From: Pleodorina starrii | Taxonomy: Eukaryota > Chlorophyta > Chlorophyceae > Chlamydomonadales > Volvocaceae | Assembly: GCA_030267565.1 (NCBI GenBank) | Contig: BRXU01000025.1 | Coordinates: 851,501 to 915,500, forward strand | Length of the DNA: 64,000 nucleotides | Direction: 5' to 3' | Shown: one piece after another, positions 1 through 64,000 of the stretch | How the letters are laid out: each line of letters starts with the position of its first letter | How positions within the stretch are numbered: the stretch's first letter is position 1 | Position numbers and translations under genes: made by a program | Notes under the pieces: generated by a model | Databases searched by the model: none | What the model was told of the DNA's origin: nothing | What the model saw: only the letters and a program-made list of their open reading frames with translations

Positions 1-604
1 GAAACAAGGCATTTTGACATGTCTGTCAGGAGTTCAGATTTCGCGCTATAGCCGGAAACCTCGCTCAATGCGATCATGCTGCCTATAATAAATAATGTTA
101 GTGGCAAATTCTGAGGGCTGTCAAGACGGAACTTTGTGTGCGAGCGGCGCCTAAAGTTGCTGAAATCTTAGGAGCTATTTACAACATTGAAAATGATTTA
201 AGTAGAACGTAAGTATATTGGCAATGGAACAGAATTGAATATATCGAATTCGTGTGAAGTTGTGCGAATTTGCGCAAATTCCCCCCTGCACGAATTACCC
301 CATTCTACGGCAGGGTCACCCCCAGGGACCCAAGCAACCACGAAATCCTACTGTAATTATATCGTCAATCAATGGGTAACACCAAATACGTGTTGATGAA
401 TCGGCCTTGGAGCAGGCGCATGGGTTGTCCCGCAGGGGTCCCGCGGGCTTCGACATTGGCGGCAGTTACCCCCCACTGCCTGGCCCGCTGCCCGCGCCAG
501 ACAGCATGACAGCGCACTTACAGAACACAGGATACCGGAAATCGGACTGACTCAAGTCCGCGTTCATCTACGACGCAGGCCAGCACTCATGGGCCTCATG
601 GGTC
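1..604. other. intergenic, no gene seen
   Basis: I see no open frame with family motifs, no RNA gene and no clear repeat here. The first 350 bases are AT-richer than the rest of the window. The last part leads into the kinase fragment that starts near 605. Confidence 0.5.
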
Positions 605-1130
605 GTGGTCAGTGCCGAGGCTTCTGGTGAGGTCGTAGGGTTCGTGTATGACTTCCACCCCGGATCGCTGCACGGCTGGGTCCGGACGAGTGACAGCGGA
701 GGGTGGCCAGCCATATCCGTGCCTGTTCTGTGCCACGTCCTCGCGGACGTAGAGGGATACCTTCACTCCATGGGCCTCATCCACTGGGACATCAAGCCGG
801 CAAACATCCTGGTGCGCCCTTTGCAAGCTGGGCTTTGCTGGACTGTACCCTCCTTGTACCACAATTGCTGGCATCGCAGGTTGACCGCAACGGCCGCGGG
901 GTGCTCGGCGACTTCGATTGACCTTGTGACACGAGCTGGCAGGTTCCGCGGTGAGTTACCTCTTCATGTTTGTTTCGCTATGCCAAGCAATGTCCTTATG
1001 GTGTGCCCACAGGCTGGCACCTCGGGATACCGTGGCCATGAGGAAGACGTCATGACCGAGACGCACGGCCACGCCTTCGACGTGTACAGCATGGGCGCGT
1101 GCATGCTTTACATTCCGGACGGCAGTGGAG
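605..1130 (+). pseudogene. protein kinase fragment, broken
   Basis: Pieces of a Ser/Thr or Tyr protein kinase C-lobe lie in order on the plus strand. The first has the helix-E and catalytic-loop motif YLHSMGLIHWDIKPANIL, with the catalytic Asp, Lys and Asn kept but Trp in place of the usual Arg. An apparent intron (GTGCGC from about 811 to a CAG near 880) joins it to VDRNGRGVLGDFD, where the DFG motif reads DFD. After a second apparent intron (near 952-1010) come GTSGYRGHE and HAFDVYSMGACML, matching the activation-segment end and helix F. The N-lobe (glycine loop, catalytic Lys) is not visible upstream. An in-frame TGA follows DFD at 919-921. I read this as a decayed kinase copy rather than an active gene. 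A functional gene with different splicing is possible but less likely. Confidence 0.55.
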
Positions 1131-1270
1131 GGGTGCTCAGGAGCTGGCCAGCGGACCCACCGTCACAAGCCAAGAAGGAGCGCCTCGTGGCAGCCGCACA
1201 GGAGTGGCACTATAGCGGTACCGCGGCACCAGCAGATCGACAGGCTTGCCGCAGACTGCGCGAGGTATAA

Positions 1271-1948
1271 GCAGCCAAGCGAAAGGCTGCGGTCGTTCCG
1301 CCCGGCCAGGTAGCAGGCGTGGCGTGCGGGGCAGATAATCGAAGTGATTGCGGCCGGGTTGCGGAGCTTGGCTGGGGTGTACGGTGGGCGTGTCAACCGG
1401 GAGGGACCCCGAGCCTGATTGGCACATCCGGAAGTCGCGCGTGGTTACCATTTGGGGCTAAGTGACCTAACTGCGGCAACAGCAGATAGCGGGTAGGGGG
1501 GTGAGTCGGCGGCAGTAGGGGGTAGTTCCTAGTTGGCGGCGCACAGGGTAGGGAGTGGCAGGTAAAAGTGTTCTGCGTAATACCCCATGTGTTTTCCTCT
1601 TGTGGTGTGCGATTGTGAGTACGCAAAAGGAACACTTTACAAAAGTACGGCATGGCTGTCTGGGTGGTGGCCAGGGCCATATTAAAGTCTGAAGGCGGCC
1701 TGCCGTGGTGCCGTACGTGTTGGGTGAAACAGCACGGGGTGGTTGCATGTCTATTCAAACAGGGCACCTGGAAGATACGTTTGGGGTCAGGCCAACGTGT
1801 AGCATGGTACGACGCTGTGCTTGAAACAGCCGTGAGCAAAGCCACGATGTAGCGTGGCCGTATCCTGAATACTCCAGATTCCGCACAAGCGCTTGTTCGA
1901 CTCCATCCACCCTTCTTGGGCGCCCCGCCCTCCAAGCCCGCCCAGACG
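1271..1948. other. no supported gene
   Basis: Only short overlapping frames without recognisable motifs are present. Nothing here suggests an RNA gene or a mobile-element end. Confidence 0.4.
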
Positions 1949-2478
1949 TCACAGCAACTTCATTGACACAGCCCTCATAGCGCGCGCTTGGACATTGCAT
2001 GGCACCAATCGGCAGGGTGCCGATGGCAATGCTCTCCATGGGGGGTGCGACTGGGCAGCCCTGGAATGCAGGGAGAGATCACCCCAGATAAGTGACTGCC
2101 GTGCCATACAGGCCCCCACCTGCCGCACAGGCAGGCCGAAACTGGGATTGTTGGCCATGGAGCCCGGAACTGCACCGCTGTATCCCGCCGCACCCAGCCC
2201 GGCCAAAGCTGTCAGTTGAGGCCAAGCACCCGAAGAAGGGGCCGCCACAACGGCCGGCACGGGACACTGGGAGCCCCAAATGTCGAGCGGCGGAAGCACC
2301 GGCCCTGTCCGCTCTGAATGAGGCCGCCCCCGCCCCCGCTGCGTCGGCGGCGCTGCACCAAGATCCAGAACCACCGGCGACACTAATGACTTTTTAACGA
2401 CACGCCGGCGGCCCTTGGCCGCCCGCAGTGCAGCCGCCTCGTCCATGTCCGGGTCGTCCGAGCCGTCGGCCGAGCCTG
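1949..2478 (-). CDS. possible coding fragment, basic/acidic N-part
   Basis: On the minus strand a plausible splice acceptor (ATCATGCAG, exon from about 2478) opens a frame of about 175 codons. It begins with an acidic stretch (GSADGSDDPDMDEAAALRAA), then a basic patch (KGRRRVVKKS) and an AT-hook-like core (RGRGRPHSERTG). The frame ends at 1949. I do not recognise the family. The amino-acid pattern looks more like protein than the neighbouring frames, but no upstream exon could be linked to it. It could be a fragment of a transposon protein or a chance frame in GC-rich DNA. Confidence 0.25.
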
Positions 2479-3037
2479 CATGATGTAATACGTGTCCCAT
2501 AAGCGCACAGAGAATACGGTAAGCCAAACACAGCACGCGGCCGGTGGCGGTGGCGGGGCTGTTGGCGACGGTGGAGGTGGCGGCGGTTCGGTCGGCTTCA
2601 GCGGGCGGGATGTGTTTCCGGAGCTGGGTGGCGGCGATGCGCTGACCCAGGTGGGGGACTGGAAAGGGGGCAGCTGCATCGCGGGTCGTATGGTGCACGT
2701 TTGATGCGCACAAACACGATCTTTGAGCACAAGGAGCACCCACCGGTCGTAATACCGAGCCAGGGGAGTGAAGGGACAAGGGAGGGTGTCGTCGTGGTTA
2801 CATAAGCGGAACAGCAGCACCAGGCAGCCGGTGCCTGCGGAACCCGCAACCACACGAAGGTGATAGTGTTAAAGGTTTAGTGTCAACCGCCCGAAAACCC
2901 ATTTTGCTACTTTGGGTAACTAAACTTTGCTACTTGGATAACTAGACAATATGCTTTAGCCAGGCAGCACCAGCACGCTCTGGAACTCTGGATACTCCTG
3001 TCCACTGCACGCACCCCGGCCAAGGCCATTTGCTGCC
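2479..3037. other. no supported gene
   Basis: This stretch holds a GGT/GGC-rich segment (2530-2650) open in several frames and an AT-richer patch (2860-2960). I see no recognisable coding region or RNA. Confidence 0.35.
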
Positions 3038-4106
3038 GTGCTGTCATCGGCGCCTCCGCCGATCCTGGAAATCGCCGGCTCCGAGGCCACACCCTGGATC
3101 CGCATCTGCGCCGCGCACTCCGCCGCCGCCGGCGGAGGCATCCTTCGCACGACAGCATCCGACGGCGCCGCGGGCTCAGCGTCAACGGCGCTGCCGCCGC
3201 TGACAGATTCGACGGCGCTGCCGCCGCCGCCGCCCCTGGCTGCTGCATCACCCGCGGCGCCTCGGTCCCGGTCCGGTCTGGGTCCGGCTGCCAAGGCGGC
3301 GCTGGTGCTGATGCTGCAGTGCCAGGAGGACACGGCGGCGCGGGCGGCGCTGGCCGGGTCGCCCGACTGCACTGCCGCGGAGATGCTGCAGGTGGGTGCT
3401 GGGTGGGTGGGCGCATGGGTGGGTGGCGGTTGGCACGTTGGCGGTTGGCACGGGATGTCTGGTGCTGAGGGGAGTGGGATGGGCTGGACTATACGAACAG
3501 CAGCGAAGGAACAGGGGCGACGTTGACGGGGTACGCCTACGTGCAAGGGCCGAGCCAGCTGTGCCGCACATCGTATGGGCTGTGTTGTGTGGCTGTGTGT
3601 GTGCGCGCTTCCCTGCACGCGCGAAGGCCCCTCAACTTCACTCGATGGCGGCGCTGCCCCCCGGCCGCCGTTACAGCTTCTCCTCCGCTTTCCTCCGGTA
3701 CCCCCTCGCTCGCCCGCTGACCCGCCCCGCCCCACCCCGCCTTGTCCGCTGTGTCCCATCCATCCCCCACCACCTCACCTCAATCGTAAATCCACCCACC
3801 CACTCACCCACCCACCCACGCACCCTCAACAGTCGGGGTCGGCGCTGGAGCAGCGCATCACAGCGCACCTCTTTTGGTTCACCAGTCGCTCCCAGGAGGC
3901 GCAGCGGCGCTGTTCGGGGAGACACACGGCGCCACACCATCAACCCCACGACCAGAAGCACCAACACAGCAGCTGCGGAGTCGCCGGCTCCGGTGCCAGG
4001 GGCGCTTCTGGCGGCAACGCGTTGCCAGGACGCGCACGCCGCCAAGGCGGTCGCGATGGCGCTGCACAACGTGCTGGTTTCGGAGGGCGGCGCGGCGGCA
4101 GTGGAG
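3038..4106 (+). CDS. possible two-exon gene fragment, unknown family
   Basis: A plus-strand frame ending at CTGCAG before a GTGGGT donor (3392) encodes an Ala/Pro-rich stretch and then AALVLMLQCQEDTAARAALA. A candidate acceptor (CTCAACAG, exon from 3833) opens a second block. A third stretch in another frame reads ALLAATRCQDAHAAKAVAMA, followed by LHNVLVSEGGAAAVE before a GTGAGA donor (4107). The Ala/Leu-rich helical pattern recalls armadillo-type repeats but is too short to assign. The two parts of the second block are not in one frame, so there is either a missed intron or a frameshift. I cannot name it and treat it as a weak model. Confidence 0.3.
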
Positions 4107-6287
4107 GTGAGAGGGGAGGGGTAATGAAAACGGCCGGGGGCGAGGGAACGCAACGCAGTTACCTGGGATATGACCTGAGGATTACCTGATATCTCCAACA
4201 GAAATAAAACAAGCGCGCGGCCGCGTCGCCGCCGACCAACCCCAGACAGACCGGCACACGACAGCACAAGACCAACACAGATACCGTACACAGCCCGGAC
4301 AGCACAAAAGGAACGATGGATTACTCACCTGCAAGAAAAGGGAAAGCAGCAGGAAGCGGCGAGTCCGAAGCAAAAAGTGTTAGTGGTCGGGAACGAATGG
4401 CAGCCTGAGGGAATGAAAGACACGAAGGAATACGCGGAACCCAAAACTAACGGCGGCGACGCGGCGCGAAAGAGATGGAAACATGCAGGCAGGGGGAGGA
4501 AATAGGCCGACGAGTACGGACGATGAGAAGGAATGTCAGGGAGGGAAGGACAGGACAAAATGGGCAAAAGGGGCAGGACAAAATGGTCAGAACATGACAA
4601 AAAGCACGGGAGTGGGGCGGAGACGGGGCGAAAGGGTCAGGGGGCGATGAGAGGAGAAGTGCCAGTGAAGTGCAGGGGAGTAGGGCGGGTAGGGAAAAGG
4701 GAACCGGATGGAGAGGCGCAATGGGTGGGGGAAGATGGGGGATGCAGACCGGGGGCGGGCCAACGTGTTGGCTCCCCACCGCACCGGCTGCGCGAGGTAC
4801 CCACATGCATGAGGGGTACCCCGCGGTGGCAATATGGCAGTTGCCGGACGTGCAGAGCAGGGGCAGGGGGTAGGTGGCAGGCATGCGGGCGGGGGGGGGG
4901 GAGCCAAGGACCTGGACAGGGACAGAGCGGACACGAGAAGACAGGACAAGCGACATGACAGGTGGCGGCAAGGGCAGGGTGGATGCAATGCCAGGAGGAG
5001 ATGGAGATGGATGTGGGGGTCAGCCGTGGCTCTGAGTGGGGAACCCGAGTGGGGAACCGGCATCATTTGATCCCCCAGCATCCGTGGACAAGATGACGAG
5101 ATGGGTGGGTGGTGGGGGGGGTTAGGCGGCGGGCGGGTCAGGAGCTGCGTGGTGCAGGGCGGAGGTAGGTGCGGACGAGGGCGAGGGGGACTATGCCGTG
5201 CGTGTGTGCCGTGTGTGGATCGTGGTGTTGTCCCCCCACTCCCACCCACCCACCCACCCAGCTTCCACCCCCCGTCTGCGTTCCCCGCCACGGCCACCCG
5301 CCTCAACGTGCCCTGTAAGGGCGCCGGCGGCTGCGCCGGCGGCCTTACTGCCATCCTGCTGGATACAAGCGAATCACCCGTCGATGTCGTTCGGTGCGGG
5401 GCGTACCACGCCAGACGCAACCGTCGCGACTGGCGCTTGAGCTGGAGGCCAGACGCGTTGAGGACATCGCGTGCTACCCGCACAGCAGGTGGGGGGGGTG
5501 CCATGGCTTGAAGGCACTGGGGCGGCCCTTGTTGTCTAAACCCAGGTTGCCCGCTCCGCCGCCGTTGACGCTGCGGCTGGGCGACGCTCCGCCGGTGAGG
5601 GTGGCGGCTGGGCAGGGTGGCAGCGCCCCGGTACCAGCCAAGTCGAGCGACAAGTAATGCCGAGCGCCGAGCGTCCAGGTCTGCGAATGCGTTATCTTCG
5701 TCAGCTCGTGTGAAGGTGTCCCAACTCATGGCCAGGTCGCTCGATACTCAATCCCCCCTCACGCATCATAGAACCATTCCGTTCGCACCCTGCGTGTTCA
5801 CCAAGGCTGTTCGCGCCACGTGTCGCGGTGCTTGCCATCATGAGACCTCCGCCACGGCGCCAAAGGGTTTTCCCGCCTGACTATCGGGACGAACTCTGGA
5901 ACCTTGCTAATGACTGTTATTTCGACTAAGCGTCTGAGGGCATGTGGTCCGGTCAGCGAACACCGGTCAGCGAACACGAAAAGCGAAACGTCCAGCTGTC
6001 ACCGAAGTTCTTCAACAATGTCACGTCTGAAATTCTGGAGAGCTAATACTTCATAACTGAATACAAATATATTTTATTATACTACTGCCGCTTGCGTCCG
6101 TGGCCAGGTACCGTCGACGTCGCCCGGACTAAATTGTCCGCCATGTTTATTGGTAAAGCACTTTACATTGCATACATTAGTAGGAGCTTGTTACTAACGA
6201 AGAATGCACTGTGCACATGGCGTTGATCGAAAGTCACATGGGCGCCTTTGTACGGAAGGACGAGCGTTTTTATACGCCCTCGACCGT
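4107..6287. other. no confidently supported gene
   Basis: This is a mosaic of GC-rich frames on both strands. The longest, a minus-strand frame of 380 codons (4587-5729), is Pro/His/Ser-rich and lacks motifs. It overlaps equally open plus-strand frames, so I do not call it. The block from about 5890 to 6290 is AT-richer and noncoding. Confidence 0.4.
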
Positions 6288-6389
6288 TTTTGCGTATTCC
6301 ATCATTTGTACGGATTGTGTAAGATGTCCGCTGGCGCCAACTTCGGTCCCTGAGTCACTGTGTGCTGCTACTTCTGCAGCATGCGTTTT
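6288..6389 (+). repeat. target repeat copy 1, left part, with 9-bp target duplication
   Basis: This block is identical to 11382-11478, apart from one base inside the target duplication. It ends with ATGCGTTTT (6381-6389), the left copy of the transposon's target-site duplication. The right part of the same repeat continues at 11157 beyond the transposon. The intact second copy (11381-11606) therefore shows what the site looked like before insertion. Confidence 0.85.
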
Positions 6390-6499
6390 GGGTGGCAATA
6401 ATTTCCATAGTCCAGCCGGGGGTCACCGCCGTACGCCCAGGGCATTAATTGCCTTTTCTCTGCGCACACTTAGCCGTTTTCGACGCTTTAAACTGCGTT
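6390..6499 (+). repeat. left terminal inverted repeat of the MULE
   Basis: This 110-bp block is the reverse complement of 11047-11156. The outer end is GGGTGGCAATAATTTCC. Similarity stops after AACTGCGTT. The only marked divergence is TTAATT in the left copy against AAATGT in the right, about 56 bases in. Confidence 0.93.
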
Positions 6500-6772
6500 G
6501 TAAAGTCCATTTAATGTAGCCTACAAATAATTAGCACGTTTCAACCTGGAAATTCAAGCATCTCAAGGTCTTGTCCGGCGTCCGCAGACGACGGCAATGC
6601 ACCCGCCCTACAAGAAATAGAGTTAATGGATTCTTGAAGCTACACACGCGTCTTTCGGACTCATGAAACCTGACGCCGTCACCCCATGACCGCCAATAGC
6701 GCTAAGGTGAGACGCACTCATAACGCGATTGTTCTCTAACTAGAAAATAGCAATGGAACGCTTTCTACCAGC

Positions 6773-9700
6773 TCACACGAACATCCGCTTGTCAACGCCC
6801 TTGGGGCTCTGCAGATCCTTCACGACGGGCGCGCGTCCGCACAGGCTGCGGGTGAGGCTCAAGAACTCGCTGTACTCCTTGGCGTTAATCTCGTTGCCAA
6901 AGTTGGCAGGCGGCACCTGCAGTCTGGAGTAGTATGCGGCCCAGAAACGCTTGACCCAGACCTCCATCGCCGCCACCCACTCAGCGCTGTAGGGGATCAC
7001 GCGCACCTCCGTCTTCTCCACGCTGTACTGCAAGTAGATGCACTCAGTCGTGCATGTCGCCAGCATACCGAGCTGCACCTGTGCGAAGTGCGTCGCCGGT
7101 AAGGCAGCCGGAAACTTCTTGAACGGCGCGTACTTGTAGCTCTCCGCCGCCGGCGCCCCCTGCGCGTTCTCCGCCTCCGCGGGCACGAAGGGGAACCGGG
7201 ACTTGTACTCTACCATGACCTTGCGCGTCTGCGATGTACGCCCCGCGCGGCATTCCACCTCCAATAGACCGTCCGGTGAGGCGCCCATTGGCGGCTGACC
7301 CTCCTGCTCGCAGGACAGCGCTATGAAGCCCTGTTCCTTGAGGACCCAGGCGGTGGCCTTCTCGAAACCTGGAATCTCCTTCAGGTGCTGCAGCAGGAGC
7401 CAGTCGCAGTTCGGCTCGTGCGTCTGGCCCCACTCCAGCGCGGGGCCTGTGCGGCTGGGCCCCTCTCGGCCGGCCAGGCTGTCCACCACCGCCTTGACAT
7501 GGTGCCGCCCCGCCATGAAGGCCGGGAGGCAGAGCTGCTCCGCTGCCCTCTCCTCGCCAAACCCAAGGTATGCGCCCAGGACGCTGCCGGTCAGCTTGCC
7601 TCGCCTAAGCGCGTGCCACAGGGGTGTCCCCTGCGGGATCAGCTGCTGCATCTGAAGGGCGAAAGCGGGCTCGAGTTGCGGCAGCAGTGCCCCAAACTGT
7701 GCTGCATCCAGCAGGCTGAGATCTGGCAGCTGCAACGCGATCCGCTGGGCCTCGAGGCTGGCATATCCGTCTTGGCGCCGGACCCACGTGCGGTCCATGG
7801 CGTAGAGCTGTACGTTCGGCTTGCCTACCGCCCCGCTGCCCGCTGCTGCCTGTTGCCGGCTCTGCTGCCCTGCAGGTGGCTGGACCTCTCCCAGTGCGGC
7901 GCGCCTGCCCTGCACTCCCATCTCAGGTAAGGTCGGTGCCGGGAAGGGGCGCTTGTCGGCAGCCGCCTTCTTGGGGCGACCGGGCTCCTTCACCTTCTCA
8001 AACTCCACGTCTGCCTGTTGGGTGCCGGCCAGGGCCGCGCCGAGCTGCGCCGGTTCTGGCGCTTGATGCTGGGGGCCGTCGGGCTGCGGTGCGAGGGCGA
8101 CCTGTAGCTCAGGTTGTGCCGGGGCTGTCAGCCCCGGAGTCCGCTTGCCTGACGGGCTTGGCTGCGGCGCACCAGCAGCCGACCGCTCAAGCGCCCGCCG
8201 CAGTGCAGGTGGCAACGGGGTGACACCCGCCGGCTCCTGCTGTGGCACGTGCTGGGTGACTGACAGCGGTGGCAGTCGGGGGAGCGGGGGTGGCGGCGCG
8301 AGCTTGCGCTTCTTGCCGCGGACCTTGCTGAACTCGTCTGGGGTGGCGAAGGCCCCGTGGGGTAGCACGTCGCGGACGCTGTCCATAGCCTGCTGCAGCA
8401 GCTCCCGTAGGTCGCGCACGTATGCGCCCGGGAGCGCGTATGATGCGCTTTGCGCCAGCTTGCCCAGCTCACGGATTAAGCTGCGATCCTTCTCCTCTTC
8501 ATCCGCTGCCGCTGCTTCTGCCACTGCAGCATCCGCCATTGTCGCCCCATGATTCTCCACTGCTGCCGCGGCATCCTCCCCATCACCCCATGTCCCCGCG
8601 TCGTCTTCACCGTCAGCCGCCGCCGCTGCCTCCCGCGCTGCGGAAGGGGTGCCACCTTCCGCAGCGGCGAGGCGCATGTTTTCGTTGGCGTCAGCGGCGG
8701 CCTCCGCGTGTTCCGCCTCGGCGCGCACTTCCTCCGGGGTCAGGCTGCTGCCGCCAGCCACCACCACGTCCACCATCAGGTGCGGTTGCTCCGTAAGGCT
8801 GCGAGGCAGGTCGTGCCATGTCCAGTGCGTCCGCGCCAGCAGTGCGAACATGTGCTTGCATGGAATGCGCCGAGCCAACCAGTCCCCACACGTGCAAGTC
8901 CCGGCGGTGATGTCAGTGGTGTAGCAGCGCTCATCCGAGCCAAGGCCGTTGACGAATAGCTGCAGCGACGCACCGGCTGGGACACGGCCGTCCAGCTCTT
9001 CGTTGTACTTCATCAGGGCCATAGTGTCGTCCGATTTGGGCAGCTGGTACCGTTGCTGCGCTCCCTCCACCTCCCTTATCGCTGCTGCTGGTATGGCAGA
9101 CCCCCGGTCCCGCCTCTCCAGCAGCGCCTTGACGACGGGTTCCGGGCGGCCAACTGCCCATGGCGGCAAGGGTGTCTCGCGGGCTCCCAGGGCCATCCTG
9201 AGGGACGACACGTTCTCCAGCGCATACGTCCTCGCGTAGTACGGCAATATGACGTCCGAGTAAACCCGCAGGAGCGAGTCCATGCGCTGGTCGATCCGCC
9301 CGTCGAGCCACTTGCGCTTGAAGACCCGGTTCATGGCCTCCATGTGGTTGTTGGTGTTGATGCCGCCGTGATACGCCTGCCGATAGCAAGCTGCCCACTT
9401 CTCCGCCTCCCCCAACCACTCGCGCTCCAGGTACTGCTGCAAGAGCGGATTGCCCGTCCACCACGATGACTCCTTCAGGCCGGCCAGCCGCGCGTTGTAG
9501 CTGCTGATGGAGGGTGCGTCAGCCAGGTGGCGCAACGCCTGGAATAGCGGTGCCTGGTCGGCGGCTTTGACGCGGTGGTTGCCGTCATGGATCCACCGCC
9601 ACCACGCCTGGAGGCGATGGAAGTCGCACAGCAGGACCCGGGTGCCGGAACCGAATGCCGCGTCAATGGCGTTCTGCTCCGCGTCCGACTTGTCGACCAT

Positions 9701-10525
9701 GAAGTGATCAGGTTTCCAGGTGGGGTTCCAGTTTCGCAGCTGCTGCAGCGCCTCGGCAATCATGTCGCCTGTCTCCTCCTCCACGAAAAAGAGCGCAACA
9801 GGGTAACCCTTGCCGTGATTGTCCACCACGTTCAGCAGGAACAGCGGGAATCCCCACTTGCTTGTCTTGTACGTGGCGTCCATGCCGACCACCGAGCCGC
9901 CGTACAGCTGCAACATGCGCTGCTGCTCTGGGGTTTGCATGACCAGGAGCATTTTGTCCTCGCCGCTGCGCTTGCGGAAGAAGGTCTGGGCCCCAGGGTG
10001 CTTGCGCTGGAAAGCACGCAGCTCCGCCTCACATGCCACCTGGTCCACTTTGTGTGCCCGTCTGTTCCGCACGGCCGTGTCGTACAGGTTGCGGAGGGTC
10101 CATGTTCGCGGATAGAAGCGGGCGTCAAGGGGGTTGCACTGGATCCCCAAGCTGTCGACCAGCTCGTCGGCGAAGGCGGTGAGCTGCTGTTCGAGCTGTG
10201 GGAAGGATACGCCCTGGTCGAGGAGTTCGGCCACCCTTTCGGCAATTCTAGGGTGTGGCGGCTGAGCGACGAGGTCGGCGGCTGTGAGCGGGGTATGGCC
10301 GCTGTGCTGTAGGTGGAGGTGGAGACGAACCGTGGTGTCCATGGCTGTGGCGGGGCCTGCAGCGGGGTCTGTAGCCATGGAGCTGGAGGCGTCACCGTAA
10401 GCCCCGCCCCTCGGGTTGATGACAGTCTCCCCAGTCCGGTAGAGTGGCGCGGATGGAGTGGTCGTATGGTATGATGACGAGGTCGCGCAGTTTGGAGCAG
10501 CATGTTGGGAGGGGCCTGTCTCCAT
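6773..10525 (-). CDS. MULE transposase with SWIM finger and YqaJ-like nuclease
   Basis: This 1,250-residue frame has three recognisable modules. The DDE transposase core has GMDATYKTSKWG (Asp216), MVDKSDAEQNAI (Asp278/281), a CDFHRLQ motif (Cys300, His303) and TNNHMEAMNR (Glu396), the usual Mutator pattern. A SWIM zinc finger follows (CTCGDWLARRIPCKH, Cys544, Cys546, Cys556, His558). A Pro/Ala-rich linker (about 590-940) then leads to a YqaJ/lambda-exonuclease-like domain: LWHALRRGKLTGS near 968, EWGQTHEP near 1032, ASPDGLLEV near 1083 and VEYKS near 1107, supplying the Glu, Asp and Glu-x-Lys expected of that metal-dependent nuclease fold. The C-terminus ends KGVDKRMFV. MULE and SWIM are normal partners. 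The fused nuclease is unusual and might act on transposon or donor-site ends, which is inference. The frame stays open upstream of this ATG to a TAG at 10700-10702. Confidence 0.92.
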   Translation of the reverse strand: METGPSQHAAPNCATSSSYHTTTPSAPLYRTGETVINPRGGAYGDASSSMATDPAAGPATAMDTTVRLHLHLQHSGHTPLTAADLVAQPPHPRIAERVAELLDQGVSFPQLEQQLTAFADELVDSLGIQCNPLDARFYPRTWTLRNLYDTAVRNRRAHKVDQVACEAELRAFQRKHPGAQTFFRKRSGEDKMLLVMQTPEQQRMLQLYGGSVVGMDATYKTSKWGFPLFLLNVVDNHGKGYPVALFFVEEETGDMIAEALQQLRNWNPTWKPDHFMVDKSDAEQNAIDAAFGSGTRVLLCDFHRLQAWWRWIHDGNHRVKAADQAPLFQALRHLADAPSISSYNARLAGLKESSWWTGNPLLQQYLEREWLGEAEKWAACYRQAYHGGINTNNHMEAMNRVFKRKWLDGRIDQRMDSLLRVYSDVILPYYARTYALENVSSLRMALGARETPLPPWAVGRPEPVVKALLERRDRGSAIPAAAIREVEGAQQRYQLPKSDDTMALMKYNEELDGRVPAGASLQLFVNGLGSDERCYTTDITAGTCTCGDWLARRIPCKHMFALLARTHWTWHDLPRSLTEQPHLMVDVVVAGGSSLTPEEVRAEAEHAEAAADANENMRLAAAEGGTPSAAREAAAAADGEDDAGTWGDGEDAAAAVENHGATMADAAVAEAAAADEEEKDRSLIRELGKLAQSASYALPGAYVRDLRELLQQAMDSVRDVLPHGAFATPDEFSKVRGKKRKLAPPPPLPRLPPLSVTQHVPQQEPAGVTPLPPALRRALERSAAGAPQPSPSGKRTPGLTAPAQPELQVALAPQPDGPQHQAPEPAQLGAALAGTQQADVEFEKVKEPGRPKKAAADKRPFPAPTLPEMGVQGRRAALGEVQPPAGQQSRQQAAAGSGAVGKPNVQLYAMDRTWVRRQDGYASLEAQRIALQLPDLSLLDAAQFGALLPQLEPAFALQMQQLIPQGTPLWHALRRGKLTGSVLGAYLGFGEERAAEQLCLPAFMAGRHHVKAVVDSLAGREGPSRTGPALEWGQTHEPNCDWLLLQHLKEIPGFEKATAWVLKEQGFIALSCEQEGQPPMGASPDGLLEVECRAGRTSQTRKVMVEYKSRFPFVPAEAENAQGAPAAESYKYAPFKKFPAALPATHFAQVQLGMLATCTTECIYLQYSVEKTEVRVIPYSAEWVAAMEVWVKRFWAAYYSRLQVPPANFGNEINAKEYSEFLSLTRSLCGRAPVVKDLQSPKGVDKRMFV

Positions 10526-10699
10526 TTGCGGCGGTGGCCCGTGGGTCCCCGGCCTGCCTGCCGCTGGTTGAGGCAGGAAACCACCTATCGACGTCGCCCT
10601 GGTATTGTTCGAGGAACCGTTGCCCTCTGTAGAATAACAAACACGTAAATGAGCGTCGGCGCGTGCAGACGTTTGCTGCCGAGGCGTTGCCGTGCGAAC

Positions 10700-10972
10700 C
10701 TACTTGTCTTTGAAGCAGCCAAGTAAGCTGTCGAGCTCGGCTTTGCTGGTTACGACGGGCTGGGCGTATTCCCTGGTGCTCGCCTTGCCAGTGCCTGGGA
10801 GCGATGCTACCGGCAGCACAAGACCTCGGGCCTTGTACGTGCGGAGGTACTCGCTAAGGTATTCGTCTTTGGTCGTCGGGAACTGGAAACGAAGAATATC
10901 TAATGCCTTTATGCCCTTGTCGCCCTTTTGGACACTATGGCGCTCCCGAGTCGAAGGGTCCATGGTGGACAT
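10700..10972 (-). CDS. N-terminal ORF of the MULE, same frame as transposase
   Basis: An ATG at 10972 opens 90 codons (MSTMDPSTRERHSV to LLGCFKDK) ending in TAG at 10700-10702. The frame is exactly that of the large transposase ORF, and no further stop lies between this TAG and the transposase ATG at 10525. The simplest reading is a transposase of about 1,399 codons with one amber codon at position 91. An intron starting GTAGGT could remove the stop, but I found no acceptor that keeps the frame. A separate small protein or stop-codon readthrough are alternatives. Confidence 0.5.
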   Translation of the reverse strand: MSTMDPSTRERHSVQKGDKGIKALDILRFQFPTTKDEYLSEYLRTYKARGLVLPVASLPGTGKASTREYAQPVVTSKAELDSLLGCFKDK

Positions 10973-11046
10973 TTCGCGCGTAAAAGTCAAAAACGGCGGT
11001 CATATTAAAGTGATAATTGCTAAATGCCTCGTATTGAGCTTCGTAA

Positions 11047-11156
11047 AACGCAGTTTAAAGCGTCGAAAACGGCTAAGTGTGCGCAGAGAAAAGGCACATT
11101 TTGCCCTGGGCGTACGGCGGTGACCCCCGGCTGGACTATGGAAATTATTGCCACCC
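11047..11156 (-). repeat. right terminal inverted repeat of the MULE
   Basis: This block pairs with 6390-6499 in inverted orientation and ends in CCACCC directly before the right target duplication ATGCGTTTT. It lies upstream of the transposase ORF, so it probably carries the element's promoter. Confidence 0.93.
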
Positions 11157-11285
11157 ATGCGTTTTCACCAATTCAGTGAAATTCCCCAAGTTGACATCAA
11201 TTCATGCGTCAGATGTTGAGCTCGTTTTCAGACGAAATTTGTTTACAACATCTGCAGTACTTCCAACATTTTCAGCAGTTTCCAA
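11157..11285 (+). repeat. target repeat copy 1, right part
   Basis: This block starts with the right target duplication ATGCGTTTT and continues for about 120 bases. It is roughly 95% identical to 11470-11606. Together with 6288-6389 it makes up the repeat copy split by the MULE. Confidence 0.8.
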
Positions 11286-11380
11286 AAGTACAGGGGCCGT
11301 GGGGATTTATCTGTCAGTAACTCGTAACAATTATGTATATTTCAGTCTTGACTTTAGCGGTCGAGAAAAGAGAGCCCTGC

Positions 11381-11606
11381 GTTTTTGCGTATTCCATCAT
11401 TTGTACGGATTGTGTAAGATGTCCGCTGGCGCCAACTTCGGTCCCTGAGTCACTGTGTGCTGCTACTTCTGCAGCATGTGTTTTCACCAATTCAGTGAAA
11501 TTCCCCAAGTTGTCATCAATTCATGCGTCAGAAGTTGAGCGCATTTTCAGACGTATTTTGTTTACAACATCTGCAGTACTTCCAACATTTTCAGCAGTTT
11601 CCAACC
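11381..11606 (+). repeat. target repeat copy 2, uninterrupted
   Basis: This is the uninterrupted copy of the local repeat. Its left half matches 6288-6389 and its right half matches 11157-11285. The insertion site reads ATGTGTTTT here, one base different from the duplicated nine bases in copy 1. About 95 bases separate it from copy 1, so the arrangement is an old tandem duplication in which one copy took the transposon. Confidence 0.8.
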
Positions 11607-11709
11607 CAATTACATCCAAGATCCCGAACCATTCTGTGCCTTAACTCCTGCAGTTAAACACCATTCCTAAAGCCCTCATAAGCCTCTACTTGCCCTAAAG
11701 TGGTCCAAA

Positions 11710-14673
11710 ATGGCGCGCTTAACGGAAGTCCAGGCTTCGCTTCTGCACAAACTTCTGTCCCTTGGGATCGTGCAGCTTGGCATACTCTTGGATGCATTAT
11801 TTTCTCCAAGGAACAGGTCCTTACTGCCTGAACGTTACCAGACGGTGGTATTGGACAGAGCCATCGGCGATTCCCTTCAGGAAACCGTGAAAGCCACAAA
11901 AAAGTCAGGTGGCCAAGATGCAAAACGCAAGGAGGCCTGGACAACTTTGGCAACCGCCGTTGCAGGTACGCTGGGGAGTATCGCCCCGTGTCAGGGGGCT
12001 GTGTGCCTGGCGCGAGCGTGTTTTGGCACTCTTGGTTTTTGCCGCTAGCTTTAGCTCGCTCTGTATGCCTTTTGCGTTCATAGGTGCTGCGGTATCAGCT
12101 GTTCATGGCCTGAAAGCAGCGGTATGCAGCCGGTTGGGTTTTAAGCCTTGGCAGATTAAAGAGGGAGCTAAGCGCCACGAGGCTCTTGTCAACGGCGCTA
12201 CTACCCAAGCACACCAGCCATACCGGGAGGCCAAGAGAAAAGATGCAGTTGATCAGGAAACTGTTCGAGCAGTTCATGACTTTTGGCTGGGCAACAGCAC
12301 ATGCAGCCCATACGCGCGTGACGTTGTCAGGGTGCGTCTGCCGCCAGCTGGCTCACAAAGGCTATTCACTTACATTCAGCGGAGACATGTGCAAGCAAGT
12401 TACCGTGAACTACACTACAAATACAACAAAGACCAACCCACGCATCAGTACGTGTCGTACGGTATCTTCGTACGCCTTAAGCCTTCCTGGATTACCCCTC
12501 AACAGGTATGTAGGTGTGGGCATTACAATTTCCACTTTCCTTCGCTACTGGGATTTGTCTCTGCTCAAACGGAAATGTTCCGTCAGTTCCTTCCTATTAC
12601 TGTTACTTTTCCGACAGGGTATGAACCGCAGCGTCTGTGTCTGCACCAAGTGTACGAATATTCGGAACCTTGTCGCTGCAATTGGAAACCACGCTGACAT
12701 ACTTGCACCAAAGCGTCGACGCCTTCATGGGGCCCCACGTATTCCCGACCCGTTCAACGCTGACTCCTTGGTGGAAGCAGCGTTTTGCCCCTATCCATAC
12801 GACGAAATCATCCCAAGTCGCAGCTGCTTACGTGGGGATTGCGACAACTGTGGCATTGACAAGCTAGGCATTCGACACATCCCGCAGGTGAAAGATAGAA
12901 ATACACTTCCTCCGTGGTCGCGAGCCTTAGTGCTTTCCCCCTGGGTTCGTTCGATCCTGTCTGGGTGGCTCCGTCGTTCTGTCTGGGTTGGTTGGTCGAT
13001 TCTCTGTCCAGGTGTCTCCGCTGCAGTGCACGCCTGCTGTCTCTACCGTTTTCGGTATGGAGCCCGCTGTAACCGCTACTACTAATTTCCGTACGCGAGG
13101 GACACGCACGTACGGAATGTGCTTTCCGTACGTGACATGCTTTCCGTACGTGAGCCGCTTTCAGTACGTGAGCATCCATCCTAGTAGTAATGCTTTCGCA
13201 GGACCATCCCGAGGGCATTGATGACAACATTGGAAGTGGCGGGAGCACTGAAGACCACGACGGCAACAGCAGTAGTGGCATTAACAGCAGCAGCAGTGAC
13301 GGGGGTAACAGCACAGACGGCGGTGATGATGGCATGGCACCGGCGTTCGAGGTGTGTCAAAGTCACAATAGGGTTCGTTGTTTACCTTGCGACGACAAAC
13401 CAATCCCCGGTCCCCTTGACTGAATGCTTTCAGCGTGCGCCTGAGTTCACGGAAGCAGCTGACAGCTCGGGAGTTAGCAGCGACGACGCGTCCGAGCCAG
13501 AGGGAATGATGGCGGTCCCGGCAGCTGTGGCTGATGCAAACCGCCACGAACCAGACGACGATGACACCCCACTCCGGTTTCCTAGGACAGCAAAAGCGGC
13601 AAACAATGAACAGGTGGGCAGATGCCGTACAACAACACTGTTCACATAAGTACCTCCCTTCACATATGCCTGCCCTGAGTGGACTGTCTTGTCTCCGTCC
13701 AGGAAATGGCTGGGCCCTTTGAACCAGCCGTGCCGGATCCTATCATTTCGTACGACCGCCTGGACAAGATGATTAGTGGCCATCTTGAGCCCGTCAGGGT
13801 ACGGGAGCCCTTGTCGCAGGGCGTCAAGCGCATGGTGAGCCTGTTCCGCGCATTAAGGAGCGGTCCAAGCACGTGCAGCACGAGTACCGTTACAACCAGC
13901 ACGCCAAGGTTCAGGAGAAGTACGACGTCATGGAGGCATTTTATGCGTACGCTCCCTCCGTGAGATCAGTACTGTCGGAGGCATTCGACCCCGAAATGGA
14001 GTCAGCTCTTCAAAAGGTCAAGCAGAGCCTGGATACCTTGCAGGGCCCCGTGCCGCACCCCGGCCCCCAGGTGCCCAAGGTCGTCATCGACCACCTGGAG
14101 GACAGCGTCATCAAGGACAAGCTTTCACGGAAGCTGCACGGGCTGAACAGCTGTGCGGTGAGCGTCGGGGTGGGGCTGGACCCAACCTTCGCTCCCAGCT
14201 TTCAAACGTCACAGGGCAAGCGCACAGGAACGCCCGCCAGTGGTGCCGGGACCTCCGGGGGTAGCTCCGACGAGGGCCAGGGAATACCAGCTACCCAAGA
14301 CCTGGCGAAAGTCGCCCAAGTCTCCAACCGCCGACACAGCCCCAGCCCTGAAGACCCAGTGGCGAACCTGTTCAACAAGAGCGCGCTATGCAATGCAGGG
14401 AGCGCAGGTGCAGCCGTTGGTGGTGGCGGAAACGCGTCGGGCAGCAGGGCCGTCGCGGACATGGGCGGGGGAGGCGGGTTTAACGGTGGCGGCGGACACG
14501 TCAGCGGGAGTGGCAGAGAGGGCGGGGTTCTGGGCGGTAACGTCATCGGGGACGCCCGAGAGAGCGGGGTGCAGGGCACACCGATGCAGCGCTTCATTTC
14601 ATCTCAGCCGAAAGGCACGATCGGCACTTATTTCGTTGAGGAGACGGCACGCTCTCAGCAGGGGCACACGTGA
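11710..14673 (+). CDS. multi-exon gene, probably transposon-derived, Cys-motif protein
   Basis: Exons, all phase-consistent: 11710-11965, 12084-12505, 12618-12887, 13202-13351, 13434-13613, 13703-13834, then about 13858-14673. Exon 2 encodes FWLGNSTCSPYARDVVRVR and, further on, YVSYGIFVRLKPSWITPQQ. Exon 3 encodes a cysteine module, VCVCTKCTNIRNLVAAIG and later CLRGDCDNCGID. This order (FW...SR...Y..F..LRP.W, then C-x-C-x2-C-x-N, then CL-x2-C-x2-C) resembles the N-terminal half of uncharacterised transposase-like proteins common in animals and algae. I cannot place it in a named superfamily. No DDE core follows. Exons 4-5 are acidic and Ser/Gly-rich, the last exon has YRYNQHAKVQEKYDVMEAF, and the C-terminus is Gly-rich. 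Between exon 6 and the last block the frame shifts; a 23-bp GTGAGC...TTAAG segment would restore it. It may be a decayed or domesticated element. Confidence 0.5.
13092..13172 (+). repeat. short tandem TTTCCGTACGTGA-like repeat in intron
   Basis: Inside the third intron of the 11.7-14.7 kb gene the motif CTTTCCGTACGTGA or a close variant recurs about four times at a spacing of 17 to 20 bases. The core CCGTACGT is the GTAC-centred motif that is dense elsewhere in the window's introns. Confidence 0.6.
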
Positions 14674-17600
14674 ACCAAGGGCGTGATGGGAGTATCCCGG
14701 ATGGATGACCCATGGGTATGGGCGCCAACGGAAACATGAACGGCAGTGGCTGAGGGGGCGGTGGGTGTCTTAGTAGGTAGGGTCTAGGGAACGGGGTGCG
14801 GACGTGGTGCCGATGCCGGGTGTTATTCCATTTCAGGCGACAGAGGTACGCGGGTTGACCAGGGACTCCAAACCTATGCTGACATGCAACATTAGCGAAT
14901 ACGGCCCGCTCGCCCTCAAACATCATTCAAACCATCAAAGCCTGAGGGCGACGGCTGCGGCGGCGTTTAGCTTTCTTTGCGCTTGTGGAGGGATTGGAGC
15001 CGGCTAAGTGGAGTTGGGTATGGGCATGGGCTGGTGGATTTGGATTGCGGGTGTTTGAGACGTGTTGGTAGGGGTCATGGCCCCGTTGTGGCGATCATGT
15101 GATTCGTGCGTCATGTGCCGCACTGCGTCTGGCCTTCCGCTGTGCCCTTCACAGGTGCACGCATTTTCCCTAGTAACGATGTTGCTGTTGCACGGTGCGT
15201 ACCCGTGGGCACTAGGACTGAACGGGTTGCCTTTGACACGTGCGCTTTTGGGTGAGGGGGGTTCCGTTTGTGCGCGCGCGTTTACTTAGGAGCGAGACTG
15301 CGGGGATTCCCGGCACACGGTTCGAACGGTGGTGACGCTTTGCCTGGACACGGGCTGCGTGGGTTGTCAGTGGGGCGCGGGTCTCGCGCGCTTGTGTCGG
15401 GAACTCGCTTGGGAATTGTTACGCGGCCGGGGTACGTTGACGCGCCTTGGTCAGCGCGTCACTCCGCGATGTTGCGAAGGTTCGCGGTGCCGCGTTGGGT
15501 CGTCGCTGGGTCGTCGGAGTGGTTAGGTTGCAAACCGCCCCAAGTTTGAGTGCCTTGTTACATGTAACAAATATAAAATGCAATATATTATGTTCGCGAG
15601 TTATGTTGCGTATCTGCATGACTTTTCTAGGTTCAACTGTCACTCAGTGAATTTCGCATTACGAGCGGATCTTAGAGCGGCAGTAATCAACATGGAAATA
15701 ACTTTTTAAAGCATTTGCAACAATGTCATTACACGCCAAGCATCTTGAGAATTCAAGAAGAACACAAGTTACTAGGAGCGCCCTAGCAGCCGCAAACAGG
15801 CCACTCATCCGTGACCGGACCCAGCCTCAATGCAATGGCCTTCCCTCACTACTACCTAAGACTTGAACATCTGGCTTTAGGCCTAGCCCACTTGAACGTA
15901 TTGTGCTGGTAAGCCAGGCAGGTTTTGATAGCCGCCGCGCATGTGTACGGCATGTACTGTACAGCAATGCACTCTCCACACTCTCCCAGGTGCGGGTTGT
16001 GCTCTTGTGCATTTCGGGCTGAAGTGAAATGGCCTTCCACAAGCACGTTCATAGCTGCACGTTTGTAATCTAATACGGTTAATATACGTCTTCACCGCCT
16101 ACCAGATGCGACAGCTGTTGTCGCAAGCAGTCGCAAGGCAGGCAAAGACTTGCTGGCACCTGATTAAGCAGACAAAGCGGCCCAGCAGCCCAGGATCACA
16201 GCATTCCAGCTTTATAAGTAATTTACTAAACTGATTTCCAGGGAAACCATCGTCCAGGGGGAATCATTTACCCCCATTCGTACACTCTATCCATTTTTAC
16301 AATTCAGACGCTTTGCAAATTTGGCAGATAATTAGTTAAACAAAAATATATGTGTTTTTACCTGAGCACTCAGGTAATGCGCGCTTAAATGTCGAATGCC
16401 ATCGCAGGCGCGTCAGACAGGGTGTCGCGTCGCGATGCGTCACGCTTTATGGGATGCACGTGGGCGATGCCTGCAGGCTTTCATTGTCACTTTATATCAT
16501 ATTTTTATTTAAATATGTAATGATCACCAGAGTTGTGTAGACCGAAGTATGTTCCCGTTCATTTCCCAAGAGCCCTTCGACTGACCGTCCGGAACGTTTG
16601 GGCCCCCCCTCCCCGCCAACCGGGGGCACAACGGCAGCTGTTCCAACAACGAAGCAATTTGGCCTCCCAAGTCCAACATCTCAACCTGATTAGTTTGTCC
16701 CAACTCCTATGGACCGAACAGCATCCGATCCAGCCCAGCCCTTCCGTTACCCCTCTAACCTCAGGGCCTTTCCCGCCTACCCAGCAAGCCTTGCTTGCAG
16801 GGCCACCCCCCCCCCTCATCTCCCCTCCCCTCCCGCGCAAGACCGACACGCGACACCCGAGCACCAGCCCTCCCCTCCTGCCCCGAATCCCTCTACCACC
16901 TGGCCACTGCGTCAGGCCGGGGCCACCGGCGTGTTCGAAAAGAAAAGCCTTGCTAGGCCGCGGGGCGCCTGTGTCCTTGCGCTTACCGGCAGGCTGCCTC
17001 ACGGCGCCAGCCCAGCTAGCCGCCCACGTGCGGGACGCCCCCCGCAAACACACGGATTGCGCGTCCCGCCAAACACACGGACTGCGGTATTGCGCGTCCC
17101 CGCATGCACACGGCGGATCGCACGTGCGGAAGCCTAAACAGGACATGCCAAGGAACTTCGTGGACGCACCCTAGCCTCTGAGCTGGCATGCGTGTTCCAT
17201 TACGTGGTGCCTCGCCTTGCCTCTCCTCGCCTCACCTTGCCTCTCCTCGCCTCACCTTGCCTCATCTCGCCTCACCTTGCCTCACCTCGCACCGTGTTTT
17301 TGCTTCTCCATGGCCCGCAGGAGACCCCTTAAACCCTCTTCCGTACATGCTCGTTGCACCAGGCGCGTGTTGGTTCGTTCCATTGGTGGTTGCCACCATG
17401 TTAATTTGTGTGCCGTGTCTTGGCGGGGATTTTACTCCGGGGCCAGAACCGTTCCGGGAGAAAGGGAAGCGCGGCTGAGGCGGCTCGAGTTGAAAGGCAC
17501 TCGATTGGCAGCCCCGCCCACGACGCGTTTGATTACGGTATATTGATGTAGCCGCATAGATATGCGATATTTATGGCGCCGAGTTGGGTGCCAGACCTTT

Positions 17601-19727
17601 TGCTTTAGGGCGCCGTTAATAATTCTGGACATCTGGAGGCCCTGCGTTGATTCTGATAGGCGTGAATCACGCGGAAAGAATCCACGTGATTTAAAGTTGC
17701 CTTGAAACCTCCGCAAGCATCGCACGTGGGTCGTTGCCTGAGGACGGGTTGCGACTCGACTTGCGAGGTGTGCGGAAGTTGTACGGCAGCGGCGCAAAGA
17801 GTCGCAAAGCTAGTCCGGCTGTCCGACGTGCAACTCAAGGAGCGCGCGCAGAGCGCCAATTCTAGACTGAGTTCAATTAATCATTTATTTAATCATTTTT
17901 TTGATGTCTAATTTTCAGCCGAGAGACATGAATTGAAATGAAAGGCCAAAAGAGTCTGTCTGGCGATGCCGCGGCAGACCGGCAGAGGACTCGAAGAGGT
18001 ACCGTACAAACGGAATCTGGTTGGGATGTAATCGTTACAATGCGAGACCAGCTTTCAGCCTTTCACACGGGTTGCTAGCCGCACCGGCTAAACGGACTGT
18101 TCTGGACTGTTCATCCTACCCCAGGGGGCACACCCCGGGGGGTTGCCCAGGAGGGGCCATGGCAGGCTGGCCTGTTGACCAGGAGAGTCCAGTCAACAAT
18201 CGACATGCAGGCAGCAGGTGCTGCCAGACCCAACACCTGGCTGAGATACCATTTGTAACGTATGGCAAAGGCACTCGTTGACATTTCCGGGTACGGTATC
18301 TCCCAGCCAGACGTTACACTAAGGAATGTGCACCCGATGTGCCCCCTGGCACGTCACACGCAGGTACTGCTGTGGTGCCCGTCTCACACCCTGTTGGACC
18401 TGTTGCACCGGCTGGACTACCCCAACCCTGACCCCAACCGCCCAGGACCGCCCCAACCCAGAACTCGACAGATCGCGGCCAAGCGTCTGGCTGCGGGGAC
18501 AGGACCCCGTCCAGTTTGCTCAAGCCAGCTTCGCCCAAGCTTTATTTTCGGCGCTTCCTGACGATGCCGTACTACTGGCAGGCAGGCAGGCAGGCGTGTG
18601 CATGCCTGAGACGGCGCACAACCACCTCAACCGTACGTACAAACTAACCCCAACCGTCGCACAACCCATCAAACCAACATACACCGACGCTAATGGCGCA
18701 TACCGCGTGTGACGCATCCATTCCAGTCGCGCGCGCGGCCGCGCTCGCTCGCGCAAGATATGCTCATAACGTCCCTGTCGTACTTGTCGTACCAATCGGT
18801 TAGAATGGAATACGCAAATGGTTTGGGTACGATGTACTCCGGCCGGAGGCCTGTGGAGTACCGACGGCGCATTGGGCAGGGCAGGTTTGAACGACAACAA
18901 CAACAGCCCCGGCCATATTACTTTTGGGTCCATTACTATTATAAAACGGTTCATACAAGAAAACTTGGTCGCACGTCACTGCATTCTTTCCCCACGATAA
19001 TGGTTATGATGGTTATGATCATCGAGATGACATAATCTTCCGAATCCTTCGTCCACGGCCCAAGATTTGGATGGCCATGGCCCCGACGGCGGCAGCGGTC
19101 CGCTTCCTCTCTCTCCCACAAGATGATGCGGCGGATAGAAGACGACATGCCTTACTGTATGCGTGCGCCGCCACGAACCAGCCTGCTAGCTTGGATTCTT
19201 CACTGGCTCTTTGCGGCCTTTTCTTCGTACTCTCCCCGAAACCACGTACGACACACTGCTGCGAGTGTGTCCGGACGCACAGATGCACACCGAACGACCG
19301 CGGATAGCTGCAGACCGACCTAACCTTGCCGCTGGATGGCTTGACCCAAATAACAAAGGTTCTGGGCTCTGGAGCCTACTGCAGCAACCACAACAAAAAC
19401 AACAACGTAGGCACGTGCCCGCCCTTTCGGGTTGTGTTTCAGCCAGGCCAGGGCCCGGCCAGGCGCTCGCCCGTCCTCAAGAGCAAGCCGCAAACAGTGC
19501 AACACCCTTTTAAACACCCCCATCAACAAAAAACCCCGGAAGGACAGAAAAACAAAAGACCAGAACGCCAGAACAAACTCAACGACAGAACAACACGACG
19601 AGAAGACAAAGGAGGATGGACAGAATGTGACAGAAAAACAGGAAAAGTGCTTAACGGAACAATAAAACAACAACAACAGATTAACAAGAGACACAACCTA
19701 CAGTCGACGGGTGCCGCGAGAAAAAAC
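14674..19727. other. long intergenic stretch
   Basis: No frame here carries a recognisable motif or linked exons. Parts are AT-richer (15560-15780, 16200-16550, 17540-17930). A CT-rich tandem of CTCGCCTCACCTTGC units lies at 17200-17290. The final 350 bases, rich in AACAA, would be the 3' untranslated region of the minus-strand kinase. I see no transposon ends, tRNA or rRNA. Confidence 0.45.
17200..17292 (+). repeat. CTCGCCTCACCTTGC tandem repeat
   Basis: About five imperfect copies of a 15 to 20-base unit built from CTCGCCT, CACCTTGC and CTCTC. It lies in noncoding DNA with no link to a gene. Confidence 0.7.
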
Positions 19728-22700
19728 TTAAGAGACCCGCGCCCCGCGCCCAAAGACCCCGAAGCAGCAGCCCAACGCCGCGCGCAACGGTTTGCTACGC
19801 GCGCCGGCGCCGCTACCAGCGGACGGGCTGAGCGGCGACGGCGGTGGCGGCGATCCCGCCGGCGACGGCGTTGCCGCCGCCGACGCCGCCCCGCTCCCTG
19901 AGACAGCAGTCAGCCCAACCTTGACGCCGCCACTCGCTGCGTTCGCTGCCTCAACCTTCCCAGTTCCGTCGACCCGTTGCTGCTGCGCCGCCACGTCTTC
20001 AAGCTGCGGCGCCGACGCCCGCGAGACGCTGCCGGAGGCGACGCCGACGACGGCGCCGTCCGCGCCGGCGTCACAGCCTTCAGGGCAGCTGGCGAGCCCA
20101 GCTGGTTCGTGACGTTCCGGTGCCCGCTGCTGCTGCAGCGGCGGCGGCTGCGCCGCCGCCGCCGTGGCAGCGGCGACTGCGGCGGCGGTGGAGGGCGGGG
20201 CCGCAGGGGCCGGCGGGCCGGCGGCTGCTTCCAGCACGGCGCCGCTCCGCGTCTCGTCCTCGCCGTCGACCTCAAGAATCGTCATCGCCACGGGCGCCAG
20301 CGCCGCCGTACTGGCATTGGACAGCGTGGCGACGGCCGCCGTGCCGTACAACGTGCCGTACGGTTGCGGGTGACGGCCGGAATCACCGACGGCGGCGGCG
20401 GCACCGCCGCCGCCCGTGGCGGCGGCAGAGCCGCCGCCGACCGGCAGGCAGCTCGAGCCGCGCGAGCTGGTGCCGGCGCCGCCGGCGCCGCCGCCGCCGC
20501 CGAGGGAGTCGGAGGCCGTCGGGCCCAGCATCACGAATGACCCACGGGTCGTTGTGGATGCCCAGCCGGCGCCGCTGGCGGAGAGCGCGCCGGTGCAGTG
20601 CGGCCCGGCCTCGGCCCCCCAACGGCTGCCGGTACTTGCCATACGCATCAACTGCGAACAGCGACTGCCGGGGCCCCGGCCGCCTCCGCCGCTGCCACTT
20701 CCGCTGCCGCTGCCGCCGGCGCTCCCGCTGCCACTGCCATTCGAGCCGGGCGCGTCCGCTGCCGCTGCCGCCGCCGCCGCCGCCGCAGGCGCCACAGGCT
20801 GCACGTTGCCGAGGCGACTGCGGCTCCGGCTCCGACCGGTTGGTACGACGACGACGACCTGAGGAAGCGCGCGCGGGATTCCGTTGGGCATGGCTGGCGG
20901 CGGCGTCATCTGCGGGCTGGCGGCGGCGGTGGCGGCCGCAGCGTCGGCGGCCGCAACAGCGCTATCGCCGCCGCCGCCGCCGCCGCCAGGTGGGGTGCGG
21001 GGCCTGACGGACATGCATGACGTCGACGTCGACGACGACGTCGGCGCCGCCGCGGCGGCGCCGACGGGCGCCACGCCGAAGCCACGCACCGGCGGCAGCA
21101 ACATGAAACCGTCACTGCGACGCTGGTACGGCACCTGCCTCGGCTCAGGATGCAAGTACTGCGCGCAGGAAGGTCCGCTGCCCTGCCCGCCGCCGCCGCC
21201 GCTGCCAGCGGCGGCGGCGGCGGCGGCGGCGCCGCCGCCGCCACAGGAGCCGCCGCCTTCGGTCAAGAGGCTGGTTGCTCCCGACAGCGACGTGGCGCCG
21301 GCGAGTACGGCGCCGCTGTCGACTCCAACGGCGTCGTACGGGTCCTCCTTCACTCGCAGTACCTCCGCCAGCGTGACGGAGCGAGCGGTGGGTGGAGTAC
21401 GGCCCCGCGGAATCCATCGTACTGTGCCGTACGATCCCGGCAGGGAGGCGCCGCCGATCAGGAGGTCTGCCGTCGGCAGCATGCTGGATGATTCTTCTGC
21501 TGTGACGTCGCCGCCACCGCCGCCGCCACCGCCACGGCCGCTACCACCGCCGCCGCCGCCGCCGCCACGCCTAGCGCAACCGTCAGGGTCACGGCCCACA
21601 GAAGCCGTCGACGCTTGTGCCAGTGCCGACGCCGGCAGCTGCTGGTTCTGATGGTGGTGGTGGTGGTGATGTTGCTGCTGCGGTTGCGGTTGCGGTTGCG
21701 GTTGCTGGTGCCGAAAGGCGCGCGTCAAGCCCCCCGCGAGGCGCCCGAACGACGTCAGCCGTCGTACCTCCCGTGCACCTCCGCCGGCGCCGGCGCCGCC
21801 ACCGCCACCGCCAGCGGCGCCGCCGCCGCCGGTGCTGTCGCCCCGTTGTTGGGCTGACTGACCGGATATGCCACCGACATCTGCCCGAGCTTCATTTGCG
21901 GTGGCGGCGGATGCGGCCGCCGCCGCCGCCGCCGCCGCCGCCGGCTCCGCCGCCGCCACGAGCTCCATGCTGTACCGCGTGAACCATCGGGAGGTTTTGG
22001 TGAAGCCGCCGTCACTGGCCGTCGTGACTGATCCTCGACTGGATCGTGCCCGCCTGGCAGAGGGGTCGGCTTGGGCGCTGGTCGACGGGGCGGCGGCGGC
22101 GGCGCCGCCGCCGCCGGCGCCGACGGCGTCAGTGCTAGCGGCCATCCCGGGGTTGGTGTCGTGGCGCGCCAGCGGCGCTGGCGGGCTCGGCGAGGATCCG
22201 TACACGTACGGCAATGAGCTGCCGACGCTGCCGCCGGCGGCGCCGCCGCCGAGGTTCCAGGGCGAGACAACGACGCTGAAGCAGTTGGCACTCGCCGTCA
22301 TCTGCGGGTTAGAAAGAAAATACCGCAGCGGAGACGGAGACGGCGTTAGCGAACGGACCCAGGGGGAGGGCCGGACCAAGGACCAGGGAGGGGTGTGGGA
22401 GAGGTGGTAAAGGAGAAGCCGCAGCTGGAGCTTCGCTGTCATTGGAGTTGGGGGGATCGCGGCTGACCGGGGGCTTGGGGGGCGGGTTGGGCTTGGGGGG
22501 AGGCGGGTTGGGGCGTCGAGGAAGGGGGGAGCGGGGGGCGGCAGGTTCAAGGGTGGGGAGGGGTACGACAGTCGCGGGGATAGAGTACGACATTCACAAA
22601 GTCACGGGGAAAAACAGGGAACGGAGTCGCTGCTGGAAGAGTGCTCCTGCACGCAGGAAACGTGGTAGATGACGGCACCAGTGCCGTACCATTTGCTGCG

Positions 22701-25700
22701 GTACACCGCCGTACCGTCCGTACCTGCGTTCCGTATACGGGCCCCGCTCCGGGGTAGGCCGGCGGCCTGCGCACGTGCGGCATGGCCGGACACGCGGAGG
22801 AGCCAAGCGGCGGCGCGCCCATCGGGCTCATCACGTACGACAGCTCGTACGGCGGCGACGTCGGCGCGTCATCCTGCGCCGCCGGGGCGCCGGCGGCGCC
22901 GCCGCGGCATGACAGCGACGTGGCAGACTGGTCGCTTTCGCCGCCACCGCCGCCACTGCTGCCGCCGCCGTACAGCAGCTGCCGCATCAGGCGCCCACCA
23001 CCGCCACCGCCGCCGCCGCCGCTACAGCTGTTGTTCCCCCGTACATATCGCCGTACATAATCCGCCAGATGTCGAATCGGCCAACCGGCGCCAACGCGAT
23101 TGGCGACGGGCGTGGCGCCGCGCCCGCTGACCGAGTCCTCCAGGCACTGCTCCGGCAGCGGCGCCGTCGCGTTGCTGCCGTACACGGCGGCGGCGGCGCC
23201 GCCGCCGCTGCCGCGAGCCTGCTGGTCCATCCGGATAATCACGGGCACCCCCGGCGACGGCGCAGCCCCTGCCGCGGCCACAGACATGTACGACGATAAC
23301 ATGCACGCCGCGTCGACGCCGCTGCCGCCAACGCCGCCGCCGCCAGCGGCGTTGTCGGTTCCAGCGTCGCCGCCGCACGCCCAACCGGTCCCTGTGTACG
23401 GCAGCTCCGATCCCAACGTCATGCTCTCGCAGAGGACGCCCTCCCCGCCGACGATGCCCGAGAGCCCGCTGGTCGTCGAAGCTGCCGCAGTGTCCACGTC
23501 ACGCTCGCCCAGCGAAGCGGCGGCGGCAGCGGCGGCGGCGCCGGCGGCGCCGCCGCCGCCGCCGCCAGCTGCCGTAGGTACCATCGGCGCGGCCTCTCCC
23601 GGGCGCCGGGCCCTGCTGGCCTGCCCATATGAATTGTACACGGGGCGGGGGCCTTGAAGGTGACTTACCGCCGCCGCCGCCGCCGCCGCCGCGGCGGCGG
23701 CGGTCGCTAAGCTCGGCAGCGGCGACGGCGGCGCAGCCAGCGCCAGCGCCGGCTGTGCAGTCGGTGGATGGGCGCTAGGGGCAGCGTTCACGGCCGGCGG
23801 CGGCGGCGGCAACGACGGCAGCAGTGAAGTGCAGGTGACGGGCAAGAGATCGTTCGGCAGCATGGCGGCGAGGGACAGCGCCGTCGACGACGGGTCGGAC
23901 TGTACGGACGTCGTCGCCGCTGCCGCCGGCGCCGTCGGCGTCAACACTTGAGAGGCCGTTTCTGCAGCGAGCACACACGCACCGCCACTGCCGATGGCAG
24001 CCGCCGCCGCCGCCGTCACCGTCAACACCGCCGCCGCCGCCGCCACCGCCGTGCCAGCTTCAGGTTTGGACTTCTGTCCATCCGATCCCCCGGGGCCGTC
24101 GGCCGGCGCCCCACTGGCAAAAAGCACGCCGCCGTCACTGTGCTTGATAATTATTGCCGTCAGATGGGGTCGATCCGCGGACGTTTCAATATAGCATGCT
24201 TCCTGGGTTGCTCCGTCGGCTCCGTCGGCTCGACGCTCTGGCGACATCCTGCCTTCCAAAGCCGCCTCCTCTGCAGGCGGAACCACTGGCGGCGACGGCA
24301 GCGACGGCGGTGCTGCTGGCGTCGGCGGCATGGGCGTCGGCGTCGGCGGCGTCGTCGGCATCGTCCGCATCTCCGCCGCCGCCACCTCCGCCGCCGTGTC
24401 AGCTGCCCCCATCGGCTGTCCCCGGGCTGCTGCGATACGAGGCTCGACAGACGACCTGTTGGACGCCTCGGCGCCGCCGCCGCCGCCGCCGCTGCCGCCG
24501 CCATGGCCGCCGCTGGTCCGGGCGGCGGCGGCGGCGCCGCCGCCGCCACCACCTGATGCGCTCAGGCCGGAGGCCTGGCGCCTGGCGGCGGTGCCACCTC
24601 CGCCGCTAATCGTGCACGTCATGTCGGCGGCGTACGGCAGCTGGCGCGAGAGATCCGTACCCGCCAGCAGGCGCGGGATGTCCCAGAAGTACGGCATCTG
24701 TAGCAGCTCTATCGCAGTGGGCCGCTGGCGGGGATCCAGAGTGAGACATGCGGAGATGAGATCCAAGAGCTCGGGGGAGGCCTCCTGTGAAAAGGAGAGG
24801 AGGTTGTTGGTTAGCTGGATGATTGGTTGGTTGGGATTGTGTTGAGACGGTTGGTTGGTTCCCTCACCCCTCGCCCACTGGCCCCTTCGTCCCCTCACCC
24901 CCTCACCGGCAGCCTCTGTCGCAGCGTCCGGGAGCGTGCCGGCGGCGAGAAGCCCAGCGGCGCCAGTTGGTTGTCCAGCAGGATCCGGGTCATGTGCGCC
25001 CGCGGCAGCGGCCCCAGGCAGCGCATGATGAGCCACAGCTGGTCAGCGGAGGACTGACCTGCGGGCAGCAGGCGATGTGCGGGTGGCGGGAGGGCGTAGG
25101 TCGTGTGGGCAGATAAGCACACGCACATAGACGCACATACCGTACACACACACCGCTGGCCACAATAACGGCGTCGTCCAACTTCTCTTCGGGCTTTTCG
25201 AGCTGCTGCTTCTCAGACTTCGTCCTCTGCGGAGCTTTACTTTGTACGGTACCTTGTCGTACGGCACCTGTACGGCAGCCTAACCGCCATGCATGTGTTC
25301 GTACGTACACTCACCGGGGAAGAGGGGCCGGCCGGTCGCCAGCTCCGCCAGAGTGCAGCCCAGGGACCTGTACGGTGTACGACATTTTGGGAAAGAGCGG
25401 TACCCGGGGACAACCCCACACGAGGGAGGGGGCCGAGGGGCCTGGTGGTTAAGACGTGATCTATCCGTACGGCTTTCCGCCGCAGAGACCGCACCCCCGG
25501 AAGAGCACAGCTAGGTTTTTTCGAGCGGTGTACGACGCACCAGATGTCGATGGCTGTGCCGTACGAGTCGCCGACGAGGACCTGCGCGGTTTTGGAGCGG
25601 GAAAAGCGGGGGGGGGGGAGCGGGGAGGGCAGGGGTGTTGGGATGGGAGGGCGCGGGGACGGGGGCCTGCGGCAGCGTTTTGGGGACGTTGCCCCTGGGT

Positions 25701-28206
25701 GATTGCCATGGCCCTCGTCCTTCGGGAAAAAACGTACATCCGTACATCTCTACCAACCCAGGCAGCGAACCAATGCCATCCGAACCAGTGCCATCTTCTC
25801 GGCACCGCGGCAGCAGCGGCGGGGCAGCACTTTCTCTCCCACACACCTGGCCTGGTTTCGTTTTCCTTTTCCCCGGGTCCGTCGTCGTCGCCGCTGCAGC
25901 AGCATCACACCGCCAGCAGCTGGCCCGCTAAAACCCTAAAATCCTCCCAATCAGGATCTGGAGTCCACTCATAACATCATCAACAACATCATCATTAACA
26001 TCATAAAAAACAACAACTCGAGGCGGCGGCCATGTCCCGAACGGCGGCCATGGCCCTTCCCAGTCCACACGCCGCACCTCCGGCGGGCGGTACCATCTCG
26101 TCATGACGTACGAACTCATAGAATCGTCCCGTGATCTGTCGTACCGCGCCGCCGCCGCATCGGTGCTTCCCCCCTTCGCGCCGCCAAGGGGGACTCTGCC
26201 ACCGCCGCCGCCACCGCCGCCACCGCCGCCGCCGCCGGTCCCCACCAGTCGCGCGAACCCGAAGTCACACAACTTGGCGACGCCGCCGCCGCCGACGCCC
26301 GGGGTGTAGCCGCTGAACAGCACGTTAGCGGGCTTGAGGTCCCGATGTACGATCTGGAGTACGGCGGTACGACAGTATCACAGTACGACAGTACCGTTTC
26401 TTCGGTTCGGGGGTTTTTAATGTGTCTGCTGCCTGAAGGGTTACGGATATTTGATGGTCCGTACGGCATGTCGTACATATGTTTTGTATGTCGTACGCAC
26501 CTTGTGCTGGTGGCAGTGTCCCAGCGCGTGCAGCAGCTGCCAGGCCACCGACTTGACCATTGAGGCGGGGAGCGCGCCGGAGGGGTGTCGGTCGAGCTCC
26601 TGTCGTACAGGTCGTACGGATGGGCCAGCAAAGGGAGTTATTGCACATCAGGAGTCTGAATGATCAGGCGGCCGGGACGAAGGGAGAGAGGCTTCGACGG
26701 TTCGTGTGTGGTAACGTGTGCTTGTCGAGATGGACGATCTATCTAAATCTGGGGGAAGAAGGGTCACTCGTCACGTTCCTCCCGGGGTGTCCCGCCGACC
26801 CATGGGTCAGTCTGGAGTTTACGACCCCCGGGTCACTTTCAGTACTGCACCTGGTAAAGACTGCGCTCCACGTACTCAAAGACCAGATAAACCCTGTGGA
26901 TGTATAAATGCCGTACATGACGGCAAAATTGGACGAATGGAGGATGGGCGGGGAGGGGGGACAAACGGGGAGGGGCCAAATGGGAGGGGGGTCAAATGGG
27001 AGGGGGAACAAACGGGAGGGGGGTCAAATGGGAGGAACTCGGCATTCAAGGGGAGTAGCTGCCCGCTACAGTTTCAGCGTCAGCGTCAGCTTAAAAGGGG
27101 CAGAAAGAAAAACACACCCCGCAGCGAGGGAACGGAGGCGACGGAGGCCTCCAGGAGGGGGGAGGGGGGTATCCACGGATAGGCCGGAACGAGGCCGAGA
27201 ACGGTACACATGCAATGCGTAACTGCAGCCACGTTTCCCTCATCCGCTAGCTTTATGTGTGTGCCGGGTTGGGGGTGGTTACGGTTTAGGGTTTCTTCAC
27301 ACGGAGGACTGATCTACTTTCCCTCTCGTCCTCCCTGCCTCGATGCCCCCCGCCAGCCCTGCCTCGCCCTCGCTCCCGGCTCCCGGCTCTCGCTATCACA
27401 CTGAACCTGCCTGCCGCTTTTGCTGCGGAACGCCTCCAGAAGTTTGACCACGTTTGGGTGGGGCGGCAACATCTTCAGGACCTTGACCTCCCTGAGGGTG
27501 AGTCGCATGACCTGTTCCGCAAGTTGGACAGTTTTGGGGCATGCGATGAGGAACCAATCATATGGTCGGCCGCACCCACAACAAGCCAATAGTGTTCTCC
27601 GTTATTATTAAACGTGCCCATTGAGATTTATAGGATAGGAGGAATTGTGGTTGGGAACGTGGATCTGCTGCCGGGTCCCGGGCGGTGGCAGCATGCGGCA
27701 GAGCGTTGTTTGTTGGCGTGTCACAATCCCCCATGGGGCAAACTAGGTATCAAAGGGTGGTGTGCACGTAAGTGGCCTGGAATTGAAACGAGAAGTGTCA
27801 ATGGATTGCCGCCAACGTTTTCGGGTTACAACACACTTTCGCCGGCGGGCCACCATCCGTATATTGTTGACCATCTGGAAAGTCTTACTCAATGCGCCCC
27901 ACAGATACATCGAACAGAAGAAAGCACGATTGCTTGATGTTCTCTTTGTGCACGCTCATATTCGGGCCCCGGGACAAAAAAGCGCACCTCCGCATCCTGG
28001 TGCGCCAAGCGAATTCCCTTGGCCGCTACGTATCGACCAGTTTCACAGTCAACGCATTGATATACCACTCCATAGGCACCGGCGCTTATCGTGGAGACGT
28101 AAGTATAGCGCTGCAATAAAGCGGGCCATGACGGTTGGTCGACAGCCTTTAATATTTTGCCAATTCTGACTTCGTTCATAATAGCCATCAACGACCGTAC
28201 CTCCAT
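19728..28206 (-). CDS. CDKL-type (CMGC) protein kinase with long low-complexity tail
   Basis: Eleven exons join in frame to 1,842 codons: 28206-28201, 28110-27988, 27511-27411, 26893-26851, 26599-26501, 26353-26078, 25581-25541, 25367-25315, 25058-24907, 24784-22724, 22301-19728. The kinase domain starts at residue 1 (MERYTYVS) with glycine loop SAGAYGVVYQ, catalytic Lys in VAAKGI, helix C REVKVLKML, LVFEYVERSLYQ, catalytic loop IVHRDLKPANVLF, DFG in KLCDFGFARL, RWYRPPEVLVGDSYG, SLGCTLAELATGRPLFPG and TLDPRQRPTA near residue 310. The LVFEYVER and RWYRPPE motifs and the start at Met1 fit CDKL kinases. CDKL relatives in Chlamydomonas act in flagellar length control, so a ciliary role is a reasonable guess, not shown. 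A Gly-rich insert splits DFG from RWYRPPE. The tail of about 1,500 residues is Ala/Gly/Ser/Pro-rich with a His run and ends ALGCCFGVFGRGARVS. The first coding exon is only ATGGAG. Confidence 0.8.
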
Positions 28207-28909
28207 GTCTCCCAAGAAGTAAGCAGCGCTAGCCCAAGCAGCTGTCCGGGGCTAATGCTGTCGTTCGCAGCCGACACAGGGAGTACTCAGCGAACACCAA
28301 ATTGAACTTCACAAACGCATGATGATGGAAAGGCAATATTTAGGGGTAAAGCTTAGACATGGCCGGAGCGTCATTCCCCAGGGAGGTACAGGTAATGCTT
28401 AAGCGGCTTCCTTAATGTGCACCCCATGAAGCATCTGACTGCTAAGATAAGAGTTACAAATTTGTATGCAGCATTACTGTGTCGTTAAGGAGCACGGTTT
28501 TGTCATGTCGGGACGGCTTCCGTTAGTCGGACGTGTGAGGAGGGACGAGCCGTAAAATTACGCAACTGTCGCAATAAAGCAGTCGAGCATCTCAGTCGAG
28601 CCGTCGTACCTATGCATCATATGGTTGAACAATGTGCTGCTTTTGAACTGCAGGCGGTAGCTGTGGTCCTGCAAAATAGGGCCCCGGCACGGGTCACGGA
28701 TTATTGACGGGCAGACGGCAACCTTATTCAGTGACCTGGCTCGCACCTGCTCCCGCAACCGCCATCAAAACGACCGTGCCCGTGCCCCTTGATGCCCATT
28801 GAGCTTCACTGCAATTTCGCTCATACGTCGGCACTCATCCATCCTTGGGCGCGGTGCCCCGCGCGCGCCACGACTTCCGCATAGGGTTGGCAAAAATACT
28901 ATTTTCCCG
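28207..28909. other. upstream region of the kinase, no gene
   Basis: This stretch precedes the kinase start on the minus strand and would hold its promoter and 5' untranslated region. I see no coding motif. Confidence 0.4.
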
Positions 28910-28996
28910 AGGACGTATAGTAATATGTAGTACTACATAGTACTATATATATAGTAAATAGTACTAGATTACTATTTACTATCTGGGGAACATTCT

Positions 28997-29306
28997 CTTG
29001 GGTAGGGGTCCCGTACACCCACCCGTTTTGGCTCAAAATAACACCATTGGAATCCTCTTTATTAATACTTCCTAAATATAATTTTACTTCCTGAAAGGGA
29101 GCGGTCTGGGGCACCTTACAGCCCCTTAAGAGTCGGACGCCCATGGGAGTCTCTTGGGTAGGGGACCCGTACACCCACCCGTTTTGGCTAAAAGTAACAC
29201 CATTGGAATCCTCTTTGTTAATGCTTCCTAAATATAATTTTACTTTCTGAAAGGGAGCCCTCTGGGGTACCTTAAGGCCCGTTTAGAGTCGGACGCCCTC
29301 GGGAGT
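28997..29306 (-). repeat. tandem duplication of a 155-bp unit
   Basis: Two head-to-tail copies (about 28997-29151 and 29152-29306), each beginning TCTTGGGTAGGGG and ending GGACGCCC(A/T)(T/C)GGGAG, are roughly 90% identical. The second copy meets the hAT-like ORF and supplies its last 23 or so codons, so the duplication marks the breakpoint of the truncated element. Confidence 0.85.
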
Positions 29307-29740
29307 CCCCCGTCCAGGATGACGGGGAGGACCGTCTGGCCGTCCGCCGCACGGCGCCGCTTCGTCACCGTCTGCTGGACCGCCTCACTGCCGGTCGTGG
29401 TGCTCGGTCCGGCAGCTGACCCTGTCGCGCTCGGCTGCTGGCTGAGCTGCTGCACCTGCTTCAGCTGCGCATATGACTTGCAAGCGCCCGATACCACGTG
29501 ATGATTGTTCGTATACGAGGGGTTCGAGGCGCTGAAGACGACGTCGCAGAAGATGCAGATCAGCTTGACCTCGCCGTCAACCCACTCTACTGTAAAATTC
29601 TCCCACAGGCTACCGGTCTTTGCGTTCGCCTTTTGGCTTTTCAGCTTATCATATTGCTTCCTACGCGCAGCAGCGACTTCAGCTGGCACATCAGGACCAG
29701 GTTGCAGGCCCCTTTTCGCTGGGTCTGCCCTCGGAGGCAT
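29240..29740 (-). CDS. BED zinc-finger N-terminus of a hAT transposase, truncated
   Basis: From the ATG at 29740 this frame gives 166 residues. After a Lys/Ala-rich start comes a BED-type finger: WENFTVEWVDGEVKLICIFC (C-x2-C), then NPSYTNNHHVVSGACKSY (H and C ligands). A Gln/Ser/Thr-rich linker and KRRRAADG follow. This is the usual N-terminus of hAT transposases, whose full length is about 600-800 residues. The dimerisation and DDE regions are absent. The frame instead runs into the neighbouring 155-bp repeat and stops after PRGLPFRK. The fragment could bind DNA but cannot transpose by itself. Confidence 0.6.
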   Translation of the reverse strand: MPPRADPAKRGLQPGPDVPAEVAAARRKQYDKLKSQKANAKTGSLWENFTVEWVDGEVKLICIFCDVVFSASNPSYTNNHHVVSGACKSYAQLKQVQQLSQQPSATGSAAGPSTTTGSEAVQQTVTKRRRAADGQTVLPVILDGGLPRASDSKRALRYPRGLPFRK

Positions 29741-30010
29741 TTCAACAACTAAAAGGGTGCACAATCGATGTGCTGTCTGTCGTTACACACTTTGAATTCT
29801 AAGTATAAGACGGCGGCGGCCGACCTGCCGGTTGCCACATATAGTAAAACGTACTATTCCGGGGTCCCGATAGTACTACATAGTACTATATTATAGTATA
29901 CTATAATACTCTGTACGGCTGTCGTAAATAGTGTCATTTTTCGGCCTCCAACTAGGAAATAGTACTATAATAGTACTATACTATACTAATACTCTTTTCT
30001 AGTATAGTAT

Positions 30011-30102
30011 GCCGGCCAACCCTACTTCCGCACAGACCAACCGCAGCGTGCGGCGTGCGGCCTCGAGGCGGCGGCGCTGTCCTCCCGCCTGCTGCGACTG
30101 TC

Positions 30103-30166
<64 letters not shown>

Positions 30167-32591
30167 CTCCCCTCTCTCCGTGGCACTGCGCTACCGAGGT
30201 CGCGCCAAGGCAACGACAACACCAGGGCCTGCGGCTGGGCGCGTTCCCTTCGTGGCGTTTGTTGCCCCACATGCCACGACGGTGCGTGACGAACGGCGCA
30301 AGTACCTGCCGAAGTACCGGTAGCTGCCTGTAACAAGGAAGGGCTTGCGCGTTACACTGCCTTTCCCTCTTCACGTCACCGCTCTGGAAGTCTATCTGAA
30401 TCTTCTGGATTCCTGGTTCGCCTGCCCCCTTGGGATTCCAGCGCCTTCTACACATCGACTGAGGCTCGTAGATCTCGTGTAACTCTTTTGCGTTAGATTG
30501 ATTGAAGCTGCGCATCAGTCGGTGGTCGGTTGGGGATGTAGGTAGCAACTGACGGCTCCTGAACGGGCCCCAGATAGACGGGCCCCCATGGCAATGAACC
30601 GTCGCAGAACCAGCCGTCATCAGCTACCCAACCGCGCCAATTTTTCAAAGCCAATCCTCCAAAGCCAACTTGCCATGCGGCCGTATGCCGAGATGTCCGA
30701 CCAACCAGGCAAAGAGAGTACGAGACCAGCCACCAGCCCGATCATCACGACAAACCGAACGAATTTAAATTTGAAAAACGTCACACGCACCAGCGGCGCC
30801 CATTTTTTGCGCTTTCCATAAGCTTTCGGAACCTTTATCTGCTACACATGTAGTTATTATAGAAATAGAGTTTTGGGCGCTAGTATGCTGTCCCTAAGTA
30901 GGAAGTCGGCCGCTCGAACACCTTTGCGCTTCGCGACCAAGTCGGGCATAACTTCTGACAGCCTTGACGCGCCGCGCTCTGTACCAGGTTTCATACACCC
31001 TCATACACATACAGGTAGGCTGACTGAAATAAGTACAGTGCACGGCAGCAACGACGAACCGCGTGCCCTTTGCCCATGTGAGCGGTTTGATAGAACCGTT
31101 TTAAACAGTGGGGACCCAAAAGGATGCACCCCGGTGGCGGTGCAGAGGCCTGCGCCCGCGCAATTTGCACGCGGCCGCGGTGTCATCTGCTGGCCGTGCC
31201 CTTCGTTGCGCTTGTTGTGGCAGCAGCTGTTACAGTGGGACCCAGAGTCCATACCCTCGGGATGAAGGGTCCTTTGCGTGCGCGACCCAAATCGGGGGCA
31301 CAAGGGATATGCGGGGCATCGGACCGCGTGCAACACACGGGCACGCGCCTCTCCGCCTCATACATCACAACCCCATCCGTACGGATCGTCGGGTCGCCGC
31401 GACTAAGAAGGGCGACACGAAAGGGCGCAACCTCCTGCTGCTGGTCTGCTTTCTGGGGCGACCAATCGCCCGGCAGATCGACGTCTCGTACTGCCCACGA
31501 GGAGCAAGACAGTCAATTGGCTCATGCAAAGGTATTTCCTTACATTTACAAGGTATTTATTTTGCACAGCGATTACACAACTGATGCATAGCGTTGGTGG
31601 AAAGAAATATATACCGTACTGTACTTGGCAAATTTGCACAGACGAAATAAACGTTACCGAGCGGTCGCCGAGGAGCGCCAGCTTCCGCGCGGCTCGGTAA
31701 ATATCGGTATATCAGATTCTTTTTCTTTTCTGTCACACTTCCGCCGTTCGAACCGGCGTTTCCAACTCCGTCGAGCTGTCGTTCAAACTGCCTGTGTCCG
31801 TCAGCTGCCCCGAAGCTGCGACCCGACCGGGCCCCGTACTTTCTTCCCGGAAAGGGGCCCGGTGGGGTCTCCATCGATCGACCGAGCGGAAGCAGAGTGT
31901 AGTAAAGTGCAGGAAATGCCCCCAGCAGGCAGGTAGTCAGTCGGCTGACTGGCTGCGGCCGATGCACCATCTATTTATCCGGCCTGCTGCTTCATTCCGG
32001 CTGCTCGTTCCATCCGTTCTGGCGCTCTCCAGCTTACGGTCGGACGGCGCGGTTGGATGAAATACCGTAGCTAGGAGGACACGGGAGGACGGATGCATGA
32101 TCATCGCCTGTCAGCCGCAGCAGCCGCACCACCATACCGGTATGATACATGCATCAGCCGCACAACCAAATATACATCACCTCTACATCAATCCGGCTCG
32201 CTGGCCCCTCTATCTCCATGCATCTGGGTCCAGATCCGCAACCCTGAATGAATAATCATTCGGAAGGTCCTATTGGATCGCCTGCTGCAATGTTGTTGAA
32301 CAAGGGCACGTACATCACCACCACCACCACCACCACCATCCACTCGCCTGGCCTGTGCCCCCCCCCGCCTTCCATTCCCGCTGGACCGTCCGCTCGCCCG
32401 CCAGCCCGGAGGCATACATACGGCAACCCCCTGCCGTACATACCCGGCCGTATATACGCGTCAGGAAAGCCGCCCTAGAGCGTTTCGAAACATCCATCCA
32501 TCCGTCCATCATCGTCATATAATATTGACGTGTACGTGTCGTTTATCTTGCGTGGAGCGTGGTTACGTATTACTCATCGAGCACACCTTCC
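30011..32591. other. intergenic, no supported gene
   Basis: This stretch holds a CT microsatellite (30103-30162), AT-richer patches and short frames without motifs, and a CACCAC run (32318-32340). The part below 32591 may include the 3' end of the oxygenase gene. Confidence 0.4.
30103..30162 (+). repeat. CT dinucleotide microsatellite
   Basis: An uninterrupted run of about 30 CT repeats in noncoding DNA next to the truncated hAT-like element. Confidence 0.95.
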
Positions 32592-32791
32592 TTACGAATT
32601 CTTATTCGTCAGCGCGACCATCGAGTTGAAGGAGTTGGTTCCGGAGAACAGCAGCCGCCGGAGCCACCTGCCGTACAGACGAGCGAGAGGAGCGCAGTTC
32701 CGTGTGACGTCACCATGCATGATTTAGTCAATGAGGATTCGGGAATGAGATGCCAGATAGAGGTGTTGGTTGTTTTCCTGGTTGATACCCC

Positions 32792-35700
32792 TCACAAGTT
32801 ACAAGCACACAAAACCACACGGCTTCGGTGCTCGCCATGGTAGAGATGAGATGTATAGGAGGGGATTGGGGTTGCAAACACGGGCGAGTGGATTGCAGGG
32901 AACCGCCAGGGCCCCCACCCCACCCCCCACACACCCCTCACCCACACACCCCTCGTCACCCACCGATCCTCATTCATTCTGAGCTCACGTCCCTCCTCCG
33001 TGTATTGGAACCGGCGAACCATGCGCTCGCACACCGCCGCCACCAGCCCGCATGCCACCGCCGTAAGAGCAAGCGCCGCTGCCGCCGCCGCCGCCGCAGG
33101 CGGCTGCGCCGCCAGCAGCAACGGCGCCGCCGATGACGCCGTCGTCGTCGTCGCCGCTGCCGCAGCCGACGACGACGCGGCGGCGGCGGCGGCGGCGACG
33201 CCCGCCGCCGCCGCCACCGCCGCGAGGCCCGCCAGGCGAGCGACGGCGGCGAGTCGTTGGAAGTTGGCCAGGGCTCCGGAGCAGGCGCTGCATGAGCGCA
33301 CGTGGGAGTGGTACCTGCGCATCCGGAGCGAGTACGACATGTACGAATACTACATATTGCGGCCTACGTGTGCAGGGTTGGGCATTTAGGTATATGTAGC
33401 CCCAAGCCCCACGCCCACCTGTCGAGAACCCGCTCCCGAGGCAGCGGGTCATCGGAGCTGGCGGCGCCGCCGAAGACAGCTGCCGCTGCCGCCGCCGCGG
33501 TGGCTGTCGTACAGCCCCCGCCGGCGGGCAGCGCCCAGGGCCTCGACTCGCCGGTGTCGTCCAACCAGCGCCTGGAGCCAGAGAGGACCCAGATACACCA
33601 ACCACATACCGGTACCGGTACACGCACACATGTAATTTGTAATACGGGTAGGTTGCCCTATTATGCCCACGTCCCTATTATGCCCAAACATTTTTTCCTG
33701 TCGCGACCATGCAAGTATAATTCCCTGGAAAAATCATACAAGCGTACAATTGTACGGTCTACATGCAAGATTTTTTCTACGACACATGTATGCTGTCTAG
33801 TCACAGTTTGTGACATTTCAGTCTGCTCGGAGGTTTTATGCCGTTGCAAATGCAAAGGGCGGGAGCGGCTGCGGGGCCGTAGAGAGCGGTTCTCAATTTT
33901 ACAGAGTCCCTTTGATAGTATTCAATAGGATAAGTAAGATGGTTAAGACTAGAAGCACTTACGGACAAGCAAATAAAATTCTTGACACCCGACCCGGCGT
34001 GTGCACGGTGTTGGCGTGTGCACGGTGAGACCCGTGGGGTGATGGGGAACGTTGGCCTGCGCAGGCAGGATAGCCAACGCTATAATGTTGAAGTTCGCGT
34101 TTCAGGCTGAGTGTGAGCTACATTAGGATAGTTATAGGACCTTGGCAGGTTGCGCGCGACGTTTTGGCGGTGTTTCCGTACCGTTCTGCACTCGCGGGCA
34201 TAATAGGGACAACTGCCGAGCGCAAGGGCAAACATACCCCTCACCGCGTTCATTACCTGACAGCATGCTACCATGTCCATTTGCAGCTGAACGGTTTGGG
34301 ATATGTCCAGTACGTATGTAAGAAGCTTCCGTAATTGTTTGGGCATTTGTCGAGTACGTCGACCAATTTCAGAGACGATTGCAACGCTCGGATGGGCATA
34401 ATTGGGCAACCTACCCGTATATATGATTAGCGTGCACGGCAGCACGGCACGGCAACTGAATGCGAATTCGAGGAAATGTACAGACGATGCCTTCGAGTAC
34501 GACAACATTTGTTTTTTGTCGTACGGTATATGTGTCGTACCTGAACTGCACCACGAAGCGATCGGCCGGCGCCGGCATCACGTAGAGGCCGCGCCAGTCA
34601 CCGCCGGCGGTTACAGAGGCGGCGGAGGAGGAGGCGGGGGAGGAGGGAGGTGCGGCTGCGCCGGCGTCGCCGGCGGCAGGTTTGTCGTCGTCTTCCGCTG
34701 CTGCGCCTGTTGTACTGGCCCCGTGCTGCCGCCGTGCCGTCCACTGCCGTACCTCCGCCGCGGCAGCCTCCTCCTGACATGCCATCAGTCTGGCGCGGGC
34801 CATGGCCGCCTCTTGATCTCTGAGCAGATCAATATCCTGTTGGTCCGTTGTTGCGGTTAGTTAGTTGGGTGGTTAGTTCGTTGGTTGTCCGGCAGGCGGG
34901 ATCAGCTAACCCACCCAAACGTGAGGAATTTGCCAACAGGACGTGCCGTCCCCCACCTCCCCGTTGCTCCCAGGCTGCAGCACTTCTCCTGTGTCTCCCA
35001 CCCTTCGGGTTCCAACCCCGCCGGCGGGCAACGAACCCATCACGTGCAATATTTACGTAAAATCCAAATCCCCCCCAGGGAACCATACGACAGGATGCAA
35101 ACATATAAAAAAATAAGAAAAACAGGAAAACAGAAAACAAAAGGGGGATTTTCCGTAGCCGGCATCCGACGGGGCTTTCGGGACGACTTCCCTCCACAAG
35201 GCCAGCCCCCGGCCTTCTCGCACGAATCGTCGTAGGTACGACAATCGTACAGATGTCGTACCTGGTCCAGTACGGCCATCCTCGGCAGGTGCTTGGCCCA
35301 GCGCGGTTGCAGCGCCGCCAGCCAGCCGGTGGCGAAGTTGCGGGGCAGACGGGCGATCATGCGGGACCTGCGTGGGGAGTGGGCCGGTGGCCGGGATGCG
35401 GAGGGGCGCGGGATGCGGGATGCGGAGCGAGCGGGGTGCGGGATGCGGAGGGGCGCGGGATGCGGGATGCGGAGGGGCGCGGGATGCGGAGGGGCGCGGG
35501 GTGCGGAGGGGCGCGGGGTGCGGGATGCGGAGGGGCGCGGGGTGCGGGATGCGGAGGGGCGCGGGGTGCTGGGTGAGGGGCGAGCGGGAATGCGGAGTGG
35601 TGCGGGGTGCGGAGGGCTGCGGAATGCAGTCTATTGCGATTCATTCAGGATGCGGGGTCCTCGAGACGCCAGGTGACAGGTCAGAGCATTTGCATACGTG

Positions 35701-38271
35701 TTGTACAGCACAGTACAGCCCACAAGCCGTCGCTACAGTACAGTACAGCACGGCCTGGTTGCAGTACAGCATGCTGCCGTACCGTACGACATACCTGCCC
35801 CGCCCCAGCGGCACGCAGTACAGCACCAGCCCCGCCTGTCCCTTCCCCGGCAGACTGAACCGCATGGACACCAGGCAGGGGGCCCGGAACTCCAAATCCG
35901 ACCAGGCGCCCGGCTGGAAAGTGGGGCCCGGGGCGGCGGCGGCAGCGGCGGCGGCGGAGGAGGTGGCGGCAGCGGCGGCGGCGGAGGAGGGCGAGGTGGA
36001 GGAGGGCGAGGGCGAAGCTGGGGGCGGAAGCGTCTTGACACCTCGGAACCTGTAGCGGGCCAAGAAGGGACCAGAGTATGTCCTCGTCGTATGAGGCAGT
36101 ATGGAGCAGGGACCAGGGAGGTCATGTATGGAACCGGAGTATGCAGCGGCCAAGGAGGGAGGGGTTGGGGGTTGGGGTTGGGGGTGGGATTGGGGGGGGG
36201 GGGCAAGGCACTGTCCGAACGCCCTCCCCGCCCTTGAGGCCACGTGACATCACAATCGTACTACGGCACTCTTTCCGTACAGCCGCGCACCTGCCCACGA
36301 AGCCGCCGGGTCCTGCACTGGAGATCTGGAGCTCCAGGGGGGGAGCCGCGTGGCGGTCCAGCCCTTGTCCCGTGCCGTCGTGCGCAAAGGCCACGTGCGA
36401 GGGGTCGACCACGTTCTCGACCTGAGACGGGCAAACCGCCAACCGTCAACCGTCGGCAATCAACCGAAAACGGTCAGCGGGGTTGCGAGGACATGCAGTC
36501 ACGTACTGAATGTGACATGGGCTGGCCAACCAGGGTTTCGGAGGAATTCTATAAGCTCCCCCCGATACGTATACGGACACGGATACGGACAGGATACGGA
36601 TACGGTAGATACGGATACGGATTCCCCAAGTCAGGGTGGGGGATCGGGCCTGTGACGGAAACTGGCTCTGCCGCAGGAACCTAGCTCCGCTGGCGGCCCT
36701 AAGGCCCCTTCGACCCCTTCGTCTCCTACGCCCTACGCCCGGCCGGAAGTGGGTTGCTTGGATGGGAGCAGCGCGGCAGATGGGGGCTATCTCTGCATCT
36801 CCTTTATCTCAACTTATCTTTTTCTCTGTTGATGTAATCTGCCCTCCCAAGTGATGGAGAGAAGTGGACGGCGGGCTCACTGCGACTGAGTACAGGCTAC
36901 CGTAGGTGTGCTCGCTCACCATGGTTTCCCAATCGTACGGAAAGTCCCGCGTGAAAACGTCCACCAGCGCCCAATCCTCTCCTCGGCGACGCCCTGTACG
37001 GCACATTAAAGGCAATAGTACGGCAACTGCCCACATGCATGCCCACATCCGTCGATCGTTCGTACCGCAGTCGCTGGCTCAGACCCCCCCCCGGTGGAGT
37101 GGCGACTCACCAATCTCCGCAAAGTCCAGCGGAATCAGCGACTCGTCCGGAATACGACCCGTACTGCTGCCGTACCATACCCACACCATGCCCTGCGCGA
37201 CCGCCGTGGGGTACGCCCGACCCGAGCAGGCGCGGGGGAGTCGACGCCTCGTCCCCGCCGCCGTCGCCGCCCGAGCCCCGCCACCGCCGCCGCCGCCACC
37301 GCTGCCGCCGCCGCCGCCCTCAGCCATGCTTTCTTCGCCGCCGGCTGCCGCCGCCTCCGCCGCAGTCGCCGCTGCCGCCGCCGCCGCGGGAGGGTATCCC
37401 GGCGGCAGCATCTGCGGCAGTCGAACGCAGGAACCCTCGGCATCGAACTGCCATCCGTGGTAGGCGCACTCGAGCAGGATGGTGGGTCCATCTGAAGACG
37501 AGGTCGAGGATGAAGATGAAGGGGGCGTGGCAGGGCCGCGCAGGGCGGCGCCTGTGGCGGAGATGCTGTCAGCGCCGCTGGTGCCGTTGGGGGAGCGGAA
37601 GAGGCGGCCGCGGCTCAGCGGTGCGCGGCGGTGCGGGCACTCATCGGCCATGCAGGCCCAGCGGCCGTTGCCCTGGTACCTGGATGGGGAAGGGGGTTGA
37701 AAGGAGGGTTGTGAGAAAGAGTGAGGTGCGGGCAAGTGAGGAGGGAAGGATGGATGTTCGGTACCGTGGAGTACTGCTCGTCCATGCTGTTTGTTTGCTG
37801 TGCCGTACGCAGTACGGGTTGGTGGATCATTGCGTTGGTGCAAAACGGCGGATAGAAAACGCACCAGACGACCAATTTGTGATCAAACAGGGAGAAGGGA
37901 ATCGGCTCGTTGGTTGGAAGGTCCACCAGGAAGCCAACTGGGTACCACTGGTCGGCCCATGAGAATGGTTCATGTGACGCGGCTGCGTCCAGTTCGCTGC
38001 TCGTTGCTTGTTCCACAATATTCGTTGAACCACATATTTGAACCGGAATACGTTGATTCAGTCGCAAGAACCTGGTTCGCGGAGCCGGAAGCGCCCAATT
38101 TCGCCATGGCGTCAACGCCGACGGCGGCCCTGCCCGTCCAACGGGGCGTGCTTTGATGTTGTCTGTGCGTCTATGGGCTAAGTTGTGCCGTTGAAGGCAG
38201 TTTGATGGCGATGAGCACTTTGCGCGAGATACCAGGGTCATGGCTTGCGGACAAAGCCCACAGGAACTCAT
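32792..38271 (-). CDS. Rieske oxygenase, pheophorbide a oxygenase/TIC55 family
   Basis: Nine exons join in frame: 38271-37865, 37679-37111, 36993-36920, 36421-36291, 36049-35795, 35367-35262, 34836-34541, 33571-33419 and 33314 to a stop at 32792 (837 codons). A Ser/Arg/Ala-rich N-terminus (MSSCGLCPQAM) fits a plastid transit peptide. FSWADQWYPVGFLVDLP is the family's entry motif. The Rieske cluster ligands are CPH in MADECPHRRAPLS and CAYHGWQFD. Mononuclear iron ligands are in VENVVDPSHVAFAHDG (Asp and two His). DRYHSHVRSCSAC near the C-terminus is the CxxC motif of PAO, PTC52 and TIC55, followed by Ala/Leu-rich hydrophobic segments typical of plastid membrane anchoring. The family opens pheophorbide a or acts on related tetrapyrroles; the substrate here is not certain. 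The Rieske half-sites are about 54 residues apart, far more than usual. The C-terminal end is uncertain: a donor at 32988 could lead to another last exon near 32667. Confidence 0.82.
35380..35600 (+). repeat. GGATGCGGAGGGGCGCGG minisatellite in intron
   Basis: About ten imperfect copies of GGATGCGGAGGGGCGCGG and shortened forms lie in the oxygenase intron directly upstream (in transcript sense) of the exon starting at 35367. In the transcript the strand is C-rich. Confidence 0.85.
36564..36630 (+). repeat. GGATAC microsatellite in intron
   Basis: A run of ACGGATAC/GGATAC units lies in the oxygenase intron between the exons ending at 36920 and starting at 36421. No coding function is visible. 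Confidence 0.85.
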
Positions 38272-38762
38272 TGCCAGTAGAAATGGTGCACCATAAAGTA
38301 CGCTTAAACTGTGCACAGAAAGGGCCACGTTTGGTGATTTACATAAGCATTTCCGATAAAAGCGATAAATGTCCTGCTCAAAAAATCCATCTGTCGAGAC
38401 CACACTCCGCCCGCCACCTCGCGGCGTGGGCCGCGGCCCAAGTTCCGCCAAGCTAGAGTAAAGCTGGATAGCAGCCACTGCTGAAAAACCAAAACCAGTT
38501 GCGTTCTCGTTCCCATGAACCCACGGAGACTCGGGGCTCCTCGCCCTCGTTATTGTACCCGGGTTCACTCTGACCCCGATGCCTCGCACGGCGCCCAGTT
38601 CAGAGGCGGCTCCCATGAGGGAACACATCCAGGTACACCCCCAACCCCGCCCTGCCCTCCGCCCCCCGCCTCCCGTCCCGCTCCGCCCCCGCTCCGAACC
38701 CGCCAGCCACAACATCCCCCTTCCTTCCATCCACTTCGCCCACATCCTCTGGCCTCCCTGCC

Positions 38763-41700
38763 TCAAATGAGCACCGCCGCCGCCGCCGACGCCCCCGCCG
38801 CCAGCTCCTTCTCCGCGGTGCGGGTGCGGCGCAGCAGCTCGTCCGAGTCGGGTCCCGGCGGCAGTTTGGTGGCCACCCAGGGGGCGAAGGAGGAGCGCAG
38901 GAACAGCAGCAGGCCGGAGATGAGCACAGACAGGGTCTGGGGAGGGGAGGGGTTTGGGTAGGGAAGGGAAGGAGACGGGAGGGGTAGGGACGTTTGGGGA
39001 GACGGGGGAGAGGAGGGGGGAAAGAGAGGAGGGGTGGAGAGGGGGCAGGAGAGGGGAACGGGCATTTCCTTGTCAGTTCGCTTCTTGTTGTGGTTGTGGT
39101 TGTGGTTGCGGTTGCGGTTGCGGTTGCAATTTGGTTTTACAGTTCGGTCTTGATCTCGTTGCTCGGAAGAACGGCAGGGTAGGGCAGGGGCGGGATAGGG
39201 GCCCGCGGGGGGAGAAGGCGGGGCTGCGAGGAGGGCTGAATGGCGGCTGGGAAGGGGCGGGGCGACGTGAGATGGCGGCGGAGGAGGAGCCTCGCTCGGC
39301 CGCAGCCGCAGCAAAAACGCGCATCACAGCTGCACGAAGACGACGACGGCGACGACAGCGACGGCGACGATGAAGACAAGCAAACGAGCGAGGGTGGATC
39401 AGAGACGCAGTCGCCCGGGGACGGCATTGGTGTGGTGTGTGCGTGCCGCGTACGACATGCCGTACCTTGGGCTGGGAGGCCACGCGCGCAAAGATCTGCT
39501 TGACGTCGCCTGTGGGGGCAGCAAAGGAGGACAAGGAAGGCAGGACAAGGAAGCAAGCGCGCGTGTGCGTGTGTGCGTGTGTGTGTGTGTGTGTCTCAGC
39601 ATTGCGGGAGATATGATGACAGAAGCAAAAACCCCAAGCCCCCATCTCGATGTGTGACCCGCGGGTCGGTCGGCCAACCCCACATTCCCCACATGCCGAT
39701 GCAGAAGTCCAACTGGCCACCCACCCAGCTACGCCACCCACCTAGCCAGTAGCCACCCACCCAGTCACCCCCCCCCCATACACACACACGCACACCAGCC
39801 TTTACCCCCGACACACACACACAACAAACACAAGCACAATCCACCCACCCCACCCACCCGCAGTCTTGCAGCTGGTCAGGAGGTGCTGCAGGAAGATGCG
39901 CCACGTCAGCAGCTGTTTGGCGCTCTGGTCGGACCAGTCAACCACCTGCAACGGTCGACGGTTGGAGGTTGTAGTCGACCCTGCAACTGTATTGGTTGGG
40001 CGCTGTATCCCCATCCCGCATCCCCTCCCCTCCCCTCTCCCACTCCTAAGGGCCCTCAAACCGAAACGATGAGCGGTTCAATACCCATATTCGACTGTTA
40101 TTTGCCTCTTGCCCAAAAGAACCCAAAAGGATACACTCCTTTTATAACACTCTTAAAAAAACACTCTTTATCGAAACACATTCAGCAGCCCCAGCAGGAC
40201 ACAACCAGAAGACACGGGGGTCTCGGGCGCATGGTACGGAACTCGTACAGGATCTTGTGCTGCCGTACCTTGAGCCACGACAGCGACATCGCGAAGCGCG
40301 CCACCAGCAGCGCCGCGAGCTTGGCCAGGTGGGTCAGCTGCCGTACATCCATGGACTGCCGTACCATGCCGTATGGTGCCGCCAGCCACGGTACAGAACC
40401 AAATGGGCGAAGACGGTGAAGCCGCAGGTATGGGGGAGGGTGACGTGTGTGGATGTGTGTGTGACCACAATGAGTCAGGTGCCCCATCCCCCATCCCCCA
40501 GAAGTAGCAGTAACCAGCCGCCACAACCCCTCCGAACCACCGGCGAAGGCCAATCCTACCTTCCACATAAGGCCAAGACCCGCCAAACCCACCCATTCGT
40601 ACTCCTCAAGTCCCGCGACCCCCCGGGGCCCAGCCCCCCCACCCAACCCCACCCGATCCCACCACCCGACCCCCTTGCACGTAAGGGCCCCCCACTCCCA
40701 CTCTCCCGCCCACACACACAGCCACACCGCCCTATGAATCCTATCAATCCTATCAATCCTATCCATTCCAACTACCCTACCCACCAAATGCACCCACCCC
40801 AGGTCCCACCCACCTCAACCTCCTTGAGCTTGTCCCACAGGCAGTACTGCATCGTCACGCGGTGCGCGCGACCCACCGACCCGCCACCGCCGCCGCCGCC
40901 GCCACCCTCGCCGCCGCCACAGCCGCCACACAGCCGCAGCGCCAGGAACGCATAGTAGGGGTTCCAGGCCTTCTCACCCAGGCAGCAGTCCACAAGCACC
41001 CGCACGATCTCCCGCCGTTGGTCGCCCTGTGTGGCAGGTGGGGGCAAAGGCCGAGAAGGGGGGGGGAGAACTCGGAAGGGTGCTGCGGCGGTGCTGGCTC
41101 GGCAAGAAACAGCCCAGTCCATTCAAGGGACGGTCAAGGGTGCTGGACCGACCCATGGGTCGCCGCCCTAGGTGCTGGACCGACACATGGGTCAACACCC
41201 ATGCTGCTAGAGCTAGACCGACCCATGGGTCGCCGCCCTAGGTGCTAGAGCTAGACCGACCCATGGGTCGCCGCCCTAGGTGCTGGACCGACCCATGGGT
41301 CGCCGCCCTAGGTGCTAGAGCTAGACCGACCCATGGGTCGCCGCCCTAGGTGCTGGACCGACCCAAGGGTCACCACCCTAGATGCTGGACCGACCCATGG
41401 GTCACCACCCTAGGTGCTGGACCAACCCATGGGTCGCCGCCCTAGGTGCTGGACCGACCCATGGGTCGCCGCCCTAGGTGCTGGACCGACCCATGGGTCA
41501 CCACCCTAGGTGCTGGACCGACCCATGGGTCGCCGCCCTAGGTGCTGGACCGACCCATGGGTCGCCGCCCTAGGTGCTGGACCGACCCATGGGTCACCAC
41601 CCTAGGTGCTGGACCGACCCATGGGTCGCCGCCCTAGGTGCTGGACCGACCCATGGGTCGCCGCCCTAGGTGCTGGACCGACCCATGGGTCGCCGCCCTA

Positions 41701-43973
41701 GGTGCTGGACCGACCCATGGGTCACCACCCTAGGTGCTAGAGCTAGACCGACCCATGGGTCGCCGCCCTAGGTGCTGGACCGATCCGTAGGTCACCGCTG
41801 CAAGGGGTCCTAGCGGCTCCAGTGGCAGCACAATACTTTAGCGTCAACACGACACACCACCCCCCACCTTGAGAGGCAATCGCAGCAGCTTCTCGTGGGC
41901 CTCCGCACAGTCCTGGGCAGCACCGTTGCCAGTTGGGGGGGGGAGGAGGAGGGGAGAGGGCGGCAGTATTAAAGACGAATCCGCATGGAAGGGACGGAGG
42001 CGACAGGGTAGGGTGTATAGCCTGTCGTACTGCAGCGCTGTACCGTAATACCCACCCATCGGTATGTGTTGGGGCGGCCCCCCCCCACCCCGTCGGCGCC
42101 AACCGAGATTACGAGAGCCGCCACCCCACTGCCCAAAACACACACAGCCGCCGTCCATCCGTCCCTCCTTTTCAGTGCGGTTCCACTTCCTTACCATCCC
42201 CCTTCCCGCCCCCCCTGTCGTGTCGCAACCCAGAAATGAACCACATGCCCCACCTCCGATCCCATAATGGCCACAAACACCGCCCGGCGCGCGTCCGTGT
42301 TCATCCGCTGCGCCGCCGCCAGCTGCAGAAGCTTGGCATTACTAGCGGCCGCCGCCGCCCCCGCCGCCGCGGCGGTGCCAGAGGCTCCGCTGCCGCCGCC
42401 ACCGTCCCCCGCCGCCGCCAGCATCAACGGATCGTCCAGCGCCTCCCCCGCCACCGGCATCCACCACATGCCTGCGTTTGCGGTTGTTAGTTGGGCGTTA
42501 GTCGTTAGGACGGTTGCGGCGGTTGGAGACGGTTGCGGGGCCACGTGTGGAGCCCAAACCCCGCATCAGCGTCACCATAGTTAACTGTTTGCGGTATTCT
42601 CGCCTTCTACCAAACTTCCATCATCACCTCGCCCAACGCACCCTTCCTGTCGTCGTTCCTTTCCCACCACCACCACCATTACCACCACCACCACCACCAC
42701 CACCTCCTCAACCTTGTCTTCATCTCCGCTGCGGTATCTTCTTTTTACTCCCCAACCACTCCGGGCCTCTCCCCCTCCCTCCAGGCCCGGCCCAACGCAC
42801 CCTTCTTGTTTGGCGCCAGCAGCTTCGGCCAGGTCAACCCCCGCAGACACACCTCCTCCACCCCGATCTGCTGCAGCCACTTGGCAACCGACGGCTGTAG
42901 CACCGCCAGCGCGCCGCCGCGGCGGCCGGCGCCGGCGGCGCCGCCGGCGGCGGCGCCGCCACCGGCCTTGCCCTTGCGCGTGGCGGTGCCGCCGAGGACG
43001 ACATTGGGCGCCGCCGCCGCCGCCGCCGCGGCGGCGGCGCCGCCGGCTGCTGACGTCTTGTTGTTCTTGATGTCGATGATTAGGTCCAGCATCAGCTGCG
43101 CTCGCCGGCTGAGTTGGCCTGAAGAGGTGGGGTCGAGTTGGGTCGAGTTGGGGTGAGGTTGAGTTGGGGTGAGGTCGAGTTGGGAAAAAGGAAACAAACG
43201 AAACACACAGCGCACAGCGGAGGGGTTTACGGACGGTGGCGACATTGGCGAATACGAAACCCACGGCCGGCCCGGCAACCAGTATCGCATGGGACATGGG
43301 ACAAAACCCTTTAAAACCTCTTAAAACCTCTAAAACCTCTAAAACCTCTGAAACTTCTGAAACCCTAAAACCCGCAGCTGCAGCTGCTGCGCTGCCTCAC
43401 CGTCTTTGCCCAGCTGTGCGGCCCGTTGGTGCACCCCCAGCACAAAGTCCTTCATGAGGGCGGGCTCGGCGTTGCGTAGCTGAAGACCCACCTGCGGAGG
43501 GCAACATCATTGGGGGGGGGGGCAGCGGCATCATTATTAGCATGATGGGGCGGAGGCATCATCATCATCAACGGGCGGCAGTCAATCGCCCCTTGCGTCA
43601 GAATGTAACAATGTCAGGACGTCAGGGCGTCACCACGCATTTGCAAAATTGCACGCCGCATGCCAGTCAGTCAGTCAGTCAGTCACCCAGGCATCGCGCC
43701 ATGCAAGTTGCAAACCCACGTTGCCTACATTGCGTATGTGTATGTGTATGCGGGTGGTGGCGGCAAACTGCAGTACAGTGCAGTACAGTATGACAGTACG
43801 GTGCACGTACAGCGTTGAGTAGCGTGACCATGGCCGACACATCTGCCTCCTGGAATCTGTCCTTGAGGGCGGCCATCAGGCTGTAGCACAGCCCGGGTCC
43901 CACCAATCCGGCGCTGTAGCAGTAGGCGAGCAGCGTGACCAGATTGGCCTGGGCCAGACTGCAGGAACAACAA

Positions 43974-44004
<31 letters not shown>

Positions 44005-47000
44005 GGCAGGGGGGGGGGTGGAAAGGGGGAGAAGTATATGAGGAAGAGGAGGAGGTGGAGGAGGAGGAGGAGGAGGAGGAGGGGAATTAGCTTGGCCCAC
44101 CTCCGTCCCTTTGCTGCGCCTCTCCTTTTTTGAACTTCCCTCCCTCCCTCCCTCCCTCCCTCCCTCGCCCCCCCCCACCCACCCCATACACCCAACACAC
44201 CCCACCCACCTGTCGCCGCTGTTCCTCGCCGCCTCCAGCCGCTCCGCCAGCGCCGCCAGAAAGGCCGCCGCCAGGTCCTGAGCATCCGCCTGCGCCGCCA
44301 CCGCCGACACGAACGCAGCGGCCACAGCCGCAAACTGATCCGAGGCGCGAGGACCCGACTCGGCGGCCTGGGGGGCAGCACGTGGGCAGGGCAGGGCGGG
44401 GGAGGGCGGCACGTGGGCAAGGCAGGACGGGGCAGGGCAGCAAGGACGGGGTAAACAACAAAGGGGCGAACCGCAGCGGGGGAGCCTGCCCTTCTGGCCA
44501 CCTGGCTCCACACAGCCGCCAACAGAGGTGTGTGGCTACAGCCCCACCACTACCAGCGAAGCCACACCACCCACCCACACGAACACACCACAAGCCAATG
44601 CCCCCGCCTCCGCCACCACCAAACCCTAAAACCCTAAACCCCACACCTTAACACCCGACACCCGTGCTCACCCCCAGGATCTGCGCTGCCACCGCCTCCG
44701 AAACCAGCCTCCGGCCCTGATTGCGGTACAGCTCCGCCACGTCACGTGAGATGGGCTGCAGGTTGGCCTCCGCGAGTCTTTGGAGGCAGAGGGCAGCCGG
44801 TGGTGGTGGGGGGGTGGGGGTGGTGGGGGTGGTGGGGATGGTGGTGGTGGTGGTGGTGGTGGGGGTGGTGGTGGGGGTGGCGGTGGTGGTGGTGGCGGTG
44901 GTGGTGGATGGGCCGGGGCATGGGGTCGGGTGTAAAAGGATGTACAGAAGTTGGCAAGGACGTGAACAGGCAAGGCAAAGGGAAGGGAAAGGGCGTAGTG
45001 GCTAGTGGGGATGGGCGCCCAGGACGTGAGAGGGGGTTGGGGCGTGGGAACCAGGGGGACCTGCCGCCATTCGGTTTTTCCGCCCACCTGTTGATAAGGC
45101 CCGTCACCCGCCTACCTGTTGATAAGGCCCGTCACCCGCCCACCTGTTGATAAGGCCCGTCACCCGCCCACCTGTTGATAAGGCCCGTCACCCGCCCACC
45201 TGTTGATAAGGCCCGTCACCCGCCCACCTGTTGATAAGGCCCGTCACCCGCCCACCTGTTGATAAGGCCCGTCACCCGCCTACCTGTTGATAAGGCCCGT
45301 CACCCGCCTACCTGTTGATAAGGCCCGTCACCCGCCCACCTGTTGATAAGGCCCGTCACCCGCCCACCTGTTGATAAGGCCCGTCACCCGCCTACCTGTT
45401 GATAAGGCCCGTCACCCGCCTACCTGTTGATAAGGCCCGTCACCCGCCTACCTGTTGATAAGGCCCGTCACCCGCCTACCTGTTGATAAGGCCCGTCACC
45501 CGCCCACCTGTTGATAAGGCCCGTCACCCGCCTACCTGTTGATAAGGCCCGTCACCCGCCCACCTGTTGATAAGGCCCGTCACCCGCCCACCTGTTGATA
45601 AGGCCCGTCACCCGCCTACCTGTTGATAAGGCCCGTCACCCGCCTACCTGTTGATAAGGCCCGTCACCCGCCCACCTGTTGATAAGGCCCGTCACCCGCC
45701 CACCTGTTGATAAGGCCCGTCACCCGCCTACCTGTTGATAAGGCCCGTCACCCGCCCACCTGTTGATAAGGCCCGTCACCCGCCCACCTGTTGATAAGGC
45801 CCGTCACCCGCCCACCTGTTGATAAGGCCCGTCACCCGCCTACCTGTTGATAAGGCCCGTCACCCGCCTACCTGTTGATAAGGCCCGTCACCCGCCCACC
45901 TGTTGATAAGGCCCGTCACCCGCCCACCTGTTGATAAGGCCCGTCACCCGCCTACCTGTTGATAAGGCCCGTCACCCGCCCACCTGTTGATAAGGCCCGT
46001 CACCCGCCCACCTGTTGATAAGGCCCGTCACCCGCCCGCCCACCTGTTGATAAGGCCCGTCACCCGCCTACCTGTTGATAAGGCCCGTCACCCGCCTACC
46101 TGTTGATAAGGCCCGTCACCCGCCGCTCCACCTGCACGCGGGCCGCATCCGCATCGGAGGCACCGCCGCCGCCGCCGCCAGCACCCGCAGCGGCAGCGGC
46201 AAGCTGTGCCCGCAGTGCCGGCGGCACGTACTTTTGCCCGGCACCTGCTGCACCTGCTGCTGCACCTGCACCTGCTGCTGCTGCTGCTGTCGTTCCACTC
46301 CTTGGGCCCCGGACATCCTCCTCCTCCTCGCCCTCGTCCTCCTCGCCCTCGTCCTCCTCCTCGTCCTCCTCCTCGCCATCCTCACTGCTGGTGCCCTGCT
46401 CCTGCTCCTCGTCGTCATTTCCGCTGTCATCGGCTTCGGCGTCGTCACCGTCATCCTCGCTCTCCCCCGCTCCTGCGTCCTCCGGATCCTCCTCCTCCCC
46501 GGCGCCCTCATCGATGTCCGAGTCCGACCCCATCAGGTGGCCGTACATGTCATAACCGTCCTCCTCCTCCTCCTCCTCGCCATCCTCCTCCTCCTCCTCC
46601 TCCGCCCCATCACCACTGTCCACGCCCATCTCGTCCTCCTCCTCGCCCTCCTCCTCGCCCTCCTCCTCCTCCCCCTCAGAGTCAGAGTCGGATCCAAAGC
46701 CGTACACGCCACGTTGCTCCTCCTCCAGCTCTTCATCGTCGTCCCCATCCTCCTCTCTGTCGCCCTCCCTTGGATTGATACCAAAGAACTCGAGCTCCTC
46801 ATCCGACTCGCGATCCAAAAGCTCCGCTGCCTTCCTCTCCGCCGCAGCCACGCTGGCAGGCTGCGAGCCGGCCTTCAGACCAGCCTTGGGGCCGCCGGCT
46901 ACTCCTGCTGCTGCTGAGAGAAGTGCACCGCCTGCGGCGCCGCCGCTGGATCCAGATCCGGATTTGGCCAGCAGGTCTGCAGCCTCCCGGCGGCCGTCTG

Positions 47001-48671
47001 GATCCAGATATTTGGGCAGCAAGGATCCGGATCCAGCTGACAGGTAGCCCATGAGCTTATCCATGCCGTCCAGGGCATCCTGTGCAACAGAAACCGTTGG
47101 ACGAGCGGCTGGCTTGCTGGCTGTTAAGGACAGCTAGGACGGCTAGGATAGCTGGGGGAGGGGGAGGGGCGCGGCCGGCGGTTTGGGGGTGTTGGTCGTA
47201 ATGGTGGCTTCTGCGCTCGGGTCGCCAGGGCAGAGGCGATGCCTGGCAGGGACCGAAACCTTTTTCCCCCGCTCTCGGAATATATCAGCTTAGGGCGGAT
47301 GCCGCAGCGCCACCTACCGACCCACCGACCCACCCGCTGCCGGTCCCGGCCCGGGTTCACCCGACCTCACCTTTTTGCTCTTGCCCAGCTTCTTTGCGAG
47401 TCGGGCCTGCAGACATACCAGCAGTGGGACAATGCAGTCCAGGGGGGTTACGGATGGTGGGTGCCGTTTTCTTAGCCGTCTGGGGCATGGCACACGACTA
47501 TCGGTGAGGGAGGCGGCCGACCCGTGGGTCATCGTTACTTCATCGGCTAAACACCCTCCCTGGAGCGCACGCACGCGCGCACCTGCAGTCGCAGCTCCTC
47601 CATGAACGCCTCCCGTCCGTTGCGGCTCTCCCAACCGTCAACCAACAGCTCATGGAACTTGGTTTTGGAGCTCGTGCCGGCCGAGCCGCCAGATCCAGAT
47701 CCAGATCCGGATCTTCTCCCGGATCCTGGCGCGGATCCGGATCCGGATCCTGCCTGTAGCCGCTGCTTCATGGCCGCCAGCGTCCGGGTCAGGCCGCCGC
47801 CGCTGCTGCCGCCGACCCGCGGGTCAGCGCCGCCGCCGCCGCCGGCGTCGGCGTCGCGTGACACGGCGCGCCGCTTGGCGGGGCGTTGCTCTCCGACGCC
47901 CTTGTCCTGTGCAGGAGCAGCGCAGGGGTCAAAAAGGAAGATATCGCAGCGAAGGGGCGGAGACAGCGTAAGCGAGGGGTAGCCGCCGAGCCGGCCGAGC
48001 CGCCGAGCCCAGCGGCCGAGCCGACCCAGCCCCAAGCGGACCCCAAGGGGGCCCCCTCTCAACGCGCTCCAGGGTGGGTGCGTCTCCCTGGGCGCCCCAG
48101 GCAGCCAGCTCACACACACAGGCCCCAGGAGCCACCCGCAGCTCACACGCAGGCCTGCTTCGACAGTGTGAAGCTGTCGGCAACCGGCAGCCGCAAGACG
48201 CGCCACAGCGACGCAGCATCGAAGACCGAAGAGCGAGCCATCCTAGGGGAGAAGGGGACCCACCTGACGGGATCGCGTGTCTCCGGTAGGCGCGTCCGTC
48301 CGCTCATCCGCGGCTCGCCGCTTGAGACTGCCGCCGCCGCCGCCAGCCGAGCCGGCGGCGGCGCCGCTGCCGCCGAACGAACGACCGCCGCGGCCGCCGG
48401 CGTCTCTCCCGCGGCCGCGTGTCCGACCTGGAAAGCCAGAGCCGCCGCCGCCGCCGCCGCGGCCTCTGTATCCGCGGGCCGGGCTGCCGCCGCCGCCGCC
48501 GCCAGAGCTTCCGTCTCCACCAAGCTCCCGTATCAACGCTGAGGGGAGTGCAGGGCCGCGCCCCTGCCGGCCGCCGCCGCGGCCACGACCATAGCCCCCT
48601 CCGTTGAACGAGGAGCGGCCGCGTTGGCCGCTTCTGCCGCGGCCACCGCCGCGTCTATCGCTGCCGTACAT
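38763..48671 (-). CDS. NOM1: nucleolar MIF4G-MA3 protein, NOM1/SGD1 family
   Basis: Sixteen exons give a closed frame of about 1,141 residues: 48671-48264, 47906-47583, 47406-47371, 47079-46100, 44777-44672, 44367-44210, 43958-43811, 43492-43401, 43118-42801, 42471-42254, 41912-41868, 41026-40814, 40355-40269, 39945-39861, 39509-39476, 38936-38763. The N-terminus is RG/RGG-rich and nucleolar-like. A long Glu/Asp/Ser region precedes QKYVPPALR, the family's hallmark. MIF4G repeats follow (GLINRLAEANLQPISRDVAE, NLVTLLAYCYSAGL). AQRMNTDARRAVFVAIMGSE is highly typical of NOM1, and an MA3 domain (REIVRVLVDCCLGEKAWNPY, MQYCLWDKLKEVE) comes next. NOM1/Sgd1 proteins serve small-subunit rRNA processing and recruit protein phosphatase 1 in animals. 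CWC22 shares MIF4G-MA3 but lacks the KYVPP motif. A TGTAA sits about 420 bases past the stop, close to the next gene's start. Confidence 0.88.
41128..41800 (-). repeat. 32-bp minisatellite with GACCCATGGGTC palindrome in NOM1 intron
   Basis: About 20 head-to-tail copies of a 32-bp unit (TGCTGGACCGACCCATGGGT, then CGCCGCCCTAGG) fill most of the intron between the exons at 41912-41868 and 41026-40814. A longer variant has CTAGAGCTAGACC in place of CTGGACC, and CGCCGCC alternates with CACCACC. Each unit contains two palindromes, CGACCCATGGGTCG and CCTAGG. The variants are interspersed, as expected from unequal exchange. Confidence 0.93.
43310..43373 (-). repeat. degenerate TTTTAGGG-type tract in NOM1 intron
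   Basis: In transcript sense this reads GGGTTTTAGGGTTTCAGAAG followed by several GAGGTTTTA units. It begins about 27 bases after the donor of the exon ending at 43401. TTTTAGGG is the Chlamydomonas telomere unit, here in a short internal, partly decayed tract. Confidence 0.75.
44619..44642 (-). repeat. TTTAGGGTTTTAGGG tract in NOM1 intron
   Basis: In transcript sense GGGTTTAGGGTTTTAGGG lies about 28 bases after the donor of the exon ending at 44672. It is one of several telomere-like tracts in a similar position. Confidence 0.85.
44805..44930 (+). repeat. GGTGGTGGGG-rich tract in NOM1 intron
   Basis: A run of GGTGGTGGTGGGGGTGG-type units just upstream, in transcript sense, of the exon starting at 44777. 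The transcript carries the C/A-rich strand, so G-quadruplex potential is on the template strand. Confidence 0.85.
45083..46123 (-). repeat. 28-bp minisatellite repeating an exon end and 5' splice site
   Basis: About 37 head-to-tail copies of a 28-bp unit occupy the 5' part of the NOM1 intron after the exon ending at 46100. In transcript sense each unit reads TGACGGGCCTTATCAACAG followed by GTRGGCGGG. The first copy is the actual end of the exon (codons for VTGLINR) with its donor GTAGGC, and every later copy repeats both. The only common variation is A or G in GTRGGC. One unit near 46030 has four extra bases. The acceptor CTCCAAAG before 44777 restores GLINRLAEANLQ only from a donor that adds no repeat unit. 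Confidence 0.95.
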
Positions 48672-51113
48672 GGTCCGTCAGCTCAGTTCGAGCTGTCAAA
48701 CCCTTGTCGTAACAAGACTAAAACATGAGCTACGTGTGGCTGGGCTAAAGGCAAATCGAGAAATTACCGCTGGCTGTGATGGTGTCGATTAAACGGAACC
48801 ACCCCGTTTGGCTTGTAAATTTTTTTGATTCCTGGCAAATGACACAAGATCGTGATCATAAAAAATGAAAATATTTGGTCTGCCTCCCTTTTTGCTAAAG
48901 CGCAGGACGTGCCGCCAACAGTCCAGCCGCCAGAGTGCTCTCTAAACTGTAAGGGGTCCACGATAATTCACAAAACGTTCAATTGTTGTGGGTGAATTTT
49001 ACTCTTCATTGTTCAAGAATATGAGCTGTAAGGACTCATTACTCACGCCGTACAGGAATTCGCATCGGCACCGTTCTGCCTGAATAATGCGTTTGGTGTT
49101 TACCTATTGCTCATAGCGCCTTGCCAACGACAACTTTATTTATGAACTGAATTGTGGTGAAATATTGGACTAGCGCAAACCGCTTAACTAGTGTTATAAG
49201 CTCTAACAGCACCGCGCAACGTACCATTAATCGTACAAAGCCTCATATCTAGAAGAGTTACATTTTCTTAATATTTACAGCTAAAGGCGCTCCATGAAGC
49301 TGGGTTGAACTTGCCCCAAGGAAAGCCTTTGACGACAAGCCAAACTTCAAGCTCAAGGTGCGGCAGCTTATGCATCGTCATGAGCATTTGTGGTAGACAC
49401 TGGTATGGACATGGTGTGAGCAGAGCGTTTCTGACAGACCACGAGGCCACATTCCTTTCGGTTATGCCCGTGGCTGATCCTGCGTGGGGGCGTCGCTAGC
49501 ATAGTTGATCTGCAATCTACATGTGTGAGTTCATCAAAACTGAGGCTGCTCGGTTACTGGTCCGGTTTCCAATCACTCGGGAGGCGGGCGGCACGGGGCG
49601 CTGCCGCAGAGGCAACGGCTTGCCTTGCTCAAGCATCGAACCCTTAAGCCGACTCTCGGCCAAAATGGGACAATGCCGGCAGAATTCTGCGCCGAGAGGT
49701 GCCGGTGCCGGCGCCGATAGCGGTTCGTTCCGTCATCGGAAGCCTCCGAGGATGTCGCCACCCTACCACGTGATGCCTCACTGCAACGGATTGGGCTTGT
49801 ACAAATCCGGGGCCTAGGAGCGACAAGTGCGGGCCACTCATACACTGGTTTCCGCGCATGCTTCCTTTACACCTTGATTTCTCCCCCACCTTGGGGCCCC
49901 CTCCCATACAAAACCTCGGCGTACATTGCTTACCCCAACCCACCCACCAGCTTGTGCCTCCTCCCACCCCCGTCGACCCCCCTCCCCGGCGAACAGGTGC
50001 CGCCTACACATCAATGTGCCGCAGCTCCGGACAGGCAGCAGCTGCGCTCCGTGACACCATCACAACCACCACAACCGCCACAACCGCTACAACCACCACC
50101 TCTCTGCCGTACCCCATAGCCCTGACCTTCGAGCCAGCGGCCACCGCCGCCGCTGCCCCTCCCGCCGCCACCGCCCCGGAGGCGGCGGCGGCCTGAGGCG
50201 CCGCCGCCGCCCCGGCCGTCAATGGGGCGAGCGCACGCCGTTCGTACCGTCGTCTACGGCAGCAGCAGCAGCAGCAGTAGAGGCATCAGCAGCGGCTGTG
50301 GAGAGGAGACGGCTGTAGCGGGCCGCCTGCGGACGTGAGGGACGTAGAGGCGCAAAATCCCAAGCGCCGGCTTTTTGCGGGCCTTATTGCTGAGGCTTTT
50401 TTTGGAGTGGGGAGTTTTCGAGGCGTTGCGAGGGTGACAGAAGCCGGAGAGCACTGAAGATCTGGTAGTGGCGACGGCCTGGTGGCGACGGCAGCAGCAG
50501 CAACAGCAACAGCAGGAGCAGAAGCAGAAACAGAGCTTCATCAGCGGCGTGACACGGGAGCAGTCAGTTGTGTGAGACGTGTGACGTCCAGTCCCCTCTG
50601 GGGGGCCATCCGGAGCTTTTATAAAAACCCAACCAACAAAAAAAACGTGTACGACACCCTGCCGTACTGTGAACGTACGGCAGTGCGTGCGCACATTCTT
50701 GTTGACAATATTCGCCTGCGCGTGAGGTGGTCGTACTGCGGAGGCAGTTGGCGACAGCTGCGGGCCGCACGTGTGGTACATCGCGCGCCGGTTGGGTTTT
50801 GGGTGCCGTACCGTACTGTGCCGTACCTCACACGCGCGGGCTCTTCCCGAGCCGGCGACGAACACAGCGCGGGGCAGCGCCGGAGGCGACGACAGGTGGA
50901 CGGAAGACATCGGCAGGAGTGTACGGACGTAGTAGCAGCGGAGTACGGCAACAGAGCGCAGTGGGGGTCGGGCGGCAGCAGCAGCAGCTCTCCTCGCCCC
51001 GGCGCGCGTGTGTGTGTGACCGACCGAGGGAACCTCGGCCGTTGTCGGTTGTTGGTTGAGGCTAACAGTAGAAAGCAGCGAGACGGCGACCCGGCGGCAT
51101 TGACGACGGAGCC
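48672..51113. other. divergent intergenic region between NOM1 and EF-hand gene
   Basis: NOM1 starts leftward at 48671 and the EF-hand gene starts rightward at 51114, so both promoters should lie here. 48700-49300 is AT-richer. 49990-50220 is CAC/GCC-rich and 50250-50520 has CAG/CAA runs. Several frames are open but none has a motif or linked exons, so I call no gene. 50640-51110 probably holds the EF-hand gene's 5' untranslated region. Confidence 0.45.
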
Positions 51114-54100
51114 ATGCCGCCGCCTACACTGGGGGCAGCGGACCGGCTGCTTTCCTTTTACGGCAATGAGTTGTTGGCGCGTTCCGGCACGCTGGCGTCG
51201 GTCAAGTCGTTCGGCAGCCAGGCCAGGTACGACATGCCAGGCTGGGCTAGTACGGCAAAGTACGGTGCGGGAGTACGGCAAAGTACGACAGGCAATGTCG
51301 AATTAAGCGGTGAGGCGAGCATTTTGGGGGGTTGGGGGTGGGGGTGGGGTAGAGGCGTGACGTCCCGTTCATGTCCGGCCCACGCCTCTGCCATCTCCTG
51401 CGCCCCACGCTCTGCAAATCTGGCCACCCCCTCGATTTTGCCCTGACCCTTTCCCTCCCCTTCCCATGGGGCCGCCCGCGTTTCGCCTGTTTTCTTTCTT
51501 CGTGTGTGTGTATATGTGTGTGTGTGTGTTTTGCCACCGGCCACAGCGCCTCCCAATCGGTGGTTGGCGGTGTCGCTGGTACGGCAGACGGCGGCGGGCG
51601 GCCCGACGGCAACGACGTCGTGATTGACCCCTACGAACTCAATTCATCGGATCTCGAGTCCTCGTCAGAATCCGGGTTCGAATCCGACGGGGGGCAGCAG
51701 GAAATTTCGGAGCCCGGCGACGGCGACTCAACCGACTGGTCGGCGTCGGGGTACGGCGATCCGGACGAATTCGGCAAGCCGCCGCCCGACGGCCCCGATG
51801 ACGGCAGGGCAGTGCTCCGCAGCGCCGGCGGCGGCGGCGGCGCCGCCGCCGCCGCGTCGCGCTCGCGCGTGAGCAGCGCCGCCGGCTTATCGGTCAAATC
51901 GCGAGGCAGCGGCACCGCCGGCCCGGGTCGCGATTTTCTGTCGGTACGCTCTCGCGCCAGCGTTATCAGCATTCCTGATGGTGCCGGCGGCGCCGCCGCC
52001 GCCGGCCGCCGCGCCGGCGGCGGCTCCGTTTCCAACTTCAACTCCTTCAAGTCTCGCGCAAGCGCAAGCACCATCCGCAGCAGCGGCGGCGTCGCCGCCG
52101 CCACCGACCCACGGGTCAGCGGCGGCGCGGGACGGGCCCTCATCTCCTTCAAGAAGCGCGCCAGCAGCATTGGCGGCGCCGCCGCCGCTGCGGCGCCGTC
52201 GGTCAAGTCCCGCGTGAGCAGCGTCCGCGGCGCAGTCGCCGGCGGCGGCGGCGGCCGCGACCTGGCGGAGTCGTACAGGTCCCGTGCCAGCGGCGGCGGC
52301 GGCGGCGGCGGCGCGATGTCGGTTGGCGGCGGTTCCAGCAGGGTTACCGTGCAGCGCGCCGCGACGGCGCCGAACACGGCCAAAAATCGACTTAGCGGCA
52401 AGAATGTACGGCGGCGGCTACTTCGCCGCCGAGGATGGGACTTTGATCTGACGCCTGGGGAGGTGAGGACGAGGGGCAGAGGGCGGGTTTTAGGGTTTAG
52501 GGTTTTAAGGTTTTAGGGTTTTACAGCCCAGAGGGCGGGGTAATAAAGAGGATACCGCAGGGACGGGAGGAACCGCAACATCTCCCATGCGTAGCCGGAG
52601 AACGCGGGAGTGAGTGAAAGGCGGCAATGCTGCTTGTTGCAGCAACCCTGGGGAGGGGGGAGGGAAGGAGGAGGGGCGCCCTGCGCTCTCTGACCCCGTC
52701 TCAACCGGAGCCTCCTGCTTATGCGTCGGTGACTTCTTCCGTTTCCAGTACCAGCCAGTACTGCGGTACGGCATCCGTACATGCTGTCGTTCGTGCCGTA
52801 CTGCCGTTCCATTCTGGTCGCCCTCGTTCCGAAACCACCATCTGGATCCCCGTACTGCAGATCGACTTCCAGCTCGGTCGCCATCTGCCGGACGTGCTCA
52901 CCCGCCCGCAGCCAACGGTCAACTCGGAGGTATGTACGACAGTGTACGACACGGGAGGACGATGCCGCGAGCTTACTGACTCACTCACTCGCTCTCACAC
53001 TCACTCGCTCTCACACTCACTCGCTCTCTCACTCACACTCACACTCACTCGCTCTCTCACTCACACTCACACTCACTCGCTCTCTCACTCACACTCACAC
53101 TCACTCGCTCTCTCACTCACACTCACACTCACTCGCTCTCTCACTCGCTCGCTCTCTCACTCGCTCGCTCTCTCACTCATTCGCTCTCTTACTCACTCAC
53201 TCGTTCATTGCCTGGCTCACTCGCCTACCCGCTCGACCAATCACTTGACATTTTATCTCACTTACTCGCTGACTCATTCGACCACTCACTCCCTCGCTCG
53301 CTCTCACTCACCCCCTTGCTCTCACTCACCCCCTCGCTCTCACTCACTCACTCGCCCGCCCGCCCGCCCGCCCGCCCGCCCGCCCGCCGCCTCCGCCGCT
53401 CGCCGCAGGACGAAGAGGCGTCGGAGGGCAACGGCAGCAGCGGCGGCGGCGACGACGACGGATCTCTGTCGGCGGGCGGCGACGAACCACCGCCGGGACC
53501 CGCCCTGGACGCGGTGAGGCGGGCAGCCGTAAGGGTTTTAGGGTTTTAGGGTCCGTCCGTCCGTAGCCGTAGCCGTAGCGCCTCTAGTGAAACTAGAGAA
53601 GCGGAGGCCTTACCCCTCTCAATTGGTGTCCGTCCGTCCGTCCGTCCGTCCGTCCGTCTGTCCGCCTGCGGGGCTGGGCTCCGGGGAACCCGGTCAAACA
53701 CGTCCTCCCTCCCTCCCTGCCTCCCTGCCTCCCCCCCTGCCCGCCCTCAGATCAAGTCGTACGCCAAGGAGCGCGCCCCCGAGGTGCTGTGGAGTGAGCG
53801 GCTGCGCTCCGCCAAGCTAACGGCGCGGGCCACGGGTCAGACGGTGACGGTGCGGGGGCGGCTGGACCGCAAGCGCCGAAGAGAGCTGGCTAGAAAGGTG
53901 GGATAGGGGGTGGGGAGGTGGGGTTGGAGTTGGTTGGGGGGTGGGGAGGTTGGGGGGGGGTTGGGAAGGTGTGGGAAGGTGGAAGCGGGGTGGGGAAAGC
54001 CGGGATGAGGCGAGAGAGCCGGGCTGCGGTGCAGGGGCTGCAGGGCCGCCGCCGCGGCCACCCCACCCACCCACCCACCTACCCGGCCCATCTAACGGTA

Positions 54101-55132
54101 CTCTCCCCGGCCCGCCCCGCCCCGCCCCGTTCCACCGTTTCGGCCTCATCGGTTATATCCCACTTTTCCCATATCCCACTTTTCCCAAGACCGCCGCCCC
54201 CCCCCCCAAGCCCCATCTACCTGAACCGCCAACCCGCCCCATTCCCCGCCCCAACTACCCTCTCCGCCCCATCTGCCCCCGCCTCCCCACCCCAGATTCA
54301 AAAGTGGGACAATCGCGAGTGGTTTGCCAGCCGCAAGCGCACCCCTCCCGCCCCTCCGCTGCACCCCGCCGTCGTCCGCGTCATCGAGCAGTGGTTTGCA
54401 CTGGTGGACGATGACGGCAGCGGCACCCTGGACCACAGCGAGCTACTGGCGGCGCTACGGGTGAGAAATGAGGGTTTTAGGGTTTTAAGGTTTTAGGTTT
54501 TTAAGGGTATTTAAGGGTTTAGGGACTTCTCTTCTCCTCATCTCCTCGGGTTGTCTTGACCCCTCCCCCTCCCTTCCCCCCGTTCCCCCCCTCTCCTCAC
54601 CTCCCCCCAGGCCTCCAACGTGCCCGTATCCCCGGACAACATTAACGAGATGATCAATCTGATGGATCTGGACGGCGACGGAGTCATCAATTGGAAGGAG
54701 TTTGAGACGTTCTTCATGTGGGTGTGTGTGTGGGGGGGTGGGGGTGTGGGGGGGTTGTGTGTGTGGTGTTGGGTTGGGTGTGTGTGGGTTGGGTGTGTGT
54801 TGGGGGGAGGGGGGTGGAAAGGGCGGGTTGCTCAATTGCTCTTGCTGGGTTGCTGACGTGTGTCCCCCTCTCCCCCTCTCTGCCTCTCCCTCCCTCTCTG
54901 TCTCCCTTTCTGTCTCCCTCCCTCTCTGCCTCTCCCTGTCTTTCTCACGCACACAGACACACCCACACGCCCGCTCTGTCCCCTTCGTTTTGTTGACTTT
55001 GCTGGTTTGCTGACCACCGGGTACCTCCTTCTTCCCCACCACCCCCACCCCCACCATCCCCACCACCCCCACCACCACCCCACCACCACCCCCACCACCC
55101 CCACCCCCCCCCCACCACCACCACTCTACCCC

Positions 55133-55169
<37 letters not shown>

Positions 55170-58100
55170 TCCCGCCCTGATTCACTTACTTGTGCCCCCT
55201 GTGTCCCCTTGTGCCTCCCCCCCCTTTGTTTCCCCAGGTACGAGTTCGCTGCCGGCAAGAACCTGCTGTCCGGGGAGTACGTGCTGCCCAGCGGAGTGGC
55301 GCTGCCCTTCGGCGCCATGATCGCAAAACTAAAGAGGAACAGACTGCTGAGCGACCTGACGGAGGTGCGTGTGCGTGTGCGTGTGTATGTGTATGCGGGG
55401 GGGGTATGTGGGGGGGTATGTGGGGTGAAGGTGGGGGGATGTGTGTGGGGGGGGGAAGAGGGAGGGGGGCGCAGGGGTGCAGGGGTTTTAGGGTTTTAGG
55501 GGTGGGGTAGGAGGTTACGTGGAGTGGAGCGGGGTAGGGGGGGGGTAGGGAGGGGGTCGGTGGGGTTGTGTACGTGTGGAGGTTCGGGCCCTGTCCCTTC
55601 CCCCCTTATCACCTCCGCCTCCCCAGCCCCAACCAGCCTGCCAGCTTGCCTGTTTGGACGCGCTTTCTTGATGCGTAAGAGGCCCCGCGCCTCCTTGCCC
55701 CCCCTCCCCTCCCCCGCGCATCTCTATTACCTTCTCGCACCTCCTCCTTCTTCCAAACACCCGCCCCCCCCCCCGGGCTCCGGCCTATACGTGGATACCC
55801 CCCGTTACCGTTCACGGGCTCCGGCCTTTACGTGGATAACCCCCTCCCAGGGCGGTAAAGCTCGCGCCAAGTGGACGCAAGTGGCCGAGAATCCGATGGA
55901 GATGGAGGTGCGCGTGTGTGTGTATTGTGTGGTGTGTGTGGGGGGGGGGAATGGTCGGATGGATGGGTGGTTGGAGATGGAGGTGTGTGTGTCAGGTGGA
56001 TGTAGTGGGTATGGGTGTACGTATCGCGGAGGGGGGGCGGGGGCTGGGCTGGGGACGTCGGGGGGTTGGGGGTAGGGGTAATGAAAACGATACCACAGCG
56101 GAGGGACGTGCGTGGGCGACCGAGAACCCAGAGTAATACGGCGGGTGGGGCGGGTGGATGGGGGAGTGCGTGGCAATCTGAATGCAAGGGAGGTGGTTAC
56201 GAGGGAGATGGTTACGAGGGAGATGGTTACGAGGGAGATGGTTCCGAGGGAGATGGTTACGAGGGAGATGGTTACGAGGGAGATGGTTACGAGGGAGATG
56301 GTTACGAGGGAGATGGTTGACGAGATTTCCATTTCGAAGCTGCAGAGGTTGACTTTGGTCAAGGTCTTGGTTATAACGTATCGCCGCTTTCTCTTCCGCT
56401 ACTTCCGTACTAATGCCGTACAGGACGAGCTGGGAATGATGGCGGCGGTGGAGATGGCTATGGAGGAGATGAAGGTGAGGGGAGGGGGAGGGAACTTTGG
56501 GTTTTCGGTCGTACGATGCCGCCATCGTGCCCATGTGTCAGCCTGCCAGCCTGCTCCGCCGCCCCGCCGTGCCCAACGCAACGTCCATCCAATGCCTATC
56601 GTACTGTGTCGTACTGCGTCGAATCGTCCTGTGTCGTACTGTGCCGTACTGTACTGCACAGAATCCGGCGCTATCCCGGCAGCGGAACCGAGCCGCAAAG
56701 GCGCTCAACCGCCTCCCTCCACACCTTCGAACCAAATCCATGGGGAGGCACCTGGAGCGGCATCCGGAGATTACGGAAAAGGTACGGCGTGGATACGACA
56801 GGTACGACAATCGTTTACGGCGGGAATGTCGTACGGGTTGCTACTGACATCGTACCTGGATTGATGGATGGACGGTTGCGTGGGCGGTTGGACGGTTGGG
56901 CGGTTGGGTGGGGGTGTTCAGGGTCCGTTTGCGAGCGCCGTCTCTGTCCTTTCACTGCTGCGTGTGGTATCTTCTTTCTTACCCCCCTCCCTCCCCCTCA
57001 CTCGCCCTCCCTCCCCCTCCCTCCCCCCTCCCTCCCCCTCCCTCCCCCTCCCTCCCCCTCCCTCCCCCTCCCTCCTCCTCCCTCCTCCTCCCTCCCCCTC
57101 CCTCCCCCTCACTCGCCCCCCCCCCCCCTCCCTCCCCCCTCCCTCCCCCTCCCTCCCCCTCCCTCCTCCTCCCTCCTCCTCCCTCCCCCTCCCTCCCCCT
57201 CCCTCCCCCTCCCTCCCCCTCCCTCCCCCTCCCCCCCACTCCCTCCCCCCTCCCCCCCCCTCCCCCCCTCCCCCTCCCTCCCCCTCCCTCCCTCCCCCTC
57301 CCTCCCTCCCCCCTCCCCCTCCCCCCTCCCTCCCCCTCACTCCCCCCCTCCCTCCCCCCCTGCAGCTGCTCCGCGCCAGCTCCATCGCCCCCCTGCTCCT
57401 CAACACAATGAAGCGAAGTGCCTCCACAAGCTCACAAGTCATGGCGCGACTGGGTGGGTGGAGCGGGGCGGAGGACAGGGGTGGGGGTCTGGGCTGGGGG
57501 CTTAGGGGGGCTTGGCAGGGCTGGGTCTTCTCTGCCCTCCTCTCTCCCCTTCCTCCTCCCTCCCTACCCTCCCTACCTACCTTCCCTCCCTACTCTCCCT
57601 CCCTACCCTCCCTCCCTACCCTCCCTCCCTACCCTCCCTCCCTACCCTCCCTCCCTACCCTCCCTCCCTTCCCTTCCTCCCTACCCTTCCTCCCTCTCTC
57701 CCTGCCTCCCACCCTCTCCCACCTGCACTCTAAACCTCCCTCTCCCTCCCTCCCCCTCCCCTCCCCCCTCCCTGTGTATGTTTCTTCCCCCCCCCCCTCA
57801 GCCTCCCAGGGCTCTCAGGGCTCTGTTAACAGCTCCGCAGCGCCCTCTGTTGTGTCGGGAAACAGCAGCGGACCCAGCAACGGAGGAGGCAGGGTGAGAG
57901 AGGGGGGTTGGGGGGGAGGGGGTTCGTGTGGGTGTGGGCCTTTAGGGTTTAGGGTTTTTGGGTTTTGGGGGTTTTGCCTTGCTGCAGTTTTGCCTTGACT
58001 GCCTCCTTGCCTTGCCTTGATTGCCTCTTTGCCTTGACTGCCGCCTCCGCCTCTTGCCGCCTTCCTCGCTCTCCACCCTTTCCCCCCCTTACCCCCCCCC

Positions 58101-60924
58101 TTCCCCACCTTACCCCCTTCCCCGCCTCCCCACCTCCCCGCCTACTCAGGGCCGCAATGTGGATCTGAATGTGGCTGCTGCCCTGGCGGCGGGTCTGGAG
58201 TGGCCCGTCAACGGCGCCAACTTCTACAACCGCCGCGCCCGTACGATCCTCAGGGTACGGATGCCGTACGATGGTTATGTGTGTCTGTGTATGTATGTGC
58301 CCCTGGTTGTACAATACCGGACCGACAGGACTACTCGGCGCAGCGCGTGACGGTGTTTTGCCCTTCCGTACTGTCGTACTGCCGTACTCTGTACTTGCTC
58401 TCACGGACTCGACCACCCCGAGGATATGTTGCCCTGCTGCACTCGTCATTTTTATTTTCGTTTTCAATTACCCGTCTCCACATGTCGTCTCCGTCCCTTC
58501 GCTGCGGTATCTTTTTTCAATCTTTTCGCCCCACCTTGCTACACTCCCCAGTACCAACAATTCGTGCGCACTCACAACACAACACAACACACACACCCAC
58601 CACCCACACCACCCACCTACCTCCACAGTCCGTCTGCCAGCGGCCCGCCGAGACGCTGCTCCGAAACCAACAAAACGCCGCCGCCGCCGCGAGCAAACTG
58701 GCTGCCGCCAAGGCGGCCGTCGGCGCCGGCGACCACGGCGGCGCCGCCACCGGCGCCGCCGCCGCGACGACGGCCGCCGCTGCCGCCGCAGACGGCGGCG
58801 GCGGCGGCGGCGGCGACGGCGGAGGGGGCCGCCCCGCGGGGGGCAAGGCCGCCACGGGGGGCAGCTCGGCGCCGGCGGAGGCGCGGGCTGCGTTTGCCGT
58901 ACGGTCTACCAGTCGCAGGAGCATGGTGCGTGTGTGTGGGGGGGGGGGCGGTGGCCTGCTGGGAAGACGGGGGAAGACCTCTTTCGTTCCGCCGCTACTA
59001 CCGTCCCACGACCACCACACACCTACCCAACCACCCAACCAACTACCTGTTGGCTGGCTCGTTCGTTCTCCCGTTCCTTCCTTTCTTAAAAACCGCGTCC
59101 CCTCGTCCGTGGACGTTCGTACGTTCGTACCTGCCGCCAGGGCCACCGCGGGAACAGCATGATGCGGTTCGCCCGGCGGCGCAGCAGCAGGCGGCGGCAG
59201 GCGGCTGATAGCGATGAGGAGGAGGACAGCGATGGGGAGCGGGGAGGCGGAGGGGGCGGTGGGGGGTCGCCTCGGAGGCGCAGGTGGGTGAAGGGGGGCG
59301 GGGTCAGGGAGCGGGGGGCGGGGGGCGGAGCACCAGTACGACCAGTACGACCAGTGACAAGTGACGCTCCATTGCACAGAAGCACACACATCCCATGGTA
59401 CCACCGCCCGCCGGAGCGAGGCGGAGCGGGGCGGGGCGGGGGAGTGGTGTGGTCTGTGGTGTGATGTGGTGTGGGAACTGGCAACTGAGCCGCGGGGAAG
59501 GGAAAGCGGCGCGGGGTAGAACAGCGAAGTGTGGCCCCTGCTGCGCCACCGCGCGCCAGTGCCCGCCTGAGTGTATACTTACTAGGACGATACGGATGTA
59601 CGGATGTACGGCGGTACGGCACGCAGGTCCGACTCGTCCGACGAGGTGCTGCCGTGGCTCGTGAACGCGAAGCGGCGGGAGGAGGAGGAGCGGGAGCAAC
59701 TGCGGGCGCAGCTGCACGGCAGTCCAGGCGCCAGCAGCAGCAGTAGTAGCAGTAGCAGCAGCAGTAGCGATGAAGAAGATAGCGACGACGACAGCGATGA
59801 CGAAGATACCGACAGCGACGACGGCGACGGCGCCGCTGGCGGCAGCGGCGCCGCCGGCGGCGGCGATGAGGAAGACGTCTGGGTGTCTCCCATGCTACGC
59901 AGCTGGTTGATTCAGGAACATAAGCTTCATCGGAAGAGGCGGAGCGGCAACCAGAAGAAGCTGTTGAAGGGGCCGGCGAGATCTGGGCCGACGGCGGATC
60001 CGGAGCCAGTGGTTCCGGAGCCCAAGGAGGCGGACGACGGCGGTGGCGGCGGAGCCGCCGATGGCGGCGAGGATGGCGGCGGCGACGGCGCCGCCGCCGC
60101 TGCCGCCGCACCGCGCTCGCGGCGCGGCAGCGCCGCCGCCGCCGCCGGCGGCGGCCTTGCGCGAATGCTGTTGGAACGGTCGCTGCAGCTGCCGGCGGCG
60201 ACGGCGGCGGCGCTGAAGGACGCCGCCGGCCGCGAGTCGCCGATGGCGCTGGCGAATCCCTCCCTGGACTCTCCTCGAAGCCCCCGCAGCGGCCATGCCA
60301 CGGACAGTGGCTTTGGCGGCGGCGACGCCGCGACGGCGGCGACGCGGGCGCCGCCGCCGCGGCCGTCGGCGCTGGCAACGGATTTGTCGTGGATGCCGTC
60401 GTCGGACGTGACGCCCTCCAGCGGCGGCGGCGGCCTCGGCGGCGGCGGCGGCCTCGGCGGCGGCGGCGGCCTCGGCGGCGGCGGCGGCCTCGGCGGCGGC
60501 GGCGGCGGCGGTTTGGATGGCGTGCCGTCCCTGGAGCCGACGTCGTCGGCCGCCGACAGTCCTGCCGCGGCAGCGGCGGCGGCGGCGGCAGCGGCGGCTG
60601 AAGCCAAGCCGCGCAAGCCGCGGCGGCGGATGCGCTTCGAGGACGAGCAGGTACGGCAGTCCAGCGACCCGAAACCCCTGCGGTCCCCCACCCCACCCCG
60701 GTCCGCCGCATCTTCCCCCGCCCCCTTGCAATCCCGCCCTTCCCCCGCCGGCTCCCCGCCACCGCAACACCCCACGTGACCCCGCGCTCCTTCCGTGCCG
60801 TGCCGCCTCTCTAGGACCCACCATCGCCGCTGCGGCCTCATCTTCCTTTGTAAGATTGTGACCCCTTTCGTTTGTTGTTATAGGATGACGTGGCAACCGA
60901 CGGCGGCGAGAAGCCGTCGGGCGT

Positions 60925-60955
<31 letters not shown>

Positions 60956-63900
60956 GGCGGCCTCGCCGCCGAGCCCGCCTCTTTGCCCCTCAGCCCTCGG
61001 AACAGCTCCTTCTCGCACCTCAAACCCAGCCTCAGCGGCGGCGGAGGCGGCGCGGCGGCGGAGCCGCCGCCGTCGTCGTCGGTGGAGGACGACGGCAGCA
61101 GCCCCGGCAGCCACGGCCCCGCCGCCGCCGCCGGCCGCAACGCCTTCTCGCGCCACCCGCTGTTTGCGCCCCTCAGCGGCGGCGGCGGCGCGGCGGCGTC
61201 GGGGGACGAGCAAGGCGACGCGGCGTCGCCGGGGGGCTCTACCCCCGACGGTTTGGATTCGGGGGCGGGAACGCCGACGAGGCCGTCACTGGCGGCGGCT
61301 GGCGGCCGCGGCTCGTTTCTGGGACATCAGGTTCACAGCCCGCGTGGGGCCTTACGGCCCCGGCTGTCCATTTTGGGAACGCAGGAGCTTCCGGCGCAGG
61401 GCTCCGGAACCGTACGGCACTGGTCTGCCGTATCCAGCGCCGCGACGTCGGCGGCGGCGGCGCCGCCGTCGCTGCTGCGGTCCTCCGCCTCCGCCGCCGC
61501 CACCGTCGCCGGCAGCTCGCTGTGCGACGATGAGCCGCGTGCGCCGTACCGTGTGTACGGCACGGATAATGGGGGGTACGGCGCTAGCGACGAGGAGCCT
61601 CTGGATCCGGAGGAGGCGCGGGAGATGATGGCGGCGATGACGCTGGACCTGCGGAAGGTACGGCAACACGACAATGACGGTTTTAGGGTTTTATTTTTGG
61701 TTTAGGTTTTAGGGCTGTTTTTAGCTCTTGGTCTCTTTTTTAGTGATCGCCGTTGCGCCGGCGTCTCCGTTCGCTGGGGTTCGGATGAGAGCGGAAAAAA
61801 CGTTGCGCTGGTACACTTTTTTATACGACTGCCGTACTTGCAGGACGAGGCGTTGTACGACATACACAGCGGACATCAACTGGAACGCCCCACCACGAGC
61901 CACTTTCGGGCGGCGCTCGCCAAGATCCGTACGGCAGCGTCCGCGCTGCTGCAGTCGCATGCGCTGCCGCCGCACCCAGATTTCAGCGGCGGCGGCGGCG
62001 GCGGCGCCGTACACTCGATGCGGCCGCCGTCGCCGTCAGCCGCCGGCCACTCTTTCCTGACGGCGCGGCCGACGGCATCGGCGACGGCAGTGCCGCCGCC
62101 GCCGCCGTCGCTGGCTGCCCGCATCCACGCGAGCCGCAACGTCACCGGCACCGGCAGTGGCGGCGGCGCCAGCGTCACAGACCCCGGCGCTGGCGGCGGT
62201 GGCGGCGGCGTCGGCCGCGGTACGACAATCGGCCCTGGCCGCGGCGGCAAGGCAATCAAACAGGTAACGTATGCGCCGCGAGAGGGGTTTCCCGTTTTCG
62301 TGCGTGGCCCAACGCAGCGACTCTCCCTGGCCCCTCGCATTCGCATTCGCGACCCCGAATGACCCGAATCAAAGCAATGAAGGAAGAACGCGCGTTCTTC
62401 GTTGCCACCGTGTTTGAGGGCGGTGCTGCTACGTTCGAACGTTGCTACGTTCGAACGTTACGCGTTTCCTGTCAGCACCTGACAGCCCCCAACGACCCAC
62501 GGGTCGGTGCCCCTGGCTGGTGCCTTCAGTTGGCGACACGGAGCCGCAGCCTGCTCATCAGCGGCGTTCACATGCGGGCGAGTATGTCGTCAGTGGCGGG
62601 CGCGCCGGCGCCCGGCGGCGGCGGCGGCGGCGGCGCCGCCGCCGCCGCCCGGCGGCGCCGGCGACCCTCGTCGCCGTCGTCGCGACCCCACGAGCCGTCT
62701 GGCCTGCGGGGCCTGTCGTACACCTCTGTCGGCTTCTCCCACACGCCCGGACTGTACGGCAGCAGCCCTGAGGAACCCGGCGTCGAGGTGCCGTACGCTT
62801 CGGCGGCGGCACTGGCGGTGGAGGGCGGTCCGGCGGCAGTGGTGGTAGGCGGCGGCGGCGCGGCGGCAGCGGCGGCAGAGGCGGGATCCCGGCTGCCGGA
62901 CGCTGGAATCCTCGCTGCCGCTATCGATACGGCAAGATCCGCATCTAGATCCAGATCTCCGTCTCGTTGCAGATCTCCGAAGTTGTCCCGAAGCCCGACG
63001 GCATCCCGACCGCTGTCCCGCGCCGGCTCGTCCACCCAAGGACCGCGGGCGGCGTCGCCGACGGCCACGGCGACGGGAATTCCGCCCGGTGACGTGTCGT
63101 ACGACGGCGCCGCGAGCGGCGGCGGCAGCAGCGCCGCCGCCGCCGCCGCCACTCGTCCGGCGCGCGGGCGGGTCAGCCCGCCGATCGCGATTTCGCCGGC
63201 TCCGCCGTCGCAGCCGCCGGAGGCCTGGGACGCGCACGTCGCGTCCATGCTTCAGCGTCGTACGACAGCAGAGCTGGCTGCCGTACATCGCTCGTACAAA
63301 GCCGGCGTCAGCCCGCGCGACGTCTCGCCTGTGCGCGGGCCGTCACCCGACGTCGGGCCCTCGAGGCTCGCCGGCGGCGGCGGCGGCGGCGTCACTGCAG
63401 ACGGGTCGTCCAGGAGCGGCGGCGGCGGCGGCAGCAGCACGGGAACAGGCGACGGCAGCGGCGGCGGCGGAGACAGCGCGTCAGTACGACGGACACGGTC
63501 GGCCAACCCCTTGGCGGTCCCACAGGACCCATCGCCGGCGGCGGCAGCGGCGGCGGCGGCCGCCGCCGCCGCCGACATGCTCCTGGGTCCCGCAGGAACC
63601 CGTCTGCCGGACTTCGTACCCGTCCCTGGAGCGATGCCGCGGCTTCAGAGCCGCTACGCTCCCAAACACCTGGCGCCGGCGACGGCAGTGGTGGCGGCGG
63701 CGGAAGAGGAGGGTAGTAAAACGGTTGCGTCGGCGGCGGCGGAGACGGAGACGGAGTTGGTGGGTGGTGAGGTGGCGTCGGCGAGCGAAGGTGACGGCGC
63801 GGCGGAGGCCCTGGCGGCGGCGACTGACGGCGCCGGGGCGGCGGCGGCCGGCGGCAGTGACCAGGTCCTTGAGTGCTTGGACGAGCAGGCTGGACGAGCA

Positions 63901-64000
63901 GAGGCGGACTCGGATGCGGACATGGATGCGCAGGCTGGTGCTGGATCTGGATCTAGATCTGGAACTGGATCTGGAACTGGATTTAGATCTGGTAATGTGG
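51114..64000 (+). CDS. large EF-hand protein, partial at 3' end
   Basis: Twenty exons join in frame to more than 2,100 codons: 51114-51226, 51547-52462, 52861-52929, 53409-53513, 53751-53897, 54296-54460, 54611-54717, 55238-55364, 55851-55907, 56424-56474, 56662-56781, 57366-57453, 57802-57893, 58150-58254, 58629-58925, 59141-59283, 59627-60650, 60884-61657, 61844-62263 and 62530 onward. Two canonical EF-hand loops, DDDGSGTLDHSE (about residue 490) and DLDGDGVINWKE (about 530), keep every calcium ligand. Before them is a repeated basic Ser/Arg region (VKSRVSS, FKSRAS, YRSRAS). After them come short basic helices, Ser/Asp/Glu runs (SSDEEDSDDDSDDED), Gly/Ala expansions and an SR-like stretch. 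I do not recognise the family. Paired EF-hands suggest calcium-responsive binding, but no enzyme domain is visible. The last frame is open at the window edge. Confidence 0.75.
52485..52522 (+). repeat. TTTTAGGG tract after EF-hand gene donor
   Basis: GGGTTTTAGGGTTTAGGGTT and further TTTTAGGG copies begin about 22 bases after the donor GTGAGG at 52463. Orientation matches the transcript. Confidence 0.9.
52978..53370 (+). repeat. CTCACTCGCTCT microsatellite in EF-hand gene intron
   Basis: A long run of CTCACTCGCTCTCTCACTCA units grades into CCCGCCCG repeats just before the acceptor of the exon starting at 53409. Apart from scattered purines it is an extended pyrimidine-rich 3' splice-site region. 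Confidence 0.9.
53533..53551 (+). repeat. TTTTAGGG tract after EF-hand gene donor
   Basis: GGGTTTTAGGGTTTTAGGG lies about 19 bases after the donor at 53514, in transcript orientation. Confidence 0.9.
54472..54523 (+). repeat. TTTTAGGG tract after EF-hand gene donor
   Basis: GGGTTTTAGGGTTTTAAGG and degenerate continuations begin 11 bases after the donor at 54461, in transcript orientation. Confidence 0.9.
55135..55168 (+). repeat. GT dinucleotide microsatellite
   Basis: A run of about 16 GT repeats in the EF-hand gene intron before the exon at 55238. Confidence 0.9.
55483..55504 (+). repeat. TTTTAGGG tract in EF-hand gene intron
   Basis: GGGTTTTAGGGTTTTAGGGG lies about 120 bases after the donor at 55365, following a GT/GGGG-rich stretch, in transcript orientation. 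Confidence 0.85.
56189..56320 (+). repeat. 15-bp GTTACGAGGGAGATG minisatellite
   Basis: About nine copies of GTTACGAGGGAGATG, one with a C in place of A, lie in the EF-hand gene intron before the exon at 56424. The unit is a multiple of three and open in frame, but no splice signals tie it to the coding exons. Confidence 0.93.
56983..57363 (+). repeat. CCCTCCCT polypyrimidine tract before an acceptor
   Basis: About 380 bases made almost only of C and T (CCCTCCCTCCCC units, with rare A) run directly into the acceptor CCTGCAG of the exon at 57366. A similar CCCTCCCTAC tract lies at 57540-57800 before the next exon. The template strand is correspondingly purine-rich. Confidence 0.92.
57941..57962 (+). 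repeat. TTTAGGG tract in EF-hand gene intron
   Basis: TTTAGGGTTTAGGGTTTTTG lies about 47 bases after the donor at 57894, in transcript orientation. Confidence 0.85.
61679..61714 (+). repeat. TTTTAGGG tract after EF-hand gene donor
   Basis: GGTTTTAGGGTTTTATTTTT and a following TTTAGGTTTTAGGG lie about 22 bases after the donor at 61658, in transcript orientation. Confidence 0.85.

What the first reader, a model, noticed from the sequence alone, without database searches (positions are those of the whole stretch)
45083..46123. An intronic array of about 37 repeated 5' splice sites
Each 28-bp unit duplicates the last 19 bases of the NOM1 exon together with its donor (ATCAACAG|GTRGGC). The pre-mRNA therefore presents about 37 near-equal donors in a row. 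Only the first keeps the frame: 28 is not a multiple of three, and a TGA soon follows. Purity is high, with only A/G variation in the donor. This could tune NOM1 splicing, create decoy U1 sites or simply be a young expansion seeded at the exon edge.
Basis: seen in the sequence. Interest (0 to 1): 0.8.

Follow-up and report, generated by a model that had tools for sequence, protein, structure and literature searches.

The report
Thirty-seven splice donors in a row
In a green alga, the end of one exon of the NOM1 gene has been copied together with its splice donor into a row of 37 near-identical donors of which only the first gives a working protein, and other genes of the same genome show the same layout, so nature has set up a test of how cells choose between identical splice sites.

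Summary
Confirmed and extended. The window is Pleodorina starrii; the gene is NOM1 on the minus strand. Intron 4 (46099-44778) begins with a minisatellite: 37 AACAG|GTR donors, 36 units (35 of 28 bp, one of 32), each GTR plus the last 25 exon bases (not 19). The deposited protein and seven green-algal homologues run gap-free across the junction, so in net the whole array is removed. Donors 2-37 all meet a TAG one base into the array. Without the array the intron would be 310 nt, like its neighbours. A GGCGG repeat 28 bp apart could have seeded it.

It is not unique. Three motif searches listed 32 loci; read by eye, 11 of 32 are exon-edge donor arrays (alanyl-tRNA synthetase with 54 donors, ORC1, two dynein heavy chains, xanthine dehydrogenase, others).

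Most likely: a largely neutral minisatellite, tolerated because the upstream-most donor wins or because wrong products are spliced again (every unit is GT...AG). The human CBS 31-bp VNTR has the same architecture, so the kind is known; recurrence in one genome, and the test of donor choice it offers, look new. No RNA could be examined: donor use, length variation and function are untested.

The parts
46100..47079 (-). NOM1 exon 4 (980 nt), ending ...GGCCTTATCAACAG
   Evidence: gene model, open frame, agrees with deposited protein P0001
45088..46099 (-). 36 tandem units (1012 bp) between donor 1 (GT at 46099) and donor 37 (GT at 45087): 35 of 28 bp, one of 32 bp; each GTR + 25 exon bases
   Evidence: TRF span including the exon copy and the partial last copy 45080-46124
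46012..46043 (-). the single 32-bp unit (4-bp insertion), third unit from the exon
46120..46124 (-). GGCGG in the exon, one side of the 5-bp direct repeat proposed as seed
   Evidence: 25 exon + 8 intron bases fit a 28-bp unit, overlap 5; seed role inferred
45080..45084 (-). GGCGG in the intron just after the last donor, other side of the direct repeat
   Evidence: seed role inferred
44778..45087 (-). rest of intron 4 beyond the array (310 nt) with the acceptor ...CTCCAAAG
44672..44777 (-). NOM1 exon 5, starting ACTCGCGGAGGCC; joins donor 1 as ..GLINR|LAEAN..
40814..48671 (-). NOM1 orthologue, exons 1-12 of the model (further exons lie below 40814)
   Evidence: MIF4G and MA3 in Pfam; model; P0001

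Best explanation
A minisatellite grew from a tandem duplication across the exon 4/intron 4 border of NOM1, probably by slippage between two GGCGG pentamers 28 bp apart, and expanded to 37 donors. It is tolerated because splicing in net joins the true exon end to exon 5, most simply because the upstream-most donor (first transcribed, nearest to the acceptor that begins the exon) is committed first. The array is largely neutral, perhaps with a cost in stop-bearing transcripts. Shown: anatomy, reading frames, conserved protein across the junction, the same layout elsewhere in the genome. Inferred: seed event, which donor is used, neutrality.
For: Units are exact copies of the exon edge plus GTR. 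Donor 1 gives the deposited protein, gap-free in all 8 green-algal proteins aligned; donors 2-37 give a TAG at once. The array only adds length: 310 nt remain without it, and 9 of the 11 modelled introns are 176-357 nt, the two long ones being those with minisatellites. Donor scores equal those of the gene's other donors: GTG units 9.0, GTA units 7.0 bits, against -0.2 to 10.4 for 11 others left out one at a time. 11 of 32 loci read elsewhere show the same layout. In 8 of 9 arrays with the next exon in hand, NOM1 among them, the last donor would bring a stop or frameshift.
Against: No RNA was seen; the deposited model was made with RNA reads (PMC10256686, passages), but whether reads cross this junction is unknown. 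In human data near-equal donors follow the downstream choice under intron definition (PMC9225289, section read), which would be fatal here. Donors may not attract arrays: the loose and the CAGGTGCG motifs show no excess over their reversed controls. No relative's DNA was available to test the seed.
Confidence: 0.7

Rival explanations
1. Repair by re-splicing: later donors are used often, and donor 1 then removes the retained units at the CAG that ends the last of them. Every unit is GT...AG, so the final mRNA is the same. The units work as dual-specific splice sites.
For: Every unit begins GT and ends CAG. As acceptor a unit scores 3.0 bits, above 4 of 11 of the gene's own acceptors left out one at a time. 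[quoted passage not shown]
Against: Poor pyrimidine tract; 30 of 450 other AGs in the gene score as high. No RNA evidence. The acceptor in use, by the protein, lies 310 nt beyond the array.
Confidence: 0.17
2. The array tunes NOM1: use of later donors makes stop-bearing transcripts or U1 decoys, and array length sets the output, as proposed by the first reader.
For: All later donors give the same immediate stop. In human CBS more 31-bp repeats go with lower activity (PMC5188458, passage).
Against: The layout recurs in unrelated genes with different units and 3 to 54 donors, in some of which later donors are partly harmless (17 of 53 in AlaRS). No sign of a fixed length or structure.
Confidence: 0.09
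3. Assembly or polishing artefact.
For: Tandem arrays are prone to mis-assembly in general (recalled); raw reads were not seen.
Against: High-fidelity long reads (PMC10256686, passages); interspersed A/G variants and a 32-bp unit; array inside a 1.78 Mb contig.
Confidence: 0.03

Closest known systems
Human CBS 31-bp VNTR at the exon 13/intron 13 border, c.1444_1467+7(16_21) (PMC2630376 and PMC5188458, passages; original paper not held)
   Same: By its name each unit holds 24 exon and 7 intron bases, hence the donor; unit length not a multiple of three; many copies
   Different: 16-21 copies in one human gene, with length variation and an activity effect on record; here 37 copies of 28 bp, 25 exon + 3 intron bases, variation and effect unknown, and the layout recurs in the genome
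Dual-specific splice-site arrays, UBC and VCX3A (PMC10809524, abstract, passages, two sections)
   Same: Tandem units each holding AG|GT
   Different: There the units are coding, a multiple of three in UBC, and introns are multiples of the unit; here the unit is 28 bp, not coding, and the acceptor in use lies outside the array
Intron gain by tandem duplication (PMC4974935, abstract and introduction; PMC3629103, passages)
   Same: Tandem duplication with splice-site motifs; potato case crosses an exon/intron border; fission yeast case has 24-nt repeats (its own text gives AGGC and calls one intron's true extent unsettled)
   Different: Here an intron is lengthened; no new intron need be assumed

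Membership tests
Exon-edge VNTR of the CBS type | Unit spans exon end and donor | tested here: met
   25 exon bases + GTR per unit
Exon-edge VNTR of the CBS type | Copy number varies between individuals | not testable with these tools
   only one strain's DNA was available
Exon-edge VNTR of the CBS type | Copy number affects splicing or activity | not testable with these tools
   no RNA or protein data
Dual-specific splice-site array (UBC/VCX3A) | AG|GT in every unit | tested here: met
   37 CAACAG|GT
Dual-specific splice-site array (UBC/VCX3A) | Intron in use is a whole multiple of the unit | tested here: not met
   the intron implied by the deposited protein ends 310 nt beyond the array, 1322 nt in all
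Dual-specific splice-site array (UBC/VCX3A) | Units are used as acceptors | not testable with these tools
   acceptor score 3.0 bits is only moderate; needs RNA
New intron by tandem duplication (Rogers model) | Intron consists of the duplicated segment | tested here: not met
   310 nt of unique intron with its own acceptor remain; whether relatives have the intron could not be tested
Introner or other mobile element | Similar copies elsewhere in the genome | tested here: not met
   37 of 37 matches with up to 3 mismatches lie in this array

The most novel reading that the evidence does not exclude
P. starrii carries tens of genes whose 5' splice site heads an expanding minisatellite, so that its spliceosome must reliably take the upstream-most of up to 54 locally near-identical donors, or repair the choice by splicing again. 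Donor-crossing duplications would then be a general and nearly free way for introns to grow in these algae, and a ready series of tests of donor choice with local sequence held constant.
Probability: 0.5. Interest if true: 0.75.

Novelty: new member of a known kind. Interest (0 to 1): 0.58.

Why it matters
How a cell chooses between identical donors is an old question. Here the 37 donors share the 25 bases upstream, and donors 1-36 also about a unit downstream apart from A/G at +3 and one insertion; the choice decides between a full and a truncated conserved protein; and other genes of the genome offer the same test with 3 to 54 donors. One long-read RNA data set could tell upstream choice, downstream choice and re-splicing apart. 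It also shows a way for introns to lengthen without touching the protein.

Tried and rejected
Special RNA structure: the 311 nt from 46140 to 45830 fold no better than shuffles (z 1.06; 85 of 100 shuffles as stable). Known RNA family in 40000-49000: none at gathering score. Higher-order repeat: the A/G order holds a repeated run of 12, reached by 151 of 5000 shuffles, weak support for block duplication. Mobile element: rejected. The second NOM1 minisatellite (41139-41798) as the same kind: rejected by reading, it lies inside intron 11 and starts some 70 bases from that exon's end.

Excess of donor-bearing arrays over reversed motifs: mixed. CAGGTRNG 1044 matches against 1220; CAGGTGAG 76 against 20, by my count 8 loci against 3; CAGGTGCG 26 against 212. 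In 255.5 kb around the gene, 23 arrays of period 14 or more and at least 4 copies were found; the NOM1 one is the only one I recognised at an exon donor, but I read the surroundings of only some of them. Random placement would put about 28/(310+28), 8%, of such intronic arrays across a donor (my arithmetic). So I do not claim that donors attract arrays.

Not reached: AAGGTGAG arrays. Not tested: arrays at acceptor edges. Searches in which a report of this kind in volvocine algae might have appeared; none of the listed titles or abstract starts describes one.

Full report
What is there. The window is bases 851501-915500 of contig C25 (1,777,229 bases) of a 136.06 Mb genome in 95 contigs. The published assembly of Pleodorina starrii NIES-4479 has 95 contigs and 136.1 Mb (PMC10256686, passages), and the deposited protein PLESTB_001421700 of that species sits on a contig of the same length. 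The gene is on the minus strand and encodes MIF4G (E 4.3e-14) and MA3 (E 7.8e-9) domains. My 12-exon model is 100% identical to the deposited protein over the 260 residues compared.

The array. Intron 4 runs from 46099 to 44778. On the minus strand exon 4 ends GGCGGGTGACGGGCCTTATCAACAG and the intron begins with 36 units GTRGGCGGGTGACGGGCCTTATCAACAG, 35 of 28 bp and one of 32 bp. With the exon's own there are 37 donors. Each unit holds the last 25 exon bases and only GTR from the intron. R is A 16 times and G 21 times. After the last donor, 8 more bases fit the GTG unit, so exon and intron share GGCGG one unit apart (25 + 8 - 28 = 5). Slippage between these is my inferred seed. The gene in L037 gives the same 5-base overlap (26 + 23 - 44); for the other three arrays of that call the ungapped count was negative, so they do not support it. 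For NOM1 itself the script printed -1, because it compared with a GTA unit.

Consequence. Donor 1 joined to exon 5 gives ..VERRVTGLINR|LAEANLQ... All 8 proteins aligned (P. starrii, Volvox carteri, V. africanus, Chlamydomonas schloesseri, Gonium pectorale, Raphidocelis subcapitata, Parachlorella kessleri, Elliptochloris bilobata) are gap-free through GL-x-NRLAE. Donors 2-37 all meet a TAG one base into the array. So in net the whole array is removed, or no full protein would be made. The published annotation used RNA reads (passages), but I could not see whether reads cover this junction. Without the array the intron would be 310 nt. Of 11 modelled introns 9 are 176-357 nt; the two long ones (1322, 841) hold the minisatellites.

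Are the sites credible? With matrices from the gene's 11 other donors and from all 11 acceptors, GTG units score 9.0 and GTA units 7.0 bits as donors (others, left out one at a time, -0.2 to 10.4), and units score 3.0 as acceptors (above 4 of 11 of the gene's own), while 30 of 450 other AGs score as high. The matrices are small and the scores rough. Each unit is a GT...AG module that may act both ways.

Not unique. I searched the genome for three copies of a donor motif at short spacing. CAGGTRNG: 1044 matches; only the first 100 rows, all on C1 and C2, were listed, which I group into 19 loci; all 19 were fetched and read by eye. In 4 of 19 an open exon ends exactly at the first donor on the sense strand: L037 (3 donors), L039 (ORC1, 4), L040 (6) and L048/L050 (alanyl-tRNA synthetase, 54 donors; units of 19 and 20 and one of 58). 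CAGGTGAG: 76 matches in 8 loci, all fetched; 6 of 8: L059 and L060 (dynein heavy chains), L061 (xanthine dehydrogenase), L062 (ubiquitin-like domain, Pfam E 4.6e-5; TBCE by recall), L063 and L064 (unnamed). CAGGTGCG: 26 matches in 5 loci, all fetched; 1 of 5: L067 (DEAH helicase by recall, unit 45 bp). That is 11 of 32 loci, 12 genes with NOM1. For L063, L064 and L067 the next exon was not in hand, so these three are less certain.

Names and junctions. Against solved structures: ORC1 E 1.6e-24, AlaRS 5.9e-47, dynein heavy chains 3.5e-56 (L060) and 3.4e-77 (L059), xanthine dehydrogenase 4.2e-27. In the one alignment shown for each, the chain is continuous at the donor-1 junction; ORC1 has a one-residue gap a few residues upstream. 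L037 had no match there or in Pfam, L040 only weak ones to designed proteins and none in Pfam, L063 and L064 none in Pfam.

What the last donor would do. In one search nine arrays have their next exon: NOM1, AlaRS, ORC1, L037, L040, L059, L060, L061, L062. The last donor would bring a stop or frameshift in 8 of 9; in ORC1 it would add 33 residues in frame. Some middle donors are harmless by this count, as 17 of 53 in AlaRS and 3 of 3 in ORC1.

Controls. The reversed motif gives 1220 matches for the loose pattern, more than the donor motif, 20 in 3 loci for CAGGTGAG and 212 for CAGGTGCG. Only CAGGTGAG shows an excess, about the size of its 6 exon-edge arrays. A motif search for donors also favours real donors by design. 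In 255.5 kb around the gene NOM1 is the only one of 23 arrays that I recognised at an exon donor, though not all 23 were read. The data fit arrays that arise anywhere and are tolerated at donors.

Mechanism. In human data near-equal donors follow the nearest partner, downstream under intron definition and upstream under exon definition (PMC9225289, abstract and one section). Here the donor nearest the acceptor would leave a 310-nt intron but destroy the frame. So the alga chooses upstream, or repairs by splicing again; both give the same mRNA. I favour upstream choice because it needs no weak acceptor.

Known kind. The human CBS 31-bp VNTR, c.1444_1467+7(16_21), has by its name 24 exon and 7 intron bases per unit (PMC2630376, passages), and more repeats go with lower activity (PMC5188458, passage). 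Dual-specific arrays in UBC and VCX3A (PMC10809524) and intron gain from tandem repeats (PMC4974935, PMC3629103) are nearest in mechanism. So the NOM1 array is a new member of a known kind; recurrence across one genome is what I did not see described in searches.

Noticed in passing
window 41139-41798: Second minisatellite in the same gene, 32-bp unit, about 20 copies, inside intron 11; it does not copy an exon edge.
   Followed up: partly
L050 (C2:6045000-6046960): Alanyl-tRNA synthetase gene with 54 donors in units of 19 and 20 bp (one 58), larger in donor number than NOM1; the two unit lengths differ by one G and alternate irregularly.
   Followed up: partly
L042, L045, L049, L051, L053, L054, L056: Arrays that, read on the other strand, seem to lie just before an acceptor; a possible acceptor-side counterpart, judged by eye only.
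   Followed up: no
L024:8614-9406: 21-bp repeat, about 38 copies, stop-free looking in one frame, with CCAG|GTG in most units; could be a coding array with a donor motif in each unit.
   Followed up: no
window 28994-29307: 156-bp unit present twice in tandem at 90% matches.
   Followed up: no
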